Part shown: one piece after another, positions 1-42,373 of the stretch
Layout: every line of letters starts with the position of its first letter
How positions within the stretch are numbered: the stretch's first letter is position 1
Source: a virus
DNA length: 42,373 bases
Virus record (IMG/VR): IMGVR_UViG_3300036804_000043
Coordinates: 1-42,373 of that record
Reading direction: 5' to 3' (one strand)
The notes under the pieces: generated by a model
The model's input: only the letters and a program-made list of their open reading frames with translations
Database searches by the model: none
What the model was told of the DNA's origin: nothing
Translations under genes and position numbers: made by a program

Positions 1-148
1 AGAACAGGTCAAGCGGGATCATGCGCTCGGTCCCCTTGAGGCTCACCATGTAACCGGCGACCGGGGCCACCTTGCCCGGGGCCCAGGTGAGGCCACCGTT
101 CGCGACAATGTCAGCGGCGACGGTGCGGGTCTCGGTGAAGTTCAGCAT
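1..148 (-). CDS. Hypothetical protein, N-terminal part only (second copy of the 121-aa protein at 41766-42131)
   Basis: The window opens inside this gene, so only the first 49 residues are present, beginning MLNFTETRTVAADIVANGG. It matches the start of the complete gene at 41766-42131 with one visible amino-acid change (Val for Ala at residue 10) and several silent ones. The start ATG at 146-148 has a GGAGAGAAC ribosome site upstream. If the molecule is circular, this fragment and 41766-42131 are one gene seen twice. No function is recognised. Confidence 0.75.
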   Translation of the reverse strand, partial: MLNFTETRTVAADIVANGGLTWAPGKVAPVAGYMVSLKGTERMIPLDLF

Positions 149-205
149 GTCGTTCTCTCCTTCGGTGTCCCCGCCGTCTCTCGGCGAGGGCTTCACTCAA
201 ACACA

Positions 206-233
206 GAGCAGGACCGGAATTCCACTCCTGCTC
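206..233. repeat. Dispersed GAATTC-centred palindrome, copy 1
   Basis: This is a 28-bp inverted repeat with arms GAGCAGGA and TCCTGCTC around CCGGAATTCC. One mismatch (CACT) breaks the right arm. It sits between the partial gene at 1-148 and the terminator at 270-305. It is one of 18 related copies in the window. Confidence 0.9.
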
Positions 234-269
234 ACGTGACGCGCCCCACACGGCACGCGTCCGGGCACG

Positions 270-305
270 AAAAAAGGGCCCGCTCCCCCGAAGGGAAACG
301 GGCCC
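270..305 (-). terminator. Rho-independent terminator
   Basis: Read on the minus strand, a GGGCCCG/CGGGCCC stem with a TTCG loop is followed by six T residues. It lies 12 bp past the stop codon of the gene at 318-692, so it should end that transcript. The copy at 42254-42288 has the same design. Confidence 0.85.
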
Positions 306-317
306 TGGCCCGCGGCT

Positions 318-692
318 TTAGCCGTAAACAAGCTCGCCGAGTGCCGCCACCTGCAACACTTCATCAGCCGTGTTGGCGTCGAAATCGCACTCATCACGAT
401 TGAAGATGAACGCCCGACACTCCCGCGCACACCAGTCCGTGACATGCCGGGGACGGTCCTTCTCGGCGCACTTGCGGATTGCCCGCATGAGCGTCGCATG
501 ATCGAACTCGACCGACTTAAAGTCGCGCCCCTCGTCCCCCTCCGGATCGTCGATCAGGGCCGCCACCTTCCACGCGTCGGACGCTTCGGACCCCTCGACA
601 CCGGTCGTCTCAATGCCCGACCACCACGAATGCGCCAGGGCCACGGACCCGATGATGTGGTCGTAAGTGTCCTTCGGTGTCGCCTTCTCCAT
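318..692 (-). CDS. Hypothetical protein (124 aa)
   Basis: The start is placed at the ATG giving MEKATPKDTYDHI, behind GGAGTAGGG; the longer reading frame lacks a good ribosome site. The protein is acidic and soluble, with three cysteines in its second half (KCAEK, WCARECR) and a C-terminal helix DEVLQVAALGELVYG. That ending resembles the helix EDVLEVARFIAG of the 54-aa neighbour at 786-950, so the two may share a small domain. The C-terminus is duplicated at 42301-42373. A strong terminator follows. No family is recognised and no function is assigned. Confidence 0.75.
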   Translation of the reverse strand: MEKATPKDTYDHIIGSVALAHSWWSGIETTGVEGSEASDAWKVAALIDDPEGDEGRDFKSVEFDHATLMRAIRKCAEKDRPRHVTDWCARECRAFIFNRDECDFDANTADEVLQVAALGELVYG

Positions 693-752
693 GTGCCCTA
701 CTCCGCTCGATCGGTTGAACTTACGGCGTCGACAGTAGCACACGACCCCCGA

Positions 753-778
753 GGCAGGACCGGAATTCCGGCCCTGCC
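753..778. repeat. Dispersed GAATTC-centred palindrome, copy 2
   Basis: This near-perfect 26-bp palindrome has arms GGCAGGACC and GGCCCTGCC around GGAATTCC. It lies 7 bp past the stop of the 54-aa gene at 786-950. There is no T-run, so terminator activity is doubtful here. Confidence 0.9.
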
Positions 779-785
779 CTACCCG

Positions 786-950
786 TCAGAGTGCGTCGCC
801 TGCGATGAACCGAGCCACCTCTAGCACGTCCTCGACGGATGCCGACGGGTCAATCTTCTGCGTGAACTCCCGGGCCAGCGTGAGGACTTCCACGCGGTCC
901 GCCCAGAACTCCCCCGCCGTGTCCTCCTGTTGTGCGTCTATCACCGTCAT
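786..950 (-). CDS. Small hypothetical protein (54 aa)
   Basis: The protein starts MTVIDAQQEDTAGEFWADRV and ends ARFIAGDAL. Its ATG overlaps the stop of the upstream gene as TGATG, so translation is probably coupled. It is acidic and helical, without a signal peptide or membrane segment. The C-terminal helix EDVLEVARFIAG resembles the end of the 124-aa protein at 318-692. Function unknown. The overlap and the absence of a competing frame support it as a real gene. Confidence 0.75.
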   Translation of the reverse strand: MTVIDAQQEDTAGEFWADRVEVLTLAREFTQKIDPSASVEDVLEVARFIAGDAL

Positions 951-1480
951 CACTCCGCCTCGTCGGCAAGGTACCGGGCAAGCTCGATCACGGCCGCCGA
1001 GCTGTACGGCATGTTCCCCTGCGACAGCAGCTCACGCGCCCGGATGAACGCGCGCTCGCGGTTGATCGTGCCAGGCTGCGGCATCATCGCGTCAAGGAAC
1101 GTGGGCACGGCCCCCGGGTCGGTGCTCGCGGCCTCGGCGAGGGCATCGTCAAGCGTCTCGCGCTGCGGCTCATCGTCGGCGCACAGCGACCCCGGCGGGC
1201 ACTCCGACCGCCCGAGTCCATCGATCGCACAACCCCCGGGCGGACACTCGGCCTTGACGTCATCAGGGGCCGTCTCCAGCGTGCCCGAGGCATACCCCAT
1301 ACCCGTGATCGAGCGAGCCATACGGGCCGCGTCACCGGGCGTCAGGTAGACCAGCGCATACCCCGGGTCCTCGTCCACCCGGACCGCGAGACGGCCGTCA
1401 CTCTCTCGCGTCAGGGTTACCCCGTCGGCGCGTACCTCGGAACAGCGGAACGTGTAGCTAGTCGCTGCGTGCTTGCTCAT
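950..1480 (-). CDS. Hypothetical protein with repeated CPPG-x-x-C motifs (176 aa)
   Basis: The ATG giving MSKHAATSYTFRCSEVRADG is chosen because GAGGAGAGAAC lies at good distance. The first 75 residues look like a beta-rich domain (DGRLAVRVDEDPGYALVYLT). The middle carries two similar cysteine pairs, AECPPGGC and SECPPGSLC, which could bind a metal or form disulphides. The C-terminus is helical (INRERAFIRARELLSQG). It is the first of a coupled pair with the 54-aa gene. No known family is recognised. Confidence 0.8.
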   Translation of the reverse strand: MSKHAATSYTFRCSEVRADGVTLTRESDGRLAVRVDEDPGYALVYLTPGDAARMARSITGMGYASGTLETAPDDVKAECPPGGCAIDGLGRSECPPGSLCADDEPQRETLDDALAEAASTDPGAVPTFLDAMMPQPGTINRERAFIRARELLSQGNMPYSSAAVIELARYLADEAE

Positions 1481-1508
1481 GTTGCGTTCTCTCCTCGGTA
1501 GTTGGGGG

Positions 1509-1823
1509 TCAGCGGCTGAAGTGCTCGAACCGGGGGAACCGTGCGAACGGGTCACCGTGCATCGCACGCTGTACGCGTTCCTTGGCCGCTCGCTCCTTGG
1601 CCCGGTTCAGTTCCTTGGCATCGATCTCCGCGCGTTCCAGCCGGTCCGCCTTGCCGTTCAGGTACGCCGCAAGCTGCCGAAGCTGCCCCGGGGTCAGCCG
1701 GGCCCCACCCTTCCCGTCTCCGGCCGTCAGGCGGACGGTGAACGCTTCCGCGTCCGTGTGTACGACAGTCACCGAACCACGGTCGGCGGACAGGGTGGCC
1801 TTAGTTTCGGTCTTTTCGTTCAT
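1509..1823 (-). CDS. Hypothetical protein (104 aa)
   Basis: The start is the ATG of MNEKTETKATLSADRG behind GAGGAGAGATC. A short beta-like N-terminus (GSVTVVHTDAEAFTVRL) is followed by GGARLTPGQLRQLAAYLNGK and a long charged helix rich in Arg, Lys and Glu. The charged C-terminal half may be a coiled coil or bind nucleic acid, but this is a guess. Its stop is 28 bp from the next start, with CCCCCAACTACC between them; a similar string precedes the gene at 2165-2332. Confidence 0.75.
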   Translation of the reverse strand: MNEKTETKATLSADRGSVTVVHTDAEAFTVRLTAGDGKGGARLTPGQLRQLAAYLNGKADRLERAEIDAKELNRAKERAAKERVQRAMHGDPFARFPRFEHFSR

Positions 1824-1837
1824 TACCTGATCTCTCC

Positions 1838-2059
1838 TCAGTTTTCGTTCTCTGTAAGGATGAAGCGCGCCAGGGCCGCAGCCTCGGACGCCTCGGCGAG
1901 CACGCGCCGCAGGGCGGGCACGGCCACAACGACGACCGTCGAGCCGTGCCCACGGGTGAACTCCAGCTCGACCGCCGGTTCCCCGCCGTACCCCACCACG
2001 GGGCGGGCCGACGCTCGGTCGCACACCGCCCCGTGTGCCTCGGGCAGACGTTCAGTCAA
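1838..2059 (-). CDS. Small hypothetical protein (73 aa), probable TTG start
   Basis: The open frame reaches further upstream, but the preceding 38-aa gene occupies that stretch. A TTG that overlaps the upstream stop (TTGACTGA) is the most economical start, giving LTERLPEAHGAVCD. The protein has a beta-hairpin-like centre (PAVELEFTRGHGSTVVVVAV) and a helical end (LAEASEAAALARFILTENEN). No family is recognised. A GTG 14 codons downstream is an alternative start. Confidence 0.6.
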   Translation of the reverse strand: MTERLPEAHGAVCDRASARPVVGYGGEPAVELEFTRGHGSTVVVVAVPALRRVLAEASEAAALARFILTENEN

Positions 2060-2168
2060 GGTCGTCCCCGTCGCGCTCTTCGCCGTCGTCCCACGCGTCC
2101 CACTCGGGGCCGTCGAGCACCGACGCACCGGCCAGCGCGGCATCTTCGGGGGTGAGGTAGCGGCTCAC
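2052..2168 (-). CDS. Very small acidic protein (38 aa)
   Basis: The GTG start gives VSRYLTPEDAALAGASVLDG and overlaps the upstream stop as GTGA. The C-terminus is strongly acidic (EWDAWDDGEERDGDDLD). GGAGG lies about 9 bp upstream of the GTG, inside the previous gene. Its other end overlaps the next gene. The four-gene chain of overlaps between 1838 and 2332 suggests coupled translation. Function unknown. Confidence 0.65.
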   Translation of the reverse strand: MSRYLTPEDAALAGASVLDGPEWDAWDDGEERDGDDLD

Positions 2169-2332
2169 TTGGTGGCCTCCTTAGTGGTGGCGTTGAACGC
2201 GTCGCGGGTACGGACGAGACCGGCGAGCACATCGGGCACGGCGGACGAGACGGGGGCGGAGTAGTCGTAAGCGGTACGGGGGGCGGTCCGGCGGGCCGGG
2301 CGGTCGCGGTGAATGCGTCGGGTGGTAGCCAT
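2165..2332 (-). CDS. Small basic hypothetical protein (55 aa)
   Basis: The protein starts MATTRRIHRDRPARRTAPRT, so the N-terminus is very basic, and ends TRDAFNATTKEATK. The ribosome site is CAGGAGAGAACGAC before ATG. An inverted repeat at 2357-2382 lies between this gene and the sigma-like gene upstream. The basic tail could bind DNA or RNA, but no family is recognised. Confidence 0.7.
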   Translation of the reverse strand: MATTRRIHRDRPARRTAPRTAYDYSAPVSSAVPDVLAGLVRTRDAFNATTKEATK

Positions 2333-2356
2333 GTCGTTCTCTCCTGTTGGTAGTTG

Positions 2357-2382
2357 GGGGCCCGGCCGGTCAACCGGGCCCC
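2357..2382 (-). terminator. GC-rich inverted repeat, possible attenuator
   Basis: A perfect 9-bp stem (GGGGCCCGG with CCGGGCCCC) and an 8-nt loop lie between the stop of the sigma-like gene and the small genes downstream. There is no T-run, so it may slow rather than end transcription. Confidence 0.5.
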
Positions 2383-2397
2383 GGGTACTGCGGGTTG

Positions 2398-3558
2398 TCA
2401 GCGAGTGGCGCGAACCTTCTCGATGACCTTGTTCAGTCGCTGTACGGTCTTCTTCACCGACTCGCGGTTCTTCCCGGTCGCCTCGGCCACCTTTGCGGCG
2501 GACACTCGGCCGTCCTTCGTGAACCCGCCCTCGACGCGCATGGCTGCGTCCAACACCTCGCGCTGTGCGGGGGTGAACTCATCGAGCACGAACGACGCGT
2601 CGTGCTCGGCCGCCTTGCGGTCGTGAAACTCTTCCTCGCGGTCGACGACCGCGCCGTTCTCCTTCCAGCCGTTGCCCTTGCCCTGGCCGCGCGGCACGTG
2701 CTTGACGAACTCGCCCTCGGAGTCGGGGCGAACGTACGGCTCACCGACCGCGCGGACCGATACCGCGTAGCTGCGGCCGTCCCACGTGCGAGCCGGAGAC
2801 TTCTCGCCCTTCTGTGAGCCCTTACCGGACGTGCTCAGACCACGGACGCGCACCGCATCGCGGGACACGTCGAGCGGGTACGTCAGGTGCTCGGCGAGTT
2901 CGCCGCCGTTGCGCTCCGCCCACTTGTCCGGGGTCACCTCGTCCGAGGCGTCCAGGGCCGACGCTGCGCGCTCGGCGTCTCCACCCGCGTTGATGTACGC
3001 CGGACCCTCGAACGCCGCACGAACCGCGTTCGCGAGATCCAGCGACATGCGCTTTTCGTCGCGCGTCGTCAGCTCCAGAACGGCCGCTTCGTGGTCGCCG
3101 TTGGCACGGCCGAGCGCACCCGCATACCGGGCCGCAGCGTCACGCGAGACGCCCGGGGCGGCCTCGGCGAACGCCACGCCCTTAGCTTCCTTGTCGGCGA
3201 CGTCGAACGCCCGAGTCGTGAACTCCGCGCGGTTGTCCGCCTCGACGTCCCACGTCGTCACGGCCGACCACACGGCCGCCGCAGCGGTCTGGATCAAGTC
3301 GTCACGGGACGCCGCTCCGCTCCCCTGGTTGTCCGCCCCGATGGCCTTGAAACCACGGTCACGGGCAATCGCGCCCGTCATGTCGGCGAGGCCGACCATG
3401 ATGGCGTGCGACGCGATGTTCTGCGTGTCCGACTCGACGAGACGGCGGGTCACCTCTCCCCCGATCGCCTGCTCAATGTCGGCGCGCAGTGCGTCAACGT
3501 CGTCCGTCTCGCCGGTCTGCGCGGCGACGATCATGCGGTCGGTGATGGTGGCGTTCAT
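2398..3558 (-). CDS. Sigma-factor-like protein (386 aa)
   Basis: Two parts look like RNA polymerase sigma factor regions. Residues about 85-120 (RDDLIQTAAAAVWSAVTTWD) match the pattern of sigma region 2, where DLIQ, a Trp and a later W-D pair are typical. Residues about 325-386 (FTPAQREVLDAAMRVEGG, then VSAAKVAEATGKNRESVKKT) have the layout of the region 4 helix-turn-helix. The middle is acidic and has no match I can name. It is longer than a usual ECF sigma. It lies downstream of a conserved 18-bp motif at 3595-3612. It could direct phage transcription or be only a sigma-like DNA-binding protein. The call rests on motif pattern alone. Confidence 0.55.
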   Translation of the reverse strand: MNATITDRMIVAAQTGETDDVDALRADIEQAIGGEVTRRLVESDTQNIASHAIMVGLADMTGAIARDRGFKAIGADNQGSGAASRDDLIQTAAAAVWSAVTTWDVEADNRAEFTTRAFDVADKEAKGVAFAEAAPGVSRDAAARYAGALGRANGDHEAAVLELTTRDEKRMSLDLANAVRAAFEGPAYINAGGDAERAASALDASDEVTPDKWAERNGGELAEHLTYPLDVSRDAVRVRGLSTSGKGSQKGEKSPARTWDGRSYAVSVRAVGEPYVRPDSEGEFVKHVPRGQGKGNGWKENGAVVDREEEFHDRKAAEHDASFVLDEFTPAQREVLDAAMRVEGGFTKDGRVSAAKVAEATGKNRESVKKTVQRLNKVIEKVRATR

Positions 3559-3594
3559 CTGTTTTCGCTCCTCTTCGGTGGCTCACCCGTGTGA

Positions 3595-3612
3595 AGTGGG
3601 TGAGGGGGGACA
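3595..3612 (-). promoter_or_regulatory. 18-bp conserved upstream motif, copy a
   Basis: Minus strand TGTCCCCCCTCACCCACT, ending 36 nt before the start codon of the sigma-like gene. It is one of six copies in the window, all in the same orientation relative to transcription. It could be a phage promoter element or a repressor site. Confidence 0.6.
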
Positions 3613-3633
3613 GTCCCGGGGACCGACCGAAAG

Positions 3634-3662
3634 AGGGCATGACGAAGCCACAAAAGGGCATG
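3634..3662. repeat. Direct repeat AGGGCATG, two units 21 bp apart
   Basis: AGGGCATG occurs at 3634-3641 and 3655-3662, two helical turns apart, upstream of the sigma-like gene and its 18-bp motif. The spacing would suit two copies of a regulator bound on one face of the DNA. Confidence 0.45.
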
Positions 3663-3710
3663 CCAAGATTCCCGAACGGCGGGTTGGCCGGGCGGGGTCT
3701 CAGTGCATAC

Positions 3711-3743
3711 AAAAGGACCCCTGCGCCTGATGGAGCGCAGGGG
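3711..3743 (-). terminator. Rho-independent terminator
   Basis: On the minus strand a perfect 9-bp stem (CCCCTGCGC with GCGCAGGGG) and an 8-nt loop are followed by TCC and four T residues. It lies about 107 bp past the gene at 3850-4182 and ahead of the sigma-like gene, separating the two transcripts. Confidence 0.7.
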
Positions 3744-3849
3744 GCATCACGCCGACGACGACGACGCCCCCGAAGTCTTCAAGGGAGTCGCACGCCCGCT
3801 CTCACAGATCGAGAGGGTGTCGGTTAAGAGATGGCCCTATGCGCTCAGA

Positions 3850-4182
3850 TCAGGCGAGGGGCCGGGCATGGGCAACACGCGCGTACATCACGAGCCACCG
3901 CAGGAACAGCAGCGCGACAACCGCGCCAAGGTCACTCCGGAACACCGCGAGGATGGACGCACGCACAGTCGACGCAACCGCGAGCATCCGAGCACGGAGG
4001 GCGGTACGCAACAGGATCACGGTAGTGCGGGCCACAGCGGGGGCGCGCAGGTTCAGTTTGAACCCTGCGGCGAGCCCGAGCGTCGAGCGGAACACGTCCT
4101 TAGACGCGGCCACGGAGGCACGCAGGGCCCGGTAAACGCTACCCAACGCGGTGTTTCGACTGCGGCGAGTCATCGCGTTCAT
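3850..4182 (-). CDS. Small basic protein with a C-terminal membrane segment (110 aa)
   Basis: The ATG of MNAMTRRSRNTALGSVYRAL follows a strong GGAGGGAGG site. The protein is Arg- and Ala-rich and helical, with a hydrophobic stretch near the end (LGAVVALLFLRWLVMYARVA) that could be one transmembrane helix. Three TGTTGCG repeats lie directly upstream, so it may have its own regulation. It stands alone between an intergenic gap and the terminator at 3711. No family is recognised. Codon use fits its neighbours. Confidence 0.6.
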   Translation of the reverse strand: MNAMTRRSRNTALGSVYRALRASVAASKDVFRSTLGLAAGFKLNLRAPAVARTTVILLRTALRARMLAVASTVRASILAVFRSDLGAVVALLFLRWLVMYARVAHARPLA

Positions 4183-4200
4183 GTCCGGGCCCTCCCTCCG

Positions 4201-4229
4201 TGTTGCGTTGGTGTTGCGTTGTGTTGCGA
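4201..4229. repeat. Three helically phased TGTTGCG repeats
   Basis: TGTTGCG begins at 4201, 4212 and 4222, so the units are 10-11 bp apart, one helical turn each. They lie just upstream of the ribosome site of the gene at 3850-4182. The rest of 4230-4370 is intergenic, unusually rich in AACG/CACAAC strings, and shows no gene. Confidence 0.6.
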
Positions 4230-4371
4230 TCACGGCGAACCGCGATGACCACACCTAATCACAACGTGAACGCCCCAACACAACGCGCCCCCAAACATAA
4301 CGATCACTCCCCCGGGGTGTCCTACCTCGGGATGAGGGCCCCCACCTGCACATATTCCCGCCGGAGTACGC

Positions 4372-4393
4372 AGGGCCGGAATTCCGGTCCTGG
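4372..4393. repeat. Dispersed GAATTC-centred palindrome, copy 3
   Basis: A 22-bp palindrome with CAGGGCC and GGTCCTG arms around GGAATTCC. It lies 51 bp past the stop of the endonuclease VII gene, which reads toward lower coordinates. No T-run follows. Confidence 0.9.
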
Positions 4394-4444
4394 GGTTGTA
4401 TGTGACCGAGGCCACGCCGTTACACGCGTGATTTGCACAGAGAG

Positions 4445-4867
4445 TCAGTGAACCTGTGCGCGCAGTTCACGAGAAAGCGACAGATACCGGGCCGCTCGCT
4501 CCAGCGTGGCCGGATCGTCGCCGAGCAGACCTAGAGCGGCGTTGCACTCGGAATGCAACAGTCCCCGGACGTACCCGGACACGTGATCATGGTCGACGAC
4601 GAGCCGCACACCCTTCGGGGCACGCTCTCCGCACACGAGACAACGCCATCGTTGGCGGGCCCCCATGCGCCGGTACTCCTCCCCCGTGATGCCGTACGCG
4701 GCCATGAGCCGCCGCTCACGCTCCTTACGCGTGTCCCGGGTGGCTTTCCTCCTCGACGTTGTGCAAACGCGGCAGCGGGCCGTACGGCCGTCCGCACTGC
4801 GCGCGTGTCGGGGGAACCGGGCGAGCGGTAGAACGTCCTTGCAGTCGGGACACGTCTTCACGCTCAC
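4445..4867 (-). CDS. Endonuclease VII-type HNH nuclease (140 aa)
   Basis: The zinc-binding and catalytic pattern of the recombination endonuclease VII family is visible: KTCPDCKDVLPLARFPRH near the start, CRVC, then WRCLVCGE, VVDHDHVSGYVRGLLHSECN and NAALGLLGDD. The DHDH pair and the following His and Asn form the active site. In T4 this family cleaves branched DNA before packaging. The GTG start is chosen because AGGAGGT lies 7 nt upstream and just follows the polymerase stop; the ATG ten codons earlier would overlap the polymerase gene. A homing-type role is also possible. Confidence 0.85.
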   Translation of the reverse strand: MSVKTCPDCKDVLPLARFPRHARSADGRTARCRVCTTSRRKATRDTRKERERRLMAAYGITGEEYRRMGARQRWRCLVCGERAPKGVRLVVDHDHVSGYVRGLLHSECNAALGLLGDDPATLERAARYLSLSRELRAQVH

Positions 4868-4878
4868 CCGGCTACCTC

Positions 4879-6747
4879 CTATCCCTGGTATGCCCACTCT
4901 GCGGGCAGTCCGTAGCCGTCCGCCCAGCTCGACCCGTAGACCTCACAGTCAGTGTCGAGCGGGACGCCGTGCAGCTTCATGTACATAGCTTTCGAGCACT
5001 CGCGCGCGATGTCCTCGGCCTGATCCTTCGGAGCCGTGCCAACAACCTCGTCGTGAATCCACCCGGTGAGGTACTGCGTAAGGCCCCGGTCGTCCATCTC
5101 GATCAGCGCACGGCCCATCGTGTCCCGCGCGGTCGACTGGCACGCGTACGCCACGACCTTGTAAAGCCGGTCACGGTCCAGGTGCAGCCGCCGACCGGTG
5201 ACCGTGGTCAATACCGCGCGGTCGGCCATGGCCTCACGTTGCATGGACCGGGCCCAACGCTTGATGCCAGGGAACGCCCGGTTGTACCGCGAGAGGGTGT
5301 CGGCCATGACGTCGACTGTCTGCCCGGTCTGCTTTGCCAGCGTCGCCGCACCACCCTGGTACGCCGTGCCGAGACCCGCGATCTTCGCCAACGTCCGCTG
5401 GAACTTGGTGAAGTCGTCGCCGAACATCATCGTCGCCGCGAACCCGTGAAGGTCCTTACCCTCGGCGATAGCCTGCGTCATGCGCTGCTCACCGGACAGG
5501 GCCGCCAACACCCGCAGCTCTACGGCCGCCTGGTCGACGGAGAAATACACCTCCCCCGGGTCGGCCACAACACAACGCCGGATCGTCCAGCCCTTCGACG
5601 GGAGTTGCTGCAACGGCGGGTCAGACACCGACGCGCGGCCGGTCTGCGCGCCGAGCGGGTTAAGCCCCGGGTGTACGCGGTCGTTCGCGTCGCGGTTGGC
5701 TAGCATCGCCTCGGCGTACGACGTCGACCACTTCCCCGCGCGCTTCGCACGCAACACCGCCTCGGCGAGCGGGTTAGGCGTACGAGCGTTGAGCCGCTGC
5801 CAGTCCGTACCCAAGTCGGCCATAGGCAACAGCACTTCCTTACCAACGGCCAGCGCTCCCCCGGCCGTTCGCTCCGTCAGGGTCTCGCCCATACCCTGTA
5901 GCGCCGCCGCTACCTGCTTCGGGGAGTTGACCGACGTCACGCCGTAACGAGCCGCCACCGCTTCATACTTGGTCTTGTCCTCGGCGAGCCGGTGAACGAG
6001 ACCTTCCGTGTACTCCGGATCGATCCGCATGCCGCGCCGCTGTAGCTTCGCGCACACAAGCGCTAGCCGGTGCTCGTAGGGAATCAGGGCCTCTCGCCCA
6101 CCCTCGGCCCGGAACCGCTCCATCAGACGCGGCAACAGCCGCGCACAGAGCACCGGATCGAGCGCGGCATAGCGCAGATACTCCGGGTTGAACAAGTCGA
6201 TCAGGGCCCACCCGGTCGACTTGTTGCCACCGGCCTTACGGAACTCGGCCTGCAAGGCACGCTGCGGGTCCTCGGCGAGCGGGTCAACGTAGTGCGCCGC
6301 GAGCGGCTTCAACGACAGCCCCACACCCCCTTCGAAGTCCTGGCGGGAGTCGGTCAGATGGGCGATGATCCGCGTGTCGGTGATCTTCGGCATGTGTTCT
6401 TCGAGCGACACACCGAGGGCCGCATCAGCCGCAAGCGCATCGAACGTGCCGTTCTGATAGACCAGACTCGGCAGCGTGCGCAGGGCCCAAGCCACCGTCT
6501 CGGCGAACTGCGGGCCCAACTCGACCGGCACGACCCACGATTCGTACTCCGTACCGAACTGCCACAACCGGACGCGGAACGTCGGCGAATGCCAGTTGAG
6601 CCCGGTCGTCTCCGAGTCGGACCCAACGGGCCGACCCGTGGTCGCTATGTCGGCAACCCAACGCCGGAACGCCGCCAAGTCCTCGGGCCGCTCGACCACG
6701 TGATAGGCGACCCGCTCACCCGCAACCACCATCGTCAAGTTCTGCAT
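4879..6747 (-). CDS. DNA polymerase I family (family A), 622 aa
   Basis: This is the phage replicative polymerase. The N-terminal 3'-5' exonuclease shows DSETTGLNW (Asp44, Glu46) and later YLRYAALDPVLCARL. The polymerase part has motif A as FSVDQAAVELRVLAALSGE, motif B as FQRTLAKIAGLGTAYQGG and motif C as GWIHDEVVGTAP. The usual DYSQIELR of motif A is altered to DQAAVELR, as in some phage members. There is no 5'-3' exonuclease domain. The start MQNLTMVVAG is set by GAGGAGAGAC 3 nt upstream. It is the end of the replication operon, with primase-helicase upstream and endonuclease VII downstream. Confidence 0.95.
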   Translation of the reverse strand: MQNLTMVVAGERVAYHVVERPEDLAAFRRWVADIATTGRPVGSDSETTGLNWHSPTFRVRLWQFGTEYESWVVPVELGPQFAETVAWALRTLPSLVYQNGTFDALAADAALGVSLEEHMPKITDTRIIAHLTDSRQDFEGGVGLSLKPLAAHYVDPLAEDPQRALQAEFRKAGGNKSTGWALIDLFNPEYLRYAALDPVLCARLLPRLMERFRAEGGREALIPYEHRLALVCAKLQRRGMRIDPEYTEGLVHRLAEDKTKYEAVAARYGVTSVNSPKQVAAALQGMGETLTERTAGGALAVGKEVLLPMADLGTDWQRLNARTPNPLAEAVLRAKRAGKWSTSYAEAMLANRDANDRVHPGLNPLGAQTGRASVSDPPLQQLPSKGWTIRRCVVADPGEVYFSVDQAAVELRVLAALSGEQRMTQAIAEGKDLHGFAATMMFGDDFTKFQRTLAKIAGLGTAYQGGAATLAKQTGQTVDVMADTLSRYNRAFPGIKRWARSMQREAMADRAVLTTVTGRRLHLDRDRLYKVVAYACQSTARDTMGRALIEMDDRGLTQYLTGWIHDEVVGTAPKDQAEDIARECSKAMYMKLHGVPLDTDCEVYGSSWADGYGLPAEWAYQG

Positions 6748-6760
6748 GTCTCTCCTCACG

Positions 6761-6801
6761 CAAAAGGGCGAGCAGGACCGGAATTCCAGTCCTGCTCGCC
6801 C
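6761..6801 (-). terminator. Terminator built on dispersed palindrome, copy 4
   Basis: This is the longest copy of the GAATTC-centred palindrome: the arms reach GGGCGAGCAGGA and TCCTGCTCGCCC. On the minus strand it is followed by four T residues. It lies 16 bp past the primase-helicase stop, so it very likely works as a terminator as well as carrying the shared motif. Confidence 0.8.
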
Positions 6802-6816
6802 GTATCGAGCCGCTAC

Positions 6817-9219
6817 TTACTCACCGCTGAAGATCCCCGGACCCGCCGGGGCCGGTTCGCGCACGTCGCGCAGGTTCCGGAAACCCTTCTTGCCCTTGTG
6901 TGGACCCGACCCCGCACCCTCCATCACGCCCGGGAATGTCCGCACCGCGTCATAGAACTTGTTGCGGGTCATGGGGTGTTTGATCCCGCACTCATCGACC
7001 CACTCGCGGTACCGGTTCCATGCGTCCGGCTTGTTGACGAACGAGCCTTCGGAGACTTCGTATTCCTCTCCGATGAACCCTGACAGCGGGTGCGACGCGT
7101 CCCGGTAGTGGGCCGTCCGACGCTCGACCGACGTCGGGAAGTCGAGACCCTGCCCGGCCGCATACTTCGCGAACCAGCGGACCGCACCGGCAACCGCCCA
7201 TGCGGCGATACCTTCGCGCTCCCGCTTGAGCGTCGACTGAAGGTGTCGATCCTCGCGGCCCCGGAAATCCTGCTCCCACGGCACGACACGAACACGCTGC
7301 CAAAGGGCCGCGTCCGTCGCGTCGACCTCGGGCACGTAGTTGGTATCCACCTGCACCAGGCACGACGGCTTGAACGTGATCTCATTCCGCGCGTACACGC
7401 CCCGGGCCGAGATGGTCTGATCGCCCGTCACGGACTTCATGAGCGCTTGATCGAGCGGCATATGGGCGGGCCACTCCGACGAGATCACGAGCCGCTTACC
7501 GCGCAGTCCCACGACGTCCGCGCGCGGGCCGCCCGACTCGCGCCGACGCTGGAACAACGACGCGTCAACTCGGTGCGCCGCAGCGCCGAACACGTCTTCA
7601 AGAGTCGCCGTGAACGTCGTCTTACCGTTCGTCGTCGGCCCCACGTGCATCACGAAACAACGCTCGACCGACAGACCCGACAGCCCGTAGCCGACGAGTT
7701 CCTGAAGGAACCCGCCCATGGCGTCACTCTCCGGGTGGCACTCCCGAATGAACTGGTCCCAACGTGGGGCCCGAGCCTCCGGCTTGTAGTCCACACCCAC
7801 GAAGAACGTGTTCATGTCCGCCGGGTTGTGCTCCGTGATCTCACCCGTTCGCAGGTTCACCATGCCGTTACGGAACGCAATCTGTTCCGCGTTCGCGTCG
7901 AACTGGTCAACGGTCGCGTACACACCGGGAATCGACGACAGCATGTCGACCATGCCGCGCACCTTCTGCGCATCCTGCGACCGCTGAACCCACTTGCTAT
8001 GCGCGTCCGGGTTCGAGTGGCCGGACTCCTCCCCCATCGACCGGATGACGGCGCGAACGTCCGCGTACAGAGCTTCCGTTGGGACCTGCTCCCACTTCTT
8101 GCCCTGCCACTTGAACACGCCCGCACCAGGCACCATGCGGACATGTCCGCCGAGCCGGTTAAAGAGACGCTGCGCGTTCCCGAGGTCCGTCAACGGGAGC
8201 GGGGCACCAGGGGCGGAATTCCGGTCCTGCGTCCGCTCAACCTTCGGTTCGGGCTCATCGGCGCGAACCAACACCGCGCGACGTACGGCCGCATGGAACG
8301 CGCCCGCGAACTCCTCGGGGCCCTCGGCCCTCCAGTCCGTAAGGTCGAGCCCCGCCGGGATGCCTTCGAGCCGACGCACCATCACACCTTCGCGGACGAG
8401 AGCCTTAGCCAACTCCTCCGTGAACGCCTCCCCCGCCTTGTCCCGGTCACCGGCGAGCACAACATCAGCGTCTCCGAGACCGGCCGCTATCTCCCGTATC
8501 AGAGACACGTTCCGGGCCATACCCGCACCCCGGACCATGACGACGTTGTAACCCTGTGCCCACGCCGTGAGACCGTCGCTCGGGCCCTCGGTGATGACCC
8601 ACGTGTCGAAACCCGAGTCATTCCGCAACACGCCGTACTTCGACCACGTGCCACCGGAGTTGGAAAGCGAGACCCACCGCACCGGGCACCGGCCGGACAG
8701 GTCGCGGCCCTGCGCGCCCCGCGCCATGCCGTCGAACCCGAAGAACGGGACGACGAGACGCGGATACCGCGCGAACGTGTCGCTCACAAAGTCAGGGTTG
8801 CCCCCGGTCGGCGCGTACGCGGCCAGCTCCAGCCGCGCGAACTGGTCGGCGGACAGCCCGAATCGGTGCGTCGCGTACTGCTCCGCCGCCTCGGTCGCGT
8901 CCAGGTCGACGAGACCGTCAAGCCACATCCGGAGGGCCGCAACCTTGCCAGCGTCGACCGGGGCCGCAGCCGCCGACGGGGCCGTCTCGACCCCTTCAGC
9001 GTCCACGTTCTGTATGTCGCCCCATCCGAGGCGGGCCGCCTTCAGGACGTCGCCGGTAGCGCAGTTGGCCCGGCAGGATACGCCGAGCTTGCCGTTCTCG
9101 TGCAGCGACAGCCACAGCGACGGCGAGCTATCGGCGTGCGCCGGACACCGGGCCAGCCACTCCCCCGGCTTGTAGTCCTCGGCTCCGCCGAGTCGTTCGA
9201 AGATGGTCGACAGCTTCAT
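6817..9219 (-). CDS. Primase-helicase (CHC2 zinc, TOPRIM, superfamily 3 helicase), 800 aa
   Basis: The protein would make primers and unwind DNA at the fork. Residues 25-53 form a zinc ribbon (CPAH, then CRANC). A TOPRIM segment follows around 210-280 (WVITEGPSDGL, then VVLAGDRDKAG). The C-terminal half is a D5-like superfamily 3 helicase with Walker A GPTTNGKTTF near residue 533 and a Walker B-like KRLVISSEW. A copy of the dispersed palindrome falls at about residue 334 (QDRNSAPGAP), between the primase and helicase parts. The ATG is behind AAGGAGAGAG. The upstream 18-bp motif lies 44 nt away. Confidence 0.95.
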   Translation of the reverse strand: MKLSTIFERLGGAEDYKPGEWLARCPAHADSSPSLWLSLHENGKLGVSCRANCATGDVLKAARLGWGDIQNVDAEGVETAPSAAAAPVDAGKVAALRMWLDGLVDLDATEAAEQYATHRFGLSADQFARLELAAYAPTGGNPDFVSDTFARYPRLVVPFFGFDGMARGAQGRDLSGRCPVRWVSLSNSGGTWSKYGVLRNDSGFDTWVITEGPSDGLTAWAQGYNVVMVRGAGMARNVSLIREIAAGLGDADVVLAGDRDKAGEAFTEELAKALVREGVMVRRLEGIPAGLDLTDWRAEGPEEFAGAFHAAVRRAVLVRADEPEPKVERTQDRNSAPGAPLPLTDLGNAQRLFNRLGGHVRMVPGAGVFKWQGKKWEQVPTEALYADVRAVIRSMGEESGHSNPDAHSKWVQRSQDAQKVRGMVDMLSSIPGVYATVDQFDANAEQIAFRNGMVNLRTGEITEHNPADMNTFFVGVDYKPEARAPRWDQFIRECHPESDAMGGFLQELVGYGLSGLSVERCFVMHVGPTTNGKTTFTATLEDVFGAAAHRVDASLFQRRRESGGPRADVVGLRGKRLVISSEWPAHMPLDQALMKSVTGDQTISARGVYARNEITFKPSCLVQVDTNYVPEVDATDAALWQRVRVVPWEQDFRGREDRHLQSTLKREREGIAAWAVAGAVRWFAKYAAGQGLDFPTSVERRTAHYRDASHPLSGFIGEEYEVSEGSFVNKPDAWNRYREWVDECGIKHPMTRNKFYDAVRTFPGVMEGAGSGPHKGKKGFRNLRDVREPAPAGPGIFSGE
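8208..8229. repeat. Dispersed palindrome inside the primase-helicase gene, copy 5
   Basis: A 22-bp copy with arms CAGGGGC and GGTCCTG around GGAATTCC. It is read in frame as QDRNSAP, in the Pro/Ala-rich link between the primase and helicase domains. It lies in the open frame and does not interrupt the protein. Confidence 0.85.
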
Positions 9220-9263
9220 TCGGGTCTCTCTCCTTACCCTCGTGTTCTCGTTCGCATGGGTCT

Positions 9264-9281
9264 AGTGGGCAAGGGGGGACA
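9264..9281 (-). promoter_or_regulatory. 18-bp conserved upstream motif, copy b
   Basis: Minus strand TGTCCCCCCTTGCCCACT, between the resolvase stop (9285) and the primase-helicase start (9219). This copy matches the consensus at every position. Confidence 0.65.
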
Positions 9282-9284
9282 CCC

Positions 9285-9641
9285 TCACTCGTCCAGTGAT
9301 TCGACCCCTAGGACGACCGCACGGAGCCGTCGGAACTGCTCCAGCGACATGACCACGTATGAGCCCTGCGGGCCCTTCCCGCGCCGCTTCACGACCGCCG
9401 CACCGAACGGGGTGTCGGCCGCCTCGGCTTCCCGCTCCGCCTGGTCGACGAACGACGCAAGGTTGATCTCTTTATGGTTCTTCGCCTCCAGCGTCCACGG
9501 CCACGCGTCCAAATCGCCCGTGTCGCGGTAGCCGGTCTGTGCTTTCCGGAACGCCAAAAGACGGCGGTCCGCGAGACCTTCGTTCAGGTACTCACGGACC
9601 GCCGACTCAAAGGCAGTTCCCTTGCGCTTAGCGGCTGTCAC
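9285..9641 (-). CDS. Holliday junction resolvase-like nuclease (118 aa)
   Basis: The layout fits an HJC/VRR-type PD-(D/E)XK nuclease: KGTAFESAVREYLNEG at the start, then DTGDLDAWPWTLEAKNHKE, where Asp and the E-A-K triad form the core, then FVDQAEREA. The C-terminus is beta-rich (GSYVVMSLEQFRRLRAVV). Such proteins cut branched DNA made during recombination or replication. The start is GTG (VTAAKRKG), within the end of the 39-aa gene upstream, so translation is coupled. It lies next to primase-helicase, which suits a DNA-processing role. Confidence 0.75.
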   Translation of the reverse strand: MTAAKRKGTAFESAVREYLNEGLADRRLLAFRKAQTGYRDTGDLDAWPWTLEAKNHKEINLASFVDQAEREAEAADTPFGAAVVKRRGKGPQGSYVVMSLEQFRRLRAVVLGVESLDE

Positions 9642-9747
9642 CGCGAGCCACCCGCACAGCAGCGATCACAACGGCGACCACCGACAGGGCGAGCCACGAA
9701 CTCACCACGCCGACAAGCACCCACCCCAACGCATCCCACGGACTCAC
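9628..9747 (-). CDS. Tiny single-pass membrane protein (39 aa)
   Basis: The GTG start (VSPWDALGWVLVGVV) overlaps the upstream stop as GTGA and has GAGGAGG just ahead. Almost the whole chain is hydrophobic (WVLVGVVSSWLALSVVAVVI) with a basic end, RVARGDSR, predicting one membrane helix with the C-terminus in the cytoplasm. The start of the resolvase gene lies inside its last codons. Role unknown; phage membrane miniproteins often modify host functions, but nothing here shows which. Confidence 0.65.
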   Translation of the reverse strand: MSPWDALGWVLVGVVSSWLALSVVAVVIAAVRVARGDSR

Positions 9748-9935
9748 TCCGTACCCTCCTCGTTCACCCAATGCACGTACGCACCGCGCATCGTGGCCAC
9801 TCCAGCGGCCAACCACACACGGTCAAAGTCCCTACGCCTGCGGGCAGATGGACGGAACACGAGAACGTCACCCGTACCCATCTGCCGAATGTCACCGAGG
9901 GCCGGGGCCTGGTCGGCGTTCACAACACGAATCAC
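9744..9935 (-). CDS. Small hypothetical protein (63 aa)
   Basis: A GTG overlapping the upstream stop (GTGA) gives VIRVVNADQAPALGDIRQMG. The sequence GDVLVFRPSARRRRDFDRVW then AAGVATMRGAYVHWVNEEGTE suggests a small beta fold with a basic loop. Five genes from 10255 to 9285 overlap end to start. No family is recognised. A GTG 15 nt earlier in the same frame is a less likely start. Confidence 0.65.
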   Translation of the reverse strand: MIRVVNADQAPALGDIRQMGTGDVLVFRPSARRRRDFDRVWLAAGVATMRGAYVHWVNEEGTE

Positions 9936-10255
9936 TTGACGTGCCCCCACGACGTGCCCTTGACGATGTGTCGAGCCGCGCGGGTCGAGATCCCGAATGC
10001 AGCGGCCAGCCGAGCCAGGTTCGCGCCAGCCTCGGCCGCATGCCGGATAGCTCGAACCTTCTCCTCGTTCATCTTGGCCGCGCCGTTGCCGGTACCGGTC
10101 GACGGATGCAGCGACACACCGAAGCCACCGCCGGGCGGAGACTGGACGGAAACGCCCGCCTCACGGTCGAAGTCGTCGGCGATGGCGGCCAGTTCGGCGT
10201 ACGAGACGCCCGGGGCGCGGAACGGGTAGCGCATGATCTCTTCGGCGGTACGCAT
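9932..10255 (-). CDS. Helix-turn-helix protein (107 aa)
   Basis: The C-terminal half, MNEEKVRAIRHAAEAGANLA then RLAAAFGISTRAARHIVKG, has the pattern of a helix-turn-helix of the type found in HNH-nuclease DNA-binding tails and small resolvase-like regulators. The N-terminal part (AEEIMRYPFRAPGVSYAELA) is separate, and a glycine-rich link (PPGGGFGVSLHPSTGTGNG) joins them. It could be a transcriptional regulator, possibly a repressor. The ATG is behind TAGGAGAGAAC. It is first in a five-gene coupled operon ending with the resolvase. Confidence 0.65.
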   Translation of the reverse strand: MRTAEEIMRYPFRAPGVSYAELAAIADDFDREAGVSVQSPPGGGFGVSLHPSTGTGNGAAKMNEEKVRAIRHAAEAGANLARLAAAFGISTRAARHIVKGTSWGHVK

Positions 10256-10285
10256 GTCTGTGTTCTCTCCTAGGTATCTGTGTCA

Positions 10286-10309
10286 GCAGGGCCGGAATTC
10301 TGGACCTGC
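10286..10309. repeat. Dispersed GAATTC-centred palindrome, copy 6
   Basis: A 24-bp copy with GCAGG and CCTGC ends and GAATTC in the middle, with imperfect inner arms. It follows the small hairpin at 10318-10342 at the end of the gp3-like gene. Confidence 0.9.
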
Positions 10310-10317
10310 CCAAGGGT

Positions 10318-10342
10318 GGGGCCCGCCTCCTCGACGGGCCCC
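10318..10342 (-). terminator. GC-rich hairpin past the gp3-like gene
   Basis: A stem GGGGCCCG with CGGGCCCC lies 12 bp past the stop at 10354. It lacks a T-run, but together with the palindrome at 10286 it forms two hairpins in a row, which may serve as terminator. Confidence 0.5.
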
Positions 10343-10353
10343 AACTCGCGGAC

Positions 10354-11088
10354 TTAGAACGGCGGCTCGTCGTACGCGGACGAGTCGTTCAGGACAGCGT
10401 CAATGTCCGCCGGAACGCGGCCGTGAACGTCGATGACCGGCTTTCGGTAGGCCACATCGACACCGGCCTTAGTGGTGAACTGCACCAGCTCCAGCCGCAG
10501 GGTGCAGAGGGCCGGACCGCCCACACGCTCAAGCGCGTTCTCGACCTCGTGAAGGACCTTCACCAGCTCCCAAGAGCCGGACACGAAACGGAACTTGCCA
10601 AGCTGCGGATCGTCGGCAAGACGGAACTTGACCTCGACCGAGGGGGCCGGGCCACGGCCGGACTTGGCAGCCGCCTTGCGGTCTGCGAGCAGCTTCGGGC
10701 AACCGCACGGGGTGCCCTTGTCCTCGTCGGGAGAAAGGAACGACGCGCCGTCACACTCGTGAATAGGGCCCTGTCGACCCCACAGGACCATGCGGGCCCT
10801 GATGGCGTCCAGACCGTCGATGACGACCTTTACGGCGTCCTTCTCGGTCAGGATCTCAAGGCCGTCCTCGGATGCCGTCTCCCACTCCTCGGGCCGTCCG
10901 CCCATCAGTTCAGAGATCGCCTTAGCGGTCTCCGGGTCGCCGGTCGTGACGCGCCACTCGCTCAGGCTCTCCGGGCGGTTGCCGTTCATGCGGCCCGAAC
11001 GGAAGCGGCCCACCGTGTCGTTCTTGAACATGCGCGGCTTGGGCTTGGCGTCGGGGTCGGTGTCGAAGATCGCGAGGGAACGAGACAT
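10354..11088 (-). CDS. phiC31 gp3-like recombination directionality factor (244 aa)
   Basis: The start MSRSLAIFDTDPDAKPKPRM, the FRSGRMNG and WRVTTGDPETAKAISELMGG stretches and the length match the gp3 family of phiC31 and phiBT1 as I remember it. In those phages gp3 binds the serine integrase and turns it from integration to excision. A short cysteine cluster (HECDGASF, then PCGCPKLL) could bind zinc. As in phiC31, the gene is far from int, among DNA metabolism genes. An alternative is a replication-associated protein of the same fold. GGAGAATTCCGC precedes the ATG. Confidence 0.75.
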   Translation of the reverse strand: MSRSLAIFDTDPDAKPKPRMFKNDTVGRFRSGRMNGNRPESLSEWRVTTGDPETAKAISELMGGRPEEWETASEDGLEILTEKDAVKVVIDGLDAIRARMVLWGRQGPIHECDGASFLSPDEDKGTPCGCPKLLADRKAAAKSGRGPAPSVEVKFRLADDPQLGKFRFVSGSWELVKVLHEVENALERVGGPALCTLRLELVQFTTKAGVDVAYRKPVIDVHGRVPADIDAVLNDSSAYDEPPF

Positions 11089-11189
11089 GCGGAATTCTCC
11101 TGTGTGGCTTGTGAGTTGGGGGTGCGACGAGAGGGGCGCGTGTCCACGCGGCGGCGGCCGTCTGCCGCGCCCCTCCGTCGTATGTGTGA

Positions 11190-11207
11190 AGTGGGCCAGG
11201 GGGGACA
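11190..11207 (-). promoter_or_regulatory. 18-bp conserved upstream motif, copy c
   Basis: Minus strand TGTCCCCCCTGGCCCACT, 101 nt ahead of the gp3-like gene and 12 nt past the exonuclease stop. It is the copy farthest from its start codon among the five protein-coding cases. Confidence 0.6.
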
Positions 11208-11219
11208 GTCCCCGACGGG

Positions 11220-12014
11220 TTACTTCGCCCGTCGCTGCGTACCGGTGACCAGCGCGGTACCGCCCGAGGCGACCGGCTTACCGATGACCTGCTTCGACGT
11301 CTCGCGGTCCCAGTCGAACGTCTTACGCAGCGCAAGGAACTGCTCAAACACGCGGTCGGACACCTCAACCGGCTTGAACGCCCACTGTTCCGGGGTGATG
11401 TGCAGGACCGCCCCCGCGCGGATGTGCGGCATGGGGGTCTCATTGCCGTCCGCGTCAATGATCTTGTCGGCGTAGGCGTAGGCCGTTGCCTGAAGGCTCA
11501 CATCCGGGTAAGTCGCCTTCGACGTCTTCCAGTCGAGAACCGCGATCTCGCCGTCAACCTTCGCGATGGCGTCGAACGACCCCGCGTAGTTGTGGGTGTC
11601 GCTCCATGCCACGTCTTCCAGACTGATGAACTCCGGCTGCACCGTGTCAAGGAACTCACTGAAGTGCGCCCGGTAGGGCTCAAGGTCGGGATGCACGCGC
11701 CGGACGATCTCACCGCGCGCCAGCCGCTCGAACATGTCGTGTGCGTCCGAGCCGATGTCGGCCCGCTGCTTCGTGTACCGGCGCGACGCGCCCTTGACGT
11801 AGTCGATCGCGCCCTGTCGGTCATTCATCGCGAGACCGACGAGAGAGCCGATGTTGTCGACGGCGCACTCTGCCGCCATCTTCGCGGCCCAGAAGGTGAG
11901 GAACGGCTTAGGCAGCATTCCAATCACACTCGTCACGCCCGGGGCCTTAACGCCCGTCTCCGGCTCGACGTAGAACCGGGAACCGCCGCGCATGATCGTG
12001 TTTACGTTCGACAC
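11220..12014 (-). CDS. RecB/Cas4-type PD-(D/E)XK exonuclease (264 aa)
   Basis: The active-site series of the RecB-like nuclease family is visible: an N-terminal GVTSVIGMLPKPFL segment, GSDAHDMFERLARG, then YAGSFDAIAKVDGEIAVLDW followed by KTSK, and SLQATAYAYA. The catalytic Asp, the D-W-K core and the following Gln-x3-Tyr motif are all in place. Such phage proteins process DNA ends for recombination or replication. The ATG giving MSNVNTIMRGG lies behind GAAGGAGAGAC. The 18-bp motif is 55 nt upstream. Confidence 0.85.
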   Translation of the reverse strand: MSNVNTIMRGGSRFYVEPETGVKAPGVTSVIGMLPKPFLTFWAAKMAAECAVDNIGSLVGLAMNDRQGAIDYVKGASRRYTKQRADIGSDAHDMFERLARGEIVRRVHPDLEPYRAHFSEFLDTVQPEFISLEDVAWSDTHNYAGSFDAIAKVDGEIAVLDWKTSKATYPDVSLQATAYAYADKIIDADGNETPMPHIRAGAVLHITPEQWAFKPVEVSDRVFEQFLALRKTFDWDRETSKQVIGKPVASGGTALVTGTQRRAK

Positions 12015-12069
12015 TCTGTCTCTCCTTCGCTCCCCCGTTGCCGGGGCTCGTTCTCTTGCGAAGGGGTTT

Positions 12070-12087
12070 AGAGGGAAAGGGGGGACA
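12070..12087 (-). promoter_or_regulatory. 18-bp conserved upstream motif, copy d
   Basis: Minus strand TGTCCCCCCTTTCCCTCT, 55 nt ahead of the exonuclease gene. It immediately follows, in the direction of transcription, the 84-bp hairpin repeat at 12095. Confidence 0.6.
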
Positions 12088-12094
12088 CCCTAGG

Positions 12095-12178
12095 GAAGAA
12101 AGAAAACGTCTTCCCTCTCCTTCTTTCCTGATACGCACATAAGAAAGAAGGAACGGGAAGACGTTTTTCGTCTTCTCT
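12095..12178. repeat. 84-bp hairpin repeat, copy A
   Basis: Outer arms AACGTCTTCCC and GGGAAGACGTT enclose a second perfect 9-bp stem (CCTTCTTTC with GAAAGAAGG) and the loop CTGATACGCACATAA. The right outer arm can instead pair with the following CGTCTTC around TTTTT. A second copy, differing at five positions, is at 37000-37083. T-rich tails on both strands fit a two-way terminator. The rest of 12179-12315 holds only a terminator. Confidence 0.85.
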
Positions 12179-12247
12179 CACCGGCCGGAGCGAGAGAGAC
12201 CGACCCCGCCGGAGGGGCGAGGCCGTGAGCGCCCGCGTGCGGGCATG

Positions 12248-12286
12248 AAAAAGGGCCCCCGCTCCCAGTGGTGGGAACGAGGGCCC
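12248..12286 (-). terminator. Rho-independent terminator
   Basis: On the minus strand GGGCCC and its complement close a stem that also includes GTTCCC/GGGAGC, followed by five T residues. It lies 30 bp past the gene at 12316-12504. Confidence 0.8.
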
Positions 12287-12315
12287 GAGGCCGTCAGACG
12301 ACCGTGTGCGGCTTC

Positions 12316-12504
12316 CTAGCTAGCGGACGGGGTGAACTCCTCGGCCGCCGCTTCGTTCAAGGCGCGCGCTACGCGCTCGGCCGCCTCGGCGGACCGGTAG
12401 CGGTTGATCAGCCGGTCACCGCGCCCCGCCGAGCGGGACACGTCGAACGCGGGCTCTCCGAGTGCCGCGCTCCGGTCGTCTACGCCGTAGATGGGGGTGG
12501 TCAT
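12316..12504 (-). CDS. Small hypothetical protein (62 aa)
   Basis: The ATG of MTTPIYGVDDRSAALGEPAF overlaps the upstream stop as ATGA, so translation is coupled. It is a charged, helical protein: NRYRSAEAAERVARALNEAA looks like one amphipathic helix. There is no membrane segment. It is the last gene of the three-gene group 12316-13038, closed by the terminator at 12248. No family is recognised. Confidence 0.7.
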   Translation of the reverse strand: MTTPIYGVDDRSAALGEPAFDVSRSAGRGDRLINRYRSAEAAERVARALNEAAAEEFTPSAS

Positions 12505-12719
12505 TCCGCCGTGTCTCCCGTGTCCTGAGTCTCGATCATGGTCAGTAGCTGATTGAGGCGGGATGCCGCCCCCTGGAACCCCTCGGGAGTGGGCCCGTGG
12601 TCGTCGCCCCACTCGCCCCGCTCGAAGAAACGAGCGATATCGATCGGCGCATCCACGGGGTGGATGTTCTCCCACGCCCACCGCAGACCCTCGGCGGTGA
12701 ACGGCCCCGAGCTAGTCAC
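12501..12719 (-). CDS. Small hypothetical protein (72 aa)
   Basis: The GTG start (VTSSGPFTAEGLRWAWENIH) overlaps the end of the upstream gene by 8 bp. The first half has several aromatic residues (LRWAWENIHP, IARFFERGEWG); the second is a helix (SRLNQLLTMIETQDTGDTAE). Function is unknown. The tight overlaps on both sides support a coupled operon. Confidence 0.7.
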   Translation of the reverse strand: MTSSGPFTAEGLRWAWENIHPVDAPIDIARFFERGEWGDDHGPTPEGFQGAASRLNQLLTMIETQDTGDTAE

Positions 12720-13038
12720 GCTTCACCGCCGGGCCGTCGATGCCGTCCGGGAAGTCGTAGACCGTTCCCGCGTCCGGCGGAATCTGGACCGTGATCGTCT
12801 CGACCTCTTGCGGCTCGATCTCCTCCCCGGCCTCCCACGCCGCCGTAATGGCGTCGAGCCGTCGCCGGTAGCCGCGCGCCAGCATCTCCCACCCTGCGCG
12901 CCGGATGCTGCCCGCAGGTTCCTGCGCGGCCCGCTCCTCCCACTCCTCGGCCTCACGCGTCCACCCCTGGCAGGTAACCGCGTAGTCGTCGTGCGTCAGC
13001 TCCAGCGTGATGCGCCGGGTCTCTTCTGGCCTGCTCAT
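12712..13038 (-). CDS. Hypothetical protein (108 aa)
   Basis: The ATG giving MSRPEETRRITLELTHDDYA is behind GGAGAGCAGCAC. A beta-strand start (RRITLELTHDDYAVTCQGW) leads into a long charged helix (AEEWEERAAQEPAGSIRRAG) and a second one ending at EIEPQEVETITVQIPPDAGT. The pattern suggests an alpha/beta fold, with no known family. It begins a three-gene overlapping group. The frame extends farther upstream but has no better ribosome site. Confidence 0.7.
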   Translation of the reverse strand: MSRPEETRRITLELTHDDYAVTCQGWTREAEEWEERAAQEPAGSIRRAGWEMLARGYRRRLDAITAAWEAGEEIEPQEVETITVQIPPDAGTVYDFPDGIDGPAVKRD

Positions 13039-13050
13039 GTGCTGCTCTCC

Positions 13051-13092
13051 AAAGGAAGGGAAGGGGGCCCGCTCCCCCACGGAACGGGCCCC
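13051..13092 (-). terminator. Terminator hairpin
   Basis: On the minus strand a strong GGGGCCCGTTCC/GGAGCGGGCCCC-type stem lies 12 bp past the stop of the coiled-coil gene, followed by a pyrimidine tail with several T residues. Confidence 0.7.
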
Positions 13093-13103
13093 GGTTGGTG
13101 TGA

Positions 13104-14387
13104 CTACTTGGCTTCTTCCGGCTCCGGAGCCATGCGGTCGCGGACGGCCTTGATCCACTCCTCCAGCTTGTCCAGGTGGCCGAACGCGTCGGCGATGTCC
13201 TTACCGCCCAGGTCATCGAAGTACGCGATGTCGAGCGACTGCGCGGCTTCTTCGAGCTTGCCGAGCAGCAGCGCCACGCGCGCCCGGGGAGCGGCCTTGG
13301 TGGCCTTGTCAGCCGCTCCGGCCGCCTCGGTGGCTGCGCCCTCGGCCTTAGACGTGGCGGCCTCCAACTCGCGCTTCTGTGCGTTCTTCTCGTTCTTCAG
13401 CTCCAACGCCGTCTTCGGCTTGATCTTCAGCACGCGGAACACCGCATCGGAGAGGGATTCACCCTCGTTGACCTTGACGCCGGAGTAACGGGCCCGCCGC
13501 TCCTCACTCGCACCGTCCAGAGCGCGAACCGCCTGCACGCGCACCGCGTCCATCTGCCCACTGATGGACGTCTGGATGCGCTTGCGCTCCCGGTAGACGT
13601 CCGACTCTTCGTCGAGCCCCGCCGTGCTGATACCGCCCTGTTCGTACACAGCCTGCGCAGCGTCGCGGTATGCCTGCGAAGTCGCCTTCAGGTCCGGCAG
13701 ACCACGCTTGTCCGACAGCCGCTCGCGCACCTGGAACAGAAGCTGCGCGGTCTCGTTCGCGCCCTGCGCACCCTTGACGACTGCGGCAGTCGTCTCCCGA
13801 ACCTTCTCGGCAGCCTGGCCGACCAGGGCGACAACTTCGGTGTCGTCCTTGTAGTTCTCCGAGGCCAGCGAAGGGGCCGCCGTCGCCGTACGTGTGGCGA
13901 CCGCCGAGCCCTTGGCCGCAGCCTTCGCCGCGTCGGCAATCTTGCTCTGTGCCGCCTTCATGCGGGTCCGGAGCTGCGCGCGCTCCGTGCCGGACACGGC
14001 CAGAATCAGCACCTCAATGCGCTTGACCGCCGTGTCGACCTGCTCCCCGGTGATGCCGCCCTTCTCCATCGACTCGACGAGCGCCGCCGCCTCGGCGTAC
14101 GACTTCTCAGCCTCGGTCGGCTCGGCCGTCTTCGTGTCCTTCTTGGTAGCCACTTCGTTACCCTCCGTGCTCGTGTTCCAAGTGTCAGAACTGACATGCT
14201 TCCCGCAGTTCCCGCAAAGCGCGGTTTCCGGGGAGTGCGCCCAGCCCTGCGGCTCCGCCGACTGCCCCTTGCAGAGCGTCTTACCGTCCCGCAGCGCGTG
14301 AGGAACCTTGCCCTTACCTACGGTCGCAATCTCCCCGCCCAGCTTCAGCACGTCGCCGACAGTCACGGTCCCCACCACTTGAAACAC
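13104..14387 (-). CDS. Large Ala/Glu/Lys-rich coiled-coil protein with N-terminal cysteine motif (427 aa)
   Basis: The full frame from GTG (VFQVVGTVTVGDVLKLGGE) has a beta-rich start and a possible zinc site (KTLCKGQ, then ALCGNCGKH). From about residue 78 the protein is helical and rich in Ala, Glu and Lys, with coiled-coil stretches such as ELKNEKNAQKRELEAATSKA. An internal GTG (VATKKDTKTAEPTEA) has a better site, GGAGGGTAACGAA, so two products may be made. Length and position do not match a structural gene. The function is unknown. A nucleoid-like or DNA-organising role is possible. Confidence 0.7.
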   Translation of the reverse strand: MFQVVGTVTVGDVLKLGGEIATVGKGKVPHALRDGKTLCKGQSAEPQGWAHSPETALCGNCGKHVSSDTWNTSTEGNEVATKKDTKTAEPTEAEKSYAEAAALVESMEKGGITGEQVDTAVKRIEVLILAVSGTERAQLRTRMKAAQSKIADAAKAAAKGSAVATRTATAAPSLASENYKDDTEVVALVGQAAEKVRETTAAVVKGAQGANETAQLLFQVRERLSDKRGLPDLKATSQAYRDAAQAVYEQGGISTAGLDEESDVYRERKRIQTSISGQMDAVRVQAVRALDGASEERRARYSGVKVNEGESLSDAVFRVLKIKPKTALELKNEKNAQKRELEAATSKAEGAATEAAGAADKATKAAPRARVALLLGKLEEAAQSLDIAYFDDLGGKDIADAFGHLDKLEEWIKAVRDRMAPEPEEAK

Positions 14388-14474
14388 CAGCTCTCTGTTT
14401 CCGCCCCCCGGCCTGTCCGGGTGACTCGGGCGTCACAGTACACCCACCCGATGGGGCCGAGCAACACGCCACCC

Positions 14475-14496
14475 CAGGGACGGAATTCCGGTCCTG
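14475..14496. repeat. Dispersed GAATTC-centred palindrome, copy 7
   Basis: A 22-bp copy (CAGGGAC and GGTCCTG arms), paired with copy 8 about 31 bp away. The stretch 14388-14590 holds these two palindromes and a terminator and no gene. Confidence 0.9.
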
Positions 14497-14505
14497 CGTT
14501 CGAGG

Positions 14506-14529
14506 GCAGGGACAGAATTCCGGTCCTGC
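14506..14529. repeat. Dispersed GAATTC-centred palindrome, copy 8
   Basis: A 24-bp copy with GCAGG and CCTGC ends and one arm mismatch (GACAGAATTC). This is the only place where two copies lie side by side, about three helical turns apart. Confidence 0.9.
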
Positions 14530-14542
14530 TCCGGAAACGCAG

Positions 14543-14584
14543 AAAAGGGCCCCGCCACCGATCCGAAGATCAGTAGCGGGGCCC
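14543..14584 (-). terminator. Rho-independent terminator
   Basis: On the minus strand a stem closed by GGGCCCCGC/GCGGGGCCC, with an inner CTGATC/GATCGG-like pairing and a TTCG loop, is followed by four T residues. It lies 7 bp past the gene at 14591-14806. Confidence 0.85.
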
Positions 14585-14590
14585 AAGGGG

Positions 14591-14806
14591 TCACGCGTCA
14601 GTTGCTCGATTGATGCTCGGCACGCCGTCCCGATATCCGGGGACGCCCGCCTTTACGCGAAGGTGCGCCGCGCGCTCCTCCTCGATCTCGTCGGCCGATA
14701 CGTAACCGGCGCGAGCGAGGGTGTCATATCCGCCGAGCGCGGTAACCGTCTCGTCGAACTCCTCGGCCGTGACTCCGCCGAGTGCCTTAATGATCGCGTT
14801 CTTCAT
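14591..14806 (-). CDS. Small hypothetical protein (71 aa)
   Basis: The ATG (MKNAIIKALGGVTAEEFDET) overlaps the stop of the dNMP kinase gene as ATGA. GGAGAGAAC lies within the kinase gene's end. The protein is helical and acidic, with TVTALGGYDTLARAGYVSAD resembling a short helical-hairpin or tail-chaperone-like unit, though no family is certain. A strong terminator follows directly. Confidence 0.7.
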   Translation of the reverse strand: MKNAIIKALGGVTAEEFDETVTALGGYDTLARAGYVSADEIEEERAAHLRVKAGVPGYRDGVPSINRATDA

Positions 14807-15360
14807 GCGTTCTCTCCATTGATGAGTTCGTCAACCTGTCGGTGAAGCTGCCCGATCGAGCCGCCGTTTACCAGCACTTCCCGGGCCAGGTCCGGCCCGA
14901 GCGTTTCGGATACGTGCGCGTTCCCGCCGACCCCCGGGCGCTCCACAAACCAGATGTGGAACCCGCGTTCGGCAAGCGCGCGAGCCTCATTGGCGAACCG
15001 GACGTCCGGCACAACCAACGGGGCGTCAACTTGTGTGCGCTCGACCAGCCGTTGCCACCAGAATTCGGGGCTCACGTGGTTACGCACGCCCTCCGTGCCG
15101 AGCCGCTGAAGGAACCGACGGGCCTCGGGGTACCGGTCCTTGACCCGCTCCCACCCGTACCGGCGCACAGCGTCAACGAGGTACACGGGCAGAAACCCGA
15201 AGTGCCCCGGCTCGCTACCGACCACCGGGTTAATGTCCAGTGCCATCGTCTTCAGCGGGTCGGCGAGTGCGCGACGCTCGAAACCGTGCTCCTCGACGAG
15301 CCGGTTCGCGATCGTGTCTTTCCCGCTCCGCGCCCGTCCGATGATGCCGACACCGCGCAA
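14803..15360 (-). CDS. Deoxynucleoside monophosphate kinase (185 aa)
   Basis: The P-loop GRARSGKDTIANRLVEEHGF at residues 8-27, the following ALADPLKTMALDIN, and VVPDVRFANEARALAERGFH fit the phage dNMP kinase family, like T4 gene 1. It would phosphorylate dNMPs for phage DNA synthesis. The start is TTG (LRGVGIIGRARSGKD), set by GAGGAGGGG upstream. The 18-bp motif lies 41 nt away, so this gene probably starts a transcript that follows the lysis genes. Confidence 0.85.
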   Translation of the reverse strand: MRGVGIIGRARSGKDTIANRLVEEHGFERRALADPLKTMALDINPVVGSEPGHFGFLPVYLVDAVRRYGWERVKDRYPEARRFLQRLGTEGVRNHVSPEFWWQRLVERTQVDAPLVVPDVRFANEARALAERGFHIWFVERPGVGGNAHVSETLGPDLAREVLVNGGSIGQLHRQVDELINGENA

Positions 15361-15401
15361 CTGAACCCCTCCTCGGGTTGGTTAACCGTCCGGAGGGATT
15401 C

Positions 15402-15419
15402 AGTGGGCACGGGGGGACA
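15402..15419 (-). promoter_or_regulatory. 18-bp conserved upstream motif, copy e
   Basis: Minus strand TGTCCCCCCGTGCCCACT, directly after the stop of the holin-like gene (15420) and 41 nt ahead of the dNMP kinase start. It shares the G variant with the copy at 36948. Confidence 0.65.
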
Positions 15420-15767
15420 TCAGCCCTGCGGCTTCTCCTCGAACCACGCGAACGACTGTGCGGCCGTCTCGTCGACTACCGCGCCGAACTGCGGTTCGTT
15501 GGGCTCGGGCAGGGTGTGCGGGCACTCACAGCACGCGCTACGCGCCGCCTCGACGGCCTTAGCGGTCTCCGCCTCGGCGTGCTCGGTCAGCGTGACGCGA
15601 GACGCGGCAGAGTGACCCGCCCACAGTGCGGCCACCGCCGTAAGAGCGGTGATCACCGCATCGGCGTCGATGCCGGACACCGCCGGGAACACGCGACCGA
15701 GGATCGCGATAAGCGCGACCAGTGCGGCACGCGCTCGCACCGGGTTGGCCTTGATCAGGTCGAACAC
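15420..15767 (-). CDS. Holin-like membrane protein (115 aa)
   Basis: The GTG start (VFDLIKANPVRARAALVALI) follows AGGAGGT-type GGAGGTAAGTAA. The chain has one hydrophobic stretch at about residues 14-30 and a second at about 38-52 (ADAVITALTAVAALWAGHSA), with a charged C-terminus that has a CCECP cluster. Size, two membrane segments and position after the endolysin suit a holin. Its start lies next to the stop of the 80-aa membrane protein, so the two are probably translated together. Confidence 0.7.
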   Translation of the reverse strand: MFDLIKANPVRARAALVALIAILGRVFPAVSGIDADAVITALTAVAALWAGHSAASRVTLTEHAEAETAKAVEAARSACCECPHTLPEPNEPQFGAVVDETAAQSFAWFEEKPQG

Positions 15768-16010
15768 TTACTTACCTCCGAAGGATGTGATGAGAGCGGC
15801 CACGGCACCACCGAGCGCGGTAACGCTCGTGATCGGGAGTGTGTACTTCCAACGCTCGATGGACCGGAGCCGCGTTTCGTGGTCGGCCAGTCGCGAGACC
15901 GTTTCGGCCTGATGCTGTGTCAGTGATCGCACGTCGTCGCGCATGCCGATGATCTCGTCGTAGATCTCGCGCGAGCCGATGTGGACTCCAAGCGGGTCTC
16001 GCTCAGCCAT
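15768..16010 (-). CDS. Small coiled-coil membrane protein, possible holin partner (80 aa)
   Basis: An N-terminal charged helix (REIYDEIIGMRDDVRSLTQH then ETVSRLADHETRLRSIERWK) forms a likely coiled coil. It leads to one C-terminal membrane helix (YTLPITSVTALGGAVAALIT). This is the shape of the XhlA/DUF2746-like proteins found with actinophage endolysins. It starts at ATG 3 bp from the endolysin stop and ends one base before the holin-like start. A role as second holin or antiholin is inferred from this context. Confidence 0.65.
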   Translation of the reverse strand: MAERDPLGVHIGSREIYDEIIGMRDDVRSLTQHQAETVSRLADHETRLRSIERWKYTLPITSVTALGGAVAALITSFGGK

Positions 16011-16013
16011 GGT

Positions 16014-17681
16014 TTAGTACCCCCCGCCTCGGTAGGCGATCGATTCGAAAGATCCGTACGCCGCGTTCGCGTAGCGCACTCCGGCAACGATGTTGGACAC
16101 CGGGTCGAACGGGTCGTTCGCCAACTGCGGGAGCCTGTACGCCTGGAACGTCGGATCGATGGTCTGTATGAGCCCCTTGGACGGGGTGCCCTTCGCTGCG
16201 TTGCTGTCGTGCAGGTTGATCGCGCGAGGGTTGCCCCCGCTCTCGACCATTACGCGAGCCTTGATCGCCTCGGCGGAGGGGACGAGATCCCCGTTCTTCC
16301 GCAGCTCCTCGCGAGCCTGCGCGATCCACGCGTCAAGGTTCCCGACCTGCACCGTCCGGGCGACCGCCTGAACGACCACAGTGGAGCGCTGCGGGGCCGC
16401 CGCAACCTTCACGGCCTTAGACGTCGACAGCAGCTTTCGCAGCGTCACGGGGCCCGGGATGCCGTCGGCGTCCTTCCCGGTGAATCCCAACGACTTCTGG
16501 TAAGCCTGGTAGTTCAGCCGGTCGGCCTCGGTCCAGTTCGGGCCCGGCCCCTGCTTGTAGTTCTTGCCGAACCCGCGCTTAACCAGGGCCTGACCCATGG
16601 TCGTGATGTGCGAACCGGACGCGCCCGGCCCGTACTTCTTGCCGTCGATCGTCACGGCCCCGCCGGACGGCTTCGCCGGAGTTGTCGGCTTGGGCTTCGC
16701 GGGAGTGGTCGGCTTGGGCTTCGCCGGGGTCGTCGGCGCGGGCTTGGCCGGAGTCGCGGGAGCCGCCGGAACGGTGATCTCCTGCCCCTCCTGGACCTTG
16801 TCAGGGTTCTTCACGGTCGGGTTCAGCGCGAGCAGGGCAGCGAGCGAGATACCGGCCGCCGCAGCAATCGCCGACAGGGTCTGTCCCCGCTTGAGCTTGA
16901 CCTTCTTCGTGCTCGGCTTGGCGGTCGAGCCGGTCGAACCGCCGTACTCCTTCAGCAGCTTGGCGAGCTGCTTAGGCCCGGGAATGCCGTCGGCCGCCGA
17001 GCCGCCGTCACCGATCTTGATCTGATACGCGCGGAACGACTCCGTGTCAGCGCTCCCCCACGTCGGCCCGGGGCCCTCCTTGTACTTCGAACAACCGGCC
17101 TTGACCAGCGCGCGACCCATGACCGTGATGTGATCGCCGGTCGCACCGGGGCCGTACTTCTTGCCGTCGATGGTCACGGCCTTACCGGTCGTGCCGGTCG
17201 AGCCGTACGCCGGACGGCCCACACCGAGGATGACGTTCCGGGGACGCGTCTTGTAGCAAACAGCCCCGCCGCTCCCCTGGTTGGGGCCGGACCCCGCAAC
17301 GGTGTTGCCCTCAACCGTCTTCACCGACTGGCCCGGGGCCGAGTCGGCGAGAACGAACCCCACGTGATCGGCGGTCGGCCCGCCGTCCCAACTGAAGAAC
17401 ACGACGTCGCCCCGCTTGAACGTGGCGGTCCGGCCGTACCAACGACCCTTGTTCTTGAAGTAGTTCACATGCGACGGGCAGTAAGCGAACTTGCCCACCG
17501 CCGCAGCCTCACCACCCACGCTCGCGCAGTACGACACGAACATGTCGCAGAACGGCTGATGGCTCATCGGGTACCAGCGACCGAACACGGTGTCGTATCG
17601 CTTGCCACTCGGCGACTTACCACCGACGTACCCCTGATCGGCCCACTTACTGGCCTCACGCAACACAGCCTCCAGGCTCAT
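16014..17681 (-). CDS. Modular endolysin: CHAP, PG-binding, LysM, PG-binding, SLT (555 aa)
   Basis: The protein should digest host peptidoglycan at lysis. Residues 1-160 are a CHAP amidase/peptidase with Cys45 (QPFCDMFVSYC) and His106 (TADHVGFVL). Residues 168-245 and 342-418 are two copies of one binding module (VTIDGKKYGPGA, then MGRALVK or MGQALVK). A LysM lies at 260-304 (KVKLKRGQTLSAIAAAAGIS). A TPAKPKPT repeat linker spans 307-338. Residues 430-555 form a transglycosylase-like SLT domain with Glu480 in VMVESGGNP. There is no signal peptide, so export depends on the holins. GGAAGGAGCGC precedes the ATG. Confidence 0.9.
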   Translation of the reverse strand: MSLEAVLREASKWADQGYVGGKSPSGKRYDTVFGRWYPMSHQPFCDMFVSYCASVGGEAAAVGKFAYCPSHVNYFKNKGRWYGRTATFKRGDVVFFSWDGGPTADHVGFVLADSAPGQSVKTVEGNTVAGSGPNQGSGGAVCYKTRPRNVILGVGRPAYGSTGTTGKAVTIDGKKYGPGATGDHITVMGRALVKAGCSKYKEGPGPTWGSADTESFRAYQIKIGDGGSAADGIPGPKQLAKLLKEYGGSTGSTAKPSTKKVKLKRGQTLSAIAAAAGISLAALLALNPTVKNPDKVQEGQEITVPAAPATPAKPAPTTPAKPKPTTPAKPKPTTPAKPSGGAVTIDGKKYGPGASGSHITTMGQALVKRGFGKNYKQGPGPNWTEADRLNYQAYQKSLGFTGKDADGIPGPVTLRKLLSTSKAVKVAAAPQRSTVVVQAVARTVQVGNLDAWIAQAREELRKNGDLVPSAEAIKARVMVESGGNPRAINLHDSNAAKGTPSKGLIQTIDPTFQAYRLPQLANDPFDPVSNIVAGVRYANAAYGSFESIAYRGGGY

Positions 17682-17707
17682 GTATGCGCTCCTTCCTACC
17701 TCACACC

Positions 17708-17729
17708 CAGGACCGGAATTCCAGCCCTG
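17708..17729. repeat. Dispersed GAATTC-centred palindrome, copy 9
   Basis: A 22-bp copy (CAGGACC and AGCCCTG arms) in the 49-bp gap between the endolysin start and the stop of the upstream tail gene. It starts 2 bp past that stop. Confidence 0.9.
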
Positions 17730-17730
17730 C

Positions 17731-18282
17731 TCAATCGATCGGGAACGGCGTCCCGTTGATCACTCCGAGCCGTTCGGCTGCGTCGCCCGGAAGCGTCGTA
17801 ACCAGCGGCTCGTAAAGTCCTGCCGCCGCTGCGGCCTCGTTCTCGTTCGCGCCGACCACCCGGAACGACGACGAACCGTCGCCCTCTTCCCAGTTCCAGC
17901 CACCCGGCCACGCCCACAACCAACGGAACGTGCGCCACGGAAACACCGCATCGCCGATCTGATGGTCTTTCATCATTGCTTTGGTCGCGACCAGCGACGG
18001 GCCCCTAGTGCCCCTCTCCGTCACCGGAGTTAGCGTGAACGTCTTCGCGTACACGAACACGCGGATGTCCATCACGACGACTGCGTTGTTGTTGCCGACC
18101 ATGCCCACGTCGTAAAGGTCGGCCTCTCCCCCACCACCCAACGCGCTTCGCATCGTGCCCGGATAGACCACGCTCGCCGGTAGCAGCTCCGTTCGCGTGC
18201 CCAGCTTCGGCGACCTCTCCAGCGCACCGAGGCGGCGCGTGATGTCCTTCAACTCGTCGACGAGCGACGGCTTCCCGTACAC
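17731..18282 (-). CDS. Minor tail-associated protein, paralogue 2 (183 aa)
   Basis: The GTG start (VYGKPSLVDELKDITRRLGA) follows GGGGGTGTGAG, one base from the upstream stop. A short coiled coil (LVDELKDITRRLGALERSPK) leads to a beta-rich part with a striking aromatic run, FPWRTFRWLWAWPGGWNWEE. The next gene upstream has the same layout (LERNPKRG, WVWRWSGRWGWEEG), so the two arose by duplication. Place and composition suggest a tail-tip or receptor-contact protein. The exact role is not known. Confidence 0.7.
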   Translation of the reverse strand: MYGKPSLVDELKDITRRLGALERSPKLGTRTELLPASVVYPGTMRSALGGGGEADLYDVGMVGNNNAVVVMDIRVFVYAKTFTLTPVTERGTRGPSLVATKAMMKDHQIGDAVFPWRTFRWLWAWPGGWNWEEGDGSSSFRVVGANENEAAAAAGLYEPLVTTLPGDAAERLGVINGTPFPID

Positions 18283-18283
18283 C

Positions 18284-18883
18284 TCACACCCCCAACGCCG
18301 TGACCGTGCCCGGAACGTATCCCTCGGCCGCCGCCGCATCCTCCGACAACGCGAAGATGACTGGGGCGTCCAGGTGCGGCGAGTACGGGAAGCTACTTAC
18401 CGTCGTCACGTTCCCGTACACGTTCAGGCTGAACGACTCCGAGCCGTTGCCCTCTTCCCAACCCCAACGGCCGGACCAACGCCACACCCACCGGTAACGC
18501 ATCCACCGCCACGCGGTGTTGAACGGTTCCGGGGCCGTCTTCAAGTCGGCGTAGGTGACCCGCTTCTGTAGCAGGTTCTTGCCTGTGCTGTCGAGAATCC
18601 GCGCGTCGACCGGCACGCCCGTTGTTGGCATGCCGCTCACGATCAGCGAGCGAATGCGCCACTCCATCACGAGGATGGGGTTATTCAGACCGGCCGCCGA
18701 GACAACCGCAAAGTCGGTCCACGCCGCGCGATCGGCCTGCGTGTACGCGGTCGGGTACGTCTGCGCAGGCGACATGCGGTCGGCCTGCCCGCCCCTCTTC
18801 GGATTCCTCTCCAGCGCCGTCAGACGACGCTTCATCGACGCCAACTCGGCCGCCAACGACGGGTTGTAGAGCGACGTAGCCAC
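18284..18883 (-). CDS. Minor tail-associated protein, paralogue 1 (199 aa)
   Basis: The GTG (VATSLYNPSLAAELASMKRR) overlaps the stop of the Gp37-like gene by one base. Residues about 8-30 form a coiled coil ending LERNPKRG. The second half is beta-rich, with the aromatic sequence WRWMRYRWVWRWSGRWGWEE and NGSESFSLNVYGNVTT. It is a paralogue of the following gene (17731-18282). A tail-tip trimer with an N-terminal coiled coil is a reasonable picture but is inferred. Confidence 0.7.
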   Translation of the reverse strand: MATSLYNPSLAAELASMKRRLTALERNPKRGGQADRMSPAQTYPTAYTQADRAAWTDFAVVSAAGLNNPILVMEWRIRSLIVSGMPTTGVPVDARILDSTGKNLLQKRVTYADLKTAPEPFNTAWRWMRYRWVWRWSGRWGWEEGNGSESFSLNVYGNVTTVSSFPYSPHLDAPVIFALSEDAAAAEGYVPGTVTALGV

Positions 18884-20100
18884 TAGCCCACCTCCTCGAA
18901 CAGGTCCGCCGGGACGAGCGTAAGAGTCGTCTCTTCGCCGTTGCCGTCGACCTTCGTGTCAATCTCCGTCACCAGGTACGCCGTTCGGTCACCCCGGATC
19001 GTCCCAAGCTTGTTGCCCGGCCACCACGGCAGACCAACGCGAACGCCGACCACCTGACCGACGTTGACGTCTTCGACCGCCGGGAACGCGTCCGGGTGCA
19101 AACGCACCTGCGGAACGACGACTTGCTTTGAACCTTCACGAACCATGCGGTCGGCGTGCGCCTGAAGGGTCGCAACCCGCGTCACGTCCATGTGCGACTC
19201 AACGGCCTCCATGCGCGGCACACGGGTCCAAAGCGCGTTCTCGGTCTCCGAGTCCTGCGAGTACGCGATAAGGGTCTGTGACCCCTCTCCCGCGCCCGTA
19301 GTGCGGCCCTGCGTCAGCATGTTGGTTCCGTCGCCCGTCACGGCCGTTACGTCGCAGTTAACGCCGTGCTCCAGCTCCAGGCCGGACACTTCACCGCTCG
19401 CCGGATACAACACCTTGAAATGGTTGACGATCTCCGAGCCGTTCCAGTAGTGGTCAATCCTGAAATTGAACCCCTGGATCACGGCGGCCATTTGCTCGAC
19501 CGCTTCCCCAACGTTCTTGTACTCGTACCAGTAGTAAGAGCGGGTCCGCGTGACCCCGGTCGGCTGCATCACGCCCCGGCCCGGAACCGGCTTCTCGTCC
19601 TCGACCTGACCGGCCCAATCAAAGACCAACGCATCGGGGCCCCGACCGATTTCGACAGCCTCCCCGCCCGTGTCATCCGGCCGGTCGGCCTGCGTCCGCA
19701 GCAGGCTGTACACAATGTCAGCCTGGTCCCAATCCACGTAACGGGCCTCGGTCGGCGTGTACGCCGGGTCATAGCGGCCCGACCGCATGTTTACGCACCG
19801 ACGCCGGTAATACGACCACAGGCCCTCACAGTTGAGCGTCATCTCTTCGCGCTCCATGTCGACGGACCACGTCACGAGCGGGCCGCCGAACACGAGACGC
19901 GTGCCCCGCTGGATGTACACCAAGATGCGCCACGGCTGGATTACGTCCCAGCTCTGACCCTTCATCGGATCGTTCGCGAGCGGAACCGTAAGAGTCGCCT
20001 TGCCCGGGGCATTCAGCGCACGACTGAAGTCGACCGAAGACACAGGCAGTTCGCCCCAAACCTCGCCCGACTTGAACTCTGCGAAAATGACCCGGTACAT
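18883..20100 (-). CDS. Gp37-like tail hub protein (405 aa)
   Basis: The protein resembles the ReqiPepy6 Gp37-like siphovirus family: an N-terminal beta domain with FSRALNAPGKATLTVPLAND, WDVIQPWRILVYIQRGTRLV and FGGPLVTWSVDMEREEMTLN, then a middle domain and a C-terminal DVNVGQVVGVRVGLPWWPGN. Such proteins sit at the tail tip and connect the distal tail to the fibre proteins. The ATG (MYRVIFAEFKSGEVWGELPV) lies behind AGAGAGGGAAG. It follows the minor tail gene at 20173 with a palindrome between them. Confidence 0.8.
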   Translation of the reverse strand: MYRVIFAEFKSGEVWGELPVSSVDFSRALNAPGKATLTVPLANDPMKGQSWDVIQPWRILVYIQRGTRLVFGGPLVTWSVDMEREEMTLNCEGLWSYYRRRCVNMRSGRYDPAYTPTEARYVDWDQADIVYSLLRTQADRPDDTGGEAVEIGRGPDALVFDWAGQVEDEKPVPGRGVMQPTGVTRTRSYYWYEYKNVGEAVEQMAAVIQGFNFRIDHYWNGSEIVNHFKVLYPASGEVSGLELEHGVNCDVTAVTGDGTNMLTQGRTTGAGEGSQTLIAYSQDSETENALWTRVPRMEAVESHMDVTRVATLQAHADRMVREGSKQVVVPQVRLHPDAFPAVEDVNVGQVVGVRVGLPWWPGNKLGTIRGDRTAYLVTEIDTKVDGNGEETTLTLVPADLFEEVG

Positions 20101-20120
20101 GACTTCCCTCTCTACACAGT

Positions 20121-20150
20121 GGGGCAGGGCCGGAATTCCAGCCCTGCCCC
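20121..20150. repeat. Dispersed GAATTC-centred palindrome, copy 10
   Basis: A 30-bp copy with long arms (GGGGCAGGGC and GCCCTGCCCC) and one mismatch near the centre. A small hairpin (20156-20170, GCCCCTCGACGGGGC) lies beside it, both in the 72-bp gap past the gene at 20173. The pair may act as a terminator. Confidence 0.9.
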
Positions 20151-20172
20151 GTGACGCCCCTCGACGGGGCCC

Positions 20173-21297
20173 TTACACCTTCGGCGACACCGTCGCGAAG
20201 ATCGTGGTGTTACCGCTGATCTTCAGCTCTTGGTTCGGCTTCGGCCGGATGGAAAGCCAGTAAGTCGCCTTCGCTCCGGCGGCCAACTCCAGTACCCAGG
20301 ACGGCGATGCGCCCCCGCGAAAGTGCGGGGAGTCCGGAGCGAAATACACCTCGGAGTACGACACGATGCCGTTGGCCGTGCCGTTCTGGTCGCCGACCGT
20401 CGCAAACCCAATGGTCGACGTGATGTTGCCGGACGCCGCAGCGGTAGCGTTCCCTCGGAAGCTGCTAGTGAGAGACACCACCCGGGCGTAATCCGCTGCC
20501 GGGATGTCGAGCTTGCACAGACCGAACCACACGTTGCCGACGCCGGTTCCACCGCCCTTGATGGTCCGATCCGTCGCCGCACCCCGATACCACTGCGTGC
20601 CCCGCTCGACGGGTCGCGACTTCGAGCCCTTCATGGCGTAGTGCAGCGTGTCGGCCGTCTGGTCGTAGATGATCGTCCCGTTCCGGAGACCGTCCCGGAC
20701 GGACGCCACCGTCAGACCGCCGTTCGTGCGAACGGGAACCAGCGGAGCCGCGTCCTTCTGCGTCCCGAAGGAGAAACGCATGTCCTTGACCGACGTTGCG
20801 TCGAGCGCCTTACCGCCCGTCAGCGTGACAGCGGCGAGCACAAGCGCGTTATCCGGAACCTTCGCGGGCTCGCTCCCGCCCGGGGGCCCCTGGACGGTCA
20901 CGAACCCCCACCCGGACGAGAGATCCCCGAGGGTGTAAACGGCGTTCGCGTCGCCCGCGCGAACGAACGTGTCCGGGTCGGTCTTCTCGTCAACCACGAT
21001 GCACAGATAGTCGGTTCGCACCTCACCCACCGAGGGCGGGTTAAGGTCGAACTCCTGCTTCTCTTCGCAGTAGACGTACGCCCCGTTCTTCCCGTCGAGA
21101 CTCCCGAACGGGGTGAACGGAACCCACGCGTCGCCGAGCGCTACGGAAACGCGCGCGGTCTGCGCAGACACAGCGGACACCGTGAAGCCGTCTACAACCC
21201 CCTGCACGGGGGCCCGCAGACGCGACAGCATCCGGCGGAAGTCCAACGCGTCATACTCGCCCTGCTGGACGAACAGCGGCGGCCTAAGCGCACCCAT
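20173..21297 (-). CDS. Minor tail protein (374 aa)
   Basis: The ATG (MGALRPPLFVQQGEYDALDF) is set by AGGAGAG with 6 nt spacing; a TTG six bases earlier has none. The first 120 residues (RLRAPVQGVVDGFTVSAVSA, then VALGDAWVPFTPFGSLDGKN) resemble the N-terminal part of actinophage minor tail proteins that bind fibres. The C-terminus is beta-rich, with ASPSWVLELAAGAKATYWLS near the end. It is probably part of the tail tip or fibre base. No catalytic motif is visible. Confidence 0.7.
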   Translation of the reverse strand: MGALRPPLFVQQGEYDALDFRRMLSRLRAPVQGVVDGFTVSAVSAQTARVSVALGDAWVPFTPFGSLDGKNGAYVYCEEKQEFDLNPPSVGEVRTDYLCIVVDEKTDPDTFVRAGDANAVYTLGDLSSGWGFVTVQGPPGGSEPAKVPDNALVLAAVTLTGGKALDATSVKDMRFSFGTQKDAAPLVPVRTNGGLTVASVRDGLRNGTIIYDQTADTLHYAMKGSKSRPVERGTQWYRGAATDRTIKGGGTGVGNVWFGLCKLDIPAADYARVVSLTSSFRGNATAAASGNITSTIGFATVGDQNGTANGIVSYSEVYFAPDSPHFRGGASPSWVLELAAGAKATYWLSIRPKPNQELKISGNTTIFATVSPKV

Positions 21298-21309
21298 ATC
21301 CAACTCTCC

Positions 21310-23490
21310 TTACAGCCATGCCGAACGCCAAGTTGCCTCGGCGTACATGCCCTCATATCCAGACGCGGCGTTCAACTCAAGGTGGTTCACCCCGGGTTCG
21401 AGCGCGAACCATTCGCTCGTCGGGGTCACGGCCCCGAAGACGTTCGCCCCGTTGTGCAGTACCTCGCGCCGCTTCGTGTTGATCTCCAGCACCTCACCCG
21501 ACGGAAGGCGCATGTCTAGTTCGATCTTCGCGCCCGTGGCCTTGTTCTCGATGGACGGCCGCAGCATCGGGCCGACCATGCGGAACTTGGGCCATGTCGC
21601 CGTGTTCCCGTTGTTCACCGCCGCCGACGCTGCGGCCCGCAACGCAACCGGCTGCACGAACTTGAACGGGAACCGCATCGGGAACATGCGCGTTCCGCCG
21701 CGCGGAGTGGGCGGGTTGACTCGGTCAATCTGCTCAACATCCGAGTACAACAGCGGGTCGGACGCTGCCAGTTCGAGCGAGACCTTCGCGGCCCCACGCA
21801 CGTGCAACATGTCGACCTTGATATCCCGCTTGCGGACTCGGCACGCCACGTAGCCACGCCCGCCCGCGACACCCGGGAACGCGAACCGGAACGCTCGCTC
21901 AGTCCCGCCCGGCTTGAACATCGCCATCGCGTCAGGCAAGTTGACGTCAGGGTCCAGGATCGACAGGTCGATCGTGAACACCCGGCCCCCGAGGTAGTCA
22001 TTCCCCGGAATGAGCCCGTCGCGCTGCAACAGCTCCTTATCCGACGTGCGTATGTCCGGCGCGTCGAGCAGGCCCGAAACCTCCTCCAGCACGAACGGGG
22101 ACGCGCCGCCGAGCAGGCGACCGCCGAGTTCGGCCGTCCAGTCCGCGCCCACGTAGAGCGTCGGCGACGGAGGCGGGGGCGGAGGCATCACCGTGCGGAA
22201 CGTGACCGACTCCCCGAACGGGCCCGGTCCGGGCTCCTGTTCTAGCGTCGCCTCGTCCAGCGACCACCACTCGCCGAGATCCCAGTTACTCCGCCCCTCG
22301 ACGTTGAGCTTCACCGCGCCCGCACCAACGGGCATCACGCCGGACACCGCAACGTTGGTCCACGTCCTCGGCGGAACGCCGGGGCTTGTGCCGTAGATCC
22401 ACTGACTCGTTCCGCCCGGGATCATGACCACAAGCGCGGCCCGGATCGCCCGGGTTATGTCCGTGCCGTTGTAGACCCACGCCGAGCCGTACCACTGCTG
22501 ACCCTCGACGGCGGGATACGCCTTCGCATCGGGAATGTGCACGTTCATCGTGCCGGTGTCGCCCGCGACCGAGCGCACAACTCGCGCGGCAGAGAACCCA
22601 CTTCGGAAGATCTCGTAATCGGGGACGACCTCGGCCATGCCTGCCCGGCTCGACTGCCAGTCGCCGACGCCCCATTCAAAGCCGGGGTCGGCGTTGACGT
22701 TCCGAACCACCCGCCCGGTCACCTCGTACCAAGTGCCAGCCGACAGGCCGGACAGGGTCCAGAACCGAGGCGACCCAGCGCCCACGAACGTACGGGAGTT
22801 GGTGACTCCATCTCCCGCGCGTAGCTCCAGTTCGTACGCCCCAGCCCCGGGCACCTCGTCCCACTCGACGACCGCCGACGTGCGCGAGATCCGCGATACG
22901 CGAATGCTCGTGAGATTCCGAGGGTCGACGACCTCGACAGGAACGTCAACACCCTCCGAAATAGCCGTGTTGGCCCCGAGTCGGTTTCGTAGCCGGACCA
23001 CGTACGACCCAGGCTCGGGTACGTCGAAGTCCCAACTCGTCGCGTCCGCCGCCGGGGTGAACGTCGGCCCGAACGCGCCGTTGGCGGGCTTGATGTTGGC
23101 TAGGTAGTTGACGACCGGCATTTCTGCCGGTGCCTCCCACGTGGCCCGAACCTTCAGCGCGCCCGTCACTTGCTTGGCCGCTACGTTCTGCGGCTTCGGG
23201 TAGTACGGCGCGGCCGGGGCGTCCATGTAGGACGACGGGGTACCCGTGGCGTGCGCCCGGACACGAACCATGCACGGGCCAGCCTGCGGGACTGCCAACA
23301 CGTACTCACGCGTTGCGGGGTCATCGATGCGGATGCCCTCGGCAGGGGTCCACGGCGCGCCGTCGAACTTGTAGAACAGCACGAAGTACCCCGGGGGGAT
23401 CGGCCCGTCGCCGATCTCCCACCGCAGCACCAGATTTAGGCCCTTGGCCTCCGCCGTCAGGTCCGTGACCGGGTTAACAACGTCGGCCAT
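21310..23490 (-). CDS. Tail protein with FN3 repeats and Dit-like C-terminus (726 aa)
   Basis: The first half carries fibronectin type III-like units (VTDLTAEAKGLNLVLRWEIG; ISRTSAVVEWDEVPGAGAYE; TWYEVTGRV). Next comes a jelly-roll-like segment (DPGFEWGVGDWQSSRAGMAE, then QQWYGSAWVYNG) of the carbohydrate-binding type. A proline run (MPPPPPPSP) leads to a C-terminal part resembling a distal tail protein (FVLEEVSGLLDAPDIRTSDK; GVAGGRGYVACRVRKRDIKV). It should form the ring between tail tube and tip and may contact host sugars. The ATG (MADVVNPVTDLT) follows AGAGGA. Confidence 0.8.
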   Translation of the reverse strand: MADVVNPVTDLTAEAKGLNLVLRWEIGDGPIPPGYFVLFYKFDGAPWTPAEGIRIDDPATREYVLAVPQAGPCMVRVRAHATGTPSSYMDAPAAPYYPKPQNVAAKQVTGALKVRATWEAPAEMPVVNYLANIKPANGAFGPTFTPAADATSWDFDVPEPGSYVVRLRNRLGANTAISEGVDVPVEVVDPRNLTSIRVSRISRTSAVVEWDEVPGAGAYELELRAGDGVTNSRTFVGAGSPRFWTLSGLSAGTWYEVTGRVVRNVNADPGFEWGVGDWQSSRAGMAEVVPDYEIFRSGFSAARVVRSVAGDTGTMNVHIPDAKAYPAVEGQQWYGSAWVYNGTDITRAIRAALVVMIPGGTSQWIYGTSPGVPPRTWTNVAVSGVMPVGAGAVKLNVEGRSNWDLGEWWSLDEATLEQEPGPGPFGESVTFRTVMPPPPPPSPTLYVGADWTAELGGRLLGGASPFVLEEVSGLLDAPDIRTSDKELLQRDGLIPGNDYLGGRVFTIDLSILDPDVNLPDAMAMFKPGGTERAFRFAFPGVAGGRGYVACRVRKRDIKVDMLHVRGAAKVSLELAASDPLLYSDVEQIDRVNPPTPRGGTRMFPMRFPFKFVQPVALRAAASAAVNNGNTATWPKFRMVGPMLRPSIENKATGAKIELDMRLPSGEVLEINTKRREVLHNGANVFGAVTPTSEWFALEPGVNHLELNAASGYEGMYAEATWRSAWL

Positions 23491-23495
23491 TCCTC

Positions 23496-26489
23496 TTACC
23501 TCCCAGATGTACGCATTTCCCACGCGATGGCCTTGCCGATCTCGTACGGATCGGCGTCCGTACGGGCGTTGACCGTGATCGGTGCAGCCGACGGCCGCGC
23601 CCGATACGACTCCGAGGCCGCGTTAGTGACGCGCTTCTCGAACCCGCCGAGATCCACGTTCGCCGAGCCCATGCCGGAGTCGACCGCAGCGGACATAGCG
23701 CGGTTGATATCGCTGAACGCCCCCTCGACCGGCGAGGATCGGGCGAACGATGCGAACGACGCAAACGGCGTAGGCCCACCGGCCAGGGACGGAATTCCGG
23801 CCCTGCTCATCATCGGAGCAAACCCAGGGCCGCCCGGCGCTCCCTCGTCGCCCCCGCCCATCCCAGGGATGGACATCTTGAACCAGTTACCCGGGTTCAG
23901 CTTTGACGCGACGTTCGAAACAGCCGAACCGACCGCGCCCGCCATCGACTTGATGCCGTTGATCAGGCCCTGTACGACGTCGCGGCCCTTGTTGTACAGC
24001 AGCGACCCCATGTTGCCGAGTGCGCCCGTGATCTGTCCCGGCAGGCCCTTGAAGAACCCAACGACTTGACCAATTCCGGACCGCACCGCGTCAGTCAACT
24101 TCTGCGGCGACTTGGCCGCCGTCTGGATCGCCCCGACGAACAGCGACACCGAAGACTTGACCGCGTTCACGCCAGTGGTGAACACCGACTTGATCGCTCC
24201 CCACACAGTGGAGATCACGGACTTCATGGCGTTCATTACGGTCGTGATCGTCGACTTGATCGCGTTGAACGCCGAAGTAACGGGCGGCTTCAGCGCGTTG
24301 ACGGTCGCGTTCCACACTGCCTTGATCGCGTTCCACACCGTCGTGATCACGGCCTTGACCGCGTTCATCACGGTGGTGATGACCGTCTTCACGATCAGGA
24401 AATGGGTCTGCACGATCGGTGACAGGAACGAAACAGCCGCGTTCCACACTGCCTTGATCACGCCCCACACGGCCGAGATCACCGACTGAATCACGTTCAT
24501 CACGGTGGTGATGATCGTCTTCATGATCTCGAAATGGGTCTTGATCACAGTGGATATGAACTGCACAGCCGCCTGTACGTAAGGCTTGATCGCGTCCCAG
24601 ACACCGAGGATCACGCCCTTGATGACTGCCCACACGACCACGGTTACGTCTCGGATCATCGAGAACGCAGCGTTCACGAAGTCCCGGAACCATCCAACCT
24701 TGTTGTACGCCAGCACAAGCGCCGCGATCAGAGCGACGATGCCCACGACGATCAACACGAACGGGTTCATCGCCATGACCGCGTTGAACGCGGCCTGAAT
24801 CGCCGTCCATGTTCGCGTAGCGGCCGAAGCTAGCTTCGCCTTAGTCAGATACTGCCCGAGGCCCGTAGCGGCGCTTAGAGTGGCGCTCCCGGCCGTCTTG
24901 AGGGCACTGGCCGACTTGGTCGCCGCCGCCCCGAGGCCGGAACCGATCGCGTTCGCAGCCTGCCGAGCCTTACCGCCCAGCGTGCCCATAGTTCCCGAGA
25001 ACGCCGACGACGCAGCGCTAGCGTTCGAGAAACCCGAACCGAAGCGACCCAACGCGCTTACCGCGCCGGACACTCCTCGACCGAGACCCCCAATCACCTT
25101 GCCCGCGTTCGTCACCGAGGAACCAAACCCCATGATGAGCCGCTGTGTCCCGGTGATGGACTTCGCCACGGCGAAGATGCCGACCGGGAACAGCGCGAGC
25201 GCTACCGTCCCTTGCTTGACCCAACCGGGCAGGGTGCCGAACCCGCGCGCAAGCGACGTCAGGCCGTCGAGCGTGTTCTTCACGGCGTCGCGCATGCCGC
25301 CGTCCCAGAGCTGAAGTGCCAACTCCTGAACCGCCGAAAGGAAGTTCTGCAACCGACCCTTCGCCGACTCCTCGTAGGCGGCAGCCATACGGCGGGCCGC
25401 TCCGGCGGAGTCATCCAGCGACCCGGACAACATGTTCAGCTTCTCGCGTGACGCGTCGCCAATGAGTGCCAGGAATGCCGGGCCCGCCCGCTGCCCGAAT
25501 GCATCCATGATCTCGGACGTCGAGACGTTGGCCTTAGCGAACTTGTTCACGGACTCCGTGAGCCCGATGAACTTGCCGTCTTGATCCTGGAGAGAGAACC
25601 CGTACTTCTTGGCCACCTTCGCGGCCTTGCCTGACTCGTTGTTCAGCGCAACGAGCATGCCCTTAAGGCCAGTTCCGGCCATGTCAGCCTGGAGACCGTT
25701 GTCACCGAGAACCGCCATTGCCGCCGCCGCCTCTTCGAGCGACATACCGAACGCAGCGGCCACCGGGCCCGCGTACTTGAACGACTGGCCCAACATCTCG
25801 ATGTCGACGTTTCCGGACGACGCCGCCTTAGCCAACACGTCGACCGCGTGGCCAGACTCCTCGGTCTTCAACCGCATGCCCGACATGATGTTGGTAACGA
25901 CGTCCGACGTGCGCGCCAAATCCATGTTCGCCGCCGCCGCTAGGTCGAGCATGTGCGGAGTCACGGCGATGATGTCGTTCGTCTTCATGCCCGCCATGGC
26001 GAGAAAGCCCATGCCGTCGGCGGCCTCGGAAGCGCTGAACTTCGTTGTGGCTCCGAGCTGTCGGGCTTTCTGCTCTAGCTTGGCAATCTCCGCCGCCGGG
26101 GCGTTCGTTACACCGATCAGCTTCGCCATGGACGTGTCGAAGTCCATACCGGTTTTGATGACCGCCGCACCGGCCGCAGCGACACCGAGCGTCAGCGGCT
26201 TGACCGCGCGGGCCGCGCCCGCCGCCGGAGCCGCCCACGAGTTGAACCGGGTACCGGCCTGCGTGATCGACTGCCCCACACTCTGCGTGCGGGTGCCGAT
26301 CGTCGATATCGCCGCACCGGCACCGGCCGCGCCGCGCATGATGCCCGAATACCCGGACTGCACACCCTGATTGAGCGACCGCCCGGCCAGCGCGCCCGCC
26401 CTCGACGCAGCCGACGAAACCTGTGTGAACAGCTGATCGCCGCGCGCCTGAAGATCGATGAATGCCGTACCGACCTTCATGCCAGCCAT
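23496..26489 (-). CDS. Tail tape measure protein (997 aa)
   Basis: The conserved tape-measure core is near the start (FDTSMAKLIGVTNAPAAEIA; GATTKFSASEAADGMGFLAM). Downstream is a long run of repeating helices of the type ITTVMNAVKAVITTVWNAIK, a hydrophobic segment (FVLIVVGIVALIAALVLAYN) and a Gly/Pro-rich tail end. The length sets tail length, so a tail of about 150 nm is expected from the usual 0.15 nm per residue. A dispersed palindrome falls near the C-terminus (RAGIPSLAGG). ATG follows GGGAGGTGGGG. Confidence 0.95.
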   Translation of the reverse strand: MAGMKVGTAFIDLQARGDQLFTQVSSAASRAGALAGRSLNQGVQSGYSGIMRGAAGAGAAISTIGTRTQSVGQSITQAGTRFNSWAAPAAGAARAVKPLTLGVAAAGAAVIKTGMDFDTSMAKLIGVTNAPAAEIAKLEQKARQLGATTKFSASEAADGMGFLAMAGMKTNDIIAVTPHMLDLAAAANMDLARTSDVVTNIMSGMRLKTEESGHAVDVLAKAASSGNVDIEMLGQSFKYAGPVAAAFGMSLEEAAAAMAVLGDNGLQADMAGTGLKGMLVALNNESGKAAKVAKKYGFSLQDQDGKFIGLTESVNKFAKANVSTSEIMDAFGQRAGPAFLALIGDASREKLNMLSGSLDDSAGAARRMAAAYEESAKGRLQNFLSAVQELALQLWDGGMRDAVKNTLDGLTSLARGFGTLPGWVKQGTVALALFPVGIFAVAKSITGTQRLIMGFGSSVTNAGKVIGGLGRGVSGAVSALGRFGSGFSNASAASSAFSGTMGTLGGKARQAANAIGSGLGAAATKSASALKTAGSATLSAATGLGQYLTKAKLASAATRTWTAIQAAFNAVMAMNPFVLIVVGIVALIAALVLAYNKVGWFRDFVNAAFSMIRDVTVVVWAVIKGVILGVWDAIKPYVQAAVQFISTVIKTHFEIMKTIITTVMNVIQSVISAVWGVIKAVWNAAVSFLSPIVQTHFLIVKTVITTVMNAVKAVITTVWNAIKAVWNATVNALKPPVTSAFNAIKSTITTVMNAMKSVISTVWGAIKSVFTTGVNAVKSSVSLFVGAIQTAAKSPQKLTDAVRSGIGQVVGFFKGLPGQITGALGNMGSLLYNKGRDVVQGLINGIKSMAGAVGSAVSNVASKLNPGNWFKMSIPGMGGGDEGAPGGPGFAPMMSRAGIPSLAGGPTPFASFASFARSSPVEGAFSDINRAMSAAVDSGMGSANVDLGGFEKRVTNAASESYRARPSAAPITVNARTDADPYEIGKAIAWEMRTSGR
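23784..23805. repeat. Dispersed palindrome inside the tape measure gene, copy 11
   Basis: A 22-bp copy with arms CAGGGAC and GGCCCTG. It is read in frame as AGIPSL, in a glycine-rich low-complexity part near the C-terminus, so it costs the protein little. Confidence 0.85.
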
Positions 26490-26503
26490 GCGCCCCACCT
26501 CCC

Positions 26504-27216
26504 CTACGAGATACGGGGCTTACGACCGGCACCCATCTTGGACGCCAGCGACAGAAGCCCCTTGGATTTCTTCTCTTGCTTCTCGACGCCCGGCCGATAG
26601 ATCGGCTCCGGCTCGGGAACGGGATTCTCCTTCGCGCCGTTCGCGACGAGCAGCCCGCCCAGGAGGAAGTTCGTAACCCGCAAGTGCTCGATGGTCGTTG
26701 CGGCTAGCTGCGCATCCAGCGAGCCCCATAGGACATGCTCAGGACTCGTCACAGCCCGCGCCAAGTGGGAGTCATCCGGGAGCCGTTGAACCAACGCCCC
26801 GAACCTCCCCCACGACAACGACGCCGACCCAACGTCGCGCACGTCCAAGCCGTACACGCGCTGAAAGTCGGCGTCGATGTCGTCCCCGTGGCACTCGATC
26901 AGCTCTGCGAGCCCACGGATTCCCCCAGGCTCACGCCCTGCTCATCGGCGTACGCCTCGACCACAAGGGCGAGATCCGCCGAACGGCCGCCGCCTGCAAC
27001 AAACTTGTCGTACTGGTCACCGAGCAGCGAACGACCCAGGTCGGCAACAGCGTTGCGGGCCGCAGCGTCGTGCGCCTCGTCCGGCCAGAACGCGGGGCCC
27101 GGGATGGTGTAGGTCTCGCCGTCGACACCCTCAAACTCAATGGTGACCGTCTCTCGCTTCTCGGCCTCCTGACGCAGGGTGGACAGGCGAAGGACCTTAC
27201 GGTTCGGCTTGCTCAT
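26504..27216 (-). CDS. Tail assembly chaperone, -1 frameshift product (237 aa)
   Basis: The long chaperone should be made by a -1 ribosomal frameshift at the GGGGGAA string (26920-26926), at codons CTG GGG GAA of the short chaperone. After the slip the frame reads GIRGLAELIECHGDDIDADF, then VYGLDVRDVGSASLSWGRFG, LVQRLPDDSHLARAV and the C-terminus KSKGLLSLASKMGAGRK. This is the typical second part of siphovirus chaperones, and the frame has no start of its own at the junction. The product is about 98+139 residues. It precedes the tape measure gene, as expected. Confidence 0.85.
26899..27216 (-). CDS. Tail assembly chaperone, unshifted product (105 aa)
   Basis: The ATG (MSKPNRKVLRLSTLRQEAEK) follows GAGTAGAG. 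The sequence continues TVTIEFEGVDGETYTIPGPA and LALVVEAYADEQGVSLGESV and ends GSQS. It coats the tape measure protein during tail assembly. The frameshift site lies eight codons before the stop. Place, between the major tail and tape measure genes, and the second frame make the call secure. Confidence 0.85.
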   Translation of the reverse strand: MSKPNRKVLRLSTLRQEAEKRETVTIEFEGVDGETYTIPGPAFWPDEAHDAAARNAVADLGRSLLGDQYDKFVAGGGRSADLALVVEAYADEQGVSLGESVGSQS

Positions 27217-27300
27217 TGCTCTACTCCTCGTGTGGGGTGGGTAGGTGGTTACCGGGGTCGCCCCCACCTAGGACGACCCCGGAAGTCTCATCTCTCCGAG

Positions 27301-27322
27301 CAGGTACGGAATTCCGGCCCTG
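27301..27322. repeat. Dispersed GAATTC-centred palindrome, copy 12
   Basis: A 22-bp copy (CAGGTAC and GGCCCTG arms) just past the hairpin at 27329, in the 147-bp gap between the major tail gene and the tail chaperone. Confidence 0.9.
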
Positions 27323-27328
27323 CGGTGA

Positions 27329-27354
27329 GGCCGGACGCTCGAAAGCATCCGGCC
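27329..27354 (-). terminator. Hairpin past the major tail protein gene
   Basis: A 10-bp stem (GGCCGGAYGC with GCRTCCGGCC, one G-T pair) and a six-base loop lie 9 bp past the major tail stop. There is no T-run. With the palindrome next to it, it may lower transcription into the genes that follow. Confidence 0.55.
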
Positions 27355-27363
27355 CCGTTCGTG

Positions 27364-27984
27364 CTACGCCTCGGGGTCGGTGCCCGGGTCGAGCTGCGGA
27401 TCAGTGATGTCCCACGTGGCGAGGTTTCCGTTCTCGTCGCCGAGAGCCTTAACCGTCATGCCCCACGTGATCGCCTCGGCCGAAGAGAACTTCGGCGACT
27501 CGACCTCGGACACCTGCGAGTTGGGAAGGTGCATGGTCCATAGCATGTCGCCGTCACGGATGACGAAGAACGACGCGAACGGCGCACGCTTCGCGTTCGA
27601 CGAGATCGAGAACGAAGCCTTACCGCCCGTGCCCGGGGTGACGCTGCCCGGGGCGAGGCCATAGAACGCCTCCAGAACAGCCGGGCTCGACTCCAGCGCG
27701 CCGAACTTCAGCGTGAGGTCTCGGCCAGTGATGACGGTCCGAACAGTGCCGGACTGCCAAGACTTGATGTCCTCGGTCTCTTCGCTGAAATCGTGCTCAA
27801 CGCCGTCTTCGCTGAACAGCCCGAGCGTGTGCCACGCATCCTTACTCTCGCCCTCCAGCTTGATCGCGCCCGTAATGGGATCGATCTTTGCAGTCGGGGC
27901 AGTTGCGCCCGCCAGCTTGGGGGCCGTGAAAATAACGCCGGTCGTGGCGACCTTCACGAGATCGGGATCGAAGTTACCCGACAT
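27364..27984 (-). CDS. Major tail protein (206 aa)
   Basis: The length, the first part (MSGNFDPDLVKVATTGVIFT, then AWHTLGLFSEDGVEHDFSEE) and the beta-rich rest (FASFFVIRDGDMLWTMHLPN; EAITWGMTVKALGDENGNLA) fit actinophage tail tube subunits. These stack as hexamers around the tape measure. It stands between the tail terminator and the chaperones. The ATG follows AAAGGAATGTGTG and overlaps the upstream stop by one base. Confidence 0.9.
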   Translation of the reverse strand: MSGNFDPDLVKVATTGVIFTAPKLAGATAPTAKIDPITGAIKLEGESKDAWHTLGLFSEDGVEHDFSEETEDIKSWQSGTVRTVITGRDLTLKFGALESSPAVLEAFYGLAPGSVTPGTGGKASFSISSNAKRAPFASFFVIRDGDMLWTMHLPNSQVSEVESPKFSSAEAITWGMTVKALGDENGNLATWDITDPQLDPGTDPEA

Positions 27985-28376
27985 CACACATTCCTTTCCG
28001 GCCGGACGGCGACCCCCAGGGACGCGTACCAACGCGGCTTATCGGTAATTGGATCGGGGGTGAACTGCGCTCCCGCGATCGTGTAGACGCGAGACACCAG
28101 CGGGACACCCCCGGGCATTGCGTGCAGGTGCGCGAGCACCTGCCGGAGGCGGTCCGAACTCGACGCCCGGTCGTTGCCGTAGACGTAGATCGCTAGAACC
28201 GCCTGATCAAGGGCGGGCCACCGAGTGACACCGCCGTTCCGCTCAACAACCGTGAACGGGTACCGCTCTTGAAGATCCGCCGGAACGTCGGGCCCACCCT
28301 CGAACCCGTCGATGACGGTCCGAAGGTGGGACAACACCAACGCCTCTACGTCCGGGAACTCGACGTACGGATTCAC
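27984..28376 (-). CDS. Tail terminator protein (130 aa)
   Basis: The small alpha/beta protein starts GTG (VNPYVEFPDVEALVLSHLRT) and contains PFTVVERNGGVTRWPALDQA, AILAIYVYG-like strands and a last strand RWYASLGVAVRP. The layout and the place just upstream of the major tail gene match the tail terminator that stops tube growth and joins the head. It overlaps its two neighbours by a few bases. Identification rests largely on synteny. Confidence 0.75.
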   Translation of the reverse strand: MNPYVEFPDVEALVLSHLRTVIDGFEGGPDVPADLQERYPFTVVERNGGVTRWPALDQAVLAIYVYGNDRASSSDRLRQVLAHLHAMPGGVPLVSRVYTIAGAQFTPDPITDKPRWYASLGVAVRPERNV

Positions 28377-28684
28377 CCGAAGTCGCCCAGGTTGAACACC
28401 CGGTGAGGCTTACGGTTCGACTTGGCCGAACCGAGAACGATGATGTTCGCGTCCCGGTCCTTAGCGAACACACGGGACACCATCACGCGGCCTACACCGG
28501 CCTGGTTACGGACCTTTGTGGAGACTCCGAACCCTGCGCCCTTGAAGTCGCCCGTACGGACCGGAGAACGGCCCTCAGCAGCCTTAGCGGCCTGCTTCCC
28601 CCGGGCGTGCAGCAGCGCGCGAACCTCGGCCGTCTTCGTGAGTGCTTCAATCGCTGCGGCGTCGATGACGATTCGCGTAGCCAT
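28373..28684 (-). CDS. HK97 gp10-like head-tail protein (103 aa)
   Basis: The ATG (MATRIVIDAAAIEALTKTAE) is behind GGAGGGCTGAAC. The helical start and the pattern KAAEGRSPVRTGDFKGAGFG agree with the HK97 gp10 family, where the S/P-V-R-T-G sequence is common. These proteins help to complete the tail-head joint. It overlaps the tail terminator start as GTGA. Confidence 0.8.
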   Translation of the reverse strand: MATRIVIDAAAIEALTKTAEVRALLHARGKQAAKAAEGRSPVRTGDFKGAGFGVSTKVRNQAGVGRVMVSRVFAKDRDANIIVLGSAKSNRKPHRVFNLGDFG

Positions 28685-28686
28685 GT

Positions 28687-29001
28687 TCAGCCCTCCCAAG
28701 CCTTAACGCGCACCTTCAGCAGGCCCGGCCCGAAAGCCTGACGCTGCGGAAGGGGCGGGCCGTCGACCTCCCACACCGATTGCCAAACTCGGAGCCGGTC
28801 ACGGCCGTTGACGTCTGCGCCGGGCGGGAGGATCACCGCCGCGCCGAACTTCTGCGCGTCACGGCGGGTTGTCTCCTCCGAGCCCGACGGATAGATGAGA
28901 CGGCCCCGGTACTCCGCTACGTCCGTCCATGCGAACTCGGCGTTTCCGTACCGGTCTTGGCCAATCTCCGTACGCCTGACGACGGTTACCCGATCCCTCA
29001 T
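28687..29001 (-). CDS. Head closure / head-tail connector protein (104 aa)
   Basis: The start MRDRVTVVRRTEIGQDRYGN is chosen since AAGG lies just upstream; a GTG 21 codon positions up overlaps the previous stop but is less typical. The RVTVVRRT strand, YRGRLIYPSGSEE and the end WEVDGPPLPQRQAFGPGLLK agree with head-closure (SPP1 gp16-like) proteins. It closes the portal vestibule toward the tail. Synteny between a gp6-like and a gp10-like gene supports the call. Confidence 0.75.
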   Translation of the reverse strand: MRDRVTVVRRTEIGQDRYGNAEFAWTDVAEYRGRLIYPSGSEETTRRDAQKFGAAVILPPGADVNGRDRLRVWQSVWEVDGPPLPQRQAFGPGLLKVRVKAWEG

Positions 29002-29015
29002 CAGACCTTGACTGA

Positions 29016-29459
29016 TCACCACTGCCACCAATCGACGGTGCCTGTGTGATCGGTCCAACCAATCGGCGTGAACTGCCGCATCTTCTGCGGCTCGTAACCC
29101 ACGCCGATCTCAACCGAGTACAGGGGCGGGATGCCGAGTGCGAACTCAACTTCCTGCCGCTCCTCGGGCGAAAGCGCCATGCCCGCTTGAGCGTTGCGCG
29201 ACAGCCGGTAAGACGCGTCTCCGATCGACTCCGAGACGATGCCGTTCGGGTTGTCGATCGCACGCGCCGCCAGCCGCATGACCATCTGTCGGATGGTCTC
29301 CGGCACCGGATCGGGCCACTCGTACAGCGGCCCGGCCACCTCACGGATAAGGCCGGAGGCGTCGGAGAGGTGAGCCTCTACGCGCCCCCGGGTCTCATCC
29401 GGGAAGGGTTCCGGCCGCCGAGCGTTGAACTCCTCGAAGGAGACGAACAGTTCGGCCAT
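29016..29459 (-). CDS. Head-tail adaptor, gp6-like (147 aa)
   Basis: The protein MAELFVSFEEFNARRPEPFP then RVEAHLSDASGLIREVAGPL and TIRQMVMRLAARAIDNPNGI has the helical layout of the gp6/gp15 head-tail adaptors that dock to the portal. The aromatic tail VDWWQW is unusual. GGGGG lies ahead of the ATG; a GTG nine bases earlier is possible. It lies just after the capsid gene, as is typical. Confidence 0.8.
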   Translation of the reverse strand: MAELFVSFEEFNARRPEPFPDETRGRVEAHLSDASGLIREVAGPLYEWPDPVPETIRQMVMRLAARAIDNPNGIVSESIGDASYRLSRNAQAGMALSPEERQEVEFALGIPPLYSVEIGVGYEPQKMRQFTPIGWTDHTGTVDWWQW

Positions 29460-29475
29460 CCGGAACACCCCCTAG

Positions 29476-30507
29476 TTACTTGGCGGAACGGGTCGCCGCA
29501 GCCTTGAGAACCTTGGTCTCGGCACCGGCCTCGGCCTCGAAGTCGAAGCGGACGCCGACGCATCGGACCTGCTCCGGCTGCGCGGACACCTCGACCACAG
29601 ACGCCTTACCGGCCACGTCCTTGATCTCGTAGCGGTAATCCTTGACCTCACCGAGACCGGCGAACGTCGATATGAACGAACGGTCCTTAGCAACGGCCGA
29701 GTCGTAGTCACGGATGGCACGCAGCGCGAAGCCGTTGTAAGCCTGCGCAGAGCCGGACTTGGCACCCTCGGGAACGAGGGGCGCACGGTTCACCAGGACG
29801 AACGCGGACGGGTGCAGCGCGATAAGCGCGTTCTCGTCGACCAGGTTCGACACAACGAGACGGAAGCCGTACAGGGTGCCCAGCTCGGCCCGACGCAGAG
29901 CGTTGGAGTCGCCAGCCTGGTCAGCCTGAGTCAGGTTCGGGTGCGCAAGAAGCGACTCTTCGACGTTGACGCCGAGAATCAGCACACGACCATTGGTCGG
30001 CACGTGGTTCTTGTTGAGCTGCTTACGCAGGGCCCGAATCTGCTTGAGAACCGGGTCATAGTCACCGGCCGACGGAATGGCCGCACCCGCGACAGTGCCG
30101 TTCAGGGCACCGGCCACCAGGTTCTCAAGACGCTGCGCGACGGCCTCGGACTGCGGGGTCAGAACCTGCGCGCCGAAGTTCTCGATGTCGAGCGAGAGTT
30201 CAGCGTCGTTCAGCTCAACGGCCGTGTAAATGTGGCGGTCGAGAGTGACGGGGATGGACCGCTCGTTCAGCTTCTCGGCCTTGATGCGGTAGTCGTCCGC
30301 GTGCAGGTCCCGCAGCTTCTCGACCTGACCGGCGAGACGGGACGGACGCTTGATGTTCACGGTGTCGTTCTCGGCACCGGTGAAGTCGGCACCGCCGTCA
30401 CGGGTGATCAGACCGGCGAGGACGATTTCCTGATCGAGCAGACCGAGGGCCGCCGGGGCCCACTTCTCGGCCTTCAGGACACCGGTAGCGGTAGGCGTAG
30501 TAGCCAT
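29476..30507 (-). CDS. Major capsid protein (343 aa)
   Basis: The size and place after the scaffold gene identify the major head subunit. Typical stretches are PAALGLLDQEIVLAGLITRD, NDTVNIKRPSRLAGQVEKLR, PVTLDRHIYTAVELNDAELS and the C-terminal VRCVGVRFDFEAEAGAETKV. This resembles the P22-like branch of the HK97 coat fold found in many actinophages. The ATG (MATTPTATGVLKAEKWAP) follows GGAGTACCCAAC. No N-terminal delta domain is seen, in keeping with the separate scaffold gene. Confidence 0.9.
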   Translation of the reverse strand: MATTPTATGVLKAEKWAPAALGLLDQEIVLAGLITRDGGADFTGAENDTVNIKRPSRLAGQVEKLRDLHADDYRIKAEKLNERSIPVTLDRHIYTAVELNDAELSLDIENFGAQVLTPQSEAVAQRLENLVAGALNGTVAGAAIPSAGDYDPVLKQIRALRKQLNKNHVPTNGRVLILGVNVEESLLAHPNLTQADQAGDSNALRRAELGTLYGFRLVVSNLVDENALIALHPSAFVLVNRAPLVPEGAKSGSAQAYNGFALRAIRDYDSAVAKDRSFISTFAGLGEVKDYRYEIKDVAGKASVVEVSAQPEQVRCVGVRFDFEAEAGAETKVLKAAATRSAK

Positions 30508-30542
30508 GTTGGGTACTCCTTACGTGAGTTGGTGGGCCGCCG

Positions 30543-31067
30543 TCAGTACGGGAGCCGCTTACGGATGGCAGCGGCGAGCTTGGCCGGGTCGATGACCTCG
30601 GGACCGTCAACCGCCTCTGTGCCAGAGCCGACATTCGGCTTAGGCCGCGAGGGGATGCCGCCGCCCCGCTTCGCGGACTGCTCCGCGATCTTCCGTGCTG
30701 CTATCAGGAGTTCATCCTTCGACGACCCCTGAAGAAGTGCCACGACGTCCGACGAAAGGCCGGACTCCTCGGCGACCTCGGCGCGGACGACGACGCGGCG
30801 AGCCTCTGCGGCCTCGCGCTGTGCCGTCTCCAGTGCCTCGCGCAGCTTCTGTTCCTCGGACTTCCGAGCCTCCTCGGCGTCCTTGTGCGCCTGGACGATC
30901 GGCGCGAACTCCTCGATCTGCGCCCGCAGTCGGGACAGCTCGGCGTCTCGCTCGTCCGGCTTCGCCGCCGGGGCAGGGGCGGAATTCTGTCCCTGCTCAC
31001 CCTCGGCGGTCGTCTGCTCCGCGACCTCCGCAGTCTCCTGCGTGCTCTCCTCGGCGGTCTCGGCCAT
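30543..31067 (-). CDS. Scaffolding protein (174 aa)
   Basis: The protein is acidic, helical and lacks aromatic residues. A Glu/Thr-rich start (MAETAEESTQETAEVAEQTT), a central coiled coil (SRLRAQIEEFAPIVQAHKDA then EEQKLREALETAQREAAEAR) and a basic C-terminus (AIRKRLPY) are the usual marks of a phage scaffold. It directs capsid assembly and then leaves the head. A palindrome copy is read in frame as GQNSAPA in the disordered N-terminal part. ATG follows AGGAGAGTTGAAC. Confidence 0.85.
   Translation of the reverse strand: MAETAEESTQETAEVAEQTTAEGEQGQNSAPAPAAKPDERDAELSRLRAQIEEFAPIVQAHKDAEEARKSEEQKLREALETAQREAAEARRVVVRAEVAEESGLSSDVVALLQGSSKDELLIAARKIAEQSAKRGGGIPSRPKPNVGSGTEAVDGPEVIDPAKLAAAIRKRLPY
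30973..30996. repeat. Dispersed palindrome inside the scaffold gene, copy 13
   Basis: A 24-bp copy with GCAGG and CCTGC ends and two mismatches. It is read in frame as GQNSAPAP, in a flexible Gln/Ala/Pro-rich region. Its reading phase equals that of the primase copy. Confidence 0.85.
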
Positions 31068-31069
31068 GT

Positions 31070-31885
31070 TCAACTCTCCTTGTTCGCATATACGGCGTAC
31101 GGGTTGCCGCTCTTACTGATCTTGATTTCGATGTCGCCGCTCTCCCACATGCGCTCGAAACGGTCAAACCCCTTCGGGGGACGCTGCTTTCGGCTGTAGA
31201 CCGGCACGGCGGTACACCGGCAGTGGTTGTGATACGGGGCCGCGTTCGCCGTGCGGACACCCGCAACGAACCCTCGACGGCCGGACGTGTGCCCGACACC
31301 CGCAGTGCGGGCCGACTTGTAGAGCTGCGTTCGACTGGCGAGCATCGCGCAGAACGCGCAACAGCGGGCCGACGCCTGACGCTGGTACCCGATCACCTTC
31401 GGGTCGTTGTCCATCAGGCGAGCGAGAGCACCCCGGCCGCCGGACAGAACCACCCGCGACGACTGCCCGAGGATGCGCGACCCAACGAGCCGCGCTATCT
31501 CCTCCTCGGCCACACCCTGCTTACGAAGCCACCCGAGGTACCTCTCAGCGGCTGTCGTAAGCCTCTTGGCCTCCCCGTCCGGGGTGAGGCTGGCAACGCG
31601 TGTAGCGGCCGTATACGCCTCTTCCGTGGACCGGTAAAGCGACTCCCCGAGGATCGCCCGGCGGTGCGCTTGGTAGTAGTCCGCAGACGCGTGAGCCGAC
31701 TTAACGTAGGTCTCGGCGATCACGTTCTCAGCCAGCCGCATGAACGACGCGACCGAACCGGGGTCACCGATCCGAACGCGCCGCCATGCGGTGTTGAGAC
31801 GCTGCAAAGCCTTGCCTTGCAACTGTCGTTGCGCGCGGGCGTGCAGGTCGCTTACGGCCTCCGCCCGGGACTCCCCCGGGGTCAC
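31070..31885 (-). CDS. MuF-like minor capsid protein (271 aa)
   Basis: The central and C-terminal cysteine/histidine pattern (ASARCCAFCAMLASRTQLYK, then APYHNHCRCTAVPVY) is that of the Mu gpF family found next to portal genes. Such proteins lie in the head and can be injected with the DNA. The N-terminal half is helical (RAQRQLQGKALQRLNTAWRR). The GTG (VTPGESRAEAVSDLHARA) overlaps the portal stop as GTGA. The C-terminus has no added toxin domain. Confidence 0.85.
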   Translation of the reverse strand: MTPGESRAEAVSDLHARAQRQLQGKALQRLNTAWRRVRIGDPGSVASFMRLAENVIAETYVKSAHASADYYQAHRRAILGESLYRSTEEAYTAATRVASLTPDGEAKRLTTAAERYLGWLRKQGVAEEEIARLVGSRILGQSSRVVLSGGRGALARLMDNDPKVIGYQRQASARCCAFCAMLASRTQLYKSARTAGVGHTSGRRGFVAGVRTANAAPYHNHCRCTAVPVYSRKQRPPKGFDRFERMWESGDIEIKISKSGNPYAVYANKES

Positions 31886-33309
31886 TCCTCGACCCCGGCA
31901 GGATCAAGCGCCGGAACGTCGTTCCGCGTATCCCGAGCCATGTGGTCGGCCCCGGTGAGGGCCAGCGCCGCCGCAGCGTCGTACGTGTCCGACTCGGCCT
32001 TGATCTTGCGCCACATGGACACGTCGAACGAGGTCACGCCCGGCACGCGCTCCCAAAGGGCCTCGGCCGGAACGCCGAGCATCTGCGACAGCTTGCCGAG
32101 CGCATCGACTGTCTGAGACAGCGAACGGGCCTCGGCGTCATGCCAGATGACCCGAGCGTCTGTGTCCTCGGCCGACGAGTGGTCGCCGTCCGCCCATGCG
32201 GCGAGCCGGAACACCTGCTCCCAGGACTCGCCGAAAATCGTCTGCCGCTCGTGAACCTTGCGCGCTAGACCCGACTCGGCGGCCGTGAGTGCATCGGCCG
32301 AGATGTTGACCATCCCGCCCAACAGGAAGTGCGGGGGGACCTGCGCGATAGCGGCCATGGCCTTGACGCCAGCCTCGCGCGACTTCAAGTAGCCGTCCAA
32401 GTTGGTCTGTTCGAACTCGCCGAACTTGACGTCCTTCGACGGAGTCGCCCATATGCGATCTACAGCCGCCTGGAACGTCTCGACCGGCCGCCCCGTCTTC
32501 GGGTCCTTCGGTATCTGCATACCGGTCGCCCAACGCTGCCGGAACGCCGAATACGACTGCGCGACGAGCATGTCAAAGGTCGTCGCGTTGATCCGGTCCT
32601 GAATCGGCATCAGGGGTGCGATCTCGCCCAGCTCGTGAGGACGAGTGTCCGGCGCGTCGGCCCAACGGTTCCGGAACTGCACGACCGGGCAAACGCCCAT
32701 GCCGTGAGCGGTCGTTGAGACGACCCGCCAATCGGACGTGCCGCCGTCGTCGCTCTCGGGAACCCATACCTCGGTGATGTCCTCGGCATCCCAGACCTGC
32801 CAGGCCGTGAACGTCTCGTCACCATCGATGCGACGGCCGAGATTCCGAACCGCGTAGTCGAGCCAATCGGCATCCGGGTCTTCCTGAACCCCCGTCACCG
32901 AGAGCGGCGACATAGGGCGGATGACCGGCGCGGACTCCCCCGAGATCGTGTTCGTACCCGGCACGACCGAGACATACGAAACGCCGAACGTGAGGGCCGC
33001 CCGGTGGACTTGACCCTGTCGGGAGTCCATCAGGTTGTCGGCCCAGTAGCGCCACGGCCCGAGGTCGTCCGGACTGTCCGACCGGCGGTAGCCCTCCACC
33101 GTCAGGTTCTGCGCGACCGCCGAGACGATCAGGGGAAGCCAGTTCTCAAGCGCCCGGGACACCATGACCCCGAACTCAGCTTCAGCCCGCTTCGGGATGT
33201 ACGGCCGATCCTGAATACCTCGGTAATACTGGTCCACTCGGATCAACTCCGGCATCTCCTGCCGACGTTGAGACAGAGCACCCGCCAGGGCGGAACGTGC
33301 GTCGCCCAT
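31882..33309 (-). CDS. Portal protein (475 aa)
   Basis: The protein would form the twelve-subunit channel at one head vertex. Typical parts are RVDQYYRGIQDRPYIP near the start, ENWLPLIVSAVAQNLTVEGY, FGVSYVSVVPG, APLMPIQDRINATTFDMLVA and QVPPHFLLGGMVNISADALT. This agrees with the SPP1 gp6-like portals of actinophages. The ATG (MGDARSALAGALSQRRQ) is behind AAGGAGGG; the longer frame has no such site. Its place between the terminase and MuF genes fits. Confidence 0.9.
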   Translation of the reverse strand: MGDARSALAGALSQRRQEMPELIRVDQYYRGIQDRPYIPKRAEAEFGVMVSRALENWLPLIVSAVAQNLTVEGYRRSDSPDDLGPWRYWADNLMDSRQGQVHRAALTFGVSYVSVVPGTNTISGESAPVIRPMSPLSVTGVQEDPDADWLDYAVRNLGRRIDGDETFTAWQVWDAEDITEVWVPESDDGGTSDWRVVSTTAHGMGVCPVVQFRNRWADAPDTRPHELGEIAPLMPIQDRINATTFDMLVAQSYSAFRQRWATGMQIPKDPKTGRPVETFQAAVDRIWATPSKDVKFGEFEQTNLDGYLKSREAGVKAMAAIAQVPPHFLLGGMVNISADALTAAESGLARKVHERQTIFGESWEQVFRLAAWADGDHSSAEDTDARVIWHDAEARSLSQTVDALGKLSQMLGVPAEALWERVPGVTSFDVSMWRKIKAESDTYDAAAALALTGADHMARDTRNDVPALDPAGVEE

Positions 33310-33326
33310 GGCGGGCCCTCCTTTGC

Positions 33327-35000
33327 TCAGAAGCCGTACACGACACCCGGTTCGGGCTCGGCCCACTTCTCCAGAACTCCCGCTTCCAACGCCTTACGGC
33401 GGGCTTCACGGGCGAGAACCAGGCACACGGCTGCATCGATCTTGCGCGGGGACTCCCGCGACTCCTTGCGCAAACCCACGCCGTACGAACTCGCGTACTT
33501 GCGTGCGTTCTTGAGATGGGTTGTTAGATACGGGTCATCGGCAATCGAGATCGCCTTAGCCTCGAACGCAGCGGCCACACCCTCGGCGGCCTGCGTGAAC
33601 TCGCGCGTACGACGACGCATGTCGAACGCAACCGAGTGCCCCGGGCCCGCCTTGATGAACAGCGCGTCGCGGAACTCCTCGGCCCACTTGTCGACGTACG
33701 ACTCAAAGAACGCCAAGTCAGCGAAGAACGCGGCCACTCGCCACCGATCGAACGCCGACCGAACCACGCGGTCGATCTCCTCGCGCGGGACCTCCCAGCC
33801 CTCGGCCGTCGGTCCGTCCGGCCGTTGCCAGACACCGAGCGGCCACACGTAGCCGGTGCGAACATCGCACGCCACAAGGGCGGTTGCGTCGCTGTACTGG
33901 TGCGTTCCTCGCGAGCCATCGAACCCGAGAGTGATGATCGCGCCGTCTTCAGGCAGGGCCGGAATTCCGGTCGTGGCCGTGTCGACGTCTGCGGGATCAA
34001 GCCACGCATCCGACGCGGCGACGACACGACTGAAGTAGAAACGCATCGCCTCTTCCCGGGTCGTCCCCGGGTCGTAGATCTCATCGACCAGACGATCAAT
34101 CGAGATCCACGGGCAATGCGCGTAACACTCCATCAGTGCGGCCCGAACCGACTCCTCGTCGGCGAGATCCGTATCCGGCGGAGCCTCCAGCGCGGAGTAC
34201 AACAGACCAGCCCCGAACGGGACTTCAACGACCTTGAGATACGCCTCATACGTCGCCTCGGCCACCGAGTTCTCACCCGGCGCGTGCGCGTTGGTCGTCT
34301 CGATCCCTCGACCCTCGACCTTGGCCGCGTTCCGTTTCAGGACCCTGGCCAGCTTGTGGCCGCCGTTGGAATCCTTCAGGTGGTGCGGCTCGTCGAGCAC
34401 GTAAAACGACGTCCGGTTGCCCTCCAGGGACGCCGAAGCGGTCGTAACCGGCTCCAGCTTGCCCCGGCGCATCCGGCGGCCGTCGTGGTGGCGCATCAGG
34501 ATGCGCGTCTGCCCAACGTCGAGCCCGTAGGCGTCGATCGACTCCGGCGACATCATGGCCCGGATCGACGCCATGGTGTTCTCGGTCTGGTTGTACGACA
34601 CCGCCGCGAGCTGAACGAGGGGCGCGGGATGGGTCTTGCCGACCGCTACACGCACGCCTGACGCCGTCGTAACGACCCCATGGGGTAGACACGGCCCGCA
34701 CAGCTCAAAGAGGCAGAGAGCGCCCGCGAACGGCCCTTTCCCCCACCCCTTGCTACGGCGGAGAGCGGCCCGGCGGAACCGGAACCGGCCCCGCTCGTCG
34801 ACCGCGTAGAACCACGCGATGAAATGTTCTTGTTCGCGCGTCGGCTCGAACGGGTCGCCCGCTCGATCGCCGTCCGGCTGTACCAAGTTGGCGCGCATCC
34901 ACGCGACGGCGGCATAGCCGATCGACTCGTGAAGCGCGGGCCAGTTCTGCGGGTGCGTCTCCCGGGGTTGGTACTCCGGGATGGTGCCTATGTGCGGCAT
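33327..35000 (-). CDS. terL: Terminase large subunit (557 aa)
   Basis: This ATPase-nuclease packages DNA into the head. The ATPase part shows an unusual P-loop region (RRSKGWGKGPFAGALCLFEL) and a Walker B as FYVLDEPHHL. The nuclease part starts ITLGFDGSRGTHQYSDATAL with the expected Asp and continues with VDKWAEEFRDALFIKAGPGH. It resembles the phage terminase family of many Streptomyces phages. The ATG is preceded by GGGGGCGCGTG and overlaps the small subunit stop. I saw no TTA codon. A palindrome copy is read as TGIPALP between the two domains. Confidence 0.95.
   Translation of the reverse strand: MPHIGTIPEYQPRETHPQNWPALHESIGYAAVAWMRANLVQPDGDRAGDPFEPTREQEHFIAWFYAVDERGRFRFRRAALRRSKGWGKGPFAGALCLFELCGPCLPHGVVTTASGVRVAVGKTHPAPLVQLAAVSYNQTENTMASIRAMMSPESIDAYGLDVGQTRILMRHHDGRRMRRGKLEPVTTASASLEGNRTSFYVLDEPHHLKDSNGGHKLARVLKRNAAKVEGRGIETTNAHAPGENSVAEATYEAYLKVVEVPFGAGLLYSALEAPPDTDLADEESVRAALMECYAHCPWISIDRLVDEIYDPGTTREEAMRFYFSRVVAASDAWLDPADVDTATTGIPALPEDGAIITLGFDGSRGTHQYSDATALVACDVRTGYVWPLGVWQRPDGPTAEGWEVPREEIDRVVRSAFDRWRVAAFFADLAFFESYVDKWAEEFRDALFIKAGPGHSVAFDMRRRTREFTQAAEGVAAAFEAKAISIADDPYLTTHLKNARKYASSYGVGLRKESRESPRKIDAAVCLVLAREARRKALEAGVLEKWAEPEPGVVYGF
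33953..33975. repeat. Dispersed palindrome inside the terminase gene, copy 14
   Basis: A 23-bp copy with GCAGGGCC and GGTCGTG arms, read in frame as TTGIPALPED, in the link between the ATPase and nuclease domains. It is in the same reading phase as the tape measure copy. Confidence 0.85.
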
Positions 35001-35458
35001 CACGCGCCCCCAAACAGCCGAACCACGTTCTCGGCGTCAACCTCACTGGCCACGCCTGCGGCGGGCCCGGAAACTCCCCCTGTAGCCATCCGGCCTCGGA
35101 GCCGGTCAACGTGCGTTGCACCGAGGAGGCTTTCGTTCTGCCGGATCTCCGACAGGACGTCCTTACCGGCGCGCAGCTTGCGCGGATCGTCGGCGGCCTT
35201 CGACATCAGCCGGTTGTAGCCGTCGACCATCGGCAGCAGCGCGACCAGCCGTTGCCAGTCCGTAGCGCGGAACACTCCGGCCTGCGGCGAGTCGGCCCAT
35301 GCGTGCCACCACTCGCGGGTTGCCGTGAGCCACTTCTTCGGCGTCGGCAACTCGGGGGCGGGGACGCCCTGTTCGTCGACTTGGTCAACAGCGGCCGTAC
35401 CCAGGTTGGGAGTTCGGCCGTGCTTCTCTTCCTTCGGGGGCGGGCCCATGCCTGCCAT
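35000..35458 (-). CDS. terS: Terminase small subunit, P27-like (152 aa)
   Basis: The ATG (MAGMGPPPKEEKHGRTPNLG) is behind GAGAGGAGGGCGAG; upstream codons belong to non-coding sequence. The pattern KKWLTATREWWHAWADSPQA, TDWQRLVALLPMVDGYNRLM and QNESLLGATHVDRLRGRM is common to P27-type small terminases of actinophages. It would recognise the packaging site, for which the structured sequence at 35520-35700 is a candidate. It overlaps the large subunit as TGATG. Confidence 0.85.
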   Translation of the reverse strand: MAGMGPPPKEEKHGRTPNLGTAAVDQVDEQGVPAPELPTPKKWLTATREWWHAWADSPQAGVFRATDWQRLVALLPMVDGYNRLMSKAADDPRKLRAGKDVLSEIRQNESLLGATHVDRLRGRMATGGVSGPAAGVASEVDAENVVRLFGGA

Positions 35459-35530
35459 GTCTCGCCCTCCTCTCGTATGCCCCGGCGCACGCTGCGCGGC
35501 GCATTGGCGAGAGGGGCGATGATCATGCGA

Positions 35531-35623
35531 AGCTCTGTACGGCTCTCTGACGGCCTCGGGGGCGGTCGTTGGCCCGAGGGGGCCGGGAAGCGGTCCGAGG
35601 CCGTGAGACAGGCGTACAGGGCC
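35531..35623. other. Structured non-coding region, candidate packaging site
   Basis: Between the HNH gene and terS, 35459-35928, no convincing gene is present. GCTCTGTACGGC at 35531 and its partner ending at 35623 form a 28-bp imperfect inverted repeat with five mismatches. A second, smaller one uses CCGTGAGA and TCTCACGG. The place just upstream of terS is where cos or pac sites usually are. The exact cut site cannot be seen. Confidence 0.45.
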
Positions 35624-35668
35624 TCTCACGGGGTGGTTGCGCAGCGCCTCACGTGTGCGCGCGCGTGG

Positions 35669-35690
35669 CGACTGACAGATCTGTCAGTCG
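35669..35690. promoter_or_regulatory. 22-bp perfect palindrome upstream of terS
   Basis: The half-site CGACTGACAGA is followed by its exact mirror. The centre is AGATCT. It is the longest perfect palindrome I noticed apart from the GAATTC family. It could be an operator for the late operon or a terminase binding site. A poly-A run follows at 35697. Confidence 0.6.
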
Positions 35691-35928
35691 GCGGCCAAAA
35701 AAGAGCAGGTCAGCGACGGTTACGGCGCGTGATGGGCTCCAGGGGTGAAAACCTCCAGACCCGTACGCAGCCGGTCGCGCCATCGACACCCGGGGCGGGT
35801 GAGGCCCTAAAGGGGGGTCCTCCCCCGGGCCTCCATCACTGAGAGTGAAGAGTTCAGCGTCGTCGTTCACTCATTGCGCACGCTTTCGCGGCGCATGCGT
35901 CATCACGTCAACACGCAACGAATCGCGT

Positions 35929-36261
35929 TCAGTTCGCGTTGCGTCGCGCTTGCTCGCGCGCTTCGAACGGCGTCAACACATCGCATTGCTTCGCTTGTTT
36001 GCGTCGTGCTTCGCGTGCTGCTGTCGCTTCGCGTCCTGTCTTCAGCTTGTGATGCCATTCGCACAACGCTTGCAGGTTCGCACGTGAGTGATCGTCACCA
36101 GCGATGACGTGATCACACTGGTTCGCGTACCGGCCGCAGCGTAGGCCCGTGTCTGTGCGTACCCACTGGCACCCATACCCGGCGGCCTCCAGCACCCGCA
36201 GCCGGAGCGATGCCCAGTTACGCGGGAGCCTGTCCCTACGGTCCGAGCCTGCCCACCCCAT
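35929..36261 (-). CDS. HNH endonuclease next to terminase (110 aa)
   Basis: The catalytic series is CGRYANQCDHVIAGDDHSRA, then NLQALCEWHHKLKTGREA: the paired Cys and the DHV, N and H-H residues match the small HNH proteins encoded next to terminase in many siphoviruses. These are needed for cos cleavage and packaging in HK97 and relatives. The ATG (MGWAGSDRRDRLPRNWAS) is behind AAGGGGG. The last part is basic and ends RRNAN. It likely acts with TerS and TerL. Confidence 0.9.
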   Translation of the reverse strand: MGWAGSDRRDRLPRNWASLRLRVLEAAGYGCQWVRTDTGLRCGRYANQCDHVIAGDDHSRANLQALCEWHHKLKTGREATAAREARRKQAKQCDVLTPFEAREQARRNAN

Positions 36262-36372
36262 ACCGACCCCCTTCTGTGCACGGCCCCCAGTAGGGACCGG
36301 CCCATATGCGGGCCCTCGGTGTGGAGCCTCATAGACAGGCCCGTATGTGGGGGCCCCGTTACGGAGCCCCGG

Positions 36373-36396
36373 GCAGGAACCGAATTCCGGCCCTGC
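36373..36396. repeat. Dispersed GAATTC-centred palindrome, copy 15
   Basis: A 24-bp copy with GCAGG and CCTGC ends and one internal shift (GAACCGAATTC). It lies directly beside the tRNA-like element at 36402. Confidence 0.9.
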
Positions 36397-36401
36397 GTAA
36401 G

Positions 36402-36470
36402 TGGGGTGCCTGGATTCGAACCAGGTTCGGGGCCCGTGTGAGGGGCCCCTACGTCCAACGTCCACCCCCA
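36402..36470 (-). tRNA. tRNA-like element, possibly tRNA-Val (CAC), with a short D arm
   Basis: On the minus strand the T arm (CCTGG TTCGAAT CCAGG) is perfect and six of seven acceptor pairs form (GGGGGTG with CACCCCA). The anticodon loop CTCACAC would give CAC. The D arm has only ACGT-TGG-ACGT and lacks the usual T8-A9 and AGCTC. It may be a degenerate tRNA or an unusual one. A dedicated tRNA search would be needed to decide. Confidence 0.4.
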
Positions 36471-36589
36471 GCGGGTAGCGACCCCGCCTTGACCCCGGCC
36501 CGGGGATCAACCGGGGCGGGGAGTTGTGGCCTCCCGCCCGGTGCGTTCCGGCCCATACACCGATGGGCCACGCACGGGGCGGGATGCAG

Positions 36590-36662
36590 CTGATCTAGCA
36601 GGGATCGAACCTGCGACACGCGGGTTAACGGCCCGCCGCTCTGCCATCTGAGCTATAGATCA
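36590..36662 (-). tRNA. tRNA-Asn (GTT)
   Basis: All four stems form perfectly on the minus strand: acceptor TGATCTA/TAGATCA, D stem GCTC/GAGC, anticodon stem GCGGG/CCCGC and T arm GCAGG TTCGATC CCTGC. The loop CCGTTAA gives anticodon GTT. Position 33 is C in place of the nearly invariant T. CCA is not encoded. The discriminator base would be G. The sequence 36663-37104 to its right holds a repeat and motif but no convincing gene. Confidence 0.85.
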
Positions 36663-36947
36663 TCGAACCCGCACAGAGGGCCCAGAGGACCGTACACGGG
36701 CCACGCTTCGCTCACCGGGACGCATCCGGGTCATAGCTTGGCGTTCGGCCGAATACGCATCGGCTCATACCGCGTCGCCCTCAACAGGCCACCCATGCTC
36801 GGGTCTTCCCGTTGGGGGGAGTCAGAACCCGCCCAGTGCTCGACCGTGGGGAGAGAGTCCACGGGATCACCGGGCGGGGAGCCGCTACGCGGGGCGTCAC
36901 AACATCCCTCGCGCACGCGCACGCGCGAGCGGCTTACACAATGATTA

Positions 36948-36965
36948 AGTGGGCACGGGGGTACA
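36948..36965 (-). promoter_or_regulatory. 18-bp conserved upstream motif, copy f
   Basis: Minus strand TGTACCCCCGTGCCCACT, one base different from copy e. It lies about 285 nt ahead of the tRNA-Asn and next to hairpin copy B, the same pairing that is seen at 12070-12178. Confidence 0.6.
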
Positions 36966-36999
36966 GGAGTTGGGCCCTCTCGCACCCCTCCCGAGGCCG

Positions 37000-37083
37000 G
37001 AAGAAAGAAAACGTCTTCCCGTACCTCCTTTCCTGATACGCACATAAGGAAGAAGGAACGGGAAGACGTTTTTCGTCTTCTCT
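37000..37083. repeat. 84-bp hairpin repeat, copy B
   Basis: This copy has the same length and loop (CTGATACGCACATAAG) as 12095-12178, with five changes. The outer stem here is longer (CCCGT with ACGGG), while the inner one has a mismatch. It lies past the integrase terminator and, as at copy A, just before an 18-bp motif. Confidence 0.85.
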
Positions 37084-37100
37084 TGTACACGGACAGTAAC

Positions 37101-37139
37101 GAAAGCGGCCCTCCCAGCTCCGAAGAGTGAGAGGGCCGC
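37101..37139 (-). terminator. Terminator past the integrase gene
   Basis: A perfect 9-bp stem (GCGGCCCTC with GAGGGCCGC), with additional pairing around CTTCGG, is followed by TTTC on the minus strand. It lies 42 bp past the integrase stop. Confidence 0.75.
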
Positions 37140-37180
37140 ATGCGCCGTCCGTGACGCCCGGTTAGAGCGCGTGACGCGGG

Positions 37181-38830
37181 TCACGCTGCGGGTTTGTGCT
37201 TCCTCGGCCGATTCGGCGACTCCCCGGCCCAGTTGATCGTTACGCGCTCTTCGCCGTTGAACCGCTGCCCCTCGAACGCGGCTTTGGACACCCACACCTC
37301 ATCAATCGCGAGACCGATCAACGTGCGCCGCATCGGCGTACCAGCCGCGTCCCACGCCTCCGGGGCCTGTAGCGGGTCCATCAAGAACGACACGTCGACC
37401 GCCGCCGTCCCCCGCATCTTGTCCAGCACCGCCCGGCATGCCGTCACCAGAGCGTTCGCGTCACGCAGCGCGGGAGCGAAATACTCCTCTGACGGACCGT
37501 CGTAGAGACCCGCCTTACGGTCTGCCCAAACCCGCTGAAGTGCCTTCTCCGCGTTCACGAGCGACCGCCGGGCCTCTTCCTCCTCCTCCGTCTCCTGCGG
37601 CTTCTCAGCGGCCTTCCAGCGCCGCGCAGCCTCCACAACGAGCGGTTCGCCCGGCTCGGAACTGTTGAGTCGGATTTTCCACCGCTCCGCCACGTACTTC
37701 TCAATGACATTCCGCTGAACGTAGGCCGGGGCCGGGCAGAACGCCCCCATGTGATGCCGTGAGCACTGGTACCCCCGTCCGGCCGTCACCATGGCCCCTT
37801 CGCAGCCCTCACAACGTATGCGCGTGGACAGTTCGTGGGGTTCGCCCTCCGGGCCCGTGCGGACCCCGGTAACGGCAACCTGTGCCGCTAGTTGCTTCTT
37901 CTCCTCGACCAGCGGCGGCCCTGTCATGATGCTGACCTTCTGGCCGGTCTCGTCCCGGTACGCCAGCCGCTTACGGCCGCCCTCCTGGCGTCCGGTCACC
38001 TGCCATCCGGAGTACGCCGCGTTCCACAGCATGTCGCGGACCGTGCCCCATGCCCAAGTGCCCCCGGACGGCGACGGTATGGCCTCCGCGTCGAGCTGTC
38101 GCACCGTGGCCCGGATGCTTAGGCCCTTGGTTTCGATCAGGTCGAACACGTGCCACGCGATCTCGCTTGTCGTGCGCCCCTGCGGCTCGTTCGCGGGCGC
38201 GTGGCTCACCCGCAATTTGCGTTCGTCGTACGGGTCGCCCTCCTCGTCGAACTTCTCGACTAGGACGACCTCAAGACCGTACGGGGCACGGGCGTTGACC
38301 CACTCCCCGTTTGAGCGTTGGTGCTCCTTGGTGTTGCGCACGCGCTCCGACAGTCGCTCGGTCTCTTCGCGGGCGTCCTCGGCCCGGCGGATGAGTTCGC
38401 CACGGTCGCGCGGGTTGGTGCTGTCCAGCTCCCACCGGCCCGCGTTCTCGTCCCACCCGAACAGCAGCCGTCGCGGCTTCTCGTCGCCAGGCTCGATGAT
38501 GCGCAGGATTGCGCCCGCCCCCCGGCGGTCCCACCGGTCGAGCCGGAAACACCACAGTGCGCCGACCTCTCCGGCCTCCAGCGCGGCCAATGCCTTGTCT
38601 TGGTCATCGCGCCGCCCCTTGGTCCGGAAGCGGGACGCGGACCCAACCTCTTTCCACACATGACGCACTGTCAGATTGAGTAGCGCGGCCACCCTGCGGC
38701 CGGTCGCCTCCTGCGCGGCGATCGAGAGTTCTTTCTTCCCGCCCCGGGATGCCTTCGACTTGACCGCCCGCGACTTCCGGCAAAAGAGGTCAATCAAGGT
38801 CGCCGGGTCCGGCCCGTTTTCGTTGCTCAT
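37181..38830 (-). CDS. int: Large serine integrase (549 aa)
   Basis: The protein integrates the phage genome by serine recombination. The catalytic domain has Ser20 in LFCRKSR, followed by VRHVWKEVGSASRF and the arginine segment LWCFRLDRWDRRG. A recombinase domain (NARAPYGLEVVLV; WGTVRDMLWNAAYSGWQVTG) follows. The zinc ribbon CEGCEGAMVTAGRGYQC then FCP leads to a C-terminal coiled-coil stretch (KAAEKPQETEEEEEARRSLV). The ATG (MSNENGPDPATLIDLFCRKS) lies 29 bp from a 46-bp dyad that is a candidate attP. The gp3-like protein at 10354-11088 may be its directionality factor. Confidence 0.95.
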   Translation of the reverse strand: MSNENGPDPATLIDLFCRKSRAVKSKASRGGKKELSIAAQEATGRRVAALLNLTVRHVWKEVGSASRFRTKGRRDDQDKALAALEAGEVGALWCFRLDRWDRRGAGAILRIIEPGDEKPRRLLFGWDENAGRWELDSTNPRDRGELIRRAEDAREETERLSERVRNTKEHQRSNGEWVNARAPYGLEVVLVEKFDEEGDPYDERKLRVSHAPANEPQGRTTSEIAWHVFDLIETKGLSIRATVRQLDAEAIPSPSGGTWAWGTVRDMLWNAAYSGWQVTGRQEGGRKRLAYRDETGQKVSIMTGPPLVEEKKQLAAQVAVTGVRTGPEGEPHELSTRIRCEGCEGAMVTAGRGYQCSRHHMGAFCPAPAYVQRNVIEKYVAERWKIRLNSSEPGEPLVVEAARRWKAAEKPQETEEEEEARRSLVNAEKALQRVWADRKAGLYDGPSEEYFAPALRDANALVTACRAVLDKMRGTAAVDVSFLMDPLQAPEAWDAAGTPMRRTLIGLAIDEVWVSKAAFEGQRFNGEERVTINWAGESPNRPRKHKPAA

Positions 38831-38858
38831 TCATCCATCATGGCACGTCAACGGGTAC

Positions 38859-38904
38859 GGGTCGATGTGTGCATCACTCCTGCGAGAGTTGCACACATCG
38901 ACCC
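38859..38904. other. Candidate attP: 46-bp dyad upstream of int
   Basis: Perfect 15-bp arms GGGTCGATGTGTGCA and TGCACACATCGACCC flank a 16-bp centre, TCACTCCTGCGAGAGT, that is itself partly symmetric (CTC and GAG). The two central bases are TG, a non-palindromic pair as needed for a directed serine integrase crossover. phiC31 attP has a similar size and lies at the same place. An operator for int is the main alternative. Confidence 0.6.
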
Positions 38905-38943
38905 CTTGTTGTCGGCAACCCCAACTCCCCTCCCCCACAACGG

Positions 38944-38975
38944 AAAAGAGCCCCGCTCGGCGAACCGAACGGGGC
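38944..38975 (-). terminator. Rho-independent terminator
   Basis: On the minus strand a GCCCCGTTCGG/CCGAGCGGGGC stem with a TTCG loop is followed by TCTTTT. It lies 8 bp past the small membrane gene at 38983, so the upstream operon stops before attP and int. Confidence 0.85.
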
Positions 38976-38982
38976 GGGACTC

Positions 38983-39078
38983 TCAGTATGGGCCGTGGAT
39001 GTAGCCCCCGACCAACAGCGCGATCGTCACCGCCCAGGCGACGAATCCGACGGCGGCCACCAGCTCGCGCGCGCTCAC
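38983..39078 (-). CDS. Tiny membrane protein (31 aa)
   Basis: The GTG start (VSARELVAAVGFVAWAVTIA) overlaps the upstream stop as GTGA, with GAGGAG ahead. Nearly all of the chain is one hydrophobic helix, ending LLVGGYIHGPY. It is the last gene of a three-gene operon with linked starts and is followed directly by a terminator. Role unknown. Confidence 0.6.
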   Translation of the reverse strand: MSARELVAAVGFVAWAVTIALLVGGYIHGPY

Positions 39079-39308
39079 TCCTCGCCGAGCCGACGCACGC
39101 TCGCCACGTCCGACCACTCCCGGGCGAACAGCACGTGATCGGCGAGACGACCGGTGTGGGTCATGCACGCCTCATTGCCCGCGTCGATGTCGGCGGTCGG
39201 CGCGAGCGTCCATCCACACCCGACGGTCATGCACCGGGCAGTCATGGTCACTTCGCTTTGCGGGGCCGTCTTGATGGTGTGCATCACGTACTTGAATACC
39301 GATCTCAT
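39075..39308 (-). CDS. Zinc-ribbon-like protein of a Streptomyces family (77 aa)
   Basis: The pattern MRSVFKYVMHTIKTAPQSEV then ARCMTVGCGWTLAPTADIDA and NEACMTHTGRLADH, with CM-x3-CGW and CMTHTG, is one I know from many small Streptomyces chromosomal and phage proteins (DUF7848-like). The cysteines and His probably bind zinc. Function is unknown. It overlaps both neighbours as ATGA and GTGA. In Streptomyces such genes often lie next to helix-turn-helix regulators, as here. Confidence 0.7.
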   Translation of the reverse strand: MRSVFKYVMHTIKTAPQSEVTMTARCMTVGCGWTLAPTADIDAGNEACMTHTGRLADHVLFAREWSDVASVRRLGEE

Positions 39309-39535
39309 CGCTTCCCCCGGCGGGTCGTGTGCGGGTGCCGCCGCATCTCAACATTGCAGTCGGCCACCCCGGAAAAGTCGCCCAGCTCTCGCGCCCGCGC
39401 ACGCTGCCGAGCCAGCGCCCGGCAGACGTCACAACCCGGGGGCGGTGTCGGATCACTCGTCTGTGTGAGCGGTAACGCGATCTCGCGTTCCGGGTACTTA
39501 CGTGGGTCTCTCAGGTGGGGGGTCGGTTGGCTCAT
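39305..39535 (-). CDS. Small hypothetical protein with C-x2-C motif (76 aa)
   Basis: The start MSQPTPHLRDPRKYPEREIA is likely; an ATG four codons up is possible, and neither has a strong ribosome site. PPPGCDVCRALARQRARARE and DFSGVADCNVEMRRHPH resemble small Streptomyces proteins found near helix-turn-helix regulators. It begins the three-gene operon that diverges from the plus-strand regulator, with 80 bp between the starts. No function can be given. Confidence 0.65.
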   Translation of the reverse strand: MSQPTPHLRDPRKYPEREIALPLTQTSDPTPPPGCDVCRALARQRARARELGDFSGVADCNVEMRRHPHTTRRGKR

Positions 39536-39615
39536 GCCGGGCATCGTCCCGGCGAGCTTACGTAACACGGGAGTTGACCAGCGGTGACTATCCTGGAGCC
39601 CGGACAGTCAACCCC

Positions 39616-40599
39616 ATGAGGTTCACGATGCGTGATCAGTTCCCCGTCATGGCCAGGCAGGCACTACAAGCCGCCGGGTACTCCATGAAAGCCGCCGCCC
39701 GAGCCATGAAGTACGACCCCGCATACCTGTCGCGCGTGCTCAACGGGAAGCAACAGCCGTCGCAGAACCTCGCGTTGGCCATTGACTCGCTCGTCGGGGC
39801 GGGGGGCGCACTGGCCGACACCGTTCTAGGCGACGACGAGACGGCGCAGGTCGCCCGCAGCACCGCGAACCCCTCACGGCTCGACGGCGGCACGGTCGAC
39901 GCCCTGGCCGGGGTCCTCGCGGCCTACCGCCGCCTGGACGACTCCGCCCCGCCCGCGTCCGTCATCCCGGCCACAGTGGCGCAGATGCGGGAGGTCATCC
40001 GGACACTCCGCGCAGCACGCGGCCCCCACCGGGACCGGCTCGGCGAAGTCGCTTCGGAGTGGGCACAGTTCGCCGGGTGGCTGTACGCGCAGACCCGCCA
40101 GGACACCGAGGCCGTGCGGCTCCTGAACGACGCCGTGGACCTGGCCGACGACGTAGGGAACGGCACCCTCGCGGCGCAGGCTCTCAACTTCCGTGGCTAC
40201 CTGGCCCGGCAACAAGGCAAGCCCGACCGCGTCGCCCGCTGGTTCGCCGCAGCGGCGTACACGCCCGGGGCGCATCCGGCGCAGCGTCTCGGCGACATGC
40301 TGCAATCCGCCGCAGGCATGGCCGAACTGGGGGAGCGGGACGACGCGCTACGCATGGTCGAGAACGCCGAGCGGCTGACCGACACCGCCGCAGCGCTCCC
40401 CCCGCCCGATACGGCGTACTGGCTCACACCCGAGTTCAACCGCCTGAACATGGGTCTCGCGAACATCGGGCTCGGCCGGTACGCCGACGCCGTCGACCAC
40501 ATCACGGCGGGTCTTGACGGGCTCTCTCCGGAGCTACGGGACGCCCCATGGACCACGGAGCACCGGGACGCCCTACGACGGGCACAGGAAGCCGCCTGA
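39616..40599 (+). CDS. Helix-turn-helix regulator with TPR-like C-terminus (327 aa)
   Basis: This is the only plus-strand gene. Residues about 10-60 form an XRE-type helix-turn-helix (AGYSMKAAARAMKYDPAYLS then RVLNGKQQPS). From about residue 140 there are repeated helical hairpins of TPR kind (TRQDTEAVRLLNDAVDLADD; TLAAQALNFRGYLARQQGKP; NMGLANIGLGRYADAVDHIT). Many Streptomyces regulators share this plan. Next to int, and divergent from a small operon, it is a candidate lysogeny regulator. ATG 39616 lacks a ribosome site, so translation may be leaderless or use ATG 39628. Confidence 0.85.
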   Translation: MRFTMRDQFPVMARQALQAAGYSMKAAARAMKYDPAYLSRVLNGKQQPSQNLALAIDSLVGAGGALADTVLGDDETAQVARSTANPSRLDGGTVDALAGVLAAYRRLDDSAPPASVIPATVAQMREVIRTLRAARGPHRDRLGEVASEWAQFAGWLYAQTRQDTEAVRLLNDAVDLADDVGNGTLAAQALNFRGYLARQQGKPDRVARWFAAAAYTPGAHPAQRLGDMLQSAAGMAELGERDDALRMVENAERLTDTAAALPPPDTAYWLTPEFNRLNMGLANIGLGRYADAVDHITAGLDGLSPELRDAPWTTEHRDALRRAQEAA

Positions 40600-40604
40600 C
40601 GGCC

Positions 40605-40943
40605 TCACAGGGCCTCGGCGGTCCAGCACAGCCCAGAGGGCCGGTACACGCCCCGGGGGCCCTCCTCGACCCACCACAGGGCGAGCAGCGCGCCCGTGTC
40701 CTCTCGCCGGACGACGAGCCGGAACGCGACCGGCGGAGGCCCGGTGAATCCGTCGCCTGCCGCGATCATGAAACGGGCGTGCCCGACGCACCGCGTCACG
40801 CACGTACGCACCTCCCCTACGTCGTAGACGAGATCCCGCAGGACCGCCGGACGGCCGGACGATTGCAGCCACGCGAGCGACCACGTGTTGCCCCAGTCCC
40901 AGGACAGTTCGGCATAGAGCGCGATGTCTACCCCGTCGCACAC
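40605..40943 (-). CDS. Hypothetical protein (112 aa), start uncertain
   Basis: The gene converges on the regulator, with only 5 bp between the stops. A GTG start (VCDGVDIALYAELSWDWGNT) is proposed because the sequence upstream is an AT-rich, promoter-like stretch, although the frame stays open to 41090. The protein is beta-rich with several Trp (SWDWGNTWSLAWLQSSGRPA; LWWVEEGPRGVYRPSG) and two cysteines in VRTCVTRCVGHARF. No family is recognised. Confidence 0.65.
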   Translation of the reverse strand: MCDGVDIALYAELSWDWGNTWSLAWLQSSGRPAVLRDLVYDVGEVRTCVTRCVGHARFMIAAGDGFTGPPPVAFRLVVRREDTGALLALWWVEEGPRGVYRPSGLCWTAEAL

Positions 40944-40980
40944 CGGGCGTCGCAGCCCCCGTACCGGGCGTGCGGAAGTT

Positions 40981-41045
40981 GTTGATCTTTGCACCTTTTG
41001 ATCTTCGTATTGTTGAAAGTTTAAACAGGGACGTTTCACAATACT
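40981..41045. promoter_or_regulatory. AT-rich promoter-like island
   Basis: In an otherwise very GC-rich genome this stretch is rich in A and T and carries the repeat TTGATCTTTGCACCTTTTGATCTT. Hexamers near TTGATC and TCGTAT are 17 bp apart on the plus strand. On the minus strand it lies upstream of the gene at 40605-40943. It is probably a promoter or operator. Confidence 0.5.
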
Positions 41046-41107
41046 GGATCGTCCGGGCTCACTCCCCCGACCCTCCGTCACGTTACTCACGGGTAACTTA
41101 TGGGCAC

Positions 41108-41142
41108 AAAAAAAGAGGCAGGACCGGAATTCCGGCCCTGCC
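41108..41142 (-). terminator. Terminator built on dispersed palindrome, copy 16
   Basis: A 26-bp copy of the palindrome (41117-41142; arms GGCAGGACC and GGCCCTGCC), followed on the minus strand by TC and seven T residues. It lies 17 bp past the gene at 41159-41380. This is the clearest case of the element acting as a terminator. Confidence 0.85.
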
Positions 41143-41158
41143 CCGTGTGGGCGGTAGG

Positions 41159-41380
41159 TCAGTTCTTGTGCCAGGTAGGCAGTTCGTCACCGGCGGGGAT
41201 GTACGCGACGCTGTACACCTCACCGGTCGCCCGAGCCTTGTGCTTCAGGTCGCGCAGCGCGGCCACCCCGGTCTCAGGGTCCTTGGGGACCTCGGCCCAT
41301 GCCAGCGTGACGAAGTTCAGGCCGTTGTCGGCGAACGCGATTGCGATGATGTTGCCGGTGTCGTTGCGCTTGGCGTTCAT
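41159..41380 (-). CDS. Small hypothetical protein (73 aa)
   Basis: The ATG (MNAKRNDTGNIIAIAFADNG) lies behind GAGGAGAGATCAC. A compact beta-alpha-beta pattern is likely: NIIAIAFADNGLNFVTLAWA, ETGVAALRDLKHKARATGEV and EVYSVAYIPAGDELPTWHKN. It has its own terminator on each side, so it is a single-gene transcript or the end of a short one. No family is recognised. Confidence 0.7.
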   Translation of the reverse strand: MNAKRNDTGNIIAIAFADNGLNFVTLAWAEVPKDPETGVAALRDLKHKARATGEVYSVAYIPAGDELPTWHKN

Positions 41381-41441
41381 GTGATCTCTCCTCACTCCCC
41401 GGGCGGCCGTTCCGTCCGGCGGTGACACCACCATAACCACG

Positions 41442-41474
41442 AAAAGAGCAGGACCGGAAATTCCGGCCCTGCTC
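41442..41474 (-). terminator. Terminator built on dispersed palindrome, copy 17
   Basis: A 29-bp copy (41446-41474; GAGCAGGACC and GGCCCTGCTC arms) with one extra A in the centre (GGAAATTCC), so the EcoRI-type site is lost while the arms are kept. Four T residues follow on the minus strand. It lies 11 bp past the gene at 41486. Confidence 0.85.
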
Positions 41475-41485
41475 TGTGGTGCACC

Positions 41486-41695
41486 TCACTCGGTGCGGAA
41501 CCCCTCCCCCGCGTCGGTCAACTCCCACCGCTCGACCCACCGGCCCGACTCCGTCCGGTACTGCCGCCACTCGGCGAGACCCCGGCGACCAAGGGCCTGA
41601 CACGTCGTCTCGGAGGCGTACACGACCCGCACCCCGCCTACCTCCATCGCGCCCGCGATGGCCGCCGCCTGCGTCTTGTTCAGCTTCACGTTCAC
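41486..41695 (-). CDS. Small winged-helix-like protein (69 aa)
   Basis: The GTG start (VNVKLNKTQAAAIAGAMEVG) follows GGGGAGACGGA. A helical first part, then ETTCQALGRRGLAEW and a beta-hairpin-like RYRTESGRWVERWELTDAGE, resembles the recognition helix and wing of small winged-helix proteins (the W-x-LT-xAG ending is common in these). It may bind DNA. The family call is tentative. Confidence 0.65.
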   Translation of the reverse strand: MNVKLNKTQAAAIAGAMEVGGVRVVYASETTCQALGRRGLAEWRQYRTESGRWVERWELTDAGEGFRTE

Positions 41696-41765
41696 TCCGT
41701 CTCCCCGTTCGCTACTGGCCAGCCACGGCCGGGCCCCGGTACACCCGAGACCCGACCGAAGGTGA

Positions 41766-42131
41766 TCACTTGCGAAGGTCGATGACCTCACCGGCCGCCA
41801 CGTCGAAGATGGCAAGCTGATCGTGCATCAGACCCGAAACAATGGCCTGTGCACGGCCCGGCAGGTTCAGCGAAACGTCAAGGTAGACATGCTCACCGTC
41901 GACCCACGCACCGAAGAACGCCCGCTCATCCCGCGCCACCCGCGCACCCATGTCCATAGCGAAGATGGCGAGGTCGGCAGCGCAGAACAGGTCAAGCGGG
42001 ATCATGCGCTCGGTCCCCTTGAGGCTCACCATGTAACCGGCGACCGGGGCCACCTTGCCCGGGGCCCAAGTGAGGCCACCGTTCGCGACGATGTCGGCGG
42101 CGGCGGTGCGGGTCTCGGTGAAGTTCAGCAT
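41766..42131 (-). CDS. Hypothetical protein (121 aa)
   Basis: The ATG (MLNFTETRTAAADIVANGGL) is preceded by AAGGAGAGAC. The protein is an alpha/beta one (GYMVSLKGTERMIPLDLFCA; ADLAIFAMDMGARVARDERA; AWVDGEHVYLDVSLNLPGRA) without membrane segments or known motifs. Its N-terminal part is repeated at 1-148. The spacer between this ATG and its ribosome site differs from that copy by an insertion. Function unknown. Confidence 0.75.
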   Translation of the reverse strand: MLNFTETRTAAADIVANGGLTWAPGKVAPVAGYMVSLKGTERMIPLDLFCAADLAIFAMDMGARVARDERAFFGAWVDGEHVYLDVSLNLPGRAQAIVSGLMHDQLAIFDVAAGEVIDLRK

Positions 42132-42189
42132 CTCGTGTCTCTCCTTCGGTGTCCCCGCCGTCTCTCGGCGAGGGCTTCACTCAAACACA

Positions 42190-42217
42190 GAGCAGGACCG
42201 GAATTCCAGTCCTGCTC
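42190..42217. repeat. Dispersed GAATTC-centred palindrome, copy 18
   Basis: This is the counterpart of copy 1 inside the terminal repeat. The right arm here is AGTCCTGCTC rather than ACTCCTGCTC, so it is one pair closer to a perfect palindrome. Confidence 0.9.
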
Positions 42218-42253
42218 ACGTGACGCGCCCCACACGGCACGCGTCCGGGTACG

Positions 42254-42288
42254 AAAAAAGGGCCCGCCCCCCGAAGGGAAACGGGCCC
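42254..42288 (-). terminator. Rho-independent terminator
   Basis: A GGGCCCGTTTCCC stem with a TTCG loop, followed by six T residues on the minus strand. It is the repeat counterpart of 270-305, one base shorter in the stem. Confidence 0.85.
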
Positions 42289-42300
42289 TGGCCTGCGGGT

Positions 42301-42373
42301 TTAGCCGTAAACAACCTCGCCGAGTGCCGCCACCTGCAACACCTCGTCAGCCGTGTTGGCGTCGAAATCGCAC
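42301..42373 (-). CDS. Hypothetical protein, C-terminal part only (second copy of 318-692)
   Basis: Only the last 24 residues are in the window, reading CDFDANTADEVLQVAALGEV then VYG. They match the end of the protein at 318-692 except for one Leu to Val change. If the molecule is circular, this is the same gene seen twice. Confidence 0.75.
   Translation of the reverse strand, partial: CDFDANTADEVLQVAALGEVVYG

Follow-up and report, generated by a model that had tools for sequence, protein, structure and literature searches.

The 46-bp dyad upstream of int in the viral record analysed here (42,373 bases, hereafter the window) is almost certainly the attP of the adjacent serine integrase, which is of the type found in Streptomyces phage phiK38-1. 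We favour this reading because the attachment sites of related integrases support it, apart from the symmetry of the dyad itself. The integrase and its attP are a further example of a well-known site class, and the phage is of the Streptomyces type. The features of the module are collected in Table 1.

Table 1. Coordinates of the integrase module and associated features in the window
Feature	Position	Strand	Basis
attP (candidate), 46-bp dyad; int-strand reading GGGTCGATGTGTGCAACTCTCG-CA-GGAGTGATGCACACATCGACCC	38859..38904	-	symmetry, relatives' sites, matrix
Predicted crossover dinucleotide, TG on + / CA on int strand	38881..38882	.	dyad centre; TG in phiK38-1; CA junctions in L010/L015
Left half-site motif GTGTGCAAC, -14 to -6 from core (int orientation)	38888..38896	-	identical in L014 attP
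int-proximal perfect 15-bp outer arm TGCACACATCGACCC	38859..38873	-	pairing scan
int-distal perfect 15-bp outer arm GGGTCGATGTGTGCA	38890..38904	-	pairing scan
Stretch TGACGTGCCATGAT between attP and int, likely -10 of int promoter	38837..38850	-	recurrence of TGACGTGNNANNAT
int, large serine recombinase, 549 aa (Resolvase, Recombinase)	37181..38830	-	domain matches
Terminator-like hairpin, far side of attP, as in phiK38-1	38950..38975	-	hairpin scan
Gp3-like recombination directionality factor (RDF), 244 aa	10354..11088	-	Pfam PF18897, 2.4e-16

The dyad reads GGGTCGATGTGTGCATCACTCCTGCGAGAGTTGCACACATCGACCC, that is GGGTCGATGTGTGCA-TCACTCCTGCGAGAGT-TGCACACATCGACCC. A preliminary description of this DNA had placed it at exactly 38859-38904 with perfectly complementary outer arms of 15 bp each, and both points were confirmed; the spacer between the arms is 16 bp. 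Around the central TG, 19 of 22 positions per side are paired, with mismatches at +/-1, 5 and 7 from the centre. A scan of the whole record ranked the dyad first among all 46-bp dyads, followed by a terminator-like hairpin at 6761 (18/22). Its regularity exceeds chance, as had been proposed: the best dyad in each of 60 first-order Markov shuffles of the window scored 14-18 and never 19, and none of the 60 contained two perfect 15-bp arms separated by 0-20 bases. Known serine integrase attP sites are about 45-50 bp long, with inverted repeats around a spacer of about 20 bp (PMC5311408), and the earlier comparison of the dyad with them in length holds. The adjacency to int was likewise correct, although the gap of 29 bp given for it is off by one at most, as we count 28 bp (38831-38858) between the dyad and the int start codon.

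The closest annotated integrase with a mapped site is that of phiK38-1 (AB251919; 55% by tblastn, 57% in the alignment), and the integrases of the window, of L008 and of phiK38-1 form one clade in the integrase tree (support 100/99). The int product carries the PHROGs label integrase, and its Zn_ribbon match scored just under the curated cut-off. A four-row alignment search found related integrases at 16 loci, L009 and L015 representing one and the same prophage. Scans with single-protein patterns returned no relatives from either viral or genome contigs, and no phage record matched the int region at near identity. According to its GenBank annotation, phiK38-1 has attP at 443-482 and int at 505, with 22 bases between them. 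The site is described there as two imperfect palindromes separated by a 2-base TG spacer, with the crossover in CCTGGGAGCG, a stretch common to the attB in SAV1570/SCO1148. Aligned on their centres and read in the direction of int, the two sites are AACTCTC-GCAG-GAGTGATG (window) and AACTCTC-CTGG-GAGCGTTG (phiK38-1). Both phages have attP just upstream of int, the inner half-site letters AACTCTC....GAG.G.TG around the same centre, a TG/CA core and terminators on the far side of attP. They differ in the outer arms, which are unrelated (GGGTCGATG in the window, ACGCAAGTC in phiK38-1), in the number of pairs (19/22 against 16/22) and in the core, which in int orientation is CA in the window and TG in phiK38-1.

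Further sites came from L015, L017 and L018, Streptomyces elements whose integrases are related; for these three we rebuilt attP from attL and attR and checked each rebuild against empty sites in other Streptomyces genomes. L015 is a prophage of Streptomyces sp. ATexAB-D23. Upstream of its int, host DNA extends as far as GTGTACCGCTCCCAG and phage DNA lies beyond; the host part matches the same gene, encoding an ABC transporter, in other Streptomyces and ends at the identical base, and the reciprocal junction is present at the opposite end of the prophage. From the two junctions attP was rebuilt as GTAAACGTACAACGCTCC-CA-GTAGCGATGCGCATTTGC; the phiK38-1 crossover stretch is the reverse complement of the attB core, CGCTCCCAGG. 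The left junction of L010 is the same as that of L015, and no attR was found at the start of the L010 record. Both elements occupy the attB of the ABC-transporter gene, whose core phiK38-1 also uses, and both have a CA core in int orientation like the window, to whose integrase theirs are 56% (L015) and 52% (L010) identical. The attP of L015 is less symmetric than that of the window (13/22); it and its attB have CGCTCCCAG in common, and the window has CTCTCGCAG there. For L017 and L018 the rebuild started from other host genes and gave the cores TC and TT, the dinucleotide being chosen in each as the dyad centre within the shared stretch. The L008 record begins at the presumed core, and the partner site is absent from its end. 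Taken with the annotated attP of phiK38-1, the three rebuilt sites lie in the same place as the dyad and have half-site letters in common with it, which supports the earlier reading of the dyad as attP. The TG centre proposed with it is supported by the TG of phiK38-1 and by the equivalent CA of L010, L015, L012 and L011, which is TG when read on the opposite strand. As side observations, attL and attR of the Streptomyces sp. AC1-42W element are only about 5 kb apart (L017 about 9942 to L061 about 3697), so that it is either a small element or a prophage with a deletion, retaining its integrase, and L011 has an intact-looking attP around 3900-4000, well inside the viral record and not at its end (int at 42237-43844 of 58048).

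The spacing between core and int is also a family trait. The core lies 50 bases before the int start in the window, 51 in L010, 49 in L015, 51 in L012, 49 in L014, 50 in both L016 and L017 and 52 in L018; phiK38-1 has 50 when counted from its second ATG and 41 from the annotated one. Eight relatives thus fall at 49-52 bases (phiK38-1 from the second ATG), L011 with 42 being the exception. A symmetric matrix built from the attP sites of ten relatives, window excluded, ranked the dyad first in the 42 kb (17.8 against 6.0 for the next site). Six of these sites were our own dyad-based calls (Sycamore, Shaeky, L013, L011, L012, L014), which makes the matrix partly symmetry-selected; the other four were mapped (phiK38-1) or rebuilt from junctions (L015, L017, L018). 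Since one of 60 shuffles reached 18.9 and so exceeded the dyad, a matrix of the seven nearest relatives is the better test: there the dyad scored 19.3, the next site 10.0 and the best of 60 shuffles 14.5. By integrase clade, core distance and half-site letters, the module is of the phiK38-1 type.

These comparisons also bear on the idea that attP lies elsewhere, for instance in the 36.6-37.1 kb region close to the tRNA genes or in the hairpin that follows int, to which we assign a next to negligible probability. A long inverted repeat is present at 37000-37080 and tRNA genes begin at 36401 and 36589, but the region holds no top matrix match, all relatives checked have their site upstream of int, and the repeat has the 19-nt loop and T-rich tail of a terminator after int. 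With 31-nt arms (84%) and its tail in the int direction, it sits between the int stop and the tRNA genes and is probably the int terminator. The two phage tRNA genes downstream of int are Val-CAC (36401-36470) and Asn-GTT (36589-36662); phages Sycamore and Shaeky carry larger tRNA arrays at the same place.

The stretch between attP and int is conserved: L008, L010, L014 and L015 all have TGACGTGNNANNAT 6-7 bases ahead of the int start codon, with the variants TGACCTG in phiK38-1 and L012 and TGACGTG alone in L016/L017. It looks like the -10 region of a leaderless int transcript beginning just past attP. A dyad upstream of int and near a probable int promoter could in principle be a repressor operator or an autoregulatory site of int, and long dyads are typical of repressor sites. 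We nevertheless regard an operator in place of a recombination site as very unlikely: phage operators usually recur, whereas the full arm TCGATGTGTGCA occurs once only in the record, and the same place is the annotated attP in phiK38-1 and carries the junctions in the three rebuilt elements. The two roles are compatible, as integrase bound at attP could still affect the promoter.

The dyad might also act in RNA, as a transcription terminator or as a hairpin in the int leader, and its RNA folds much more stably than shuffled sequences do (-35.4 against -13.9 kcal/mol; z -8.4), with a mildly T-rich tail, CTTGTTGT, on the + strand. Any strong dyad folds, however; the fold is a consequence of the dyad and does not separate the readings. 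Neither strand has an uninterrupted T run, no + strand gene appears to require a terminator here, and a separate terminator-like hairpin lies at 38950-38975 (found with a scan whose loop limit of 8 would miss the attP dyad). On the int strand the conserved TGACGTGNNANNAT lies beyond the dyad, so transcription of int probably begins past the dyad, and we consider an RNA role extremely improbable. Terminator-like hairpins are also found elsewhere in the window: the motif CAGGACCGGAA has eleven copies on both strands (at 209, 755, 4382, 6773, 8219, 14486, 14518, 17708, 41119, 41449 and 42193), nine of which extend to CAGGACCGGAATTCC. At least some copies lie inside intergenic terminator-like hairpins, and 6761-6806 is the second-best dyad of the record.

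The preliminary description had likened the placement of the dyad to that of the phiC31 site, and the likeness is real: in phiC31 (L006: attP core 1042-1080, int at 1120) attP also lies just upstream of a large serine integrase gene, and the RDF family is Gp3-like. The phiC31 integrase, however, has 25.5% identity to that of the window over 72%, and its attP letters are unrelated. The phiC31 attP core is TT. The nearest model for the integrase and its attP is phiK38-1, not phiC31. In phiJoe, attP is an imperfect inverted repeat of up to 50 bp located 18 bp upstream of int, crossover is predicted at the central dinucleotide, and the core is GG (PMC5311408). The small RDF gene of phiJoe lies beside int (PMC5311408), whereas the Gp3-like RDF gene of the window lies elsewhere. 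The product of the latter is 65-67% identical to proteins of phages Shaeky (annotated as RDF) and Sycamore, whose integrases are also related to that of the window.

The window thus holds the dyad in its place beside int, half-site letters that match the attP sites of related integrases, and genes for an integrase and an RDF. By analogy with known serine integrases, two integrase subunits would bind the two inverted half-sites of attP, and the loaded attP would pair with an integrase-loaded attB. Cleavage of all four strands would follow at the two central bases, TG on the + strand and CA on the int strand, and the half-sites would rotate and rejoin to give attL and attR. The Gp3-like RDF would switch the integrase to excision.

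No lysogen with the window integrase was found in the viral and genome collections scanned; some of these searches may have excluded entries for the same genome or one very near to it. The crossover bases and attB are accordingly predictions only. The best integrases in 393 Streptomyces genomes had 49-58% identity to that of the window. A search of these genomes for prophage junctions containing either half-site, as suggested earlier, did not bear fruit: the half-site pattern gave only two one-mismatch matches, which we rejected as junctions for lack of attP/attB context and take as chance. The paired outer-arm pattern had 0 matches in viral contigs, and the arms occurred in no other viral record searched.

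Because the integrase groups with that of phiK38-1, whose attB core is also used by L010 and L015, we think it rather likely that attB here is the same site in the ABC-transporter gene. Against this prediction, L018 pairs with L015 in the integrase tree (82/91) yet uses another host gene, so that the choice of attB changes within the family. A further point against it is the shortness of the stretch that this attP would have in common with the predicted attB (CTC-CAGG). Among the papers searched, none names SCO1148 together with attB. The junction is predicted at the CA within CCGCTCCCAGG of the ABC-transporter gene, in the L010/L015 polarity, since the core of the window, like theirs, reads CA in the int direction.

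Relative to int, the attB core appears to have opposite polarity in phiK38-1 (CCTGGGAGCG; L003 443-482) and in L010 and L015 (CGCTCCCAGG; about 3940-3955 and about 9935-9955, respectively). The attP of the window is more symmetric (19/22) than those of its relatives (12-17). With symmetry so nearly perfect, little besides the central dinucleotide is left to set direction, and it is conceivable, if somewhat doubtful, that a change of core alone flips the polarity of the att sites. Were this true, sister phages would insert in opposite directions at one site. The outer arms of the window are unlike those of phiK38-1 and attB is probably the same, a combination that could separate how the integrase reads attP from how it reads attB. 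With this site the phiK38-1 family gains an attP set from which half-site recognition can be read, and the new integrase/attP pair, together with its predicted attB and predicted RDF, may serve for Streptomyces vectors and recombination tools.
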